NCBI GenBank assembly: GCA_014384565.1
Contig: JACNFO010000027.1
Coordinates: 31,924 to 79,577, forward strand
Source of the DNA: Candidatus Pseudothioglobus aerophilus
GTDB lineage: Bacteria > Pseudomonadota > Gammaproteobacteria > PS1 > Pseudothioglobaceae
Direction: 5' to 3'
Length of the DNA: 47,654 nucleotides
Shown: one piece after another, positions 1-47,654 of the stretch
Position numbering within the stretch: position 1 is the first letter of the stretch
Layout of the letters: the number at the start of each line of letters is the position of its first letter
The notes under the pieces: generated by a model
Told to the model about the DNA's origin: nothing
What the model saw: the letters and a program-made list of their open reading frames with translations, nothing else
Databases searched by the model: none
Made by a program: the position numbers and the translations under genes

Positions 1-1301
1 GCTAAGATTTTTTTCTTATTATTTTGAATAGATTTTGTAAGTTTTGGTGACACTGCAACCGGCTCTTGATTTGCATAGTCTTCATGGTTCTTAGCAACTG
101 ACTCTAGATCATATAGGTAATTAACCATCACCCCCCAAGAATCATCTAGAGCACTTTGATTAACATTTGCATCTGTATGAATTTTATAAAGAGATGCGCC
201 ATTACCAAGATGAAAATGAGCAACAGGATTAATAGCTTGACCATTTTTACGTTTAACTTGAGTTAAGTAATAATAGGTTAGTCGATTTAATACTAAAGGG
301 TTCGGCTTATTATCTTTACAGCACTCGCTGATATCATTAATTATATTTTCAGGCAAATCTTTATCTTCTAATAGGTTAATTTTATTAGACCATTTCTTCA
401 GCCCAGGAACAGGCGAGAGAGTAACAAAATGCTTGATTTGTTTGAATTCCTTCTCAATTTCAGTGACTACTTGCTTAATCAAAAAACTCCCGAAAGAAAC
501 GCTCTTTAGTCCCATCTGACAATTAGAGATAGAATAAAAAACTGCTGTTGTGGCGCTAAAAGGATCAATTGGTTTAACGCTTGTATCAAGAATTGGCATA
601 ATTGAATTTGGCGTATCGTCCATCAATGCAACCTCAATAAAAATAAGAGGCTCATCTGGAAGTGCTGGGTGAAAAAAAGCATACAACCTTCTGTCATCTG
701 CAGCCACCCTATTTTGCAAATCCTCCCAATCTGAAATATCATGGACAGCTTCGTACTGCATGATTTTTTCCAACACTCTAGCACTTGTCGACCAATCAAT
801 GCGCTCAAGTCTTAAAAACCCCCTATTAAACCAAGACTTAAATAAATGAACAAAATCAGAATCAAGTGATTTAAGCTCTGGAGAGACTTTAATGCACTCT
901 AACAATGACTCCCTCATCTTTAAAAGCACTGACGTTCCATTTGGGACTTGATTTAATCTTCTAAGAAGCTCATGACTCTTAGGTTCAATTAATTGATGAA
1001 GTTTCCTGAGCTGGCCTTCATCATCAATATTTAATTCAATGAGAGCCTTTTTGAGAATAGGCCGATCGACGCCAAACTGATCAAGAAACTGCAAAAAAAA
1101 TGACTTTTTTTGCTCTTCTGAAAGAGTATTAAAATCTTCCAAAATTATTTTTGCAAGAGAAAATAATGTTGCCTCTCCATTTTTACTTACTAACTGATTG
1201 CAAAGCGTGATAATACTTTCAGGACTGGATACTTTCTTATTTGAACGCCCCATACGGATACGCTGAATAAGAGAGTTTAGAAAGTTTTGATGCTGAGTCA
1301 T
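1..1301 (-). CDS. Malonyl-CoA decarboxylase, 3' end cut by window edge
   Basis: Reading the minus strand from ATG at 1301 gives 433 uninterrupted codons that run off the left edge, so the C-terminus is missing. The family converts malonyl-CoA to acetyl-CoA and CO2. Family landmarks are visible: an HPALPDEP segment near residue 211, an FYSISN segment near 257 that should carry the catalytic serine region of the GNAT-like domain, and NPVAHFHLGNGA around residue 360, whose histidine corresponds to the catalytic one in the family. The N-terminal 200 residues look helical, as expected. No strong ribosome binding site precedes 1301, and ATG at codon 17 is an alternative start. It lies 96 bp downstream of the 177-aa gene on the same strand, so it may be the last member of the cbb operon or have its own weak promoter. 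Family call is confident; physiological role is inference. Confidence 0.85.
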   Translation of the reverse strand, partial: MTQHQNFLNSLIQRIRMGRSNKKVSSPESIITLCNQLVSKNGEATLFSLAKIILEDFNTLSEEQKKSFFLQFLDQFGVDRPILKKALIELNIDDEGQLRKLHQLIEPKSHELLRRLNQVPNGTSVLLKMRESLLECIKVSPELKSLDSDFVHLFKSWFNRGFLRLERIDWSTSARVLEKIMQYEAVHDISDWEDLQNRVAADDRRLYAFFHPALPDEPLIFIEVALMDDTPNSIMPILDTSVKPIDPFSATTAVFYSISNCQMGLKSVSFGSFLIKQVVTEIEKEFKQIKHFVTLSPVPGLKKWSNKINLLEDKDLPENIINDISECCKDNKPNPLVLNRLTYYYLTQVKRKNGQAINPVAHFHLGNGASLYKIHTDANVNQSALDDSWGVMVNYLYDLESVAKNHEDYANQEPVAVSPKLTKSIQNNKKKIL

Positions 1302-1397
1302 GTCTAAATAATAATTTTCGTTCAATTTTATACTAGTTTTTCTTACCAGCTTATTAGAAAGAATTGGTTGAAAAAAATGAAAATATATACTTAATAA

Positions 1398-1931
1398 CTA
1401 TTCAATTGAACTGAATCGAAAAACATTAACGGCGATATAGTCATTGTATGCAGCGCCTGATTGAAGCCACGTTTTTGCCTTTGAAGCTAAAACCTTAGGG
1501 CTTAAATTATCTTCAAGGCTTAAGTATAGGCCATATTTAAAAGTATAGTCTTCTTCACTTAAAACTAATAAATCACCATTTGAACTAATCAGGCTTTTCT
1601 CTGGCATGCCTCCTTGCTGAGAAACAAATACAGTCTGGCCGTACTCATCCATTAGGCTAGATAACTTAGCTTCGAAATACTCCTTACTAAGAGGACTATG
1701 TTTGTAATAATTCACATGAAGATCTTCAGCCTCTTCTGCCAAATAACTTCTTAAATCTTCAACTGAAGAAAACACCTCATCTTCAATCCAAAAAATAACA
1801 AATGCCCCATTTGAACTCCCCAAACCCAATGACTGGTCTTGAACCATCACCAAAGCAGAGCCATCTAGTATTGACTTCAAAAAATCTTTGTCTAAACTTG
1901 TGATCTCTTCATTGAACTGACTTAGATTCAT
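1398..1931 (-). CDS. Uncharacterised 177-aa protein, cbb-operon linked
   Basis: I do not recognise this protein. It is 177 residues, acidic, with no signal peptide, no membrane segment and no cysteine cluster; it looks like a soluble mixed alpha/beta protein. There is a short glycine/serine-rich segment (GLGSSNGAF, about 36-44) followed by hydrophobic strands, and a QQGG motif near 105. The start is supported by an AGGAT ribosome binding site about 9 bases before the ATG. It begins 12 bp after the 86-aa gene and ends 96 bp before malonyl-CoA decarboxylase, all on the minus strand. Its position downstream of cbbO suggests co-transcription with RuBisCO, but no function can be read from the sequence. 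Confidence 0.8.
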   Translation of the reverse strand: MNLSQFNEEITSLDKDFLKSILDGSALVMVQDQSLGLGSSNGAFVIFWIEDEVFSSVEDLRSYLAEEAEDLHVNYYKHSPLSKEYFEAKLSSLMDEYGQTVFVSQQGGMPEKSLISSNGDLLVLSEEDYTFKYGLYLSLEDNLSPKVLASKAKTWLQSGAAYNDYIAVNVFRFSSIE

Positions 1932-1943
1932 AATTTTTTCATC

Positions 1944-2204
1944 CTAGCGTGACTGGAAAAGGAGCGACTTTATAGTTTGATAATTTGTAGCAATATTTCT
2001 TAAAGCCTCTTCTCCTAGTTTATTACTAGTAATGCCCTCTTCAATCTCTTTTACTTTGTCAGCATACATTCTTTTGAGTGTATTTGTTGTCGCTAATATC
2101 TCATATACGCTTGGGGAATTTTTTTCTTTCCAGTCATCCGGCAAAATACAAGGATATTTTGGATCAAAATCAATTAAATTATTGTCTTCTTCAGCAACCA
2201 TCAT
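1944..2204 (-). CDS. Uncharacterised 86-aa protein coupled to cbbO
   Basis: A small soluble, charged protein that I do not recognise. Its ATG overlaps the cbbO stop codon in an ATGA arrangement (4 bases), which implies translational coupling and makes it a real gene. The N-terminus is acidic (AEEDNNLIDFD), followed by YPCILPDDWKE and then a helical, lysine/glutamate-rich C-terminal half (about 35-80) that could form a coiled helix pair. The nitrifier Nitrosomonas europaea has, as I recall, an additional small gene called cbbN after cbbO; whether this protein is related I cannot tell without alignment. Confidence 0.8.
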   Translation of the reverse strand: MMVAEEDNNLIDFDPKYPCILPDDWKEKNSPSVYEILATTNTLKRMYADKVKEIEEGITSNKLGEEALRNIATNYQTIKSLLFQSR

Positions 2205-4564
2205 TTAGTTAATGAAATAAATAATTGAGGGAGCCTTTCAGGTAATTTTTGAATATTATCAATTACCATAAAACGATTTTTACCAAAAATTCTCGAAACA
2301 TATTCATCAGCGTGGGGATCTAAACTAATACAGAACGTTACAATTCCATGACTTCGTAACTCTTCAACCGCTTTTTTTGCATCCATGCGAAGATGCTGTG
2401 GATCATCAACGTCAATATCTGCAGGCTCTCCATCCGTTAAGATCAAAAGAATTTTTTTAGCTGAAGATTGAGTCAACAAATCTCCACCAGCGTGCCTTAT
2501 TGCGGCGCCCATTCTGGTTGATAGGCCACCTTTTATTCCAGCCAATCGACCCTTTACTTCATCATTAAAACTATAATAAAATGGCTTGAAGCGATAGTAC
2601 TGAACATCGTGTCTTGAATCTGATGCAAATCCTGAAATGGTTAAATTATCTCCGATCTTGTCAATTGCCCATGAAAGTAAAGCAGTTGACTCTTTCATTA
2701 GCTCCAAAATTGTTTTGTCACTTCCAATAACCATATCATTGGTAGATTCAGATAAGTCCATTAATAAGTTCACAGAGACATCTCTAACATGTTGCACCTT
2801 CTTTACATAAATCCTGTCAGATGGGGTTATTTCAGATCTAATATCTGCTAAAGCTGTTACGCATGCATCAAGATCAAGCTCACTTCCTTCTTGTTGCTTC
2901 TTAAGTTTTACGAGGCCTTGAGGCTGCATTCGGTCAATCGCATTTTTAAGTTGATTAGCAATAGGTTTGTGAGTTTTTAAAATTTTATTAATTAACTCTG
3001 GATCCCCTTTTCTCAGACGTCTTTCATAAAGAGTTGCCCAGTTTGGCCGATAGAGCTGAAGCTGATAATCCCATTCATTGTAATGAAAAGGCTCACTTAC
3101 TGGCTCCTTACCCTCAACCTCATTAATGCTTACGCCATCGAGCTCATCAGGAAAGTATTCTGACTCTAAAGTCCAAATTTCCTGCGCATCATCACCTGCG
3201 GTTTCAACATCAAGCTCATTATACATCTCCATAATATTGACATTTTTACGTATCTGTCTTTGACTAACAGGGACATAATCATTGCCCTCTGACAACCAAT
3301 CAAGCTCTTCGTACTCCCAAATATATCTATTATCATCTCTATATATAATTGGCGTTGATACAAGAGCGGAAGCGCTTATTTTCACATCTGTTTCAGTCTT
3401 AAGTAGCTCGTAATACTTCATACCTACCTCATAGCTCATTGCTGATGATTCAGGCATTTTGGTCATTTTTTTAATAAATAACTTAAGAAAATCACTGTTA
3501 AATGACTGCTTTGCTGTGTATTTTTGATCTAGTGCGGCCCTTGAAAAATCAACCAGATCTACTATGAATGGATTTAAATCTTTTAAGTCCTCATCTTCAG
3601 GATGAAGCGCAATCCAAGTTTTCTTCATACCTGGAAATTTTTTTAATGTATTGAGCTCAACCCTTAAGTCTTCTATTAGAGAAATGCATGCAACTTGCAA
3701 AGGATTTAATTCATCCCCTTTAAAAGCCACTCTCGTTTCCATAATATGGGCTGCGGCATGAGCACAAACCGCCCTATAACAATCTATACCAGGAACAATT
3801 CTTCCAGAAGTATGCTTATAGTCATCATAAGCATCTGGAATATGCATAACTCCATATTCAATATAAGGTCTTAGACCTTTCTTAGTTTCGTAGTCCCCTG
3901 AAGTCGGTCGTAGAAAAAAATCACGGTTATAAAACGCTCTAAGATAAAACTGCAACTTTCTTTGATTATCAATAAATAGCGTTCCTCGCCTCTCCTGCTC
4001 AAGTATTTGCATTGATTCTGAACTACTTAATTCAAAATAGGCAATTTGGGCTTTAAAATCTCGTTTGAATGATTCAGCTCCATAAAGAACCCATCTTCTT
4101 AGGCCGCCAAGAGTAAGTTTACTAGTCAACTGATCAATATTATTTAGCATTGGCCTCATACCTCTAGGGGCTAGAGCTATCATTCGCTCCATTAACCTAA
4201 GGTAGCCTTTTAATAGATCAAAGTCACTCATCCGCCTTGCAACGTTTGGAAGGCTTGCAATCATCAGCACCAAGACAGAAGAGGATGTTTGTGAAGACAT
4301 TTTCATAATTGAAAATACAATCTCACCAATTATGGACTCACCAACCTCCCTAACGACCATAGGCGTCTCTTCCAAGAAAGAGATGACCATGTCTTCACCT
4401 TTACCCATTGCATGAAGCGCACCAGCACCATCTAAATAGACTTTAAGTCCATTTGGTGACATAACCTTAGAGGCTTCAACAAAACTCCCTGCAAGCGCAT
4501 CATGAAGAATGTCAGAGGAATCTCGAAACTTTTGTTCAAAATCGGAAAGTTGAACCGCACTCAT
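2201..4564 (-). CDS. cbbO: RuBisCO activase subunit CbbO (vWA domain)
   Basis: CbbO is the large adaptor subunit that, with the AAA+ protein CbbQ, removes inhibitory sugar phosphates from form I/II RuBisCO. The 787-residue length fits the family. The C-terminal von Willebrand factor A domain is clear: the MIDAS motif DLSES at about 603-607, the threonine region STRMG at about 682, and LTDGEPAD at about 708-715. The N-terminal 500 residues are the helical CbbO/NorD-type region. The start at 4564 follows cbbQ by 9 bp with AAGGA overlapping the cbbQ stop. The stop overlaps the next gene by 4 bases. It lies in the operon cbbL-cbbS-cbbQ-cbbO. NorD of denitrifiers is a homologue, but the RuBisCO context decides the name. 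Confidence 0.95.
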   Translation of the reverse strand: MSAVQLSDFEQKFRDSSDILHDALAGSFVEASKVMSPNGLKVYLDGAGALHAMGKGEDMVISFLEETPMVVREVGESIIGEIVFSIMKMSSQTSSSVLVLMIASLPNVARRMSDFDLLKGYLRLMERMIALAPRGMRPMLNNIDQLTSKLTLGGLRRWVLYGAESFKRDFKAQIAYFELSSSESMQILEQERRGTLFIDNQRKLQFYLRAFYNRDFFLRPTSGDYETKKGLRPYIEYGVMHIPDAYDDYKHTSGRIVPGIDCYRAVCAHAAAHIMETRVAFKGDELNPLQVACISLIEDLRVELNTLKKFPGMKKTWIALHPEDEDLKDLNPFIVDLVDFSRAALDQKYTAKQSFNSDFLKLFIKKMTKMPESSAMSYEVGMKYYELLKTETDVKISASALVSTPIIYRDDNRYIWEYEELDWLSEGNDYVPVSQRQIRKNVNIMEMYNELDVETAGDDAQEIWTLESEYFPDELDGVSINEVEGKEPVSEPFHYNEWDYQLQLYRPNWATLYERRLRKGDPELINKILKTHKPIANQLKNAIDRMQPQGLVKLKKQQEGSELDLDACVTALADIRSEITPSDRIYVKKVQHVRDVSVNLLMDLSESTNDMVIGSDKTILELMKESTALLSWAIDKIGDNLTISGFASDSRHDVQYYRFKPFYYSFNDEVKGRLAGIKGGLSTRMGAAIRHAGGDLLTQSSAKKILLILTDGEPADIDVDDPQHLRMDAKKAVEELRSHGIVTFCISLDPHADEYVSRIFGKNRFMVIDNIQKLPERLPQLFISLTK

Positions 4565-4573
4565 TACTAATCC

Positions 4574-5377
4574 TTAGTCAAAAAAAGTGTCGATTGCAGC
4601 ATTAAGAGTATCGACAATATCTAAGTCATCGGTAATAGGATTAACCATTGCAATTTTACAGGCAGACTTTTCATTAACCTTGTTAGCAATTAATTGTCCT
4701 GCATAGATACATAATCGAGTAGATATTCCCTCATCCAGCCCATGGCCAACAAGATTTCTAGCTCTTTGAGCGATTTGGACTAGTTTCAATGCTATTTTTG
4801 GATCAACGCTGGACTCTTTAGAAATAATATGTGCCTCAGTTTTTTCATCTGGATATTGAAAGTTAAAACCACAAAATCTTTGCTTAGTCGATTGCTTAAG
4901 GTCTTTCATTAAATTTTGATAGCCAGGGTTATAAGATATAACCAATTGGAAATCAGGGTGCGCTTCAATCAACTCGCCTTTCTTATCGAGCGGTAAAGTT
5001 CGGCGATAATCTGTCAAAGGGTGTATCACAACAGTTGTATCTTGCCTGGCCTCTACGACCTCATCTAGATAACAAATACCGCCATAACGAGCGGCCATTG
5101 CAAGAGGACCATCTTTCCAAATTGTACCTTCCTTATCAAGAAGAAATCTTCCTACTAAATCACTGGCTGACATATCTTCATTGCAAGCAACTGTAATTAA
5201 AGGCTTACCTAATTTATACGCCATATATTCTACAAACCTAGACTTACCGCACCCAGTAGGGCCTTTCAGCATAACCGGCATACGATTCATATACGCAGCG
5301 GTATACATATCTATTTCATCATTTTGAGGTTGGTAAAAAGGTTCTTTTGCAATTTTGTATTGATCTAATTCATTCAT
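4574..5377 (-). CDS. cbbQ: RuBisCO activase ATPase CbbQ (MoxR-type AAA+)
   Basis: CbbQ is the hexameric MoxR-family AAA+ motor of the CbbQO RuBisCO activase. The 267-aa product has Walker A GPTGCGKS at 39-46 and Walker B ICYLDE at 101-106, followed by the usual C-terminal lid helices. An open frame extends 49 codons further upstream to 5524, but the extension crosses the terminator hairpin and the end of cbbS and has no family similarity; ATG at 5377 is preceded by a good GAGGAT ribosome binding site, so this start is preferred. The NorQ proteins of nitric oxide reductase clusters are homologous, but linkage to cbbLS and cbbO supports CbbQ. Confidence 0.96.
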   Translation of the reverse strand: MNELDQYKIAKEPFYQPQNDEIDMYTAAYMNRMPVMLKGPTGCGKSRFVEYMAYKLGKPLITVACNEDMSASDLVGRFLLDKEGTIWKDGPLAMAARYGGICYLDEVVEARQDTTVVIHPLTDYRRTLPLDKKGELIEAHPDFQLVISYNPGYQNLMKDLKQSTKQRFCGFNFQYPDEKTEAHIISKESSVDPKIALKLVQIAQRARNLVGHGLDEGISTRLCIYAGQLIANKVNEKSACKIAMVNPITDDLDIVDTLNAAIDTFFD

Positions 5378-5392
5378 TTTTATATCCTCTTC

Positions 5393-5423
5393 AAAAAAAA
5401 CCCCTGCACTTAGACAGGGGTTT
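5393..5423 (-). terminator. Intrinsic terminator-like hairpin between cbbS and cbbQ
   Basis: A perfect 9-bp stem (5398-5406 paired with 5415-5423, AAACCCCTG against CAGGGGTTT) with an 8-base loop. Read on the minus strand it is followed directly by eight T residues (5400 to 5393). This is a textbook Rho-independent terminator inside an otherwise co-directional operon, 16 bp upstream of cbbQ. It probably acts as a partial terminator or mRNA 3'-stabiliser so that cbbLS transcripts exceed cbbQO transcripts. Confidence 0.85.
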
Positions 5424-5453
5424 ATCCAATCAAGCTTACCTAATTTTACTTGA

Positions 5454-5813
5454 TTATTTAAATCCTTTGCCTCTGTAAATAACCATGGATGCGCCCTGTG
5501 ATTGAGCATAATTATCATAACCAATTAGACGCACATGGTTGTCTGGATTAGCATCATGGCACTCCTTACATTCCGCAAGAATTGTATCAACATCTGTCTC
5601 ACCAAATAAAGGAAGTTTCCACATATACCAGTAATTTTCCATAGCATTTTCAACTTCAGTATGCTCTACACCAGGGTTGTAACCCTGATCAACAATGTAC
5701 TGTACTTGTTGTCGAATTTGTTTATCATTCATTGCAGGTAAGTATGAAAATGTTTCAAACTTTCTACTCGAGTTATCACCAAGGCGTGATGGGTAATCTT
5801 GAACTTTGCTCAT
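5454..5813 (-). CDS. cbbS: RuBisCO form I small subunit
   Basis: The 119-residue small subunit of hexadecameric form I RuBisCO. It shows the typical FETFSYLP near residue 19, the segment around GYNPGVEH, the conserved [11 protein letters not shown] at about 60-70 and the C-terminal [16 protein letters not shown]. It starts 49 bp after cbbL with AAGGA eight bases before the ATG and is followed by a strong hairpin terminator, then cbbQ. Sequence character fits the proteobacterial green-type form IA rather than red-type IC/ID. Confidence 0.97.
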
Positions 5814-5862
5814 AATATTTTCCTTATATTAGTTTTTCTTATAATAAAAATTGATTGATGCA

Positions 5863-7284
5863 TTACTTGTGCACTATGTCCAGCTTATCAACGGTATCGA
5901 ACTCAAATTTAATCTCTTTCCATGTCTCCATTGCAATCTTAAGCTCAGGTGAGTGTTTGGCTGCACTAGTAAGAATTTCTTTAGATTCCTTTTCTAAGTC
6001 TTTTCCAGCGTTCCTTGCTTCAACACATGCTTCAACAGCAACTCGATTTGCAGCAGCACCTGCCGCATTACCCCATGGGTGACCGAGTGTTCCGCCGCCA
6101 AATTGGAGGACTGAGTCGTCACCAAATATATTTACAAGTGCTGGCATATGCCAGACATGGATTCCGCCTGAAGCTACAGGTAGCATCCCTGGCATTGACC
6201 CAAAGTCCTGATCAAAGAAAATACCTCTTGAGCGATCTTCTTTAATAAAGCTATCGCGCATACAGTCAATCCAGCCCAAAGTAGATTCTCGGTCACCTTC
6301 AAGCTTCCCTACTACCGTTCCTGAGTGCATATGATCCCCTCCAGAAAGGCGTAAACACTTAGCAAGCACTCTGAAGTGAATACCGTGATTTGGATTTCTA
6401 TCTACAACAGCATGCATTGCTCTATGGATATGAAGCAATAAGCCGTTATCGCGGCACCAATTTGCAAGACCGGTATTTGCTGTAAAGCCTGCCGTAAAGA
6501 AGTCATGCATAATGATCGGAGTTCCTAGCTCTTTGGCATACTCAGCTCTTTTGTACATCTCTTCAGGCGTGGGGGCTGTTACATTTAAATAGTGGCCTTT
6601 CCTTTCACCTGTTTCTCTTTCAGCCCTTTCAATTGCATCCTGAACAAAACCGAAGCGGTCTCTCCAGCGCATGAAAGGCTGTGAATTTACATTCTCGTCA
6701 TCTTTTGTAAAGTCTAATCCACCACGCAGTCCCTCGTAACATGCGCGTCCATAATTTTTAGCTGATAAACCAAGCTTGGGTTTGATGGTACATCCCAACA
6801 TTGGTCGGCCATATTTATTCATTTTATCTCTTTCAACCTGGATTCCATTTGGGGGACCTCCACACGTCATAACGTAAGCTATCGGAAAACGAATATCTTC
6901 AAGTCTAAGAGCTCTTAATGCTTTAAAGCCGAATACATTTCCTACGAGAGAGGTAAGAACGTTAACGATTGAGCCCTCTTCAAATAAATCAATTGGATAT
7001 GCAATAAAAGCATAAATTGCATCATCTGATCCTGGCACGTCTTCAATGCGGTAGGCGCGTCCCTTGTAGTGGTCAAGATCTGTTAACAGATCAGTCCAAA
7101 CCGTAGTCCAAGTTCCTGTTGAAGATTCAGCTGCAACAGCGGCTGCAACCTCTTCTCTGGGAACGCCTGGTTGAGGCGTAATTTTAAAGCATGCTAGAAT
7201 ATCAGTATCTTTTGGCTCATACTCGGGCATCCAATATGTATCGCGGTATTCCTTTACACCTGCATCGTAACCTTTCTTAGCCAT
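5863..7284 (-). CDS. cbbL: RuBisCO form IA large subunit
   Basis: Catalyses carboxylation of ribulose 1,5-bisphosphate in the Calvin cycle. The 473-residue protein has the active-site lysines in TIKPKLG (K168 and K170), the carbamylated lysine in [11 protein letters not shown] (K194), HIHRAMH, and loop 6 [10 protein letters not shown]. The sequence is of the green-like form IA type. Because cbbQ and cbbO follow and no carboxysome gene is adjacent, it corresponds to the cytoplasmic IAq subtype. The start has a GGGAGT ribosome binding site. A consensus-like promoter and the divergent cbbR lie directly upstream, so regulation by CbbR is expected. Confidence 0.98.
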
Positions 7285-7324
7285 AGTCCCACTCCCTGTT
7301 TAATATTAATATAAAAATGAAATC

Positions 7325-7353
7325 ATTATAGTAGGTGAAATAAATAATGTAAA
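7325..7353 (-). promoter_or_regulatory. Sigma70-type promoter of cbbL
   Basis: On the minus strand TTTACA (7348-7353) is separated by 17 bases from a perfect TATAAT (7325-7330), 40 bp upstream of the cbbL start. The match is 5/6 plus 6/6 with optimal spacing. The -35 element falls within the inverted repeat at 7338-7366. Confidence 0.75.
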
Positions 7354-7366
7354 ATAATATTTATTT
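7338..7366. promoter_or_regulatory. Inverted repeat, candidate CbbR operator
   Basis: Perfect 8-bp arms AAATAAAT (7338-7345) and ATTTATTT (7359-7366) with a 13-base spacer in the cbbL-cbbR intergenic region. LysR-type regulators bind dyads of about this size between divergent genes. It overlaps the -35 box of the cbbL promoter. The arms are pure A/T in AT-rich DNA, so chance is not excluded. Confidence 0.45.
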
Positions 7367-7387
7367 AAATAATCATCAATTTATATT

Positions 7388-8284
7388 ATGATTAATTATA
7401 CATTAAAACAGCTCTATAGCTATGAATCAGTCATTAGATTAGGCGGTTTTACAAGTGCGAGTAAAGAGCTCCATATCACTCAGCCTGCAGTATATATGCA
7501 GATACAGCAGCTTCAAGATAGTATTGGAGCAAAATTATTTGATATTAATGGAAAAAAAATCAGCGCTACATTTATTGGAAAAAAGCTTTATGAAACTGCA
7601 GTAAAAACGATCAGTACACTTGAAAATTCAAAACTTGAAATGGATGAAATACTCAGTCCAGATTCTGGCCATCTTCAAATAGCAGTTGCAACAACTGCAA
7701 ATTCATTTATTAGCGCATTACTTGCAAAGTTTAAAAAAGAGTTTCCTAAAATGACGTTCTACATCGATGTTACAAATAGGCAGTCGCTTCTTAACAACCT
7801 AAAAAATAATAACGCTGATCTGGTAATTATGGGAGAGCCTCCAAAAAATATTCCATTAATTTCTAAGGCATTTATGAAAAATCCTTTGATTGCAATCGCC
7901 CACCCTGAGAATGAGCTGTTAAATATGAAAAGAGTCACAATTAAAGATTTAGCCAAGGAAACTTTACTTACGAGGGAAGTTGGATCAGGCACTCGCATAA
8001 CAATTGAAAAGTTTACTGGTTTAAACTTTAATTCAGATATTCAAATTAACTCGAATGAAGCTATTGTTGAGGCGGTTCAAGCAGGATTAGGGATTGGTTT
8101 TGTTTCGATGCATTCTGTGAATCTTCAACTTAAAAACAATATTATTAGGCAGCTAAATGTTGACCCCTTTCCGATTGTAAGGCAGTGGCATATTGTTCAT
8201 CATGCAGACGCAGAGTTGTCCCCAATTGCAAGAAAGTTTAAACAGTTTGTAATTGAGAATACGAAGGCTGAAAAAAATCTATAA
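7388..8284 (+). CDS. cbbR: LysR-family regulator CbbR
   Basis: A 298-residue LysR-type transcriptional regulator: N-terminal winged helix-turn-helix (about 5-62, with GGFTSASKELHITQPAVYMQIQQLQ typical of the family) followed by a periplasmic-binding-protein-like effector domain. It is divergent from cbbL with a 103-bp shared gap, the classical position of CbbR, which activates the Calvin-cycle operon in response to metabolites. The ATG sits close to an AT-rich region with no clear ribosome binding site. It ends only 3 bp before the convergent argJ stop. The name rests on family plus position. Confidence 0.92.
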   Translation: MINYTLKQLYSYESVIRLGGFTSASKELHITQPAVYMQIQQLQDSIGAKLFDINGKKISATFIGKKLYETAVKTISTLENSKLEMDEILSPDSGHLQIAVATTANSFISALLAKFKKEFPKMTFYIDVTNRQSLLNNLKNNNADLVIMGEPPKNIPLISKAFMKNPLIAIAHPENELLNMKRVTIKDLAKETLLTREVGSGTRITIEKFTGLNFNSDIQINSNEAIVEAVQAGLGIGFVSMHSVNLQLKNNIIRQLNVDPFPIVRQWHIVHHADAELSPIARKFKQFVIENTKAEKNL

Positions 8285-8287
8285 ATC

Positions 8288-9472
8288 TTAACTTCTATAT
8301 TCCGCATTAATCTTGACATAGTCATAGGAAAGGTCTGTTGTCCATACGCTCTCACTAGAAGGTGCATCCCCCAAATCAATCCTAATTGTGATATCAGATT
8401 TTAGCATTTCAGCGCTGCCCAGACTCTCTGAGTAATCTAAGCTTGGCTCACCAGAGGCAATAATCTGCAGCTCATTCAAATAAATATCGATATTTTCAAT
8501 TGAAATCCCCTCTACCTTAGACCTCCCTACTGCAGCTAAAATCCTTCCCCAATTGGCATCACTCGCAAATAATGCTGTTTTAACTAATGGAGAGTGGGCA
8601 ACTGTATACGCAACTTCCAAACAATCCTCATTCGATGCAAGGCCGCCAACTTTTACTTCTACAAATTTAGTTGCACCCTCTCCATCTTTAACAATCATAT
8701 GAGCTAAAGTTCTCGTTAGTTCATTGAGAGTATTTTGGAATTCATCCTTGCATTCATCTAGATTAACATCAGATTGGTTTGTTGCACTTAAAGTACAAGC
8801 ATCATTTGTGGAAGTATCGCCGTCTACTGTAATACGATTAAAAGACTGATTTACAGCAATAGTTAAGCATTCTTGTAACGCCTCTTGAGAAGCACCTATA
8901 TCTGTAAAGATAAAACTTAGCATTGTCGCCATATCAGGACGGATCATTCCTGAGCCCTTTGCAACCCCACACAGAGTAACAACTTTTCCAGAAAATTTAA
9001 AGGTTTTAGTGCAATTTTTTTCAACTAAATCTGTTGTCAAAATTGCTTTTGAAACATTTTTCATTGACTCCAAATCTAGTTGGCTGACTGCCATTGGAAT
9101 CGCTCTCTCAAAGCTAGATAAATCTAGCTGCATACCAATTACACCTGTTGAAAATGGCATAATCTCTTCAGCTTTAATATTGAGTTTATCTGCTAATATT
9201 TCACAAGACTTAAGTGTGTTTACTATTCCCTCTTTACCAGTTCCAGCATTAGCATTACCACTATTAATTAACATGGCTTTGGGTGAATTTTGTAAATGAT
9301 TTTTAGCAACAAGAACTGGAGCAGCACAGAAGACATTTTGAGTAAAAACAGCCGCTGTAGAGGTTCCTTCTATCATTGATATGATTGATAAATCTAGATC
9401 ATTAGTTTTTTTAATTCCAGCACTAACTGCTGAACAATTGATCCCTTGTACATTTAGTGAAGAGTCGTTCAT
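8288..9472 (-). CDS. argJ: Glutamate N-acetyltransferase (ornithine acetyltransferase) ArgJ
   Basis: ArgJ transfers the acetyl group from N-acetylornithine to glutamate in the cyclic arginine pathway; some members also use acetyl-CoA. The 394-aa length is typical. The self-cleavage site is visible in KGSGMIRPDMATMLSF, where the threonine of ATM becomes the N-terminal nucleophile of the beta chain. The oxyanion and substrate region around INSGNANAGTG is also present near residue 70. The ribosome binding site at the ATG is weak. It is convergent with cbbR (3 bp apart) and monocistronic by position. Confidence 0.95.
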   Translation of the reverse strand: MNDSSLNVQGINCSAVSAGIKKTNDLDLSIISMIEGTSTAAVFTQNVFCAAPVLVAKNHLQNSPKAMLINSGNANAGTGKEGIVNTLKSCEILADKLNIKAEEIMPFSTGVIGMQLDLSSFERAIPMAVSQLDLESMKNVSKAILTTDLVEKNCTKTFKFSGKVVTLCGVAKGSGMIRPDMATMLSFIFTDIGASQEALQECLTIAVNQSFNRITVDGDTSTNDACTLSATNQSDVNLDECKDEFQNTLNELTRTLAHMIVKDGEGATKFVEVKVGGLASNEDCLEVAYTVAHSPLVKTALFASDANWGRILAAVGRSKVEGISIENIDIYLNELQIIASGEPSLDYSESLGSAEMLKSDITIRIDLGDAPSSESVWTTDLSYDYVKINAEYRS

Positions 9473-9619
9473 TTTTAATAATATAACTCAAATTAGTTAA
9501 TAAGAGATTTTACTGGCAAGATAAATAGAATGCGCTATATTTATAATGGCGCTTTTAGAACGTCTTATTGTTCTCATTTACTGGAATACGAATTACACTA
9601 AATGAGATTATTTTTGTCA

Positions 9620-10444
9620 TCAGACAGTGGAAGCTTTCTTATTGTGCCACACCCAATATCCAAACATGCTGAAAGTAAAGATATACTGGGCAATGAACTG
9701 TATCCACTCTGGCTTTGAATACCAACCAAATAGAATATGTAAAGGGATACCAAAAATACCGTCTTTATGGCTCAATAGCGTATTGGAAAGATTGTACGCC
9801 CTTGTAAAAATATAATTATCGGGTGCAATCATACTGTAGCCCTTGAGTGCTGAAAACCCTTCGTGTAGAGAGTATCCTAATAAAAATCCAGCTTGCAAAA
9901 TAAGATATCCTAAAGTAATCTTAAATAGCACTGATAAATTCACATTAACGAGTGAATAGAAAATTAATATAGAAAGAATTAGAGCAAATAAAACCCCAAG
10001 ACCAACAAATTCATAAGGGTATTGCCCTGCAAATGAAAAAATAGCAATTTCAGTCCCTTCACGTGCAATGATAATCAGTGCAATCCAAAACAAAGCATTA
10101 GAAGAAATATTTTGACTTAATTCATTTTCTATAAATTTCTTCATGTTGGTTCCATGACGAATCATCCAAACGATAAAGACTGTTACAAGTGACAACGCAA
10201 TAAAACTAGCAACACTTTCCCATAATTTGGTTAGACTTGAAACTCCGCCAAGATATACAGAAAATTGACTTAGCAATAAGCCTAGAATTATCGAAATCAA
10301 TAGTCCCGCAGCACTACCCTGAATAACTTTGATCTTCAAATGATCTTGGTCAATTTTAGTTATATATTTTAGAGTTATTGCAATCAAAAGAAAAGCCTCT
10401 AAGCCTTCTCTAAACCCCATAATAAAACTTGGCAATTGAGTCAT
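9620..10444 (-). CDS. FTR1-family iron permease
   Basis: A 274-residue membrane protein with about seven hydrophobic helices and the two REGxE iron-binding motifs of the FTR1/EfeU family: REGLE in the first helix (about 12-16) and REGTE near the middle. The family imports ferric or ferrous iron, usually with partner proteins. The longer reading frame reaches a TTG at 10513; two adjacent ATGs at 10447 and 10444 follow AGGAA, and the second has the better spacing, so it is used here. No EfeO, EfeB or multicopper oxidase gene is adjacent. A Fur-box-like sequence lies about 75 bp upstream. Confidence 0.9.
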   Translation of the reverse strand: MTQLPSFIMGFREGLEAFLLIAITLKYITKIDQDHLKIKVIQGSAAGLLISIILGLLLSQFSVYLGGVSSLTKLWESVASFIALSLVTVFIVWMIRHGTNMKKFIENELSQNISSNALFWIALIIIAREGTEIAIFSFAGQYPYEFVGLGVLFALILSILIFYSLVNVNLSVLFKITLGYLILQAGFLLGYSLHEGFSALKGYSMIAPDNYIFTRAYNLSNTLLSHKDGIFGIPLHILFGWYSKPEWIQFIAQYIFTFSMFGYWVWHNKKASTV

Positions 10445-10518
10445 CATATTTCCTATAGAAAAAATTAATAAATTATCAACACTCCGATTGCTTTTATCTA
10501 AACAAGAATACAAATAGG

Positions 10519-10534
10519 AATGATTCGCATTATT
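10519..10534. promoter_or_regulatory. Fur-box-like site upstream of the iron permease
   Basis: AATGATTCGCATTATT is an imperfect dyad (AATNAT-N4-ATNATT) that matches the core of the classical Fur box at about 12 of 16 positions by eye. It lies about 75 bp upstream of the permease start, in keeping with iron repression. Background AT content makes near-matches common. Confidence 0.45.
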
Positions 10535-10611
10535 ATAAACAATAAAAAATTGTTTGCAAGCAAATAAGAAAAATAAATTAGAAGGCTATTACTAGATTTA
10601 TATAGTAGTAA

Positions 10612-11778
10612 TTATAAAATTATTGGTAGCTCATCTGCAGCCCTTATACTTAGCCATTCAGGACCATTTTCAGTAATGACAATATTTTCTTCGTGAACCA
10701 TTTCTTTACCTGGAAGAAATGCCATTCCTGGCTCTAAAGTTAAAACAACACCCGGCTCAAGAACAGTATTGTCAGTTGAAGTGTTTGATGGCCACTCCGT
10801 TAACTGCATACCCAATCCATGGCCAAGTCTACCAACTGTGCTACCTATAGCTCCACCCTTTTGAAGGATGTCATTCATTGCATTAAAAATATCTGAGGTT
10901 GTGTTTCCAACCTGAGCAGCATTAAATCCAGCCTCAGTAGCGTTATAGGCAACTCTATACGCTTTTTTAGCCGCATCACCTATATGTCCAAATGCATAAT
11001 TTCTATCAAAGTCACAGAAATAACTATCAAAAACTGAACCAGTATCTATTATAAAAAGATCCCCCTCTTCAATGATTTTCTCCGTTGGCCCCATAATAAT
11101 TGAGCCATACCCTTCTTGTCCCGAGCCTGAAACAATATATGGAGTGTCATCTGCTCCTAAAGAAAGGAGGTGCTGTTTGAATCTTTTACAATTTTCACGC
11201 TCGCTTTCACCGGCCTTAAGAAAACCTTCTAAATCTATAAAGCCTTGTGAAGTTAGCTGACAGATATGTTTGATTTTTGCAATTTCTGCCGCTGATTTTA
11301 CAAATCTTACCTTTCTGAGAATTTTGTTTGCATCTTTAATCTCAATATCATTTAAAGCGTTTATTAAATATTCGTAATCACCCAGTGGCATCCTTAGAGT
11401 ACTTTCGAGGGTTTTGGGGACGCCAAGACATTTATGAGTCTTCGTTAAGGAGTTAATTGCAGACAAGAGAATACTAATTCCATCATCTTCTGGGTTGGGA
11501 GAGGTCCACGTCTTTATGTCATCCACCCATGTTTCTCTCATTCCAGACTCACCTATCGTAGGAATAATTGCTTGCGGTTTTCCACTGGCTGGAATCAGAA
11601 CATACCAAGGCCTCGTTGGACTTTGAAAGAATTGAGTTTTAAAGCCTGTGTAATACTCAATATCAACCTGAGTAGTCAATAAGATAACATCCATCTTAGA
11701 CTCAAACATAAGTTTTTGAATTTTATTGAGCCTATTTTCATATTCAGAAACATCAAAGCCTCTAGCTGGAATAATCAT
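10612..11778 (-). CDS. M24-family (creatinase/prolidase-like) hydrolase
   Basis: A 388-residue pita-bread metallohydrolase of the M24 family. The N-terminal creatinase-like domain (about 1-150) includes QSPTRPWYVLIPA; the C-terminal catalytic domain keeps all five metal ligands: aspartates in IIDTGS and CDFDR, histidine in GHGLGMQ, glutamates in TLEPGM and HEENIVI. ATG at 11778 is chosen because GGAG lies 8 bases upstream; a longer frame to 11808 has no binding site and would overlap the preceding gene. It follows the diaminopropionate ammonia-lyase by 19 bp, so the two probably act together. Relatives include Xaa-Pro peptidases, creatinase, ectoine hydrolase DoeA and the DMSP lyase DddP; substrate is not assigned. 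Confidence 0.85.
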   Translation of the reverse strand: MIIPARGFDVSEYENRLNKIQKLMFESKMDVILLTTQVDIEYYTGFKTQFFQSPTRPWYVLIPASGKPQAIIPTIGESGMRETWVDDIKTWTSPNPEDDGISILLSAINSLTKTHKCLGVPKTLESTLRMPLGDYEYLINALNDIEIKDANKILRKVRFVKSAAEIAKIKHICQLTSQGFIDLEGFLKAGESERENCKRFKQHLLSLGADDTPYIVSGSGQEGYGSIIMGPTEKIIEEGDLFIIDTGSVFDSYFCDFDRNYAFGHIGDAAKKAYRVAYNATEAGFNAAQVGNTTSDIFNAMNDILQKGGAIGSTVGRLGHGLGMQLTEWPSNTSTDNTVLEPGVVLTLEPGMAFLPGKEMVHEENIVITENGPEWLSIRAADELPIIL

Positions 11779-11797
11779 TTCTTTATCTCCCATCAAA

Positions 11798-13006
11798 TTA
11801 AAGACCACTCAAAACTTCAGATGAAGATCTGCCCACTAATTCTTCATACATCGTTTCATCGGTGTCGCCCTCTGTTCCAAAAAATAAAATCTTTGAATTC
11901 TCATTAATTGACAGTTTTTCTTTAAGGTCACTATCATTGCATGCTATGAGGAATCCTGCCAGTCCAGTAACAGCAGACTCTCCAGCAATAATAGGCTCAT
12001 CTCGATTAGCAAGAAGCTGCATCACTTTAGGGATTGATTCATCAGTTATTGACATAAAGTGGGGCACATAACTCTCAAGTATAGACCATGCTAATACAGA
12101 TACCTCTCCGCAAGCAAGGCCGGCCATTATGGTATCTAGTTCACCGTGGACAGCAGTTGGCTTTTCATTAACCGCACTCTGAAATAAGCAATCAGCATTT
12201 GTTGGCTCTACCAATACGAAAATAGGGGGAGACTCAAGGCTCTCAACTATAAAGGAAACTACAGCTGCTGGGAATCCTCCAACGCCTCCTTGCAAAAAAA
12301 CATGTGTTGGCATTTCATCCAACTGCTTGAGAGACTCATTCACCATTACTGTGTATCCTTGCATTACATCTTTTGGAATATCTGTATAACCTTCATAGGA
12401 GGTGTCGGATACAACCGTATAATCATTTTTATCCGCAACTTCAGCAGCTAATCGAACTGAATCATCATAATTCCCTTTAATTCTATTAACTTGCGCTCCA
12501 TATTTAGCAATTGCCTCTTCGCGCCCAACACTGACATTTCGATGAATATAAATTTCACAGTTACACCCAAAATGAAGAGCTCCCCAAGCAACTGACCTGC
12601 CGTGATTACCATCAGTTGCGCAGCAGACAGTAATTTTTGAAGTTTCATGTTTATAGGTTCCAGCAATAAGATCCTTTGAGCTAGCGGTGATTCCAATGTC
12701 CTTTAGTTTCTTAATTAAAAGATTGGCTACTGCATACGCGCCTCCAAGGGCTTTAAAGCTTTTGAGAGAGAAACGAAAGTTTTCATCCTTGTATGCAATT
12801 GATGAAACGCCTGCATCTTTGGCCATATCAGAAAAAACATGGAGCGGTGTTGGCTGATAATTGTCCCATGTGGTGATTTCTTTATTTGCTCGTTCAAATC
12901 CCTCTAAACTCAATATATGCTGATGCTTATATTCAAAGTCAGCTTGAATGTTTAAATTCTCAAAATGTTTTGTTGAATGAACTAAGTGTTTGTATTGTTT
13001 AATCAT
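11798..13006 (-). CDS. dpaL: Diaminopropionate ammonia-lyase-like PLP enzyme
   Basis: A 402-aa fold type II PLP enzyme. The segment YKDENFRFSLKSFKALGGAYA (about 93-113) carries the PLP lysine in the SFKALGG context typical of diaminopropionate ammonia-lyase, and ATDGNHGRSVAWGA plus QGGVGGFPAAV provide the substrate and PLP-phosphate loops. The family converts 2,3-diaminopropionate to pyruvate and two ammonia. The length fits DpaL (about 400 aa), and is longer than threonine dehydratase catalytic domains. It is first of a two-gene minus-strand unit with the M24 hydrolase. A related activity on another diamino acid or hydroxy amino acid cannot be excluded. Confidence 0.85.
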   Translation of the reverse strand: MIKQYKHLVHSTKHFENLNIQADFEYKHQHILSLEGFERANKEITTWDNYQPTPLHVFSDMAKDAGVSSIAYKDENFRFSLKSFKALGGAYAVANLLIKKLKDIGITASSKDLIAGTYKHETSKITVCCATDGNHGRSVAWGALHFGCNCEIYIHRNVSVGREEAIAKYGAQVNRIKGNYDDSVRLAAEVADKNDYTVVSDTSYEGYTDIPKDVMQGYTVMVNESLKQLDEMPTHVFLQGGVGGFPAAVVSFIVESLESPPIFVLVEPTNADCLFQSAVNEKPTAVHGELDTIMAGLACGEVSVLAWSILESYVPHFMSITDESIPKVMQLLANRDEPIIAGESAVTGLAGFLIACNDSDLKEKLSINENSKILFFGTEGDTDETMYEELVGRSSSEVLSGL

Positions 13007-13038
13007 AACCGTAAAAATATTTAGTAGATTTAGTATTA

Positions 13039-13053
13039 ATTAACGTTGTTAAT
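13039..13053. repeat. Small inverted repeat upstream of dpaL
   Basis: ATTAAC-GTT-GTTAAT, 6-bp arms with a 3-base centre, 33-47 bp upstream of the dpaL start. It could be an operator for the dpaL-M24 unit. Short and AT-rich, so the evidence is weak. Confidence 0.25.
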
Positions 13054-13197
13054 AAATTTTTTAAGAAACTCTTTAGTTCAATGGCAGTTATGAGTAAAGT
13101 TAAAAAAAGTTTGTCTATTCCAATTGACTAGCCTTGTGACTCAGTTAAAGATGAATGCACTATTAGCTTCCATAGGATAGTTTACATCTTAGGCAGG

Positions 13198-14055
13198 TTA
13201 TTCTTGCTTCAATTGCCTCCTCTCAATAGTAATTGAAGCAATTGCTACCATGATTACCCCTAATCCCTGCGTAATGGTAATTGCGTCTGAATATACCATA
13301 AAACCGAAAACTAACACCAATAGGGGCTCTGTATAACCAATATTAGCCGTTCTTATAGGACCATATTTACGAACGGAAATGTGATAAAACATCATTCCTG
13401 TAGCAAAAAAAGTTCCCGAAATGAGAGACAGAATTATTCCTTCATTTTGCGGCCAATAAAAACCAGTTTCATTTATAAATAAGTATAAAAAGGTAAGTGC
13501 TGGAATGAGAGTAGTATATTTAACAATTTCCCAGTTTTGTAAATCACTCACTTTTGGCGTTGTAATTAGAATTAAAGAATAGGTCATTGCTGAAAGCAAG
13601 GCTAAAACTATCCCAATTACCATTGTGTAAAAACCTTCTGAGCTCTGAGAGAGCGCAGCAATTCCTAGAGTTGCAAGTATAAACATAAGTATTGTTATTA
13701 AATCGAGTGATCTTCGCTTTGTCAGTGAAACTATTAAATATGTAATTAAGGGATAAGTAAAAAGCACCACGCTAGCAAGCCCTACCGACATATATTTTAC
13801 TGCTTCAACATAAAGCCAGGACTGAACGCCAAATAAAACAGAGAGAATAAGAATCCAAATGCCTAGTTTTTGATGTTTAATTTCATTAAATGAGAAAAGA
13901 CTTTTGGTAACAAGCATTGAAGTACAGAAAGTTGTGCCAAAGCGAACAAATAAAAATAAAAAAGCGCTAATCTCAAAAGTATAAATTAACGGCACCATGG
14001 TTACATTAAGTGCGTAAAAAAAAGAGGACAGGAGTGCAAATCGAATTACAAACAT
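13198..14055 (-). CDS. DMT-superfamily transporter (EamA type)
   Basis: A 285-residue integral membrane protein with about ten hydrophobic helices arranged as two EamA repeats; the second repeat contains GPIRTANIGYTEPLLVLVFG, typical of the drug/metabolite transporter superfamily. Members mostly export amino acids, nucleobases or metabolites. An upstream TTG at 14073 is possible, but ATG at 14055 preceded by GGA is preferred. It lies 191 bp downstream of the dpaL gene start, on the same strand but before it in transcription order, and may be a separate unit. Substrate unknown. Confidence 0.85.
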   Translation of the reverse strand: MFVIRFALLSSFFYALNVTMVPLIYTFEISAFLFLFVRFGTTFCTSMLVTKSLFSFNEIKHQKLGIWILILSVLFGVQSWLYVEAVKYMSVGLASVVLFTYPLITYLIVSLTKRRSLDLITILMFILATLGIAALSQSSEGFYTMVIGIVLALLSAMTYSLILITTPKVSDLQNWEIVKYTTLIPALTFLYLFINETGFYWPQNEGIILSLISGTFFATGMMFYHISVRKYGPIRTANIGYTEPLLVLVFGFMVYSDAITITQGLGVIMVAIASITIERRQLKQE

Positions 14056-14208
14056 TTTGAATCCAAACAACAAAAATTTATAAATTTGATTTTATAAGAT
14101 AAATTTATAGCTAATTTAGTTCATTTCAATTCAAAACTGGTATTTTTTTTCCAATTTTTAAACACTTTAGGATATCATTGCCGCTTCATTTTATTTTAAG
14201 GAGAGGAA

Positions 14209-16224
14209 ATGGATTTTGATCAAAATTTAATAGCGCCTGCACTAGGTGTCTTGGGCTTACTTATTGTTGTATTTATCTATCAATGGATAAGTAAACAAGA
14301 TGGCGGAAGCGGTGACGTTAAAAAAATTGGTGAACAAATTCATATTGGTGCGATTGCTTTCATGAAGCGTGAATATCAGATGCTAAGCATGTTTGCTTTA
14401 GCCCTATTAGTTTTGCTTTATATATTCCTTGGCCCTTTAAGTGCCTTATGTTTTCTTGTCGGCGCTGTTACTTCTGCAACCGCTGGTTATATAGGTATGA
14501 ACACAGCAACCATTGCTAATGTAAGAACAGCTCAAGCAGCGCATGATAGCGGAAGCTCTGCTGCCCTAACTGTTGCTTTCTTTGGTGGCTCAGTAATGGG
14601 TTTATCAGTTGCGGCTCTTGGTTTATTAGGACTAGGCGGACTTTACTACTTCTTTGGTGCAGAGCATTCAGAGGCTCTCCATGGTTTTGCTATGGGCGCC
14701 TCAGTTGTTGCGCTATTCTCCCGTGTTGGTGGCGGTATCTTTACTAAGAGTGCTGATGTTGGCGCTGACTTAGTTGGTAAATTAGAGGCAGGGATCCCAG
14801 AAGACGATCCTCGTAACCCTGCAGTTATTGCGGACAATGTTGGTGATAACGTAGGTGACATAGCCGGTATGGGCTCAGATATCTTTGAGTCGTATTGTGG
14901 CTCAATGATTGCAACAATAGCAATTGCTTCTACTCTTGCTATTGATGGCCTTACTTCACTTGGTGGAAACCGAGCTGAGTTAATGTCTCTTCCTTTAGCG
15001 CTTGCATCACTTGGCCTGGTTTGCTCAATTCTTGGAATTTTATTTGTTAAATTATCTTCAAATAAATCACCTGAATCCGCTCTGAGAATGGGCACTATTG
15101 GCTCTGCTTTATTATTTATCGTTACATCTTATTTCCTAATCGATTTTTTAGATGTCTCAAACTCTATTTGGGTAGCTGTCCTCATGGGAAGCTTTGGCGG
15201 AATCATTATTGGTCTTGTTACTGAATACTATACTGCTGGAAAGCCAATTAGAGATATTGCGGAGTCTGGAAAAACTGGCGCTGCAACAGTCATGATCAAA
15301 GGCCTAGCAATTGGAATGCAATCAGTTGTAATCCCAGTATTAATGATTTGCTTAATTATTTATGTCTCTAATCTTTTTGTTGGCTTGTACGGTGTTGGTA
15401 TTGCTGCAATAGGAATGCTTGCAACGGTCGGTATGACTATGGCAATTGATGCTTATGGACCAATTGCAGATAATGCAGGCGGCATTGCAGAAATGGCTGG
15501 ACTAGGAGAGGATACTCGCAAGATTACAGATTCTCTTGATGAGCTTGGTAATACAACTGCAGCTATTGGTAAGGGATTTGCGATCGGCGCTGCAGCTCTT
15601 GCTGCTCTTGCGATTATTACTGCCTATACTGAGACGGTTAGTGCTAATTACGCCGCAATGGGAATGAGCTTTATACTTGAGTTAAATAGTGCAGACGTTT
15701 TAATTGGCTTATTTATTGGTGGTACGATTCCATTCTTAATTGCCTCCCTTACGATGACTGCTGTTGGTGATGCTGCCTTTGAAATGATTGAGGAAGTAAG
15801 AAGACAGTTTAAAGAGATAAAAGGACTTCTAGAAGGTAAGGCTGAGCCAGATACTGCTAAATGTGTTGACATTGCTACAACTGCAGCACTGAAGAAAATG
15901 ATTCTTCCAGGAGTCATTGCAGTAGCAGCCCCCGTTATAGTAGGATTCCTTATTGGTCCTGAGGCACTTGGCGGAATGCTTGGTGGTGCACTTCTTGGCT
16001 GTGTTCTAATGGCCCTAATGATGGCTAATGCAGGTGGTGCTTGGGATAACGCTAAGAAGTATGTTGAAAAAGGAAACTTAGGCGGCAAAGGTACTGACAC
16101 TCATGCAGCTACTGTTGTAGGTGATACTGTTGGTGACCCGTTCAAAGATACCTCCGGTCCAGCGATGAATATTCTTATCAATGTAATGGCGATTGTAAGT
16201 TTAGTTATTGCGCCGTTATTGTAA
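14209..16224 (+). CDS. hppA: Membrane-bound ion-pumping pyrophosphatase, K+-dependent type
   Basis: A 671-residue protein with about 16 membrane helices that couples PPi hydrolysis to H+ and/or Na+ pumping. Signature segments are present: [13 protein letters not shown] for PPi binding, [16 protein letters not shown] for Mg-PPi binding, and a matching C-terminal acidic cluster near [15 protein letters not shown]. The motif GNTTAA (Ala451) replaces the GNTTK lysine of K+-independent enzymes, so this is the K+-dependent subfamily; the gate glutamate sits in DIFESY (E227), as in Na+-PPases and some K+-dependent H+-PPases. A very strong ribosome binding site (AAGGAGAGG) precedes the ATG, suggesting high expression. 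A bidirectional terminator follows. Confidence 0.97.
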
Positions 16225-16234
16225 AAAGATACTC

Positions 16235-16265
16235 TATCAGCCCTGCCATCCTGGTGGGGCTGATA
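16235..16265. terminator. Bidirectional terminator hairpin between hppA and trkH
   Basis: Stem TATCAGCCC (16235-16243) with GGGCTGATA (16257-16265), extended by wobble and CC/GG pairs to a 5-base loop. It starts 10 bp after the hppA stop and ends 6 bp before the convergent trkH stop. On the minus strand a T-rich tract (CTTTTT) follows, so it can terminate trkH; the plus-strand U tract is weaker. Confidence 0.7.
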
Positions 16266-16271
16266 AACTTA

Positions 16272-17723
16272 TTAATGCCTCCAAAAAGCTCTATGGAAAA
16301 TGGCAATAATGGTCAAAACCTCAAGCCTTCCAATCAGCATTGAAAAACTCAAAATCCACTTAGCTGTTTCACCCAGGGATCCATAGTTTTGTGCTACTTC
16401 TCCAAGGCCTGGTCCAAGATTATTCATCGTTGCTGCTGTTGCAGAATATGCAGTTACCTGATCTAAACCTGCAAACATTAACAACATCATAATAAAAATA
16501 AAAGAAATAGCGTAGAGTGAAAAGAAGCCAAGCACTGAAACCAAGGCTTTTTCATTAATACTAGCCTTATTTAGTTTAATACTAACCTGAGCATTAGGGC
16601 GAATAAACTTATGTATTTCTTTCATTCCTAATCTAAACATGACAAGCACCCGAACCACTTTAATTCCGCCTCCAGTAGATCCAACACATGCACCAATAAA
16701 ACTAACCATTATTAGGAAAACGGGTATTGCTGCAGGCCAGTTACTGTAATTTTGTGAGGTAAAGCCAGTTGTGGTAGCTATTGAAATAGTTTGAAATAAG
16801 CTATGCCTTAGTGTTTCTGAAGTTGAGCCATATTCACTATTTAGAGAAAGGGCAATTACTACAATGGCAGATGCAGAAAGCAAAACCATTGCGTAAGTTT
16901 TAAATTCAGAATCTTTAATGTAATCAACCAGTGAGCGGTTATTCCACGCCACAAAGTGTAATGAAAAATTAATACCCGCTAAAAACATAAAAAACATAGC
17001 AATCATTTCTATTGGTATCGAGTTGAAATAACCAATAGAGCTGTCATGGGTTGAAAAACCTCCAATTGCAACCGTAGAAAAACTGTGACTAATCGCATCA
17101 AAAATAGACATGCCTGAAAAGAAATAAGCAAGTGCGCATAAAACAGTTAACGAAAGGTAAATTTTCCAAAGAGCTATCGCAGTATTTCGCAACTTTGGGG
17201 TGAGTCTATCTTTCGCAATACCACTAGACTCTGCATGATATAGCTCCATTCCTCCAACGCCCAATAGAGGCAGGACTGCAACGGCAAGAACAATAATTCC
17301 CATGCCTCCAAGCCACTGAAGTTGTTGCCTATAAAAAAGAATACTTTTTGGCAACTCATCAAGCTGGCTTAAAACAGTAGCGCCCGTTGTTGTTAAGCCA
17401 GACATTGACTCAAAAAATGCATTAGAAAATGAAAGATTACTAATCGATTCAGTAATTAGAAAAGGAAGCATTCCAAAAAGAGACAAAACAATCCAAAAAC
17501 TAACGACTATTAAAACGCCTTCTCTAAGTCGAAAGCTTTTCTTTATTGCTCTAAATGGCCACCATAATACAAGGCCTCCAAACACTGTCAGGATAAATGA
17601 AAATACAAAAGTTAGATACTCGCCTTCAGAGTATATCAAGTCTACTAATACTGGAGGTACCTGCGCTAAACTGAAAACCATTAAAAGAAGGCCTAAAGTT
17701 TTTGCAACAATACTTAACTGCAT
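16272..17723 (-). CDS. trkH: Trk potassium uptake protein TrkH
   Basis: The membrane subunit of the Trk K+ uptake system: 483 residues, four membrane-pore-membrane repeats. Selectivity-filter loops are visible as SGLTTTGATV, AIGGFSTHD, ATTTGFTSQ and ATMNNLGPG, matching the TrkH pattern. It needs the cytosolic gating protein TrkA, encoded immediately upstream with a 39-bp gap. It is the last gene of the ntrY-ntrX-trkA-trkH unit and ends at a bidirectional terminator shared with hppA. Confidence 0.96.
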   Translation of the reverse strand: MQLSIVAKTLGLLLMVFSLAQVPPVLVDLIYSEGEYLTFVFSFILTVFGGLVLWWPFRAIKKSFRLREGVLIVVSFWIVLSLFGMLPFLITESISNLSFSNAFFESMSGLTTTGATVLSQLDELPKSILFYRQQLQWLGGMGIIVLAVAVLPLLGVGGMELYHAESSGIAKDRLTPKLRNTAIALWKIYLSLTVLCALAYFFSGMSIFDAISHSFSTVAIGGFSTHDSSIGYFNSIPIEMIAMFFMFLAGINFSLHFVAWNNRSLVDYIKDSEFKTYAMVLLSASAIVVIALSLNSEYGSTSETLRHSLFQTISIATTTGFTSQNYSNWPAAIPVFLIMVSFIGACVGSTGGGIKVVRVLVMFRLGMKEIHKFIRPNAQVSIKLNKASINEKALVSVLGFFSLYAISFIFIMMLLMFAGLDQVTAYSATAATMNNLGPGLGEVAQNYGSLGETAKWILSFSMLIGRLEVLTIIAIFHRAFWRH

Positions 17724-17762
17724 TTAGCCCATACCTTTTTAGTATTTAATTGGAAGTAACTA

Positions 17763-19133
17763 CTAATCATTCTCAAGGAATAAAGCCTCAACTTCATGAA
17801 TTTTACCAACATCCATTAATACCATTAAAACGTGGTCTCCTTCTTCTATAACGAGTTTTTTTGAGCCCATTAATAATTCATCATTTCTTACAATAGCTCC
17901 AACAACTACATCTTCAGGCAAGGGCAAATCTTTAATTTGAACCCCAACTACCTCAGATGTTTTTTCGTTGCCATGAACCACTATCTCTATCGCCTCAGCT
18001 TTTCCATGCTGCAAGGAATGAACCTTCATACAGTCACCCTTTCTTAAATGAGATAATATTCCACTGACTGTAATCTGGTCAGGAGAAACAATAATATCGA
18101 CATCTCCACTTTGCTCAGCGAGCGTTGCATAAACATCACGCTTAACTAATGCAATAGTTTTATGAGCGCCTAAACGCTTAGCTAAAATTGAGACAATAAC
18201 ATTTACTTCATCTGAGTCCGTTAAAGCTAAAAATAGATCTGTATTTTCAATGCCTTCTTCTTTTAGCAGGTCTTCATCAGAAGCGTTACCTTGAAGCACT
18301 AAAGTATTATTAAGTTTCTCACTTAAATACTTAGCTCTATCTTCACTAAGCTCAATAATCCTTATATTGTGAGTCTCCTCAAGAAGTCTAGCCACATTAA
18401 TACCAATACTTCCTCCTCCAGCAATGAAGATTTTTTGATACGTATTTTCTGCACGCCGAAACTCTTTTAAAGCTCTAGAAATATGATCTTTTTTAGCCAG
18501 GAAGTAGACCTGGTCTCCCTCTCTTATAATGGTATCGCTTTTGGCAGGGATAGCTTTTTCATTTCGGTAAAGGCTAACTATGCGTATTTTGACATCAGGC
18601 ATATGCTCATGCAGCTCTTTAACCGGTCTATTAACAATCGGCGTGCCAATGAAAGCGCGCGTTTCGACAAGTTGCACCAGTCCATTTTCAAAGTCAAATA
18701 CCTGAGAGGCTCCAGGCTGCTCAACAATACCCTGAATATATTCCGTTATTAAGTTCTCTGGCGTAATTAAAAAGTCAATTGGTAACGCGTCATTAGAAAA
18801 TATTTCAGGTCTGAGCAAATATTCATTGGTCCTTATTCGAGCAATCTTTGTCTTTACGTTATATAGGGTATGCGCCATCCTGCAAGCAACCATATTTCGC
18901 TCATCAGAATTCATAACGGCAATAACTACGTCCATGGATTTGATATCAGCTTTTTCTAAAACGCTAGGATATGCTCCATAGCCAATGACAGTTTTTATAT
19001 CTAAATACCTCTGTAAAGGAGTCAGCATTTCTTCTTTTTGATCAACAATCGTAATGTCGTTATCAATATCTGAACAAAGATACTTTGCAAGAGTCGAGCC
19101 AACCTGACCAGCGCCTAGAATTAATATTTTCAT
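17763..19133 (-). CDS. trkA: Trk system NAD-binding regulatory subunit TrkA
   Basis: A 456-aa cytosolic gating protein made of two RCK repeats, each with a Rossmann RCK_N and an RCK_C domain. The first begins with ILGAGQVGSTLAKYL (nucleotide-binding glycines) and the second with IAGGGSIGINVARLL near residue 236. TrkA gates TrkH according to nucleotide state. Its ATG overlaps the ntrX stop by 4 bases, so translation is coupled to the two-component system. Length is the family norm (about 458). Confidence 0.96.
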   Translation of the reverse strand: MKILILGAGQVGSTLAKYLCSDIDNDITIVDQKEEMLTPLQRYLDIKTVIGYGAYPSVLEKADIKSMDVVIAVMNSDERNMVACRMAHTLYNVKTKIARIRTNEYLLRPEIFSNDALPIDFLITPENLITEYIQGIVEQPGASQVFDFENGLVQLVETRAFIGTPIVNRPVKELHEHMPDVKIRIVSLYRNEKAIPAKSDTIIREGDQVYFLAKKDHISRALKEFRRAENTYQKIFIAGGGSIGINVARLLEETHNIRIIELSEDRAKYLSEKLNNTLVLQGNASDEDLLKEEGIENTDLFLALTDSDEVNVIVSILAKRLGAHKTIALVKRDVYATLAEQSGDVDIIVSPDQITVSGILSHLRKGDCMKVHSLQHGKAEAIEIVVHGNEKTSEVVGVQIKDLPLPEDVVVGAIVRNDELLMGSKKLVIEEGDHVLMVLMDVGKIHEVEALFLEND

Positions 19134-19705
19134 TTCTTGTCAATCCCTAAATCTTTAAGCTTTCTATATAAGGTTGTTCTCTCTAAACCTGCAATTTCAG
19201 CAACAACTGCAATATTATTATCATTAACCGAAAGGTGGTGAAGCAAATATTGACTTTCAAAAATATTTCGCGCCTCTTTAAGTTTAAGTGAATAATCAAT
19301 GCCACTAACTTGCTGAGTTGATTTTTCCGGCTCTTTACGAGTCATAATGTTTCTCAAGATCGGTAAAAAGTCATGGAGGGGTTTTTTTAAAAAATCTACA
19401 GCACCAAGCTTCATAGCTCTAACGATATCACTTGGCTCTGCATGCCCTGACATCATTACTACAGGAGTTGATAATCCAGCAGAATGCCATTCTGATAGAA
19501 GTGAAATACCATCTTGCCCAGGCATCCAAACATCCATTAGTATTAAATCAAAAGTGTTAGCGGCTATTATTGCTTTTGCTTCAATAGCACTTCTAGCTAG
19601 CATAGTCGTATAACTCACATCTTCAAGAATATCTTTAATAATCTCAGTATTATCTCTCTCATCATCGATGATTAATATTTTTCCAAATGTAGAATCTTGT
19701 TTCAT
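19130..19705 (-). CDS. ntrX: NtrX-like response regulator without AAA+ domain
   Basis: A 191-residue regulator with an N-terminal receiver domain (about 8-120; acidic pocket DDE, phospho-acceptor D58 in LILMDVWMPG, conserved lysine in FLKKP) joined directly to a Fis-type helix-turn-helix (about 150-188, GLERTTLYRKLKDLG). Canonical NtrX proteins are about 450 aa with a central sigma54-interacting AAA+ domain, which is absent here. The ATG overlaps the ntrY stop (ATGA) and has a strong GGGAGGTGA ribosome binding site. Partner kinase and neighbours (ntrY, trkA) support the NtrX name; by layout it resembles the RegA/PrrA/ActR type, so regulation without sigma54 is expected. Confidence 0.85.
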   Translation of the reverse strand: MKQDSTFGKILIIDDERDNTEIIKDILEDVSYTTMLARSAIEAKAIIAANTFDLILMDVWMPGQDGISLLSEWHSAGLSTPVVMMSGHAEPSDIVRAMKLGAVDFLKKPLHDFLPILRNIMTRKEPEKSTQQVSGIDYSLKLKEARNIFESQYLLHHLSVNDNNIAVVAEIAGLERTTLYRKLKDLGIDKK

Positions 19706-21780
19706 TTCACCTCCCTTAGGGCATCAATTATACTGAATTCAATGGTTATTCTTGCACCATGAGGCTTTACGTTGCTAGCAAATATCTGACCATCATGCTG
19801 CTCAATAATATTTTGCACTATGGCAAGTCCAAGCCCCCCACTTTTTTCTTTTGTTGTAATATAAGGCTCAAATACTTTATCAATAATATCTTCAGGAAAC
19901 CCATTACCGTCATCAATAATTGTTAATCGGATGATCCCCTCTTTTTTCAAAACTCTTGACTTAATTTTAATACTTAGTTTATTATTTTCTTTCTTAGCTT
20001 CGGTTGCATTTTTAATTAAATTAATTAACACTCTAGAAATCGCATCTTGATCAAGCTGAAGTTTAGGTAAATCTCCACTCAAATCTAGATCAACCCTAAT
20101 CCCAGTATGGTTATCATATAGAGATGCTGACTTATTTATTAGAGAGTTTAGTGACGATGAAGTCTTTTTAATTTCAGGTGTATTTGCATAATTTGCAAAA
20201 GCACTAACCATAGAATCCATAGAGGCAACCTGATCCATAATAGTTTGCGTTGTTTTATTTATAATTGCAGAATCTTTCTTATCTAGCTTCTCTAAAAATA
20301 AATTTCTAAGCCTTTGTGCAGAAAGTAATATAGGAGTAAGCGGATTCTTAATTTCATGAGCCATACGAACAGCAACCTCTCCCCATGCGGCTTTCTTTTG
20401 TGCTCTATTTAGCTTGGAAATATCATTAATTATAATTACGTAACCCAGGGTTTTATTTTCCACTTCTAAGATTGCGCCCTGACAATAAATAAGGCGGCTC
20501 CTATCATCAAGTATTAGCTCAATTTCTTTACTCCACTCTAATGACTCTTGCTCAATCTCTTCTTGAATAAATGAAAAAAGTGGACTTAGGTTTTCATAAT
20601 TTTTTATAACTGAGTCATAGGACTGGCCAATAAATTTTGTCTCATCTTGAATTTGAAGTATTTTGCCAATAACTGGATTAATAATTTGTATCTTTTGATC
20701 TTGGTTTAGAGCAATAACCCCAAAAGAGTACTTTAAAATGGTTTCTAAATAAAGATTATGCGTATCAAGACCCTCTCTAGATAGCTTAATTCTCTTGCTC
20801 ATTTCGTTGAAATGTCCAATTAAGTCATTCATATCCTTGTTTTTAGGGTTTTGCTCAATTTCTACATCATAGTTTCCAGAAGCAATTTCTCTAGTAGCAA
20901 CTGACAAGTTATGCATTGGCCTCATTAACTGATCAATCATTCGAAAAACAATGAGCAATGCACTTAAGACTGATAATAAAATTGTTGACGTAAAGTCGAT
21001 TAAAAAACGAGTTTCAATAATAGAAGAGTTAAGCGATAACTCAGCATCTTTTGCAGCAGAACGAAAGCGAGTCATCCTCGAAATGAGGCTTTCAATATTA
21101 ATATCTGAAGAGTAATGTGCAATTAAAGTAAACTCATCAGTTGAAGCTGTATAGCCATCTAGTAAACATATAGAATCATCTCTTTTACTTATTGCAGCAA
21201 GATTCATTTGAGAATCATATAGCTTTAACTCACAAGCCCAAAAGTCATCAACTAAAAGGTCTAGTACTGACTGCATTTGCGCAACAGGTTTCCTAGGCGC
21301 ATCAAAATAATTGACAAGCTTTCCTATATTGCGTGTTTTATCTTCATAATACTTAATGGCAACATTATTAGTATTTCTGAAGAGTTCATCAACTTCGCCT
21401 CCAACCTTTAAGTTAAATTCATCAAATTGAATTTCAGCAATTTGAAGGTTATCTCTTATTGACCCGAAAGAAAATAAATAGAACGATAGCACTGGAAGTA
21501 ACACCAAAACTGGAACAATTTTTATAAAAGACCAGGTAAATTTTGATCCAATTATTTCTTGCTCCGTATTAAGTTTTAACTTTCTCATGGAAAGTACAAT
21601 GTAATATATCGCAATTAAGCTCATTGAGACATTAAACCCAACCAAAACTAAATACCACTTCTCAATTAAATCAGGATTTAAACCGAGATAAAACATTCCA
21701 GAAAATGAAATCAAAAAGATGCCTATCCAAAACAAGGCGCGAGGAGCTTCTTTTAAAGAAAAAGCTTGATTTAACAACAT
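19702..21780 (-). CDS. ntrY: NtrY-like membrane sensor histidine kinase
   Basis: A 692-aa sensor kinase. Three hydrophobic helices lie in the first 105 residues and another near 275-297, enclosing a probable periplasmic region. Then follow HAMP (about 300-350), a PAS domain (about 360-470), the dimerisation/phosphoacceptor segment RMAHEIKNPLTP with H475, and an HATPase domain with the N box NLIKNATEA and the G boxes DDGNGFP and GGLGLAI. This is the NtrY architecture, linked to nitrogen and redox signalling in other proteobacteria. It is first in the ntrY-ntrX-trkA-trkH unit and divergent from rnd. Confidence 0.92.
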   Translation of the reverse strand: MLLNQAFSLKEAPRALFWIGIFLISFSGMFYLGLNPDLIEKWYLVLVGFNVSMSLIAIYYIVLSMRKLKLNTEQEIIGSKFTWSFIKIVPVLVLLPVLSFYLFSFGSIRDNLQIAEIQFDEFNLKVGGEVDELFRNTNNVAIKYYEDKTRNIGKLVNYFDAPRKPVAQMQSVLDLLVDDFWACELKLYDSQMNLAAISKRDDSICLLDGYTASTDEFTLIAHYSSDINIESLISRMTRFRSAAKDAELSLNSSIIETRFLIDFTSTILLSVLSALLIVFRMIDQLMRPMHNLSVATREIASGNYDVEIEQNPKNKDMNDLIGHFNEMSKRIKLSREGLDTHNLYLETILKYSFGVIALNQDQKIQIINPVIGKILQIQDETKFIGQSYDSVIKNYENLSPLFSFIQEEIEQESLEWSKEIELILDDRSRLIYCQGAILEVENKTLGYVIIINDISKLNRAQKKAAWGEVAVRMAHEIKNPLTPILLSAQRLRNLFLEKLDKKDSAIINKTTQTIMDQVASMDSMVSAFANYANTPEIKKTSSSLNSLINKSASLYDNHTGIRVDLDLSGDLPKLQLDQDAISRVLINLIKNATEAKKENNKLSIKIKSRVLKKEGIIRLTIIDDGNGFPEDIIDKVFEPYITTKEKSGGLGLAIVQNIIEQHDGQIFASNVKPHGARITIEFSIIDALREVK

Positions 21781-21785
21781 AAATT

Positions 21786-21865
21786 TTGTTGATAAAATAT
21801 TAAAGTGTTTTCATTATCTCATAAATGAATTATTACTAGCATGAGTTGTTGATAAAATACAACAA
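21786..21865. repeat. Duplicated TTGTTGATAAAATA motif between ntrY and rnd
   Basis: The 14-base sequence occurs at 21786-21799 and again at 21846-21859, 60 bp apart, in the short divergent gap. The second copy extends to a perfect inverted repeat (TTGTTG at 21846, CAACAA at 21860-21865). It may be a shared regulatory site; TAAAAT in the second copy could also be a -10 box for rnd. Confidence 0.4.
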
Positions 21866-21884
21866 TCCATTTGAGATAATTCCT

Positions 21885-22922
21885 TTGATTACAAGCGAGT
21901 CACAACTTAACAAATACCTGAAAAGTATTCAACATCAATCTCTTCTTGCAATTGATACTGAGTTTAGAAGGATTGATTCGTATTATCCAGAGCTTTGCCT
22001 AATTCAAATTGCAGCTGGAATTAGCTTAGAATGTATAGATGTGCTTGCAATAAAGAATCTAGAGCCTCTTTTTGAAAAACTATACGATAGTAAAACTATA
22101 TGGGTTATTCACTCTGCTAGGCAAGACATTGAAGCCCTTTATTGCCTATCCCAACGGATGCCTCATGCAATTTTTGATACTCAAATTGCGGCTTCACTGT
22201 TAAATTATCCGCTTCAGGTGTCATACCAAGCATTAACAGAAATGCTGCAAAGTGTTCATCTAGAAAAAAAACATACGCGGTTCGACTGGAAAACCAGACC
22301 CCTTCCTGAGGATGTATTGCAGTACGCACTTGATGATGTAAAGTACCTTCTTCCTCATTACGCAATTCTTAAAGCTGAGTTAATTAAAAGTGAAAAACTG
22401 CAGTGGCTATGGGAGGAGACAGGCTTTTTATTGGATAAAAATCTTTATGAGACTAATTTCAAGCAAATTATAAACAAAACTATTGGAATTTCAAAAATTG
22501 ACTCTGATTCTCAAAAACAGGCAATAAACCTAGTAATGTGGCGAGAGGATACTGCAAAGAAAGAAAATAAACCTCGCAAATGGATAATGTCTGATGAACG
22601 ATTAATAGATTATGCCACTGGTAAAAACAAACTTTCTTCAGACTCTAAAAAGCTTTTTGAAAAATTTCTAAGCACTAACCAGATTTCAACAAACTTTCAT
22701 GCCCCTCTTGTAACTCAAAAACCGTTATCTGCTGATGAGAAACTAAAAAAAACCCAAGCACAGGAATATATTAAAAAAATTTCAATTAAATATGACATTG
22801 CCCCTGAACTTATTTGCTCTTCAAAAAATCTTGTTAAATTCATCAGAGGTGATAAAGGGCTCTCTATTAACAGTGGATGGAGATCAAAAATAGTAAAACT
22901 AAAATCTCATCTGAAATCTTAA
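21885..22922 (+). CDS. rnd: Ribonuclease D
   Basis: A 3'-5' exoribonuclease that trims tRNA and other stable RNA 3' ends. The DEDDy active site is visible: DTE in AIDTEFRR, D in HSARQDIEAL, and YxxxD in YALDDVKYL; an HRDC domain follows in the middle and C-terminal regions. TTG at 21885 (LITSESQL) is chosen because it aligns with the usual RNase D N-terminus and has GAGA 8 bases upstream; the longer frame from TTG at 21846 would start inside an inverted repeat. The product is 345 aa. The start remains uncertain. It is followed by rsmD with a 25-base or smaller gap. Confidence 0.9.
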   Translation: MITSESQLNKYLKSIQHQSLLAIDTEFRRIDSYYPELCLIQIAAGISLECIDVLAIKNLEPLFEKLYDSKTIWVIHSARQDIEALYCLSQRMPHAIFDTQIAASLLNYPLQVSYQALTEMLQSVHLEKKHTRFDWKTRPLPEDVLQYALDDVKYLLPHYAILKAELIKSEKLQWLWEETGFLLDKNLYETNFKQIINKTIGISKIDSDSQKQAINLVMWREDTAKKENKPRKWIMSDERLIDYATGKNKLSSDSKKLFEKFLSTNQISTNFHAPLVTQKPLSADEKLKKTQAQEYIKKISIKYDIAPELICSSKNLVKFIRGDKGLSINSGWRSKIVKLKSHLKS

Positions 22923-22947
22923 CTTACCATTTAATTACTTTAACCCT

Positions 22948-23523
22948 ATCAAAGACAATACTTTTAAAATAATTGCAGGAAATCTTAAAGGAAGGAAATT
23001 TAACTTTCCTGACGCTGAAGGTCTTCGCCCTACTCTTGGCAAAACAAGGGAAACCCTTTTTAATTGGCTCCAATTTGATATTGCTGATAAGACAATTATT
23101 GATCTATTTGCTGGAAGTGGGGCTCTTAGCCTGGAGGCAATATCTAGAGGAGCCAAAAAAGTCTGTTTGATTGAAAAAAATAGAAAGGTTTTTAAAAACC
23201 TTGAATTAAATTTTAAACTCCTTAGTAACTCTCAATATCAACTTAATAATACTGATTCAGCTATCTTTCTTGATAAAAAAAATAACAAGCCCTTCGATTT
23301 AGTTTTTTTAGACCCTCCATTTAAGCAAAATTTAATACCAGTGATTCTTGAGCTCTTATCTCAAAAAAATTACTTACATTATGAAAGCCAGATTTATATT
23401 GAGTCTGAGTACGAAATAACACCTAAACTCTTAGAAAATCACCTTGAATATAATTGTAGAATCAGAAAACAGAAAAAATCAGGCAATGTTCACTATTGTC
23501 TGATAAGCTTAGAGGTAATATGA
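22948..23523 (+). CDS. rsmD: 16S rRNA (guanine966-N2)-methyltransferase RsmD, atypical start
   Basis: The reading frame is intact and gives a typical RsmD: KIIAGNLKGRKF, GLRPTLGKTRETLFNWL, the SAM motif DLFAGSGALSLEAISRGA, and catalytic FDLVFLDPPF. However, between the in-frame TGA at 22913-22915 and the conserved KIIAG (22966) there is no ATG, GTG or TTG in this frame or any other. ATC at 22948 is proposed, giving 191 aa, the usual length; ATA/ATT at 22969-22974 are alternatives, or a base missing from the assembled sequence. Placed between rnd and coaD, its stop overlaps the coaD ATG by 4 bases. Confidence 0.85.
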   Translation: MKDNTFKIIAGNLKGRKFNFPDAEGLRPTLGKTRETLFNWLQFDIADKTIIDLFAGSGALSLEAISRGAKKVCLIEKNRKVFKNLELNFKLLSNSQYQLNNTDSAIFLDKKNNKPFDLVFLDPPFKQNLIPVILELLSQKNYLHYESQIYIESEYEITPKLLENHLEYNCRIRKQKKSGNVHYCLISLEVI

Positions 23524-24002
23524 AAAAAATTGCAATATATCCCGGCTCTTTTGATCCGATTACGAATGGACACGTTGATCTCATTAAGCGTGCATCAAAA
23601 ATTTTTGATGAAGTAATTATTGCAATTACTCAAAATGCCAATAAATCTTGTTTTTTATCAATTGATCAGAGGGTTGATGCAGTTGAAAGCTCAATAGAAT
23701 CTTTAAGTAACACCAGAGTCTTAAGCTTTAACTCCCTTCTAGTTGACTTTGCAAGAGATCATGATGCTCAAATAATAATTAGGGGCCTTAGGGCTGTATC
23801 AGATTTTGAATATGAGTTTCAACTTAGCGGAATGAACAAACGCCTTAACTCAGACATTGAAACTTTATTTATGACCCCCTCTGAAGAATTTGCTAATATT
23901 TCGTCTTCTTTGGTCCGTGAAATTTTATCTCTTGGGGGTGATATTAGCCCATTTGTCCCAGCCCAAGTCAAAACAATACTCCTTAACACACTTCAAAAAT
24001 AA
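23520..24002 (+). CDS. coaD: Phosphopantetheine adenylyltransferase
   Basis: CoaD joins 4'-phosphopantetheine and ATP to dephospho-CoA, the penultimate step of CoA synthesis. The 160-aa product has YPGSFDPITNGH (the T/HxGH nucleotidyl-transferase motif), RGLRAVSDFEYE and the ISSSLVRE loop. ATG at 23520 overlaps the rsmD stop and follows GAGGT; an 8-codon longer frame upstream is not supported. The rsmD-coaD pairing is widespread in bacteria. Confidence 0.97.
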   Translation: MKKIAIYPGSFDPITNGHVDLIKRASKIFDEVIIAITQNANKSCFLSIDQRVDAVESSIESLSNTRVLSFNSLLVDFARDHDAQIIIRGLRAVSDFEYEFQLSGMNKRLNSDIETLFMTPSEEFANISSSLVREILSLGGDISPFVPAQVKTILLNTLQK

Positions 24003-24014
24003 TTTCATTAATAC

Positions 24015-24042
24015 CTTGAAATAATATTTTAAACCCCTAAAT
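24015..24042 (+). promoter_or_regulatory. Sigma32-like heat-shock promoter of dnaK
   Basis: CTTGAAA (24015-24021), 12-base spacer, then CCCCTAAAT (24034-24042), about 34 bp before dnaK. This matches the sigma32 pattern CTTGAAA / CCCCATNT well. A 6-bp dyad (AAACCC 24031-24036, GGGTTT 24044-24049) overlaps the -10 region and could be a weak coaD terminator or a leader structure. Confidence 0.65.
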
Positions 24043-24075
24043 AGGGTTTATATAAAAATACAAGGAGTATATGAA

Positions 24076-25983
24076 ATGTCAAAAATAATTGGAATTGATT
24101 TAGGAACTACAAACTCATGTGTCTCTGTGATGGATGGTGGTGTTGCTAAGATAATTGAAAACTCAGAAGGAAATCGTACTACACCCTCTATTATTGCTTA
24201 CCCTAAAGACTCAGATGAGATCTTAGTAGGACAGCCCGCTAAAAGGCAAGCTGTTACCAACCCAGAAAATACGTTATATGCTATCAAAAGGTTAATTGGT
24301 CGACGATTTGATGAGGAAGCGGTTCAAAAAGATATTGATCTTGTTCCTTATAAAATCATCAAAGCTAAAAATGGTGACGCCTGGGTTGAAGTCAAAGGTA
24401 AAAAAATGGCGGCTCCAGAGATATCCGCTCGCGTAATTCAAAAAATGAAACAAACGGCTGAAGACTATTTAGGCTCAGAAGTTACCGAAGCAGTAATTAC
24501 TGTCCCAGCCTACTTTAATGACTCTCAGCGTCAAGCAACTAAGGATGCTGGAAAAATTGCAGGACTAACTGTTAAAAGAATTATTAACGAGCCCACTGCT
24601 GCTGCATTGGCTTATGGCGTTGATAAATCTACGGGTGATAAAAAAGTTGCAGTTTATGACTTAGGTGGTGGAACATTTGATGTTTCTATCATTGAGATGG
24701 AGGATATTGATGGTGAAAAGCACTTTGAAGTTCTTTCAACGAATGGTGATACATTCTTAGGTGGTGAAGATTTTGACCATAGAATAATTAACTATTTAGT
24801 AGAAGAGTTTAAAAAAGAGCAGGGCTTAGATCTGTCCAAAGATGCGATGGCGCTGCAAAGACTTAAAGAAGCTGCTGAGAAGGCAAAGATTGAGCTATCT
24901 TCATCAGAGCAAACTGAAGTAAGTTTGCCATACATAACTGCGGACGCCTCTGGTCCAAAACATCTTAACATCAAAATGACAAGGTCAAAGCTAGAATCTC
25001 TAGTTGCGGATTTATTAAAGCGATCAATAGATCCCTGCAAATTAGCACTTAAAGATGCTGGACTATCGAGTGGTGACGTAGATGAAGTTATCCTTGTTGG
25101 TGGTCAGACTAGAATGCCTAAAGTTCAAGAGATGGTAAAAGATTTTTTTGGTAAAGAGCCAAAGAAAGATTTAAATCCTGATGAAGCTGTTGCTATGGGC
25201 GCAGCCATTCAAGCTGGTGTTTTAGGTGGAGATGTTAAAGACGTCTTACTTCTTGATGTAACCCCTCTATCGCTAGGTATTGAAACGATGGGCGGCGTAA
25301 TGACTAAGTTGATTGAGAAGAATACAACAATTCCAACCAACCAATCTCAAGTCTTCTCAACCGCTGCAGACAATCAATCAGCAGTAACAGTTCATGTTCT
25401 TCAGGGTGAAAGGGATGTTGCTAGTGCAAACAAATCACTCGGTCAGTTTAATCTTGAAGGCATTCCAAATGCACCTAAAGGTCAGCCTCAGATTGAAGTT
25501 TCACTTGATCTTGACTCTGATGGTATCTTGAATGTATCTGCTAAAGATAAGAATACTGGAAAAGAACAATCTATAACAATCAAATCATCAAGTGGTCTTT
25601 CTGATGAAGAGGTTGAAAAAATGATTAAGGATGCTGAAGCACACGCTGAAGAAGATCAAAAATTCCATGAACTTGTAACATCAAGGAATATGGCTGATTC
25701 TTTGGTGCACTCTACAAAACAATCTCTAGAAGAGTTAAAAGATGAAATTTCTGATGATGAAAAAAGTGCAATTGAAACAGCGCTTAGTGAGCTTGAAGAA
25801 AGCATCAAAGGTGACGACAAAGAAGCAATTGATACTCAGGTTCAAAATCTAAGTGAAAAAGCGCAAGTCTTAGCTCAAAAAGCTCAAGAAAAAGCTACAG
25901 CAGACGGTGGTGAATCTGACAAATCTGAAGGAAATGATGATGTTGTCGATGCTGACTTTGAAGAGGTTAATGAAGAAAAGTAA
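24076..25983 (+). CDS. dnaK: Chaperone DnaK (Hsp70)
   Basis: ATP-dependent chaperone, 635 aa. It opens with [18 protein letters not shown] (phosphate 1), has the [12 protein letters not shown] phosphate 2 loop, the linker [16 protein letters not shown] preceding the substrate domain, and an acidic C-terminal tail ending near [11 protein letters not shown]. The ATG has AAGGAG 8 bases upstream. It forms a dnaK-dnaJ unit behind a heat-shock-type promoter; grpE is not adjacent. A hairpin separates it from dnaJ. Confidence 0.99.
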
Positions 25984-26009
25984 GTAATATAATAAGCGCA
26001 ATAAGAATA

Positions 26010-26040
26010 AAACCTCCCTTGTCCTGTGCATGGGAGGTTT
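26010..26040 (+). terminator. Hairpin between dnaK and dnaJ
   Basis: A perfect 9-bp stem AAACCTCCC (26010-26018) with GGGAGGTTT (26032-26040) and a 13-base loop, in the 74-bp gap. The only U residues after it are the TTT of the stem, so it is more likely a partial terminator or an mRNA-stabilising processing element than a full stop. Confidence 0.6.
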
Positions 26041-26057
26041 AATAATATAAGGGACCC

Positions 26058-27164
26058 ATGGCAGAAAGAGATTATTACGAAATTTTAGGCGTTGACAAAG
26101 GTTCAGACGAGGCCAAAATTAAAAAAGCCTATAAGCGTCTTGCAATGAAATATCATCCAGATAGAAATGCTGATGATAAAGAAAATTCTGAGAAAAAATT
26201 TAAAGAAGTTCGTAAAGCATACGATGTAATCTCAGATCCTCAAAAAAGATCGGCCTATGATCAATTCGGTCACGCAGGGGTTCAGCAAGGGGGTAATGGC
26301 TTTGGTGGTGGAAATCCGTTTGGTGGATCTGCTGGTGGCTTCGGTGATATTTTTGGTGATATTTTTGGTGGAGGCAACTCAAAACCTGATAATAGAGGCT
26401 CTGACCTTCGCTATGACCTAGAAATAGATTTAAAACAAGCCGCAGAAAGTGATACAGTAAAAATTCGAGTTCCAAAAAATGATACGTGTGAGCCTTGCTC
26501 TGGCAGTGGAGCCAAACCTGGTACCTCTGTAAAAACTTGTGTAAATTGTCGCGGCACAGGGCAAACAACTATGCAGCAAGGTTTTTTTGCTGTCCAAAGG
26601 CCTTGTAATCAGTGCAATGGTTCAGGTGAAAAAATTGAATCTCCCTGCAACACATGTCGTGGTCAGGGAGTTGTAAGAAGCCAAAAAACACTTTCAGTTA
26701 AAATTCCTGCTGGAGTAGATACAGGAAACCGAATTCGATTGAGCGGTGAAGGTGAAGCTGGATTACGCGGTGGACCGCATGGAGATCTTTACGTTCAAAT
26801 TCATATTAAAGAGCATTCAATTTTTGAGCGTGATGGTAATGATTTATATTGTGAAGTCCCTATTGATTTTGCAACATCCGCGCTTGGAGGCTCAATAGAG
26901 GTCCCAACACTACAAGGCAAACTCAAAATTAAAGTCCCTGCAGGAACGCAATCCTCTAAATTATTTAGACTACGCGGCAAGGGTATGCCTGCTATGAGGC
27001 ATAATGGATCTGGCGATTTACTCTGCCAAGTGAAAATTGAAACTCCCATTAATCTAAACTCTAAACAGAAAAAATTATTAAAAGACTTTTCAGACTCTTG
27101 TGAAGCAAAGCATCACCCAGAGTCAAATTCATTTTTTGGCAAAATGAAGTCATTCTTTGAGTAA
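26058..27164 (+). CDS. dnaJ: Chaperone DnaJ (Hsp40)
   Basis: Co-chaperone that stimulates the DnaK ATPase. A 368-aa class I protein: J domain with HPD in YHPDRN (about 33), a Gly/Phe-rich linker (about 75-115), four CxxCxGxG zinc repeats ([32 protein letters not shown]) and the C-terminal substrate domain. It follows dnaK and probably shares its heat-shock promoter. Confidence 0.99.
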
Positions 27165-27230
27165 ACTTGAAACAATTTGTAACATAGTATTAATTACTCA
27201 AGTATAAAATTTCTTTTTTCTCTAACTTAA

Positions 27231-28523
<1,293 letters not shown>

Positions 28524-28524
28524 A

Positions 28525-28553
28525 TCTCTCAAACAAGTTGTTCAGAGACTTTT
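28525..28553 (+). terminator. Weak terminator after eno
   Basis: Imperfect hairpin: TCTCT (28525-28529) pairs with AGAGA (28544-28548), with an inner AACA/TGTT helix, then CTTTT. It starts two bases after the eno stop. Confidence 0.45.
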
Positions 28554-28603
28554 GACTAATTTAAGGTTAAAATAAACTTTGATTGATTATTTTGGGTGAC
28601 TAA

Positions 28604-29851
28604 TTGGAATCACTTTCCACTTTTTGGCTTAGTGTTTTACTGTTTGTACTTCTTCTAGCTTCGGCTTTTTTTTCTGCCTCCGAAACTTCGATGATGGCAT
28701 TAAATCGCTATCGCCTAAAAACCTTGAGCTCAAAAAATAATCTTCAGGCACAAAGAGTAGAAAGGCTTCTAAAAAATATTGATTACTTAATTGGTGGAAT
28801 CCTTCTAGGAAATAACTTTGTCAATATACTTGCGGCAAGTATAGCAACTCTTCTTGCTCTTAAGCTCTGGGGAGAGGGGTCAGTGATTATTGCCTCTTTA
28901 GCTTTAACATTAGTTATTTTAATTTTTGCTGAAAATACACCAAAAACATTTGCAGCAAAAAACCCTGAAAAAATTGCTTTGCCTGCCTCCTGGCTTCTTG
29001 ATCTTTTAATTAAAATTTTTAAGCCGCTAATATATCTAATATCTCTTATATCAAGATCTATTCTAAATCTGTTTGGACTGAAGAACGTTAGTAAAGATAT
29101 TCTCAATTCTGAAGAACTCAGGATGGCTGTTGTTGATTCAAAATCAGTATTATCCAAGAACTACCAAAATATGCTTCTTAATATTATTGATCTTGAAAAA
29201 GTTAAAGTTGATGACATTATGATTCCTCACCACGAACTTGTAAGTGCAGATATTAATAATGAAGAGGAATTATTTGAGCAATTGAAAAGAATCCAACATA
29301 CACGCTTGTTAATTTTTGATGGCTCTGAAAATAATATTATAGGAACTATTCATATGAGGGATGTTGTGAATATATACGCCAGAGATGAAATCAACATGGC
29401 TAAAATTAAAGAGATATTAAGAGAGCCTTATTTTATTCCTGAAGGCACCCCACTGTCTCAACAACTTGAACACTTTAAAACTCAAAAACGAAGACTTGGT
29501 ATTGTTGTTGATGAATATGGAGAGGTTCAAGGTATGGTTGTTTTAGATGATATTTTGGAAGAAATTGTTGGGCAATTCACCTCATCGCAAGGCGAAAGTA
29601 TAGATGAAATCAATATACAATCTGATGGAAGTTACCTTGTAAACCCTAGGATAAGTATTCGCGAGTTAAATGAAGAGCTTAAAGTCAGCCTTCCTTTTGA
29701 CAATGCAAAAACACTTAATGGTCTTATCCTCGAGCAACTTCAAAGCTTCCCTCAACACAATGTTTCTTTTAAAGTTGACTCACTAATTATTGAAATCGTT
29801 CAGGTAAATAAGCAAGGCATTAAAAATGTTAAAATAACCAAAGTTAACTAG
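28604..29851 (+). CDS. CNNM/CorC-like CBS-domain membrane protein
   Basis: A 415-aa protein with an N-terminal DUF21 (CNNM) membrane domain of about four helices (SAFFSASETSMMALNRYRL near 20-40 is diagnostic), a cytosolic CBS pair (about 195-315) and a C-terminal CorC/HlyC-type domain (about 330-410). The YfjD/CorB family is linked to Mg2+/Co2+ transport or resistance. The start is TTG at 28604 with a GGGTG ribosome binding site 5 bases upstream; no ATG precedes the first membrane helix. Confidence 0.88.
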   Translation: MESLSTFWLSVLLFVLLLASAFFSASETSMMALNRYRLKTLSSKNNLQAQRVERLLKNIDYLIGGILLGNNFVNILAASIATLLALKLWGEGSVIIASLALTLVILIFAENTPKTFAAKNPEKIALPASWLLDLLIKIFKPLIYLISLISRSILNLFGLKNVSKDILNSEELRMAVVDSKSVLSKNYQNMLLNIIDLEKVKVDDIMIPHHELVSADINNEEELFEQLKRIQHTRLLIFDGSENNIIGTIHMRDVVNIYARDEINMAKIKEILREPYFIPEGTPLSQQLEHFKTQKRRLGIVVDEYGEVQGMVVLDDILEEIVGQFTSSQGESIDEINIQSDGSYLVNPRISIRELNEELKVSLPFDNAKTLNGLILEQLQSFPQHNVSFKVDSLIIEIVQVNKQGIKNVKITKVN

Positions 29852-29901
29852 GTATTATCATTACCAACAAATAACTATCTCCAAATCAAAAAGGAAAAAT
29901 A

Positions 29902-30891
29902 ATGTTTAAATTTTTTACTGAAAAAAAATGGTTTCTATGGGCTTATCTTGGCTCTGCAATTATCCTCAGCTCATTATGGATAACAGTTCAAATTGATGTC
30001 ATGATAAATGAATGGTTTGGTGAATTTTATGACATGATTCAAAAAGCTCTTGGGGCTCCAAATGCGATTACTATGGATGAATATACAGGTGGATTGTGGA
30101 GTTTTGCTAAACTTGCTGCAATAGCTATTGTTCTTGGCCTTGCAACATCGTTTCTTACAGCTCACTTCTTATTCAGATGGAGAACATCAATGGTTGAGTT
30201 CTATCATAGTGTTTACGACAAAGCGCGAACTATTGAAGGCGCCTCTCAGAGAGTTCAAGAAGACACTGTTAGATTTTCTCGAATCATGGAGAGTCTTGGA
30301 ACAGCTTTAATAGAATCTGTAATGGTTTTAATAGAATACTTTCCTTTATTAATGGGATTAGCAGTTGGTATTCCAATTATGTGGTTTGGTGATTGGGAAT
30401 ATGGTCTAGTAACTGGTGCTCTTATTTGGGCTGTAGGGGGAACGCTTCTAATGATTGGAGCTTCATGGATCTTAGGTCTTGTAGGCATTGAATATGACCT
30501 TCAAAAAAGAGAGGCCTCCTATCGTAAAATTCTAGTTATTGCCGAAGATGATGGCACCATTAGGCCAAAAGATATTGAAGAACTTTTTGAAGGCGTTCGA
30601 AAAATTAATTATAAAAACTACTTGTACTACTTATATTTTAATATTGTTAGGCTTGCCTATCTTCAAGCAAATGTATTAGTTGCATATGTTATTTTAGCCC
30701 CTGCTATAGTTGCTGGAGTTATGACACTAGGAGTAATGCAGCAAATAATTAGAGCATTTGGAAGGGTAGAAGGCTCTCTTCAATACCTATTTAAAGCATG
30801 GCCTACAATTATTGAGCTTGCTAGCGTCCATAAGCGCTTAAGAGAGTTTGAAGGACAAATTAAAACTATGACTAAGTTAGAAACTGAGTAA
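29902..30891 (+). CDS. SbmA/BacA-like peptide transporter
   Basis: A 329-residue inner-membrane protein. FLFRWRTSMVEFY and KARTIEGASQRVQEDTVRFSRIMESLG (read here in two parts, about 90-140) are typical of the SbmA/BacA family, which imports antimicrobial peptides and similar compounds using the proton gradient. Hydrophobic helices lie near 12-32, 68-92, 155-180, 185-205 and 250-285. Escherichia coli SbmA is about 406 aa, so this is a shorter member. A GGAAA site precedes the ATG. Its stop directly abuts the convergent psd stop with no spacer. Confidence 0.85.
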   Translation: MFKFFTEKKWFLWAYLGSAIILSSLWITVQIDVMINEWFGEFYDMIQKALGAPNAITMDEYTGGLWSFAKLAAIAIVLGLATSFLTAHFLFRWRTSMVEFYHSVYDKARTIEGASQRVQEDTVRFSRIMESLGTALIESVMVLIEYFPLLMGLAVGIPIMWFGDWEYGLVTGALIWAVGGTLLMIGASWILGLVGIEYDLQKREASYRKILVIAEDDGTIRPKDIEELFEGVRKINYKNYLYYLYFNIVRLAYLQANVLVAYVILAPAIVAGVMTLGVMQQIIRAFGRVEGSLQYLFKAWPTIIELASVHKRLREFEGQIKTMTKLETE

Positions 30892-31704
30892 TTAATCCAA
30901 TAGTGATTGGCCCATTTTAAGGGCCAGTCCAACTTCAAGACTAAGTTCAGGGGAGCCATCTGGCATCAACATAATAACTGTAGAGCCCATGTTAAAACGG
31001 CCCAATTCATCACCTTTTGACAGCTTAATCTGACGATCTTTATAATCATAGTTTTTAACTGCTTTAGAATAAGGCGGGGTGATTAAACCCTCCCAAGAAG
31101 TTTGCATCGATCCTACAAAAATTGCGCCAACTAATACAAAAACCATACTGCCAAAATCAGTTTCGAATAAACAAACTAAACGTTCATTTCGAGCAAAAAC
31201 TCCATCAATATTATCTACGGTATTCTGGTTAACTGAAAAAAGGTCACCTGGTACATATTTCATCGAAATCAAAGCGCCATCACATGGCATATGAATACGA
31301 TGATAATCTTTAGGTGATAAATATATTGTTGCAAAACTACCATTTTGTATTTCTTTAAATGGCTTATCAGCAATTAATGCTGAAATGCTATATTTACGAC
31401 CTTTGGCTTGGACAATTTTGGAATTATAAATTTTACCTGACTGAGAAACAACACCATCAACAGGGGAGATAATATCTGATTCAGATATTGGTCTTAAGCT
31501 TGGCTTAATTGCACGTGTAAAAAAATCATTAAAGGAAATAAAATCCTCGATGTTTTCAATTTCAGCTTCTGAGAGATTGACTTGATATTGTTTAATAAAC
31601 CAGCGCGTAAAATTATTTTTAAGCCAAGAATTTTCTATTCTGGCAAATCGATACATCAGCCTTGATAAAAGATGCTGGGGAAGAAGGTATTGAAAAAATG
31701 CCAT
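30892..31704 (-). CDS. psd: Phosphatidylserine decarboxylase proenzyme
   Basis: Makes phosphatidylethanolamine from phosphatidylserine. The 270-aa proenzyme shows the triad ISPVDG (Asp), YHRIHMP (His) and the self-cleavage serine in MGST near residue 240; the usual motif is LGST, so Met replaces Leu just before the cleavage site. The serine is converted to the pyruvoyl group. ATG at 31704 overlaps the proS stop by one base (TGATG); a TTG one codon upstream is less likely. Confidence 0.95.
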   Translation of the reverse strand: MAFFQYLLPQHLLSRLMYRFARIENSWLKNNFTRWFIKQYQVNLSEAEIENIEDFISFNDFFTRAIKPSLRPISESDIISPVDGVVSQSGKIYNSKIVQAKGRKYSISALIADKPFKEIQNGSFATIYLSPKDYHRIHMPCDGALISMKYVPGDLFSVNQNTVDNIDGVFARNERLVCLFETDFGSMVFVLVGAIFVGSMQTSWEGLITPPYSKAVKNYDYKDRQIKLSKGDELGRFNMGSTVIMLMPDGSPELSLEVGLALKMGQSLLD

Positions 31705-33407
31705 CAATCAAGCTTATCAAGAATATAGCTTACTACTTCCTTAAAATCCACTTCAACTTTATCGGGCATTTTTCTTGATTTATATTCAATTTTCCCATTA
31801 TCAGCATGGGTGTCACTAATGACCAGTCGATGTGGTATTCCAATAAGCTCAGAATCTGCAAACATTATTCCAGGACGCTCTTTTCGGTCATCAAGCAACA
31901 CTTCAATATTTTGCTCTAGACAGTCCATATAAAGCTGATCTGCCAAAGCCTTAACTCGTGATGACTTGTTGTAATTAATTGGAACAATAACAAGCTGGAA
32001 TGGAGCAATAGCCTCTGGAAAAATAATCCCCCTATCATCATGGTTCTGTTCAATACTTGCTGCAATAATTCTTGTAACACCAATACCATAACAGCCCATA
32101 TTCATATTAACTGCTCTTCCATCTTCTCCAATAACATTGGCATTCATTGAATCTGAATACTTAGTACCTAATTGAAAAATATGCCCTACCTCAATTCCTC
32201 TTTTTATTTCAAGACTACCTTTACCATCTGGTGAAGGATCACCCGAGACAACAATACGTAAATCACTTGCAATAATTTTTTTAGTGTCTCTCCCCCAGTT
32301 GACCCCGATAAAGTGCTTATCATCTTCATTAGCGCCGCAAATAAAGTCTGACAAAGCTGCGGCCGCAAAGTCAACAATAACTGGAATTTCAAGATTAACC
32401 ACACCAATTGAACCGAAAGAACAACCTAATTGCTTCTTAACCACTGCTTCTTCTGCCATTTGAAGAGGTTGTTTAACTCCATCAATCTTTGAAGCCTTAA
32501 CTTCATTTAACTCATGATCACCTCGTAAAACCAGTGCAACTAGATTATTATCATTTCCTTCAACAATTAATGTTTTAATAGCACTAGTTGGCTCAACTTT
32601 TAGCAAATTACAAACGTCAGTAATAGTTTTAACGCCTGGCGTTTCAACTTTCTCTATTGCTTGCTCAGCAGTCTTTGGCTTTTGCTGAGGCAGTGTTTCT
32701 GCTCTCTCAATATTTGCAGCATAATCTGAGTCATCAGAAAAACAAATTGCATCCTCTCCAGATTCTGCAAGTACATGAAATTCATGAGAACTGTCACCTC
32801 CAATAGTTCCTGAATCTGCTAAAACAGGCCTATAGTCAAAACCAATTCTATCAAAAATATTACAGTAAGTCTGGTGCATTAATTGATAAGTCTCCTTCAG
32901 TGATTGCTCATCAATATGAAACGAATAAGCGTCCTTCATAATAAACTCTCTCGAGCGCATTACCCCAAAACGAGGACGAATTTCATCTCTAAACTTAGTC
33001 TGTATTTGATACAAATTTATTGGAAGTTGCTTATAGCTTCTAAGGTATTGTTTGGCAATATTAGTAATAACCTCTTCATGAGTTGGGCCCAAGCAGAAAT
33101 CTCTATCATGCCTATCTTTAAATCGAAGCAACTCAGGGCCATACTCTTCCCATCTTTTTGATTCTTTCCATATTTCTGCAGGCTGTGCAACTGGCATTAA
33201 TACTTCCAATGCTTTAGATTTATTCATCTCCTCACGTATTATTTTTTCTACCTTTTGGATTATTCTTAAACCCATTGGGAGATACGAATACAGTCCCGAC
33301 GCTAACTTAGAAATCAAACCAGCCCTTATCATTAATTGATGAGATATGATTTGAGCATCATTAGGCGCTTCTTTGACTGTTGAGATTAAAAAATCACTGC
33401 TTTTCAT
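31704..33407 (-). CDS. proS: Prolyl-tRNA synthetase, bacterial type with editing insertion
   Basis: Class II aminoacyl-tRNA synthetase, 567 aa. Motif 2 is in [18 protein letters not shown], motif 3 in [13 protein letters not shown], and the roughly 180-residue INS editing domain (about 225-405, which removes misacylated alanine) sits between them. An anticodon-binding domain forms the C-terminus. It forms a unit with psd (1-base overlap) and is divergent from the M50 protease gene with only 42 bp between starts. Confidence 0.98.
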
Positions 33408-33449
33408 ATAAAATGGTTTTCATATCAATAAATAATTCAATTTTACCTA

Positions 33450-34085
33450 ATGCCTGATTTTCAAACTTTATTAATTTATATTATTCCTCTACTTTTTGCA
33501 ATCACCCTTCATGAGGCTGCTCATGGCTGGGTAGCAAGTAAATTAGGCGATCATACTGCAAGAATGATGGGGAGAGTTACCCTTAACCCAGTAAAACATA
33601 TCGATCCAGTTGGCACAATCGCCATTCCGTTGCTTTTATTAATATCTTCATCTGGATTTATCTTTGGTTGGGCTAAGCCAGTTCCCATTAATTTTAATGC
33701 CTTGCGCTCTGGAAAATCTGGAATGATCTGGGTTGCTTTGGCGGGCCCAGGAGCAAATTTATTTATGGCTGTGTGCTGGCTGTTGATTATGATTCTAGCA
33801 ATTAATATGAATATTGCTGTTTTAATAGAAATGGGCCGCATCGGAATAATGGTAAATTGTGTTTTAGCTGTTTTTAATCTTCTACCAATACCTCCACTTG
33901 ATGGATCTAGAGTAATCAGCGCCCTTCTTCCAAATCGTCTTGCCTATCAATATAATCAACTTGAACAATATGGATTATTTATATTACTTGGGCTTATGTT
34001 TATTGGTGGCTTTAATTACTTAGTTCTTCCAGTCGTGGGATTGCTCTTAAGCTGGTTTCAGTTTGCTTTGTTATTGCTAGGATGA
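33450..34085 (+). CDS. Small site-2 protease family metallopeptidase (M50)
   Basis: A 211-residue membrane protein, YwhC-like M50B group. The zinc motif HEAAH lies in the first helix (about 22-26) and the third ligand in LPIPPLDGSRV (about 147-157). About five hydrophobic helices, and no PDZ domain, so it is not RseP. The family cleaves transmembrane helices; the substrate here is unknown. Its last 9 bases overlap the convergent selO gene. Confidence 0.9.
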   Translation: MPDFQTLLIYIIPLLFAITLHEAAHGWVASKLGDHTARMMGRVTLNPVKHIDPVGTIAIPLLLLISSSGFIFGWAKPVPINFNALRSGKSGMIWVALAGPGANLFMAVCWLLIMILAINMNIAVLIEMGRIGIMVNCVLAVFNLLPIPPLDGSRVISALLPNRLAYQYNQLEQYGLFILLGLMFIGGFNYLVLPVVGLLLSWFQFALLLLG

Positions 34086-35462
34086 GCAACTAAGCTCTAA
34101 GTTTTGAGCCCATTTAGGGGGCTCACTATCGTAAGATTCATATCCATCATGGCTGTCAAATGGTTTTTTGAGTAATTGGAAAAGAGTTTCAATTTCATCG
34201 TATTCATTTAAATCTTCAGCTTTTCGAATTGCAACTTCAGCTAAATAATTTCTTAAAACATATTTAGGATTAACCTTGTGCATCATTGTTACCCTTTGAT
34301 TCATCTTTGAAGTCTCTTTTTTAATTCTAGCCTTATAACGTTCAAACCAAGAATCAAAATTACTCCCCAATGTATGCTCACTCTCACTTGAAAGTTGTCT
34401 CATAGAGCGGTGGTAATCTTTTTTATTAGTATAAAGCAAGTCTAAAAACTCATTAATTAATGAGTTGTCTTGATCACTAGCCTCCAGTAATCCAAATTTC
34501 CTTCTCATCAATGAAGAGTATTCTTTAACTAATGACGGCTCATATTCTGCAATAGCTTCTTTTAACTGAGCCTCATTAACAAGAGACTTGAGTGCATCAG
34601 CCAAGCGGTGCAAGTTCCATAATGCAACTGATGGCTGTTTTTCAAAAGAATAGCGGCCATGCGTATCAGAATGATTACAGATAAATCCAGGATTATAAGT
34701 CTCCATGAAGCTGAATGGACCATAATCAATAGTCAAGCCTAGGATTGACATATTATCCGTATTCATTACGCCATGTGCAAATCCTTGAGCCTGCCATCGC
34801 GCAATCATTAATGCAGTTGACCTAACTACCTCTTTGAATAATTCTAAATAATTGTCTTGATCAACATGAGGCAGGTGATGCTTAATAACAAAATCAGCTA
34901 ATTTTTTTACGTTTGCTGTTTGACCTCTTGCTGCAAAGAATTCAAAGTGACCAAAACGAATATGGCTTTCTGCAACACGAGTCACAATTGATGCATTTTC
35001 TAGGTGCTCTCGGTAAACGCCGGTATCACTTGCAACAAGAGCTAGAGCTTTCGTGGTTGGGATATTTAAAGCCTCCATGGCTATAGAACATAAATACTCA
35101 CGAATACTTGACCTAAGAACAGCGCGTCCATCAGCTCCTCGAGAAAAGGGGGAGGTTCCTGCTCCTTTTAGAGAAACCTCATAGTTACTAATTTCACCAA
35201 TAAGGCATGAGCGTCCATCTCCAAGCTGCGGCACAAAGTAGCCAAACTGATGGCCTGCATAAACTGTAGAAATAGGATTTACATCACCCAATTTTTTCTC
35301 GCCTGAGCAGATAGTTAAAAGATTTTCATCACTCATGTCTAAGTTAAGATCTTTTTTAAGGCTCTGATTTACATGAACTAATTTACTATTCTCAAGCTTT
35401 TTAGTTTCAACTTGAGCAAAGTAATCATCGCCTAAAGTTAAGTATTTAAGAGAGCCTATCAT
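34077..35462 (-). CDS. selO: Protein adenylyltransferase SelO (YdiU)
   Basis: SelO is a pseudokinase-fold enzyme that transfers AMP to Ser/Thr/Tyr of proteins, linked to redox stress. The 461-aa protein contains [40 protein letters not shown] and [24 protein letters not shown], all typical. The C-terminus LSCSS has cysteine at the position that is selenocysteine in some homologues. The start overlaps gatB by 17 bases; it is the last gene of the ileS-to-selO unit. Slightly shorter than the E. coli protein (about 478). Confidence 0.95.
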
Positions 35463-36873
35463 TTAAAATTTGATTAACTTGTTTTGGATTTGCTTTCCCC
35501 TGAGTAGCCTTCATGACTTGGCCAACAAAAAAACCTAAAAGCTTAGTGTTTCCATTTTTAAATTGCTCGACTTGATTAAGATTTTTTGCAATGATTTCAT
35601 CAATGACTAACTCTAAAGCGCCAACATCTGTCATTTGTTCTAAGTCTTGGTCTTTAATTATTTCATCTACACTTCTTTTTTCATCCCACATGAGCCTAAA
35701 GACATCCTTAGCTATTTTCCCTGATATAGTATTATCAGTAATTCTTGAGATTAGATTAAAAAGCTCAGGAGCTGATATTGGTGAATCCTGAATATCAATT
35801 TGATTTTTATTTAGGGAGGCTGAAAGCTCGCCCATAACCCAGTTAGCTGAAAGCTTAACATCAGCGCCCTTATCAATGATAATTTCATAGTAATCAGCCA
35901 TTGCCTTTTGCGAGGTTAGGTTCTCAGCATCATATTCACTCAGCCCAAAATTGTCTATAAACCTAGCCTTCTTTTCAGAAGGAAGTTCAGGCAGCCGATC
36001 TTTAATTTCTTTAAGAAGCTCATCATCAATCACAACAGGTAGCAAATCGGGGTCAGGAAAATATCTGTAATCATTGGCCTCTTCTTTTGAGCGCATCGAC
36101 CGTGTTTCATTTTTAATTGAATCATAAAGTCTAGTTTCTTGCGCTACAGAGCCTCCATCTTCTAAAATATCTATTTGTCTTTCAACCTCGAGATTAATAG
36201 CTTTTTCTAAAAATTTAAATGAGTTAATGTTTTTTATTTCAGCTCTAGTACCTAAGCCCTCACCCACCCTTCTAACAGAAACATTAGCGTCGCACCTAAA
36301 TGATCCTTCCTGCATATTTCCATCACAAATATCAATATATTGAACCAATGTATGAATTTTTTTGGCATATGCAACTGCTTCTTTAGCATTACTCATATCA
36401 GGTTCAGATACTATTTCTAATAATGGTGTTCCAGCTCGATTTAGGTCAATTGCTGTGTAATCATCATATAAATCATGGATTGATTTCCCAGCATCTTCTT
36501 CTAAATGTGCGCGGGTAATCCCTACCATCTTCATTTCACCATTGTCTAGTGGGATATCAATTGCTCCATTTCCAACAATTGGAATTTCAAACTGTGAAAT
36601 TTGGTAGCCTTTTGGGAGATCTGGATAAAAATAATTTTTTCGCGCAAAAATAGAGTGCTTATTAATAGTTGCATTAACTGCCAAGCCAAATCTAAGCGCC
36701 ATTCGAACTGCCTCTTTATTTAAAACAGGCAAGACACCAGGGAAGCCTAGATCAACAGCGCAAGCCTGGGTATTTGCTTTTGCACCAAACTCAGTAGAAG
36801 CGCCAGAAAAGATCTTTGATTTTGTTTTTAATTGCGTATGTATTTCCAGTCCAATTACAGTTTCCCAGGTCAT
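35446..36873 (-). CDS. gatB: Asp/Glu-tRNA amidotransferase subunit B
   Basis: GatB binds and activates mischarged Glu-tRNAGln or Asp-tRNAAsn in the GatCAB complex. The 475-aa product opens with [22 protein letters not shown] and includes the HLEEDAGKS and [15 protein letters not shown] signatures; the C-terminal YqeY-like tail domain binds tRNA. ATG at 36873 has GGGAGA 7 bases upstream; the frame extends 8 codons further but without support. It follows gatA by 13 bp. Confidence 0.97.
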
Positions 36874-36886
36874 AATCAACTCTCCC

Positions 36887-38332
36887 CTATAACTCAATTG
36901 GTGAGGAAGTATGCCAATCAGTTTTCAATTGAAACTGATGGGCAGTATTAAGCAACAGCTCTTCAGACCAGTGATTACCTATCAACTGAAGACCTACTGG
37001 TAGTTCTTTTGAGAAACCTGCAGGAATGCTCATTCCAGGGAGTCCTGCTAAGTTGACTGAGAGAGTATAAATATCCGCTAAATACATCGAGACAGGATCT
37101 TTAACAGAGCCTAAGTCAAAAGCAGGTGTTGGGGAAACTGGTCCCATTATGACATCAACACTTTGAAAAGCTTTTTTAAAGTCCTCACTAATTAGTTGTC
37201 GAACTTTTTGAGCTTTTAGATAATATGCATCATAATAACCAGCAGAGAGTGCATAAGCGCCAATCATAATTCGTCTTTTAACTTCCTTACCAAAGCCTTC
37301 TGAGCGAGACCTTAAATATAAATCATCCAAATCTTTAGGATCTTCACATCGATACCCATACCTTACTCCATCAAATCTAGATAAATTAGAAGAGCATTCG
37401 CAAGGGGCCACAATATAGTAAGTTGGAATTGCATGCATTGAATTAGGAAGTGAGACCTCTTGAATCTTTGCGCCCATCAATTCATATTCTTTGATTGCAT
37501 TCATAACAACTTTTTCAGTCCCTTCATCTAGGCCGCTGGAAAAAAATTCTTTAGGAAGTCCAATCTTTAATCCATCCAAAGAGTTTGTTAATTGCTTAGT
37601 GTAATCAGGGGTCTCTTTAGGAGCGCTGGTAGAATCTTTATTATCAAAGCCCGCCATAGCATTTAAAACGATTGCTGCGTCTTCAGCTGTCTGGGTCATT
37701 GGGCCAGCTTGATCAAGACTCGAGGCATAAGCAATCATCCCGTATCTAGAAATTCTTCCATACGTTGGCTTGAGCCCAGTAATGCCGCACAAGCTCGCAG
37801 GCTGGCGAATACTTCCACCAGTATCAGTTCCAGTTGCAAATGGGGCAATACGAGATGCAACAGCAGCAGCAGAACCTCCAGAAGAGCCTCCTGGGATTTT
37901 CTTTAAGTTCCAAGGATTTTTTACTGGCCCATAATAGGAATTTTCATTTGACGACCCCATAGCAAACTCATCCATATTGGTCTTTCCAAGCATTACCATA
38001 TTTTCTGAATTAAATTTATGACTCAGTGTTGCGTCGTATGGAGAAATAAATGAATCAAGCATCTTAGAGCCTGCAGAGGTTTTGACGCCCTTGGTGCAAA
38101 AAATATCTTTATGCGCATATGGAATTCCGGTCAAAAGAGTATTGTCTCCTTTGGCTATTTTCAAGTCTGCTGCATTTGCCTGTGCGAGTGCAAGATCTTC
38201 AGTCACTGAGATAAATGCATTAAGCTTAGATTTATTAATTCGATTTAGATAATGTTGGGTCAACTCTACAGATGAAAAATCTTTATTTTTAAGTCCCTTG
38301 ATTAGACCAGCAACAGATAGATTATGCATCAT
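36887..38332 (-). CDS. gatA: Asp/Glu-tRNA amidotransferase subunit A
   Basis: The glutaminase subunit of GatCAB, 481 aa, amidase-signature family. The Ser-cisSer-Lys triad is visible: lysine in [11 protein letters not shown] (about 74), the Gly/Ser-rich [13 protein letters not shown] (about 148-160) and the nucleophile in [12 protein letters not shown] (about 173). The ATG overlaps the gatC stop by one base (TAATG). Its presence with gatB and gatC means that Gln- and/or Asn-tRNA are made indirectly. Confidence 0.97.
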
Positions 38333-38619
38333 TATTCAATTACCGTTGGAACAAGAAAGTGACTCTTACCTGTTTTGGGGGCAATTGCTTGAAACTCTTC
38401 AGCTAAGTTTTCTTCAGTCACTTCATCATCTCTTAAGCGCTGAGACATATGCAGTGGATGCGCCATAGGCTCAACATCGCCAGTATCTATTTCATTAAGA
38501 TCATCCATCAAGCTAAGTATATTATTTAATTCTGACGTACTTTGCTCTAACTCTTCATCTTCAATACTTAGTCTCGCTAAATAGGCAATCTCTTTAACTT
38601 GTTTTTTATCTAATGACAT
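38332..38619 (-). CDS. gatC: Asp/Glu-tRNA amidotransferase subunit C
   Basis: A 95-aa helper subunit that stabilises GatA. The typical pattern is visible: helix [16 protein letters not shown], then [25 protein letters not shown] and the RDDEV segment. It starts 13 bp after aroB and overlaps gatA by one base. No clear ribosome binding site; translation may depend on coupling. Confidence 0.95.
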
Positions 38620-38632
38620 GTTTAATTAATAT

Positions 38633-39724
38633 TTAATAACAAAAATTTGATATAACTTTTTGAAAGTTTTCTTGTGAATACGATCCAGTAACAAAAGAGC
38701 TTCCTACACTATTTAAAAGCACAAGACGCAAACTACCATCAACTGCCTTTTTATCGACTGACATTGCCTGAATTAAGCTTTCACTCTTAACTCCCTTGTT
38801 TATGCTAATTGGTAAATTAGCCTTACTAAGAATACTCTGAATTCGCTCAAAGTCAGTTTGGGACAATTCTCCTTCAAACTGCGATAGCATTGAAGCCATA
38901 CACATGCCAATAGAAACAGCCTCCCCATGCAAGTAAACCCCATATCCAAAAGTATTCTCTATAGCGTGCCCAAAAGTATGCCCAAAATTTAATAACGCTC
39001 TCTTGCCGCGCTCAAATTCATCCTGAGAAACGATGATCGACTTATCTTTACACGAGCGATAAATTAAATCAATAATCAAACTATTATCACGCTTCATAAT
39101 TGAATCCATATTGGCTTCAAGATGCGATAAAAAATCAATATTACCCAGTAATCCATATTTTATAACCTCAGCCATTCCTGCTGAGTATTCACGATCATTC
39201 AATGTACTTAGGGTGTCAACATCAATGATAACTGCTTGCGGCTGATAGAATGCACCAATCATATTTTTACCTAACTCATGATTAACACCCGTTTTACCGC
39301 CTACACTAGAATCTACTTGAGACAGAAGAGTCGTTGGAACCTGGATAAAATTAATACCACGCTGGTATGACGCTGCAGCAAAACCGGTTATATCACCAAC
39401 CACGCCGCCGCCAAGAGCAATCAAAGTCGCACTCCGATCAAACTTTGCTTGTAGAAGTGCATCAAATATAAGATTTGTAGTTTCAAGTGTTTTATATTGC
39501 TCGCCATCAGGCAATATAACAACCTTAACAGTAAAGTTATCTAATGACTTAGTCACTCTATCTAAATACAATGGGGCAACCGTTGTGTTAGAGACGACCA
39601 TAACTTGTTGACCGCTTATATGGTCTTCAAAAAAAGATTTTTGAGACAATAGGTCACATCCAATATAGATTGGATATGACTTATCGCCAAGCTCTACATT
39701 TAGAATTGTTTGATCATTCGTCAT
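38633..39724 (-). CDS. aroB: 3-dehydroquinate synthase
   Basis: Second step of the shikimate pathway: converts DAHP to 3-dehydroquinate with NAD+ and Zn2+. The 363-aa protein has the NAD loop GGGVVGDITGFAAA, VPTTLLSQVDSSVGGKTG, and metal ligands in the HTFGHAIE and LHGEAVSIGM motifs. The ATG overlaps the ileS stop by one base (TAATG). AroB usually travels with aroK; here it is inserted between ileS and gatC. Confidence 0.97.
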   Translation of the reverse strand: MTNDQTILNVELGDKSYPIYIGCDLLSQKSFFEDHISGQQVMVVSNTTVAPLYLDRVTKSLDNFTVKVVILPDGEQYKTLETTNLIFDALLQAKFDRSATLIALGGGVVGDITGFAAASYQRGINFIQVPTTLLSQVDSSVGGKTGVNHELGKNMIGAFYQPQAVIIDVDTLSTLNDREYSAGMAEVIKYGLLGNIDFLSHLEANMDSIMKRDNSLIIDLIYRSCKDKSIIVSQDEFERGKRALLNFGHTFGHAIENTFGYGVYLHGEAVSIGMCMASMLSQFEGELSQTDFERIQSILSKANLPISINKGVKSESLIQAMSVDKKAVDGSLRLVLLNSVGSSFVTGSYSQENFQKVISNFCY

Positions 39725-42492
39725 TAAGCAAATATCCTAGTTTCTCCGTCACCTGTAACATTTTCTATGCAGCGACTACATAGGTCTTTATGCAATTTAT
39801 TTTGACCTATTTCAGGCCTATGATGCCAACATCGAACGCATTTTTCATACTCACTTTTTCTAACTATGATTGCCAGTGAATTATCAATATTTATAGCATT
39901 TGCTGGCTTATCCTTCAGCTGATGAACTTTTGCATCTGAAGTAATAAACAAAAACCTTAATTCATCTTTTAGTTCTAACAGAGCCTGATAATTTTCATCT
40001 TCACAGTAAATATCAACCTCAGCATCGAGTGATGAACCAATAGTTTTAGCGCGCCTCATCTCTTCAAGTTCTTTTCTTAGATGGGCATTGATGTCTCTAG
40101 AAACATCAATTGAATGATTATTGAATTTAGCTTCCAGCCCTTCATACCAGGTCTGTAAAAAAATACTTTCGTTTGAAGCGCCTGGTAAAAATTGCCATAT
40201 CTCTTCGGCGGTAAACGTCAAGATAGGAGCTAACCAACGAACCATGGCATGGGAAATATGAAATAGTGCACTCTGAGCAGAGCGTCTCGCTAAAGAATCA
40301 GATTGAGTAGTATATTGTCTATCTTTAATAATATCTAAATAAAAACCGCCTAGATCATTGGTACAAAAATTTAATATTGCCTTCATTGCAAAGTGAAAAT
40401 TGTACTCATCATATTCACTAATAACATTTTTTTGTAATTCAGCAGTCTTAGAAACAATCCACTTATCTAAAACGAGCATATGATCTATATCTACAAGATC
40501 TTTACTTGGATCAAAGCCTTCCATGTTTGCCAACATAAAGCGCATTGTATTTCGAATCCTGCGATAACTATCAGCACTTCTATTAAGAATCTCATCAGAC
40601 ACCGTCATTTCACCAGAATAATCAGTACTTCCAATCCAGAGTCTTAAAATATCTGCGCCAAGCGAGTTAACAACTTTTTGAGGGGGAACTACATTACCAA
40701 CCGATTTACTCATTTTATGACCATTTTGATCCACAGTAAAGCCATGAGTAAGAACCTGCTTATAAGGCGCCCTGCCATTAATTGCGCATGAAGTTAACAG
40801 AGATGATTGAAACCATCCTCGATGCTGATCAGAGCCCTCTAGATACATATCAGCGACATCACTTAAATAATCACTTGCCTTCAATACTGCATAATGACTC
40901 ACACCAGAGTCAAACCAAACGTCCAATGTATCGGTAGTTTTTTCGTAATCAGACGCTTCATCACCTAAAATATCTTCAACTTTAAGTTTAAACCAGGCCT
41001 CTATACCCTCAAGTTCAATTTTTTTAGCGACAACTTCAAATAGTGATTCTGTCTCAGGATGTAACTCTCCAGAATTTTTATTAACAAATAAAGTAATTGG
41101 AGTTCCCCAATACCTTTGGCGTGAAATGCACCAGTCAGGTCTATTTCCAACCATTAATTCAATACGTTTCTGACCCCAATCAGGGATCCATTTAACATTT
41201 AGAATCTCTTCATTGACTTTATCTCTTAATTTCTTTTGAGTCATTGAGACAAACCACTGAGGTGTCGCACGAAATATTACAGGCGTCTTATGTCTCCAGC
41301 AATGAGGATAAGAGTGCGTAATGGGTTCATGTTTGACTAAAGTGCCTTTATTTTTAAGTAGGGAAATAATAGTGCTGTTAGCTTTAAAGATAAACTCTCC
41401 AGCAACGCCTTCAGTTGCCTCTATGAAAACGCCCCTGCCATCAACAGGGCACTCTACGGGTAAGTTATATTTAAGGCCGACTATGTAATCATCTTGGCCA
41501 TGCGCAGGAGCCGTGTGAACTGCACCAGTACCAGCCTCTGTTGTTACATGTTCACCTAAGATAATTGGCACCTGCTTATCATAGAATGGGTGTTGAAGCA
41601 TTATGCCTTCAAGGTCAGAGCCTTTATAAACTTTATCTATCTTATTCTTTGACTTTAGGCCAAACCTTTCAAGAGCAGACTCAAGTAAATCTTCAGCAAG
41701 AATAAAGTATTGCTCCCCTACATCAACTAAAACATAGTCCAACTCAGGATTAAGAGCAACCGCTTCATTTGCAGGTAAAGTCCAAGGCGTTGTTGTCCAA
41801 ATAACCATAGAAATAGGCTTATCTAGATCAAAAAAATCACCGACAACCTTAAAAGCCACATCTACCGTATCAGAACCTTTGTCTTTATACTCAACCTCAG
41901 CTTCTGCAAGCGCTGAAGAGCATTCTGTGCACCAATGTACTGGCTTAAAACCCTTAGCAATGTGTCCATTTTTAACAATTTTCCCAAGTGAGCGGACAAT
42001 ATCAGCCTCATACTTAAAGTTCTTAGTTAGATATGGGTTGTCCCAGTCTCCAAGAATCCCTAAACGCTTAAAATCAACCTTTTGTTTTTCAATCTGTTGA
42101 TCTGCATAGACCCTACATGCAGCTCGAAACTCATCAGCATTTATTTTATGACCAACCTTTCCCTTCTTTTTTTCCACCATGTGCTCAATAGGGAGTCCAT
42201 GACAATCCCAACCTGGAACGTACGGAGCGTCAAAACCTGACAAGGTTTTGCTTTTGACAATAACATCTTTTAGCACTTTATTTACTGCGTGACCAATATG
42301 AATATCTCCATTCGCATAGGGTGGGCCGTCATGAAGCACAAATAATGGCTTGCCTTTAAACTTGTGACGAATTTGTTGGTATAAATCCTGATCCTGCCAT
42401 GTTTTTAGGAAACCACCTTCGCGATTTGCTAAATTGGCTTTCATCGGAAAATCAGTTGCAGGTAAATTTAAGGTGTTTTTATAGTCAGACAT
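39724..42492 (-). CDS. ileS: Isoleucyl-tRNA synthetase
   Basis: Class I synthetase, 922 aa, bacterial type. HIGH motif in [15 protein letters not shown] (about 57-71), CP1 editing domain with [17 protein letters not shown] in [11 protein letters not shown] (about 600), and a C-terminal zinc ribbon with CVRCWHHRP and LCSRC. First gene of the unit ileS-aroB-gatC-gatA-gatB-selO. It has a good promoter but no Shine-Dalgarno: an inverted repeat fills the leader up to 3 bases before the ATG. Confidence 0.98.
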
Positions 42493-42495
42493 TAA

Positions 42496-42524
42496 GGCGT
42501 TAATTTTTTCTATATAAAAACGCC
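42496..42524 (-). promoter_or_regulatory. Leader inverted repeat of ileS
   Basis: Perfect arms GGCGTT (42496-42501) and AACGCC (42519-42524) with 17 bases between, lying exactly between the -10 box and the ileS start codon. The predicted transcript would begin inside or at this hairpin. It may be an operator dyad or an RNA element controlling translation of ileS. Confidence 0.5.
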
Positions 42525-42552
42525 ATTATACTTGACACATATGGTTTAACAA
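42525..42552 (-). promoter_or_regulatory. Promoter of the ileS operon
   Basis: Minus-strand TTGTTA (42547-42552), 16-base spacer, perfect TATAAT (42525-42530), 33 bp upstream of the ileS ATG. The -10 is consensus and the -35 is 4 of 6. Confidence 0.7.
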
Positions 42553-42603
42553 GATTGATAATGCTTTTGAAAAGTAAATTAAAGCGTATAAAAAAACATT
42601 AAA

Positions 42604-43338
42604 TTAGCCTTTCAATTTAACTGCATTAAGTAACGCTTGGACTTGTTTGGGTTTGAGAAGTTCAGATTGATTTGCGCGCAAGTTATCTGGCATCCGAATG
42701 TCACTAAATCTTGTTCTAATAAGCCTTGAAACTTTAAAATCTAAGGCCTCCCAAAGCCTTCTGACTTCCCTTTTCCTGCCTTCCCTTACAACGACGTGAT
42801 ACCATCGATTTGCACCATCGCCACCACCAAGGGTTACTTTGTGAAATTTAGCAAACCCATCATCAAGCTCTATTCCGCTGATTAATTGTTTTATGTCCTC
42901 GTCACTTACCCTTCCTAAGACGCGCACTGCATATTCCCTATCTATTTCAGAGCTCGGATGCATTAGCTTGTTTGCTAGATCTCCATTATTAGTAAATAGT
43001 AATAACCCAGATGTATTAAGGTCTAGTCGACCCACCATAACCCAACGCGTATTTTCGGGCAGGAAGTCAAATACACTTTTACGGCCCTCTTCATCTTTGT
43101 TTGAACAAATAACGCCTGCTTGCTTGTTGAGCATCAACACCTTAGTCTCTTCTTCTGAGTAACGCTTTAGGTCTATCAACCTTCCATCAATTGTTACCTT
43201 GTCGGCGATTGTTGCCTTATCGCCAAGCGTCGCTTCTTTGTTATTGACAGAGATTCTACCCTGCTCTATAAGCCTTTCCGCCCAGCGTCTTGATCCATAG
43301 CCAGCATTGGCAATAAGTTTTTGTAGTCTTTCAGACAT
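42604..43338 (-). CDS. rluB: 23S rRNA pseudouridine synthase, RluB-like
   Basis: A 244-aa RsuA/RluB-family enzyme: N-terminal S4 RNA-binding domain (LQKLIANAGYGSRRWAERLI) and catalytic domain with GRLDLNTSGLLLFTNNG containing the nucleophilic aspartate (about 103). The C-terminal RKREVRRLWEALDFKVSRLIRTRF segment is typical of the group. RluB makes pseudouridine 2605 of 23S rRNA; RsuA and RluE/F are relatives, so the exact target is inferred. It follows trpS by 16 bp with an AGAG ribosome binding site. Confidence 0.9.
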   Translation of the reverse strand: MSERLQKLIANAGYGSRRWAERLIEQGRISVNNKEATLGDKATIADKVTIDGRLIDLKRYSEEETKVLMLNKQAGVICSNKDEEGRKSVFDFLPENTRWVMVGRLDLNTSGLLLFTNNGDLANKLMHPSSEIDREYAVRVLGRVSDEDIKQLISGIELDDGFAKFHKVTLGGGDGANRWYHVVVREGRKREVRRLWEALDFKVSRLIRTRFSDIRMPDNLRANQSELLKPKQVQALLNAVKLKG

Positions 43339-43354
43339 TTAGTTTTATCTCTTT

Positions 43355-44554
43355 TTAGTAGGTTATGCCCATCGCATCTCGAACCTCTTCCATTGTGCTT
43401 CGCGCAACTGCCCTTGCACTCTCTGAGCCCTCAAAGATGATTTCTTGTATAAGGTTTGGATTGGATTGATACTTCGCTATATTCTCTTGGATAGGCTCTA
43501 ACTCAGCGTTAATTGCCTCTATCACAGGCATCTTACATTCAATGCAGCCTATTTTAGCTTTTGTGCATCCTTCATTTACCCACTTGAGGGTATCAACTGA
43601 TGAATATATTTGATGTAACTGCGATACTGGGCATTTTTTTGGATCGCCCGGGTCAGTTAATTTAACGCGAGCAGGGTCTGTCGGCATTCTATTAATTTTT
43701 TGCTTGACGGCTTCAGGCTCCTCTCTCAAGGAAATCATATTATTATAAGATTTTGACATCTTCTGTCCATCCAGGCCAGGCATTTTAGATGCTTTGGTTA
43801 AAAGTGCCTCAGGCTCGGTTAAAATTATCTTCCCTAAGCCTTCTGCATATCCTAAAAGCCTTTCTCTATCACCAAGAGTAATATTTTGCTGCTCACCAAG
43901 TAAAGCTTTTGCCTTAACCAAAGACTCATCATCACCCGTCTCTTGATAAGACTTTCTTAATGCTCTATAGAGTTTTGATTGTTTTTTACCCATCTTAGTC
44001 ACAGCGGCCTCGGCTTTCTCTTCAAAATCAGCTTCGCGACCATAAATGAAATTAAAGCGTCTTGCAACTTCTCGGGTAAATTCAACGTGCGCGACCTGAT
44101 CTTCACCAACCGGAACCAGGCCAGCTTTATAAATTAATATGTCGGCACTTTGTAATAGAGGATAGCCCAAAAAACCATAGGTCGATAGATCCTTAGTCTT
44201 AAGTTTTTCTTGCTGGTCTTTATAAGATGGCACCCTTTCTAACCAGCTAAGAGGGGTTGTCATTGAGAGCAGTAAATGAAGCTCTGCATGCTCGGGCACT
44301 TTAGATTGAACAAAAATTGTAGAAGTATTAGGATTAAGACCAGTTGCCAGCCAGTCAACAACCATATCCGAAACATTTTCTTCTAGATTAATCCTGTCAG
44401 AATAGTGCGTTGTAAAGGCATGCCAATCAGCAACAAAGTAGTAAGAGTCATACTCATTTTGAAGTTGGATCCAATTTTTTAGGACCCCATGATAGTGGCC
44501 AAGGTGTAATTGGCCTGTGGGCCGCATTCCAGATAATACTCGATGATCTTTCAT
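43355..44554 (-). CDS. trpS: Tryptophanyl-tRNA synthetase, long form
   Basis: Class I synthetase, 399 aa, with LHLGHYHG as the HIGH equivalent (about 16-23) and GQKMSKSYNN as KMSKS (about 244-253). It is about 65 residues longer than the E. coli enzyme; extra residues lie mainly around 180-220 and in the C-terminal region with KIGCIECKMP. Such longer TrpS proteins are found in several proteobacteria. It is 36 bp downstream of coaX on the same strand. Confidence 0.96.
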   Translation of the reverse strand: MKDHRVLSGMRPTGQLHLGHYHGVLKNWIQLQNEYDSYYFVADWHAFTTHYSDRINLEENVSDMVVDWLATGLNPNTSTIFVQSKVPEHAELHLLLSMTTPLSWLERVPSYKDQQEKLKTKDLSTYGFLGYPLLQSADILIYKAGLVPVGEDQVAHVEFTREVARRFNFIYGREADFEEKAEAAVTKMGKKQSKLYRALRKSYQETGDDESLVKAKALLGEQQNITLGDRERLLGYAEGLGKIILTEPEALLTKASKMPGLDGQKMSKSYNNMISLREEPEAVKQKINRMPTDPARVKLTDPGDPKKCPVSQLHQIYSSVDTLKWVNEGCTKAKIGCIECKMPVIEAINAELEPIQENIAKYQSNPNLIQEIIFEGSESARAVARSTMEEVRDAMGITY

Positions 44555-44590
44555 AGTGCTTAATAGAAGGCTTAAATGTTAATGTCTCAA

Positions 44591-45283
44591 TTATCCCATA
44601 GATTGGCTATAGCTTTCCAGGCCATCCAAAACCAAATTATCAAAGGATTTAACCGATACAGGAAGCTCTTTAATTATCTCTTTGACAATGCCGCCACAGA
44701 TAGTTATAACGCCGCCTGGGTATTTTAATTCAAAATTATGTATTTGAGAATTAACAGCTGACACAAGCATTGCATGAGTCCCGCTTTGCCACGCCCCCTC
44801 AGTACTATTTTTCAGCTCAGCAGTGTTTATCGATAAATCATTTGTTGAAAACTTAGCAAAGCTTTCTCTTAATGCCTTAAGACCAGGCATTATTAGTCCG
44901 CCTTGGTGCATTCCTTTAGCGTCAATAACGTCAAAGGTAACTGCGCTTCCAGCGTCAATTACTAGTAAGGGTGAATTTGGGTAGCGCTCAAGAGCCGCCA
45001 GCATCGCAAGAAACCGATCCACACCAAGCTTAGATGGATCATCATAGGACAGGGTTAATCCTCCATATTGCTTTAACGGCTCTACTAACTTAACGTTAGA
45101 AAATTGAGTTTTTATGGCTTGCACGATATTTGGATGCGCAACGGTGCTCACCCAAACTGAGTCCACTTTGGGCAATAACTCTAATGAAAAAAGATCTACG
45201 CCCTCAGTAAAAACCTCAGAGTCACATGTACGCCACTTAACAGCAGAGTTACCTATATCAATAAAGAGGCTAGATTGGGACAT
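44591..45283 (-). CDS. coaX: Type III pantothenate kinase
   Basis: Phosphorylates pantothenate, the first step of CoA synthesis. The 230-aa ASKHA-fold protein has the phosphate-1 motif FIDIGNSAVKW at the N-terminus, GVDRFLAMLAA and VIDAGSAVTFDVI in the middle. ATG at 45283 is used because it places DIGNS at the correct distance from the N-terminus; the frame runs 16 codons further. It overlaps nhaD by 14 bases. Together with coaD at 23.5 kb the window holds two CoA-pathway genes. Confidence 0.93.
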   Translation of the reverse strand: MSQSSLFIDIGNSAVKWRTCDSEVFTEGVDLFSLELLPKVDSVWVSTVAHPNIVQAIKTQFSNVKLVEPLKQYGGLTLSYDDPSKLGVDRFLAMLAALERYPNSPLLVIDAGSAVTFDVIDAKGMHQGGLIMPGLKALRESFAKFSTNDLSINTAELKNSTEGAWQSGTHAMLVSAVNSQIHNFELKYPGGVITICGGIVKEIIKELPVSVKSFDNLVLDGLESYSQSMG

Positions 45284-46649
45284 CAAAGAGGGCTGCGTTG
45301 ATCCATAAGTGCATGAAAATACTTGCCACATAGCCTAGAGCAATAGCCCATATCCACTTAAGGTGTGAGACGAACGTATAGTGTCCTTGTGATTGCCCCA
45401 TCAACGCAACACCCGCCGCCGATCCGATAGAAAGCATACTTCCTCCAACGCCTGCAGTGAGCGTTACCAAGAGCCACTGACCCAGAGACATGTCGGGCGT
45501 CATCGTTAAGACTGCAAACATTACTGGAATGTTATCAACGATGGCAGAAAGGATGCCTACTAAAACATTCGCGTAGGTAGCGCCCAACTGAACATACATC
45601 GCCTCAGAAACTAATGCTAGGTAACCCATAAAGCCTAAACCACCAACACTTACAATAACGCCAAAAAAGAACAGTAGCGTATCCCACTCTGCCCTAGAGA
45701 CCTTTCTAAATACATCAAACCTCTCTGAAATTGGGTCATTCGAGTTATGCCTAACCTTAACAAAGTAGCCCACTACCATAAGGTATCCAAGTCCTGTCAT
45801 CATTCCCATCGCAGGTGGGAGATGCAGGAAATTATGAAAACTTACCGCTGTTGCAATCGTCAACAAAAACATAAAGGTGATCACAATGCCGCCATCCTTA
45901 ATAACAACCACTTCATCTACAACCTCTGGCTTCTCATTTTTAATTGCAAAGTGCATGATCACAGCGGGTATAAGAAAATTAACCAGAGATGGAAAGAATA
46001 AGACAAAGAACTGCTGGAAGTCAACCAGGCCTTTCTGCCAGACCATGAGCGTCGTAATATCGCCAAACGGACTAAACGCGCCGCCAGCATTAGCAGCAAC
46101 AACGATATTCACAAACGCCACCGAAATAAACTTTGCATTCCCAGCGCCAACTGCCAACACCACTGCGCCCATGACAAGAGCTGTAGTAAGATTATCAGCA
46201 ATAGGCGACATAAAGAACGCTATAAATCCTGTCAGCCAGAATAGCTGCCTATAACTGAACCCTTTTGATATAAGATAGACCTTCAATTTCTCGAAAACAA
46301 AGCGTTCACGCATCGCCTCAATATAAGTCATTGCTACTAATAGAAAAAGGAATAGCTCGGCGTACTCCAAAAAATTATGCCTTAGGGCTGCCTCTGCGGC
46401 GTGCGGTATTCCATTGGAGGCATACACCCAGCCTATAATTCCCCATATTAATCCAGCAACCAAAATAACTGGCTTTGACTTACGAAAGTGTGTGAACTCC
46501 TCAAGCATCACGAAGGCATAAGCAATAACAAATAGCGTTACGGCAAGATAGCCAGCCCAGTGACTCGTTAGATCAAGATTTACAGCGTCCGTTGAGGCGA
46601 GAGTTAGGCTTGGAATTAAACCAAGTATTATCAGTAATATTTTATTCAT
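45270..46649 (-). CDS. nhaD: Na+/H+ antiporter NhaD
   Basis: A 459-residue secondary transporter of the NhaD/ion-transporter superfamily with about 12 hydrophobic helices. SPIADNLTTALVMGAVVLAVG (near 148-168), ANAGGAFSPFGDITTLMVW and SAIVDNIPVMFAVLTM are the family's paired substrate-site segments. It exports Na+ or Li+ in marine bacteria. The first 18 residues resemble a signal peptide or first helix. The ATG overlaps the ygfZ stop by 4 bases. Codons look somewhat more GC-rich than the neighbourhood by eye, not computed. Confidence 0.93.
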   Translation of the reverse strand: MNKILLIILGLIPSLTLASTDAVNLDLTSHWAGYLAVTLFVIAYAFVMLEEFTHFRKSKPVILVAGLIWGIIGWVYASNGIPHAAEAALRHNFLEYAELFLFLLVAMTYIEAMRERFVFEKLKVYLISKGFSYRQLFWLTGFIAFFMSPIADNLTTALVMGAVVLAVGAGNAKFISVAFVNIVVAANAGGAFSPFGDITTLMVWQKGLVDFQQFFVLFFPSLVNFLIPAVIMHFAIKNEKPEVVDEVVVIKDGGIVITFMFLLTIATAVSFHNFLHLPPAMGMMTGLGYLMVVGYFVKVRHNSNDPISERFDVFRKVSRAEWDTLLFFFGVIVSVGGLGFMGYLALVSEAMYVQLGATYANVLVGILSAIVDNIPVMFAVLTMTPDMSLGQWLLVTLTAGVGGSMLSIGSAAGVALMGQSQGHYTFVSHLKWIWAIALGYVASIFMHLWINAALFDVPI

Positions 46650-47470
46650 TTTTGTATTCTTTTTAGAAGTGGGCCTTGTTCATTATTAAGAGTTACTGCT
46701 TCATCTTTAAGCTCTACCTCTAGGGTAGCTAAGCAATAAAATTTCGAATTATATTTTATCCTAAATATAACTATTCCGCTTGATTTATAACGAGCACCTC
46801 TAGCTTTTGCAGACTTTGAAGAGGCGCAGTAAAGAGAATCACCAACATTTAATTCAGAGCCTAACTCAAAGGCAAAAAGACGGCGCTTTGCTGAGCCCAG
46901 GTAATGAAGCCTCGCAACCACCTCCTGTCCTGGATAGCAGCCCTTTGAAAAATTAACGCCAAACTCATCGATATCCAAGTTGAGCATCTGCGGTACCAAT
47001 TTTTCACTAGTCATTAGAAAGATTTCAGGGAGGGCCGAATCAATACATGCCATACCCCAATGCCCTATTGGCTCGATATTAAATTGATTGATGTCTTTTT
47101 TATCAGTAATTATTAGTGATAATTTATCATTAATAACCAATGCCTTTTGATGAGTCTCATCAATAGAGCCAATCTGGATATGCTCTTTCGTTACGTCCTC
47201 AATAACAACATCAGACATTATGACAAACATCTGCAGCCTTGGCTTTATTACCTCGAGCAAGTCTGATGGAAATGACAGCAAGAAACTATCCTCATTTTTT
47301 GTTACCCAGAACAACGCTAGGATCTTCCCCTGATGCTGGCAATAGGCATTCAGCTGCACACTTAATGCGTCGAGCTTACTAATATCATTGCTGAGCTGGC
47401 CCTGGAGGAAGGTTTCAGCGTCTGAGCCAGAGACCCTCAGAAGAGCACGATTTTTAAGATGAAAAAACAT
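46646..47470 (-). CDS. ygfZ: Folate-binding Fe-S maintenance protein YgfZ
   Basis: A 274-aa GcvT-fold protein. The signature KGCYPGQEVVAR (about 184-195) contains the conserved cysteine of the KGCYxGQE motif. YgfZ uses tetrahydrofolate and supports repair or assembly of Fe-S enzymes such as MiaB. It is the first gene of ygfZ-nhaD-coaX-trpS-rluB, with an 8-bp inverted repeat just upstream. The C-terminal barrel domain is present. Confidence 0.93.
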   Translation of the reverse strand: MFFHLKNRALLRVSGSDAETFLQGQLSNDISKLDALSVQLNAYCQHQGKILALFWVTKNEDSFLLSFPSDLLEVIKPRLQMFVIMSDVVIEDVTKEHIQIGSIDETHQKALVINDKLSLIITDKKDINQFNIEPIGHWGMACIDSALPEIFLMTSEKLVPQMLNLDIDEFGVNFSKGCYPGQEVVARLHYLGSAKRRLFAFELGSELNVGDSLYCASSKSAKARGARYKSSGIVIFRIKYNSKFYCLATLEVELKDEAVTLNNEQGPLLKRIQK

Positions 47471-47488
47471 AACTTATTTAGATATTTG

Positions 47489-47509
47489 AATAGATATAGT
47501 TTATCTATT
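47489..47509. promoter_or_regulatory. Inverted repeat upstream of ygfZ
   Basis: Perfect arms AATAGATA (47489-47496) and TATCTATT (47502-47509) around TAGTT, 19-39 bp upstream of ygfZ. The position fits an operator or leader dyad for the ygfZ-nhaD operon. No known regulator motif is recognised. Confidence 0.4.
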
Positions 47510-47537
47510 TTCTCTGAGTTTATTTTTATTTAAACAT

Positions 47538-47567
47538 AAAAAAACCCAGAGCAAGCCCTGGGTTTTT
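47538..47567 (-). terminator. Intrinsic terminator of the porin-like gene
   Basis: A 10-bp stem AAAAACCCAG (47540-47549) with CTGGGTTTTT (47558-47567), 8-base loop, and a run of seven T on the minus strand (47544 to 47538). It lies 45 bp beyond the stop codon at 47613. Confidence 0.85.
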
Positions 47568-47612
47568 CGAATATTAACTTATTCCTAAGTCAACCGTTCA
47601 ATCTAAACGAAT

Positions 47613-47654
47613 TTAGAATGCAACAGAAGCCTTAAGTGTAAGTGAATCATCTAG
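47613..47654 (-). CDS. 3' end of an outer-membrane porin-like gene (partial)
   Basis: The minus-strand frame from the window edge reads LDDSLTLKASVAF and stops at TAA. Alternating hydrophobic residues and a terminal phenylalanine form the classical last beta strand recognised by the BAM complex, as in general porins. The terminator at 47538-47567 fits this gene end. Only 13 residues are visible. Confidence 0.6.
   Translation of the reverse strand, partial: LDDSLTLKASVAF

Follow-up and report, generated by a model that had tools for sequence, protein, structure and literature searches.

RbcX, Raf1 and BSD2 are RuBisCO chaperones, of which RbcX is small and helical. Their kind of action is the one proposed below for two small proteins, P86 and P177, although neither of these has a Pfam match or a significant PDB sequence or fold match to them. 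In alpha-carboxysome operons, the small gene acRAF lies, like the genes of P86 and P177, in a form I operon together with cbbQ and cbbO. Its product, a RuBisCO assembly factor, matches PF01329 (pterin dehydratase-like), which Pfam does not find in P86 or P177, and the two are unrelated to it by sequence. An acRAF-like gene is found in carboxysomal Thioglobaceae and is absent from 24/24 genomes that carry P86. The CbbQ/CbbO activase has its operon and its form IA-Q selective setting in common with P86 and P177, but it consists of an AAA+ ATPase and a VWA partner, and by Pfam neither domain is present in the two proteins. The gene that follows cbbO in Nitrosomonas is presumably cbbN.

Form IA-Q is the RuBisCO class whose genes adjoin cbbQ in the absence of carboxysome genes, and CbbQO recognises the motif KLDXXHK at the C-terminus of CbbL (PMC8718961). 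When the form I RuBisCO of A. ferrooxidans and its CbbQO were made in E. coli, they worked without P86- or P177-like proteins (PMC4660213). Thioglobus and Ca. Thiobarba have a hypothetical gene between rbcS and cbbQ (PMC6908604); it is also small and sits in the same operons, but differs from P86 in site and sequence. In the literature searched, no paper was found that describes the P86 or P177 genes.

The cbb operon of the window

The window is the whole stretch of 47,654 nucleotides that was analysed. On its minus strand the gene order is cbbL, cbbS, cbbQ, cbbO, P86, P177 and a malonyl-CoA decarboxylase-like gene (Table 1), which we take to belong to the malonyl-CoA decarboxylase family and which is next after P177 in most same-genus loci by synteny comparison. 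The C-terminus of CbbL reads KLDIVHK and fits the KLDXXHK motif, while CbbS weakly matches the small-subunit-like domain of CcmM. The true start of cbbQ (5377) is internal to a longer listed ORF; its Walker A motif is GPTGCGKS. A motif check found the MIDAS motif of CbbO intact (DLSES, TDGE).

Both genes that a preliminary description of this DNA had placed after cbbO, of 86 and 177 aa, are present as minus-strand ORFs. The reported ATGA junction is seen in the sequence: the stop of cbbO (TGA, 2203-2201) and the start of P86 (ATG, 2204-2202) share four bases. This overlap is kept in nine loci of the window's genus, the window counted, and most other loci have a 1-base overlap or a gap of 2-16 bp. 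It was likewise confirmed that P177 starts 12 bp past the stop of P86 behind a good ribosome binding site, an AGGA with a spacing of ~10 nt. No clear ribosome binding site was found for P86 in the window sequence, which fits translational coupling to cbbO. The terminator-like hairpin after cbbS (10 pairs, then a T-run) was found by consensus scan only; if it acts as a terminator, cbbQ-cbbO-P86-P177 would depend on read-through. The distal genes would then probably be expressed at a lower level than RuBisCO itself, and the hairpin is likely an attenuator that parts RuBisCO expression from that of the activase.

Table 1. Positions of features in the window and in the compared loci (each locus in its own numbering).
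Feature	Sequence	Position	Strand	Basis
Malonyl-CoA decarboxylase-like gene, runs off window start	window	1..1301	-	translation
P177	window	1398..1931	-	ORF, 177 aa
P86	window	1944..2204	-	ORF, 86 aa
cbbO, RuBisCO activase subunit, C-terminal VWA domain	window	2201..4564	-	Pfam VWA
cbbQ, MoxR-type AAA+ ATPase, 267 aa	window	4574..5377	-	Pfam AAA_5 + CbbQ_C
Terminator-like hairpin between cbbS and cbbQ	window	5398..5423	-	consensus scan only
cbbS, form I RuBisCO small subunit	window	5454..5813	-	ORF + position
cbbL, form I RuBisCO large subunit	window	5863..7284	-	NCBIfam
Promoter-like site TTTACA-17-TATAAT upstream of cbbL	window	7325..7353	-	consensus scan, 11/12
cbbR, divergent LysR-type regulator	window	7388..8284	+	ORF + position
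cbbQ + cbbO of G028	L127	8236-11409		
cbbQ + cbbO of G013	L128	7166-10341		
cbbL remnant joined to decayed P86, G033	L062	7234-7660		
Presumed CnoX/YbbN-like gene after P86	L052	8140-9015		
Presumed CnoX/YbbN-like gene after P86	L055	9677-10555		
Presumed CnoX/YbbN-like gene after P86	L058	4872-5750		
Presumed CnoX/YbbN-like gene after P86	L060	9601-10491		
Presumed CnoX/YbbN-like gene after P86	L061	9542-10420		
Operon insert	L061	6632-9284		
Operon insert	L056	3825-6818		
Operon insert	L053	4217-6034		
Operon insert	L060	7253-9288		
104-aa gene between cbbS and cbbQ	L052	12555-12869		
Two P86-like genes, Thiomicrorhabdus sp. ZW0627	L126	5978-6259, 11528-11851		

Properties and distribution of P86 and P177

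Pairwise dN/dS values of 0.04-0.20 for P86 and 0.09-0.16 for P177 indicate purifying selection on both genes. Since they are also conserved in many genomes, neither ORF is a chance one. The preliminary description had recognised neither gene, and searches of Pfam, NCBIfam and PDB sequences gave no match for either product. Foldseek against the PDB returned no match at E < 0.3 for P86 and none at E < 1 for P177, and a search of viral structures (BFVD), made with P177 only, returned nothing at E < 0.1. Weak matches to the TIGR02985 sigma factor family (best E 9e-4, far below the cut-off), to MCP signalling proteins and to Nup188 are regarded as chance, and the Foldseek match of P86 to ESCRT-I (E 0.3) as that of a generic helical hairpin.

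The AlphaFold2 model of P86 (pLDDT 76.5) has a low-confidence N-terminus and a confident helical hairpin (residues 33-55 and 61-80). The N-terminus contains a conserved F-x-P-x-YP..LP-x-DW stretch, which the model suggests is probably flexible, and the alignment of the family has 22 invariant columns. P177 was modelled confidently by AlphaFold2 (pLDDT 91.7, pTM 0.84) as two parts, residues ~1-78 and ~80-177, the second of which stands alone in some bacterial homologues. In alignment A3, the P177 homologues without cbb linkage have NVCRYNC or something very similar as their last residues; the SUP05 P177s have lost both C-terminal cysteines (NVFRFSSIE), and the aligned Thiomicrorhabdus member keeps one (NVCRFSS).

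The distribution of P86 was surveyed in 60 Thioglobaceae genomes, the window's own and 59 others. The gene was found in 24 genomes of seven genera, all with a form I cbbLSQO operon, and always 3' of cbbO, directly or close by, even where CbbO is only ~47% identical. Four genomes (G007, G010, G020, G034) were left out of the count, as their contigs end before cbbO. P86 is present in 24 of the 26 resolved non-carboxysomal form I (IA-Q) cbbLSQO operons and in 0/30 genomes without such an operon (Fisher p = 7e-14, which, the genomes being related, is not an independent-sample probability). These 30 comprise 19 with form II only, two carboxysomal ones, G033 with carboxysomal remains, two with a form I-type CbbL (~55% identity) and six without detected RuBisCO. 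The two exceptions, G002 and G006, keep the operon without P86. Form II and carboxysomal Thioglobaceae, including the 19 form II-only genomes, have their own CbbQ and CbbO and no P86; the presence of CbbQO therefore does not generally predict that of P86. Beyond Thioglobaceae, only Thiomicrorhabdus-type genomes gave confident P86-like genes (105-107 and 93 aa), which are not linked to cbb genes there. Two such genes, 5.5 kb apart and away from cbb, occur in Thiomicrorhabdus sp. ZW0627.

In 8/10 loci of other Thioglobaceae genera (L052 counted), P86 is followed by a thioredoxin+TPR gene (Pfam Thioredoxin, TPR_19, TPR_20) or by its TPR part, to which the gene is reduced in L053, L057 and L059. 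The full-length protein resembles, as we take it, the GroEL-cooperating chaperedoxin CnoX/YbbN. Some RuBisCO operons of these genera also contain same-strand insert genes in the cbbQ-cbbO or the cbbO-P86 interval. The inserts are defence-like in three of four loci and comprise an AbiP2-type reverse transcriptase (E 3e-168) with a PIN protein, a type II methyltransferase with a PLD nuclease, and a methyltransferase fragment with an HNH nuclease; the genes tested in L060 gave no assignment. A 104-aa gene between cbbS and cbbQ occurs in L052 and seven other loci (77-85% identical). It has no similarity to P86, is absent from the window operon and probably corresponds to the hypothetical gene described from Ca. 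Thiobarba (PMC6908604).

Within the window's genus, P177 stands behind P86, or directly behind cbbO, in 13 genomes; it is absent from three same-genus genomes and from all other Thioglobaceae genera. The nearest P177-bearing relatives of the window genome carry the SUP05 label, which places it in the SUP05 cluster of Gammaproteobacteria. In a scan of 84,980 species genomes, P177 follows cbbO in 12/12 Thiomicrorhabdus/Hydrogenovibrio/Thiomicrospira-type loci found, directly in ten and after one cation-efflux gene in two. In the tree, the cbb-linked P177s group into a single clade (SH-aLRT 100). Remoter homologues, from other Gammaproteobacteria, lie beside unrelated genes without cbb linkage, with the exception of a half-length P177 gene beside cbbR-cbbM-cbbQ-cbbO in Halothiobacillus. 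Nevertheless, each of the 19 genomes tested that have a P177 homologue of any kind also has RuBisCO. In a class sample this holds for 8/8 confident carriers, compared with a base rate of 175/369 (hypergeometric 0.002, with relatedness ignored). A match in G079 (E 0.007, within a 1002-aa frame, in a genome without RuBisCO) is considered to be chance.

Loss of RuBisCO and persistence of CbbQO

The genes cbbR, cbbL, cbbS, P86 and P177 are all lost, while cbbQ and cbbO are kept intact, in two genomes of the SUP05 clade: G013, and G028, which is 99% complete on one contig. Their order is argJ-cbbQ-cbbO-decarboxylase, compared with argJ-cbbR-cbbLS-cbbQO-(P86-P177)-decarboxylase at that site in relatives. 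Ten C-terminal codons of P177 in G028 and ten of CbbS in G013 are left as fossils, which indicates that these genes were formerly present in the two lineages. A whole-genome tblastn of G028 gave no hit for RuBisCO of form I or II, for P86 or for P177, and the PROSITE phosphoribulokinase signature was found in none of its ORFs by a search that had no positive control. In both genomes, the CbbQ and CbbO frames are open with intact Walker A and MIDAS motifs, and pN/pS is 0.03-0.07 for CbbQ and 0.11-0.13 for CbbO, the latter against 0.05-0.07 in RuBisCO-bearing pairs. CbbQO thus persists without RuBisCO in this clade, and it may have a second client. G028 and G013 stand apart in the CbbO tree; as the test does not reject their forming one clade (AU p = 0.10), there were one or two loss events.

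G033 retains the fossil of a deleted cbbLSQO operon, in which what is left of cbbL adjoins a decayed P86. The cbbR and CnoX-like genes beside it are still intact, and a carboxysomal CbbQO is still present. The pattern in these three genomes indicates that P86 and P177 go with RuBisCO, not with the activase. Their loss along with RuBisCO in these marine sulfur-oxidising bacteria suggests that they probably help it to fold, assemble or stay active, and makes them more likely factors of RuBisCO folding, assembly or quality control than subunits of CbbQO.

Candidate role of P86 and P177

We propose that the two proteins, translated from the 3' end of the cbbLSQO transcript, are accessory factors dedicated to the non-carboxysomal form I (IA-Q) RuBisCO. 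Their target would be RuBisCO itself, with folding, L8S8 assembly or quality control as the likeliest step, and they would not be obligate parts of CbbQO. P86 could be a small adaptor whose conserved N-terminal motif and helical hairpin hold RuBisCO subunits or intermediates and pass them on; the two-part P177 would have RuBisCO as its client too. The CnoX-like neighbour of P86 is a hint as to the folding mechanism. Such a client-side role is given an even chance of being correct, with the contact to RuBisCO and the folding or assembly step being what we infer. As would suit a RuBisCO-dedicated class, both linkage to the RuBisCO genes and loss along with them were found, and this assignment is weaker for the distant, unlinked P177 homologues. 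These homologues, the Thiomicrorhabdus P86-like genes away from cbb and the self-sufficient system of A. ferrooxidans (PMC4660213) speak against an accessory role. Neither protein is strictly required, given that G002 and G006 lack P86 and that P177 is missing in three genomes of the window's genus and in all the other genera; the two may not share one function. A bolder version is rather doubtful: that P86 and P177 are new biogenesis factors for the non-carboxysomal form I of marine chemoautotrophs only, that the fold of P177 lies outside the PDB, and that a RuBisCO-independent client explains the survival of CbbQO.

The RuBisCO-associated role put forward in the preliminary description gains support from distribution, linkage and gene loss, but its example, an accessory subunit of CbbQO, does not fare as well. 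That one or both proteins are subunits or regulators of CbbQO, for example by tuning CbbO-RuBisCO binding or the CbbQ ATPase, would agree with cbbO being the closest neighbour, overlapping P86 by four bases in the nine loci, with P177 standing behind cbbO in Thiomicrorhabdus too, and with the hairpin after cbbS, which would put P86 and P177 in the CbbQO expression tier. However, G028 and G013 keep a CbbQO that is intact and under selection without either gene, the form II and carboxysomal CbbQO of relatives occur without P86, and Q and O alone suffice in vitro in A. ferrooxidans (PMC4660213). This explanation is fairly unlikely, though a regulator needed only where CbbQO meets IA-Q RuBisCO could still fit. 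The same description had named homologues lying mostly away from cbb genes as evidence against a RuBisCO role. Within Thioglobaceae, P86 is not of this kind; the distant P177 homologues and the P86-like genes of Thiomicrorhabdus partly are.

Such P177 homologues, with unrelated neighbours in further bacteria that have RuBisCO, and the decarboxylase gene after P177 in most same-genus loci, could also mean that the two proteins serve another step co-regulated with CO2 fixation, such as carbon-flux or redox regulation or the malonyl-CoA decarboxylase step, and never touch RuBisCO. The link to the decarboxylase is weakened, as each gene is found without the other: the decarboxylase is kept without P177 in G028 and G013, and P177 occurs without it in G012. 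Moreover, form II autotroph relatives, which run the same cycle, are without P86, and we consider a role apart from RuBisCO improbable. It is very improbable that P86 and P177 are passengers, i.e. mobile- or addiction-type small genes that came into the operon by chance. Inserted defence-like genes do occur in other Thioglobaceae operons, but P86 is kept across the seven genera, in insert-bearing operons as well, and is under purifying selection; neither protein has a toxin, antitoxin or mobile-element match, neither gene was found in the viral contigs searched, and P86 was found in no plasmid.

The gene losses part CbbQO from RuBisCO, a pair that is usually thought inseparable. P86 and P177 could matter for making proteobacterial form IA RuBisCOs in other hosts. 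Bacteria of the SUP05 clade are major dark-ocean CO2 fixers whose RuBisCO accessory needs have so far been undescribed. With two conserved, still unnamed families whose occurrence follows that of the non-carboxysomal form I enzyme, the short list of RuBisCO accessory factors would grow.
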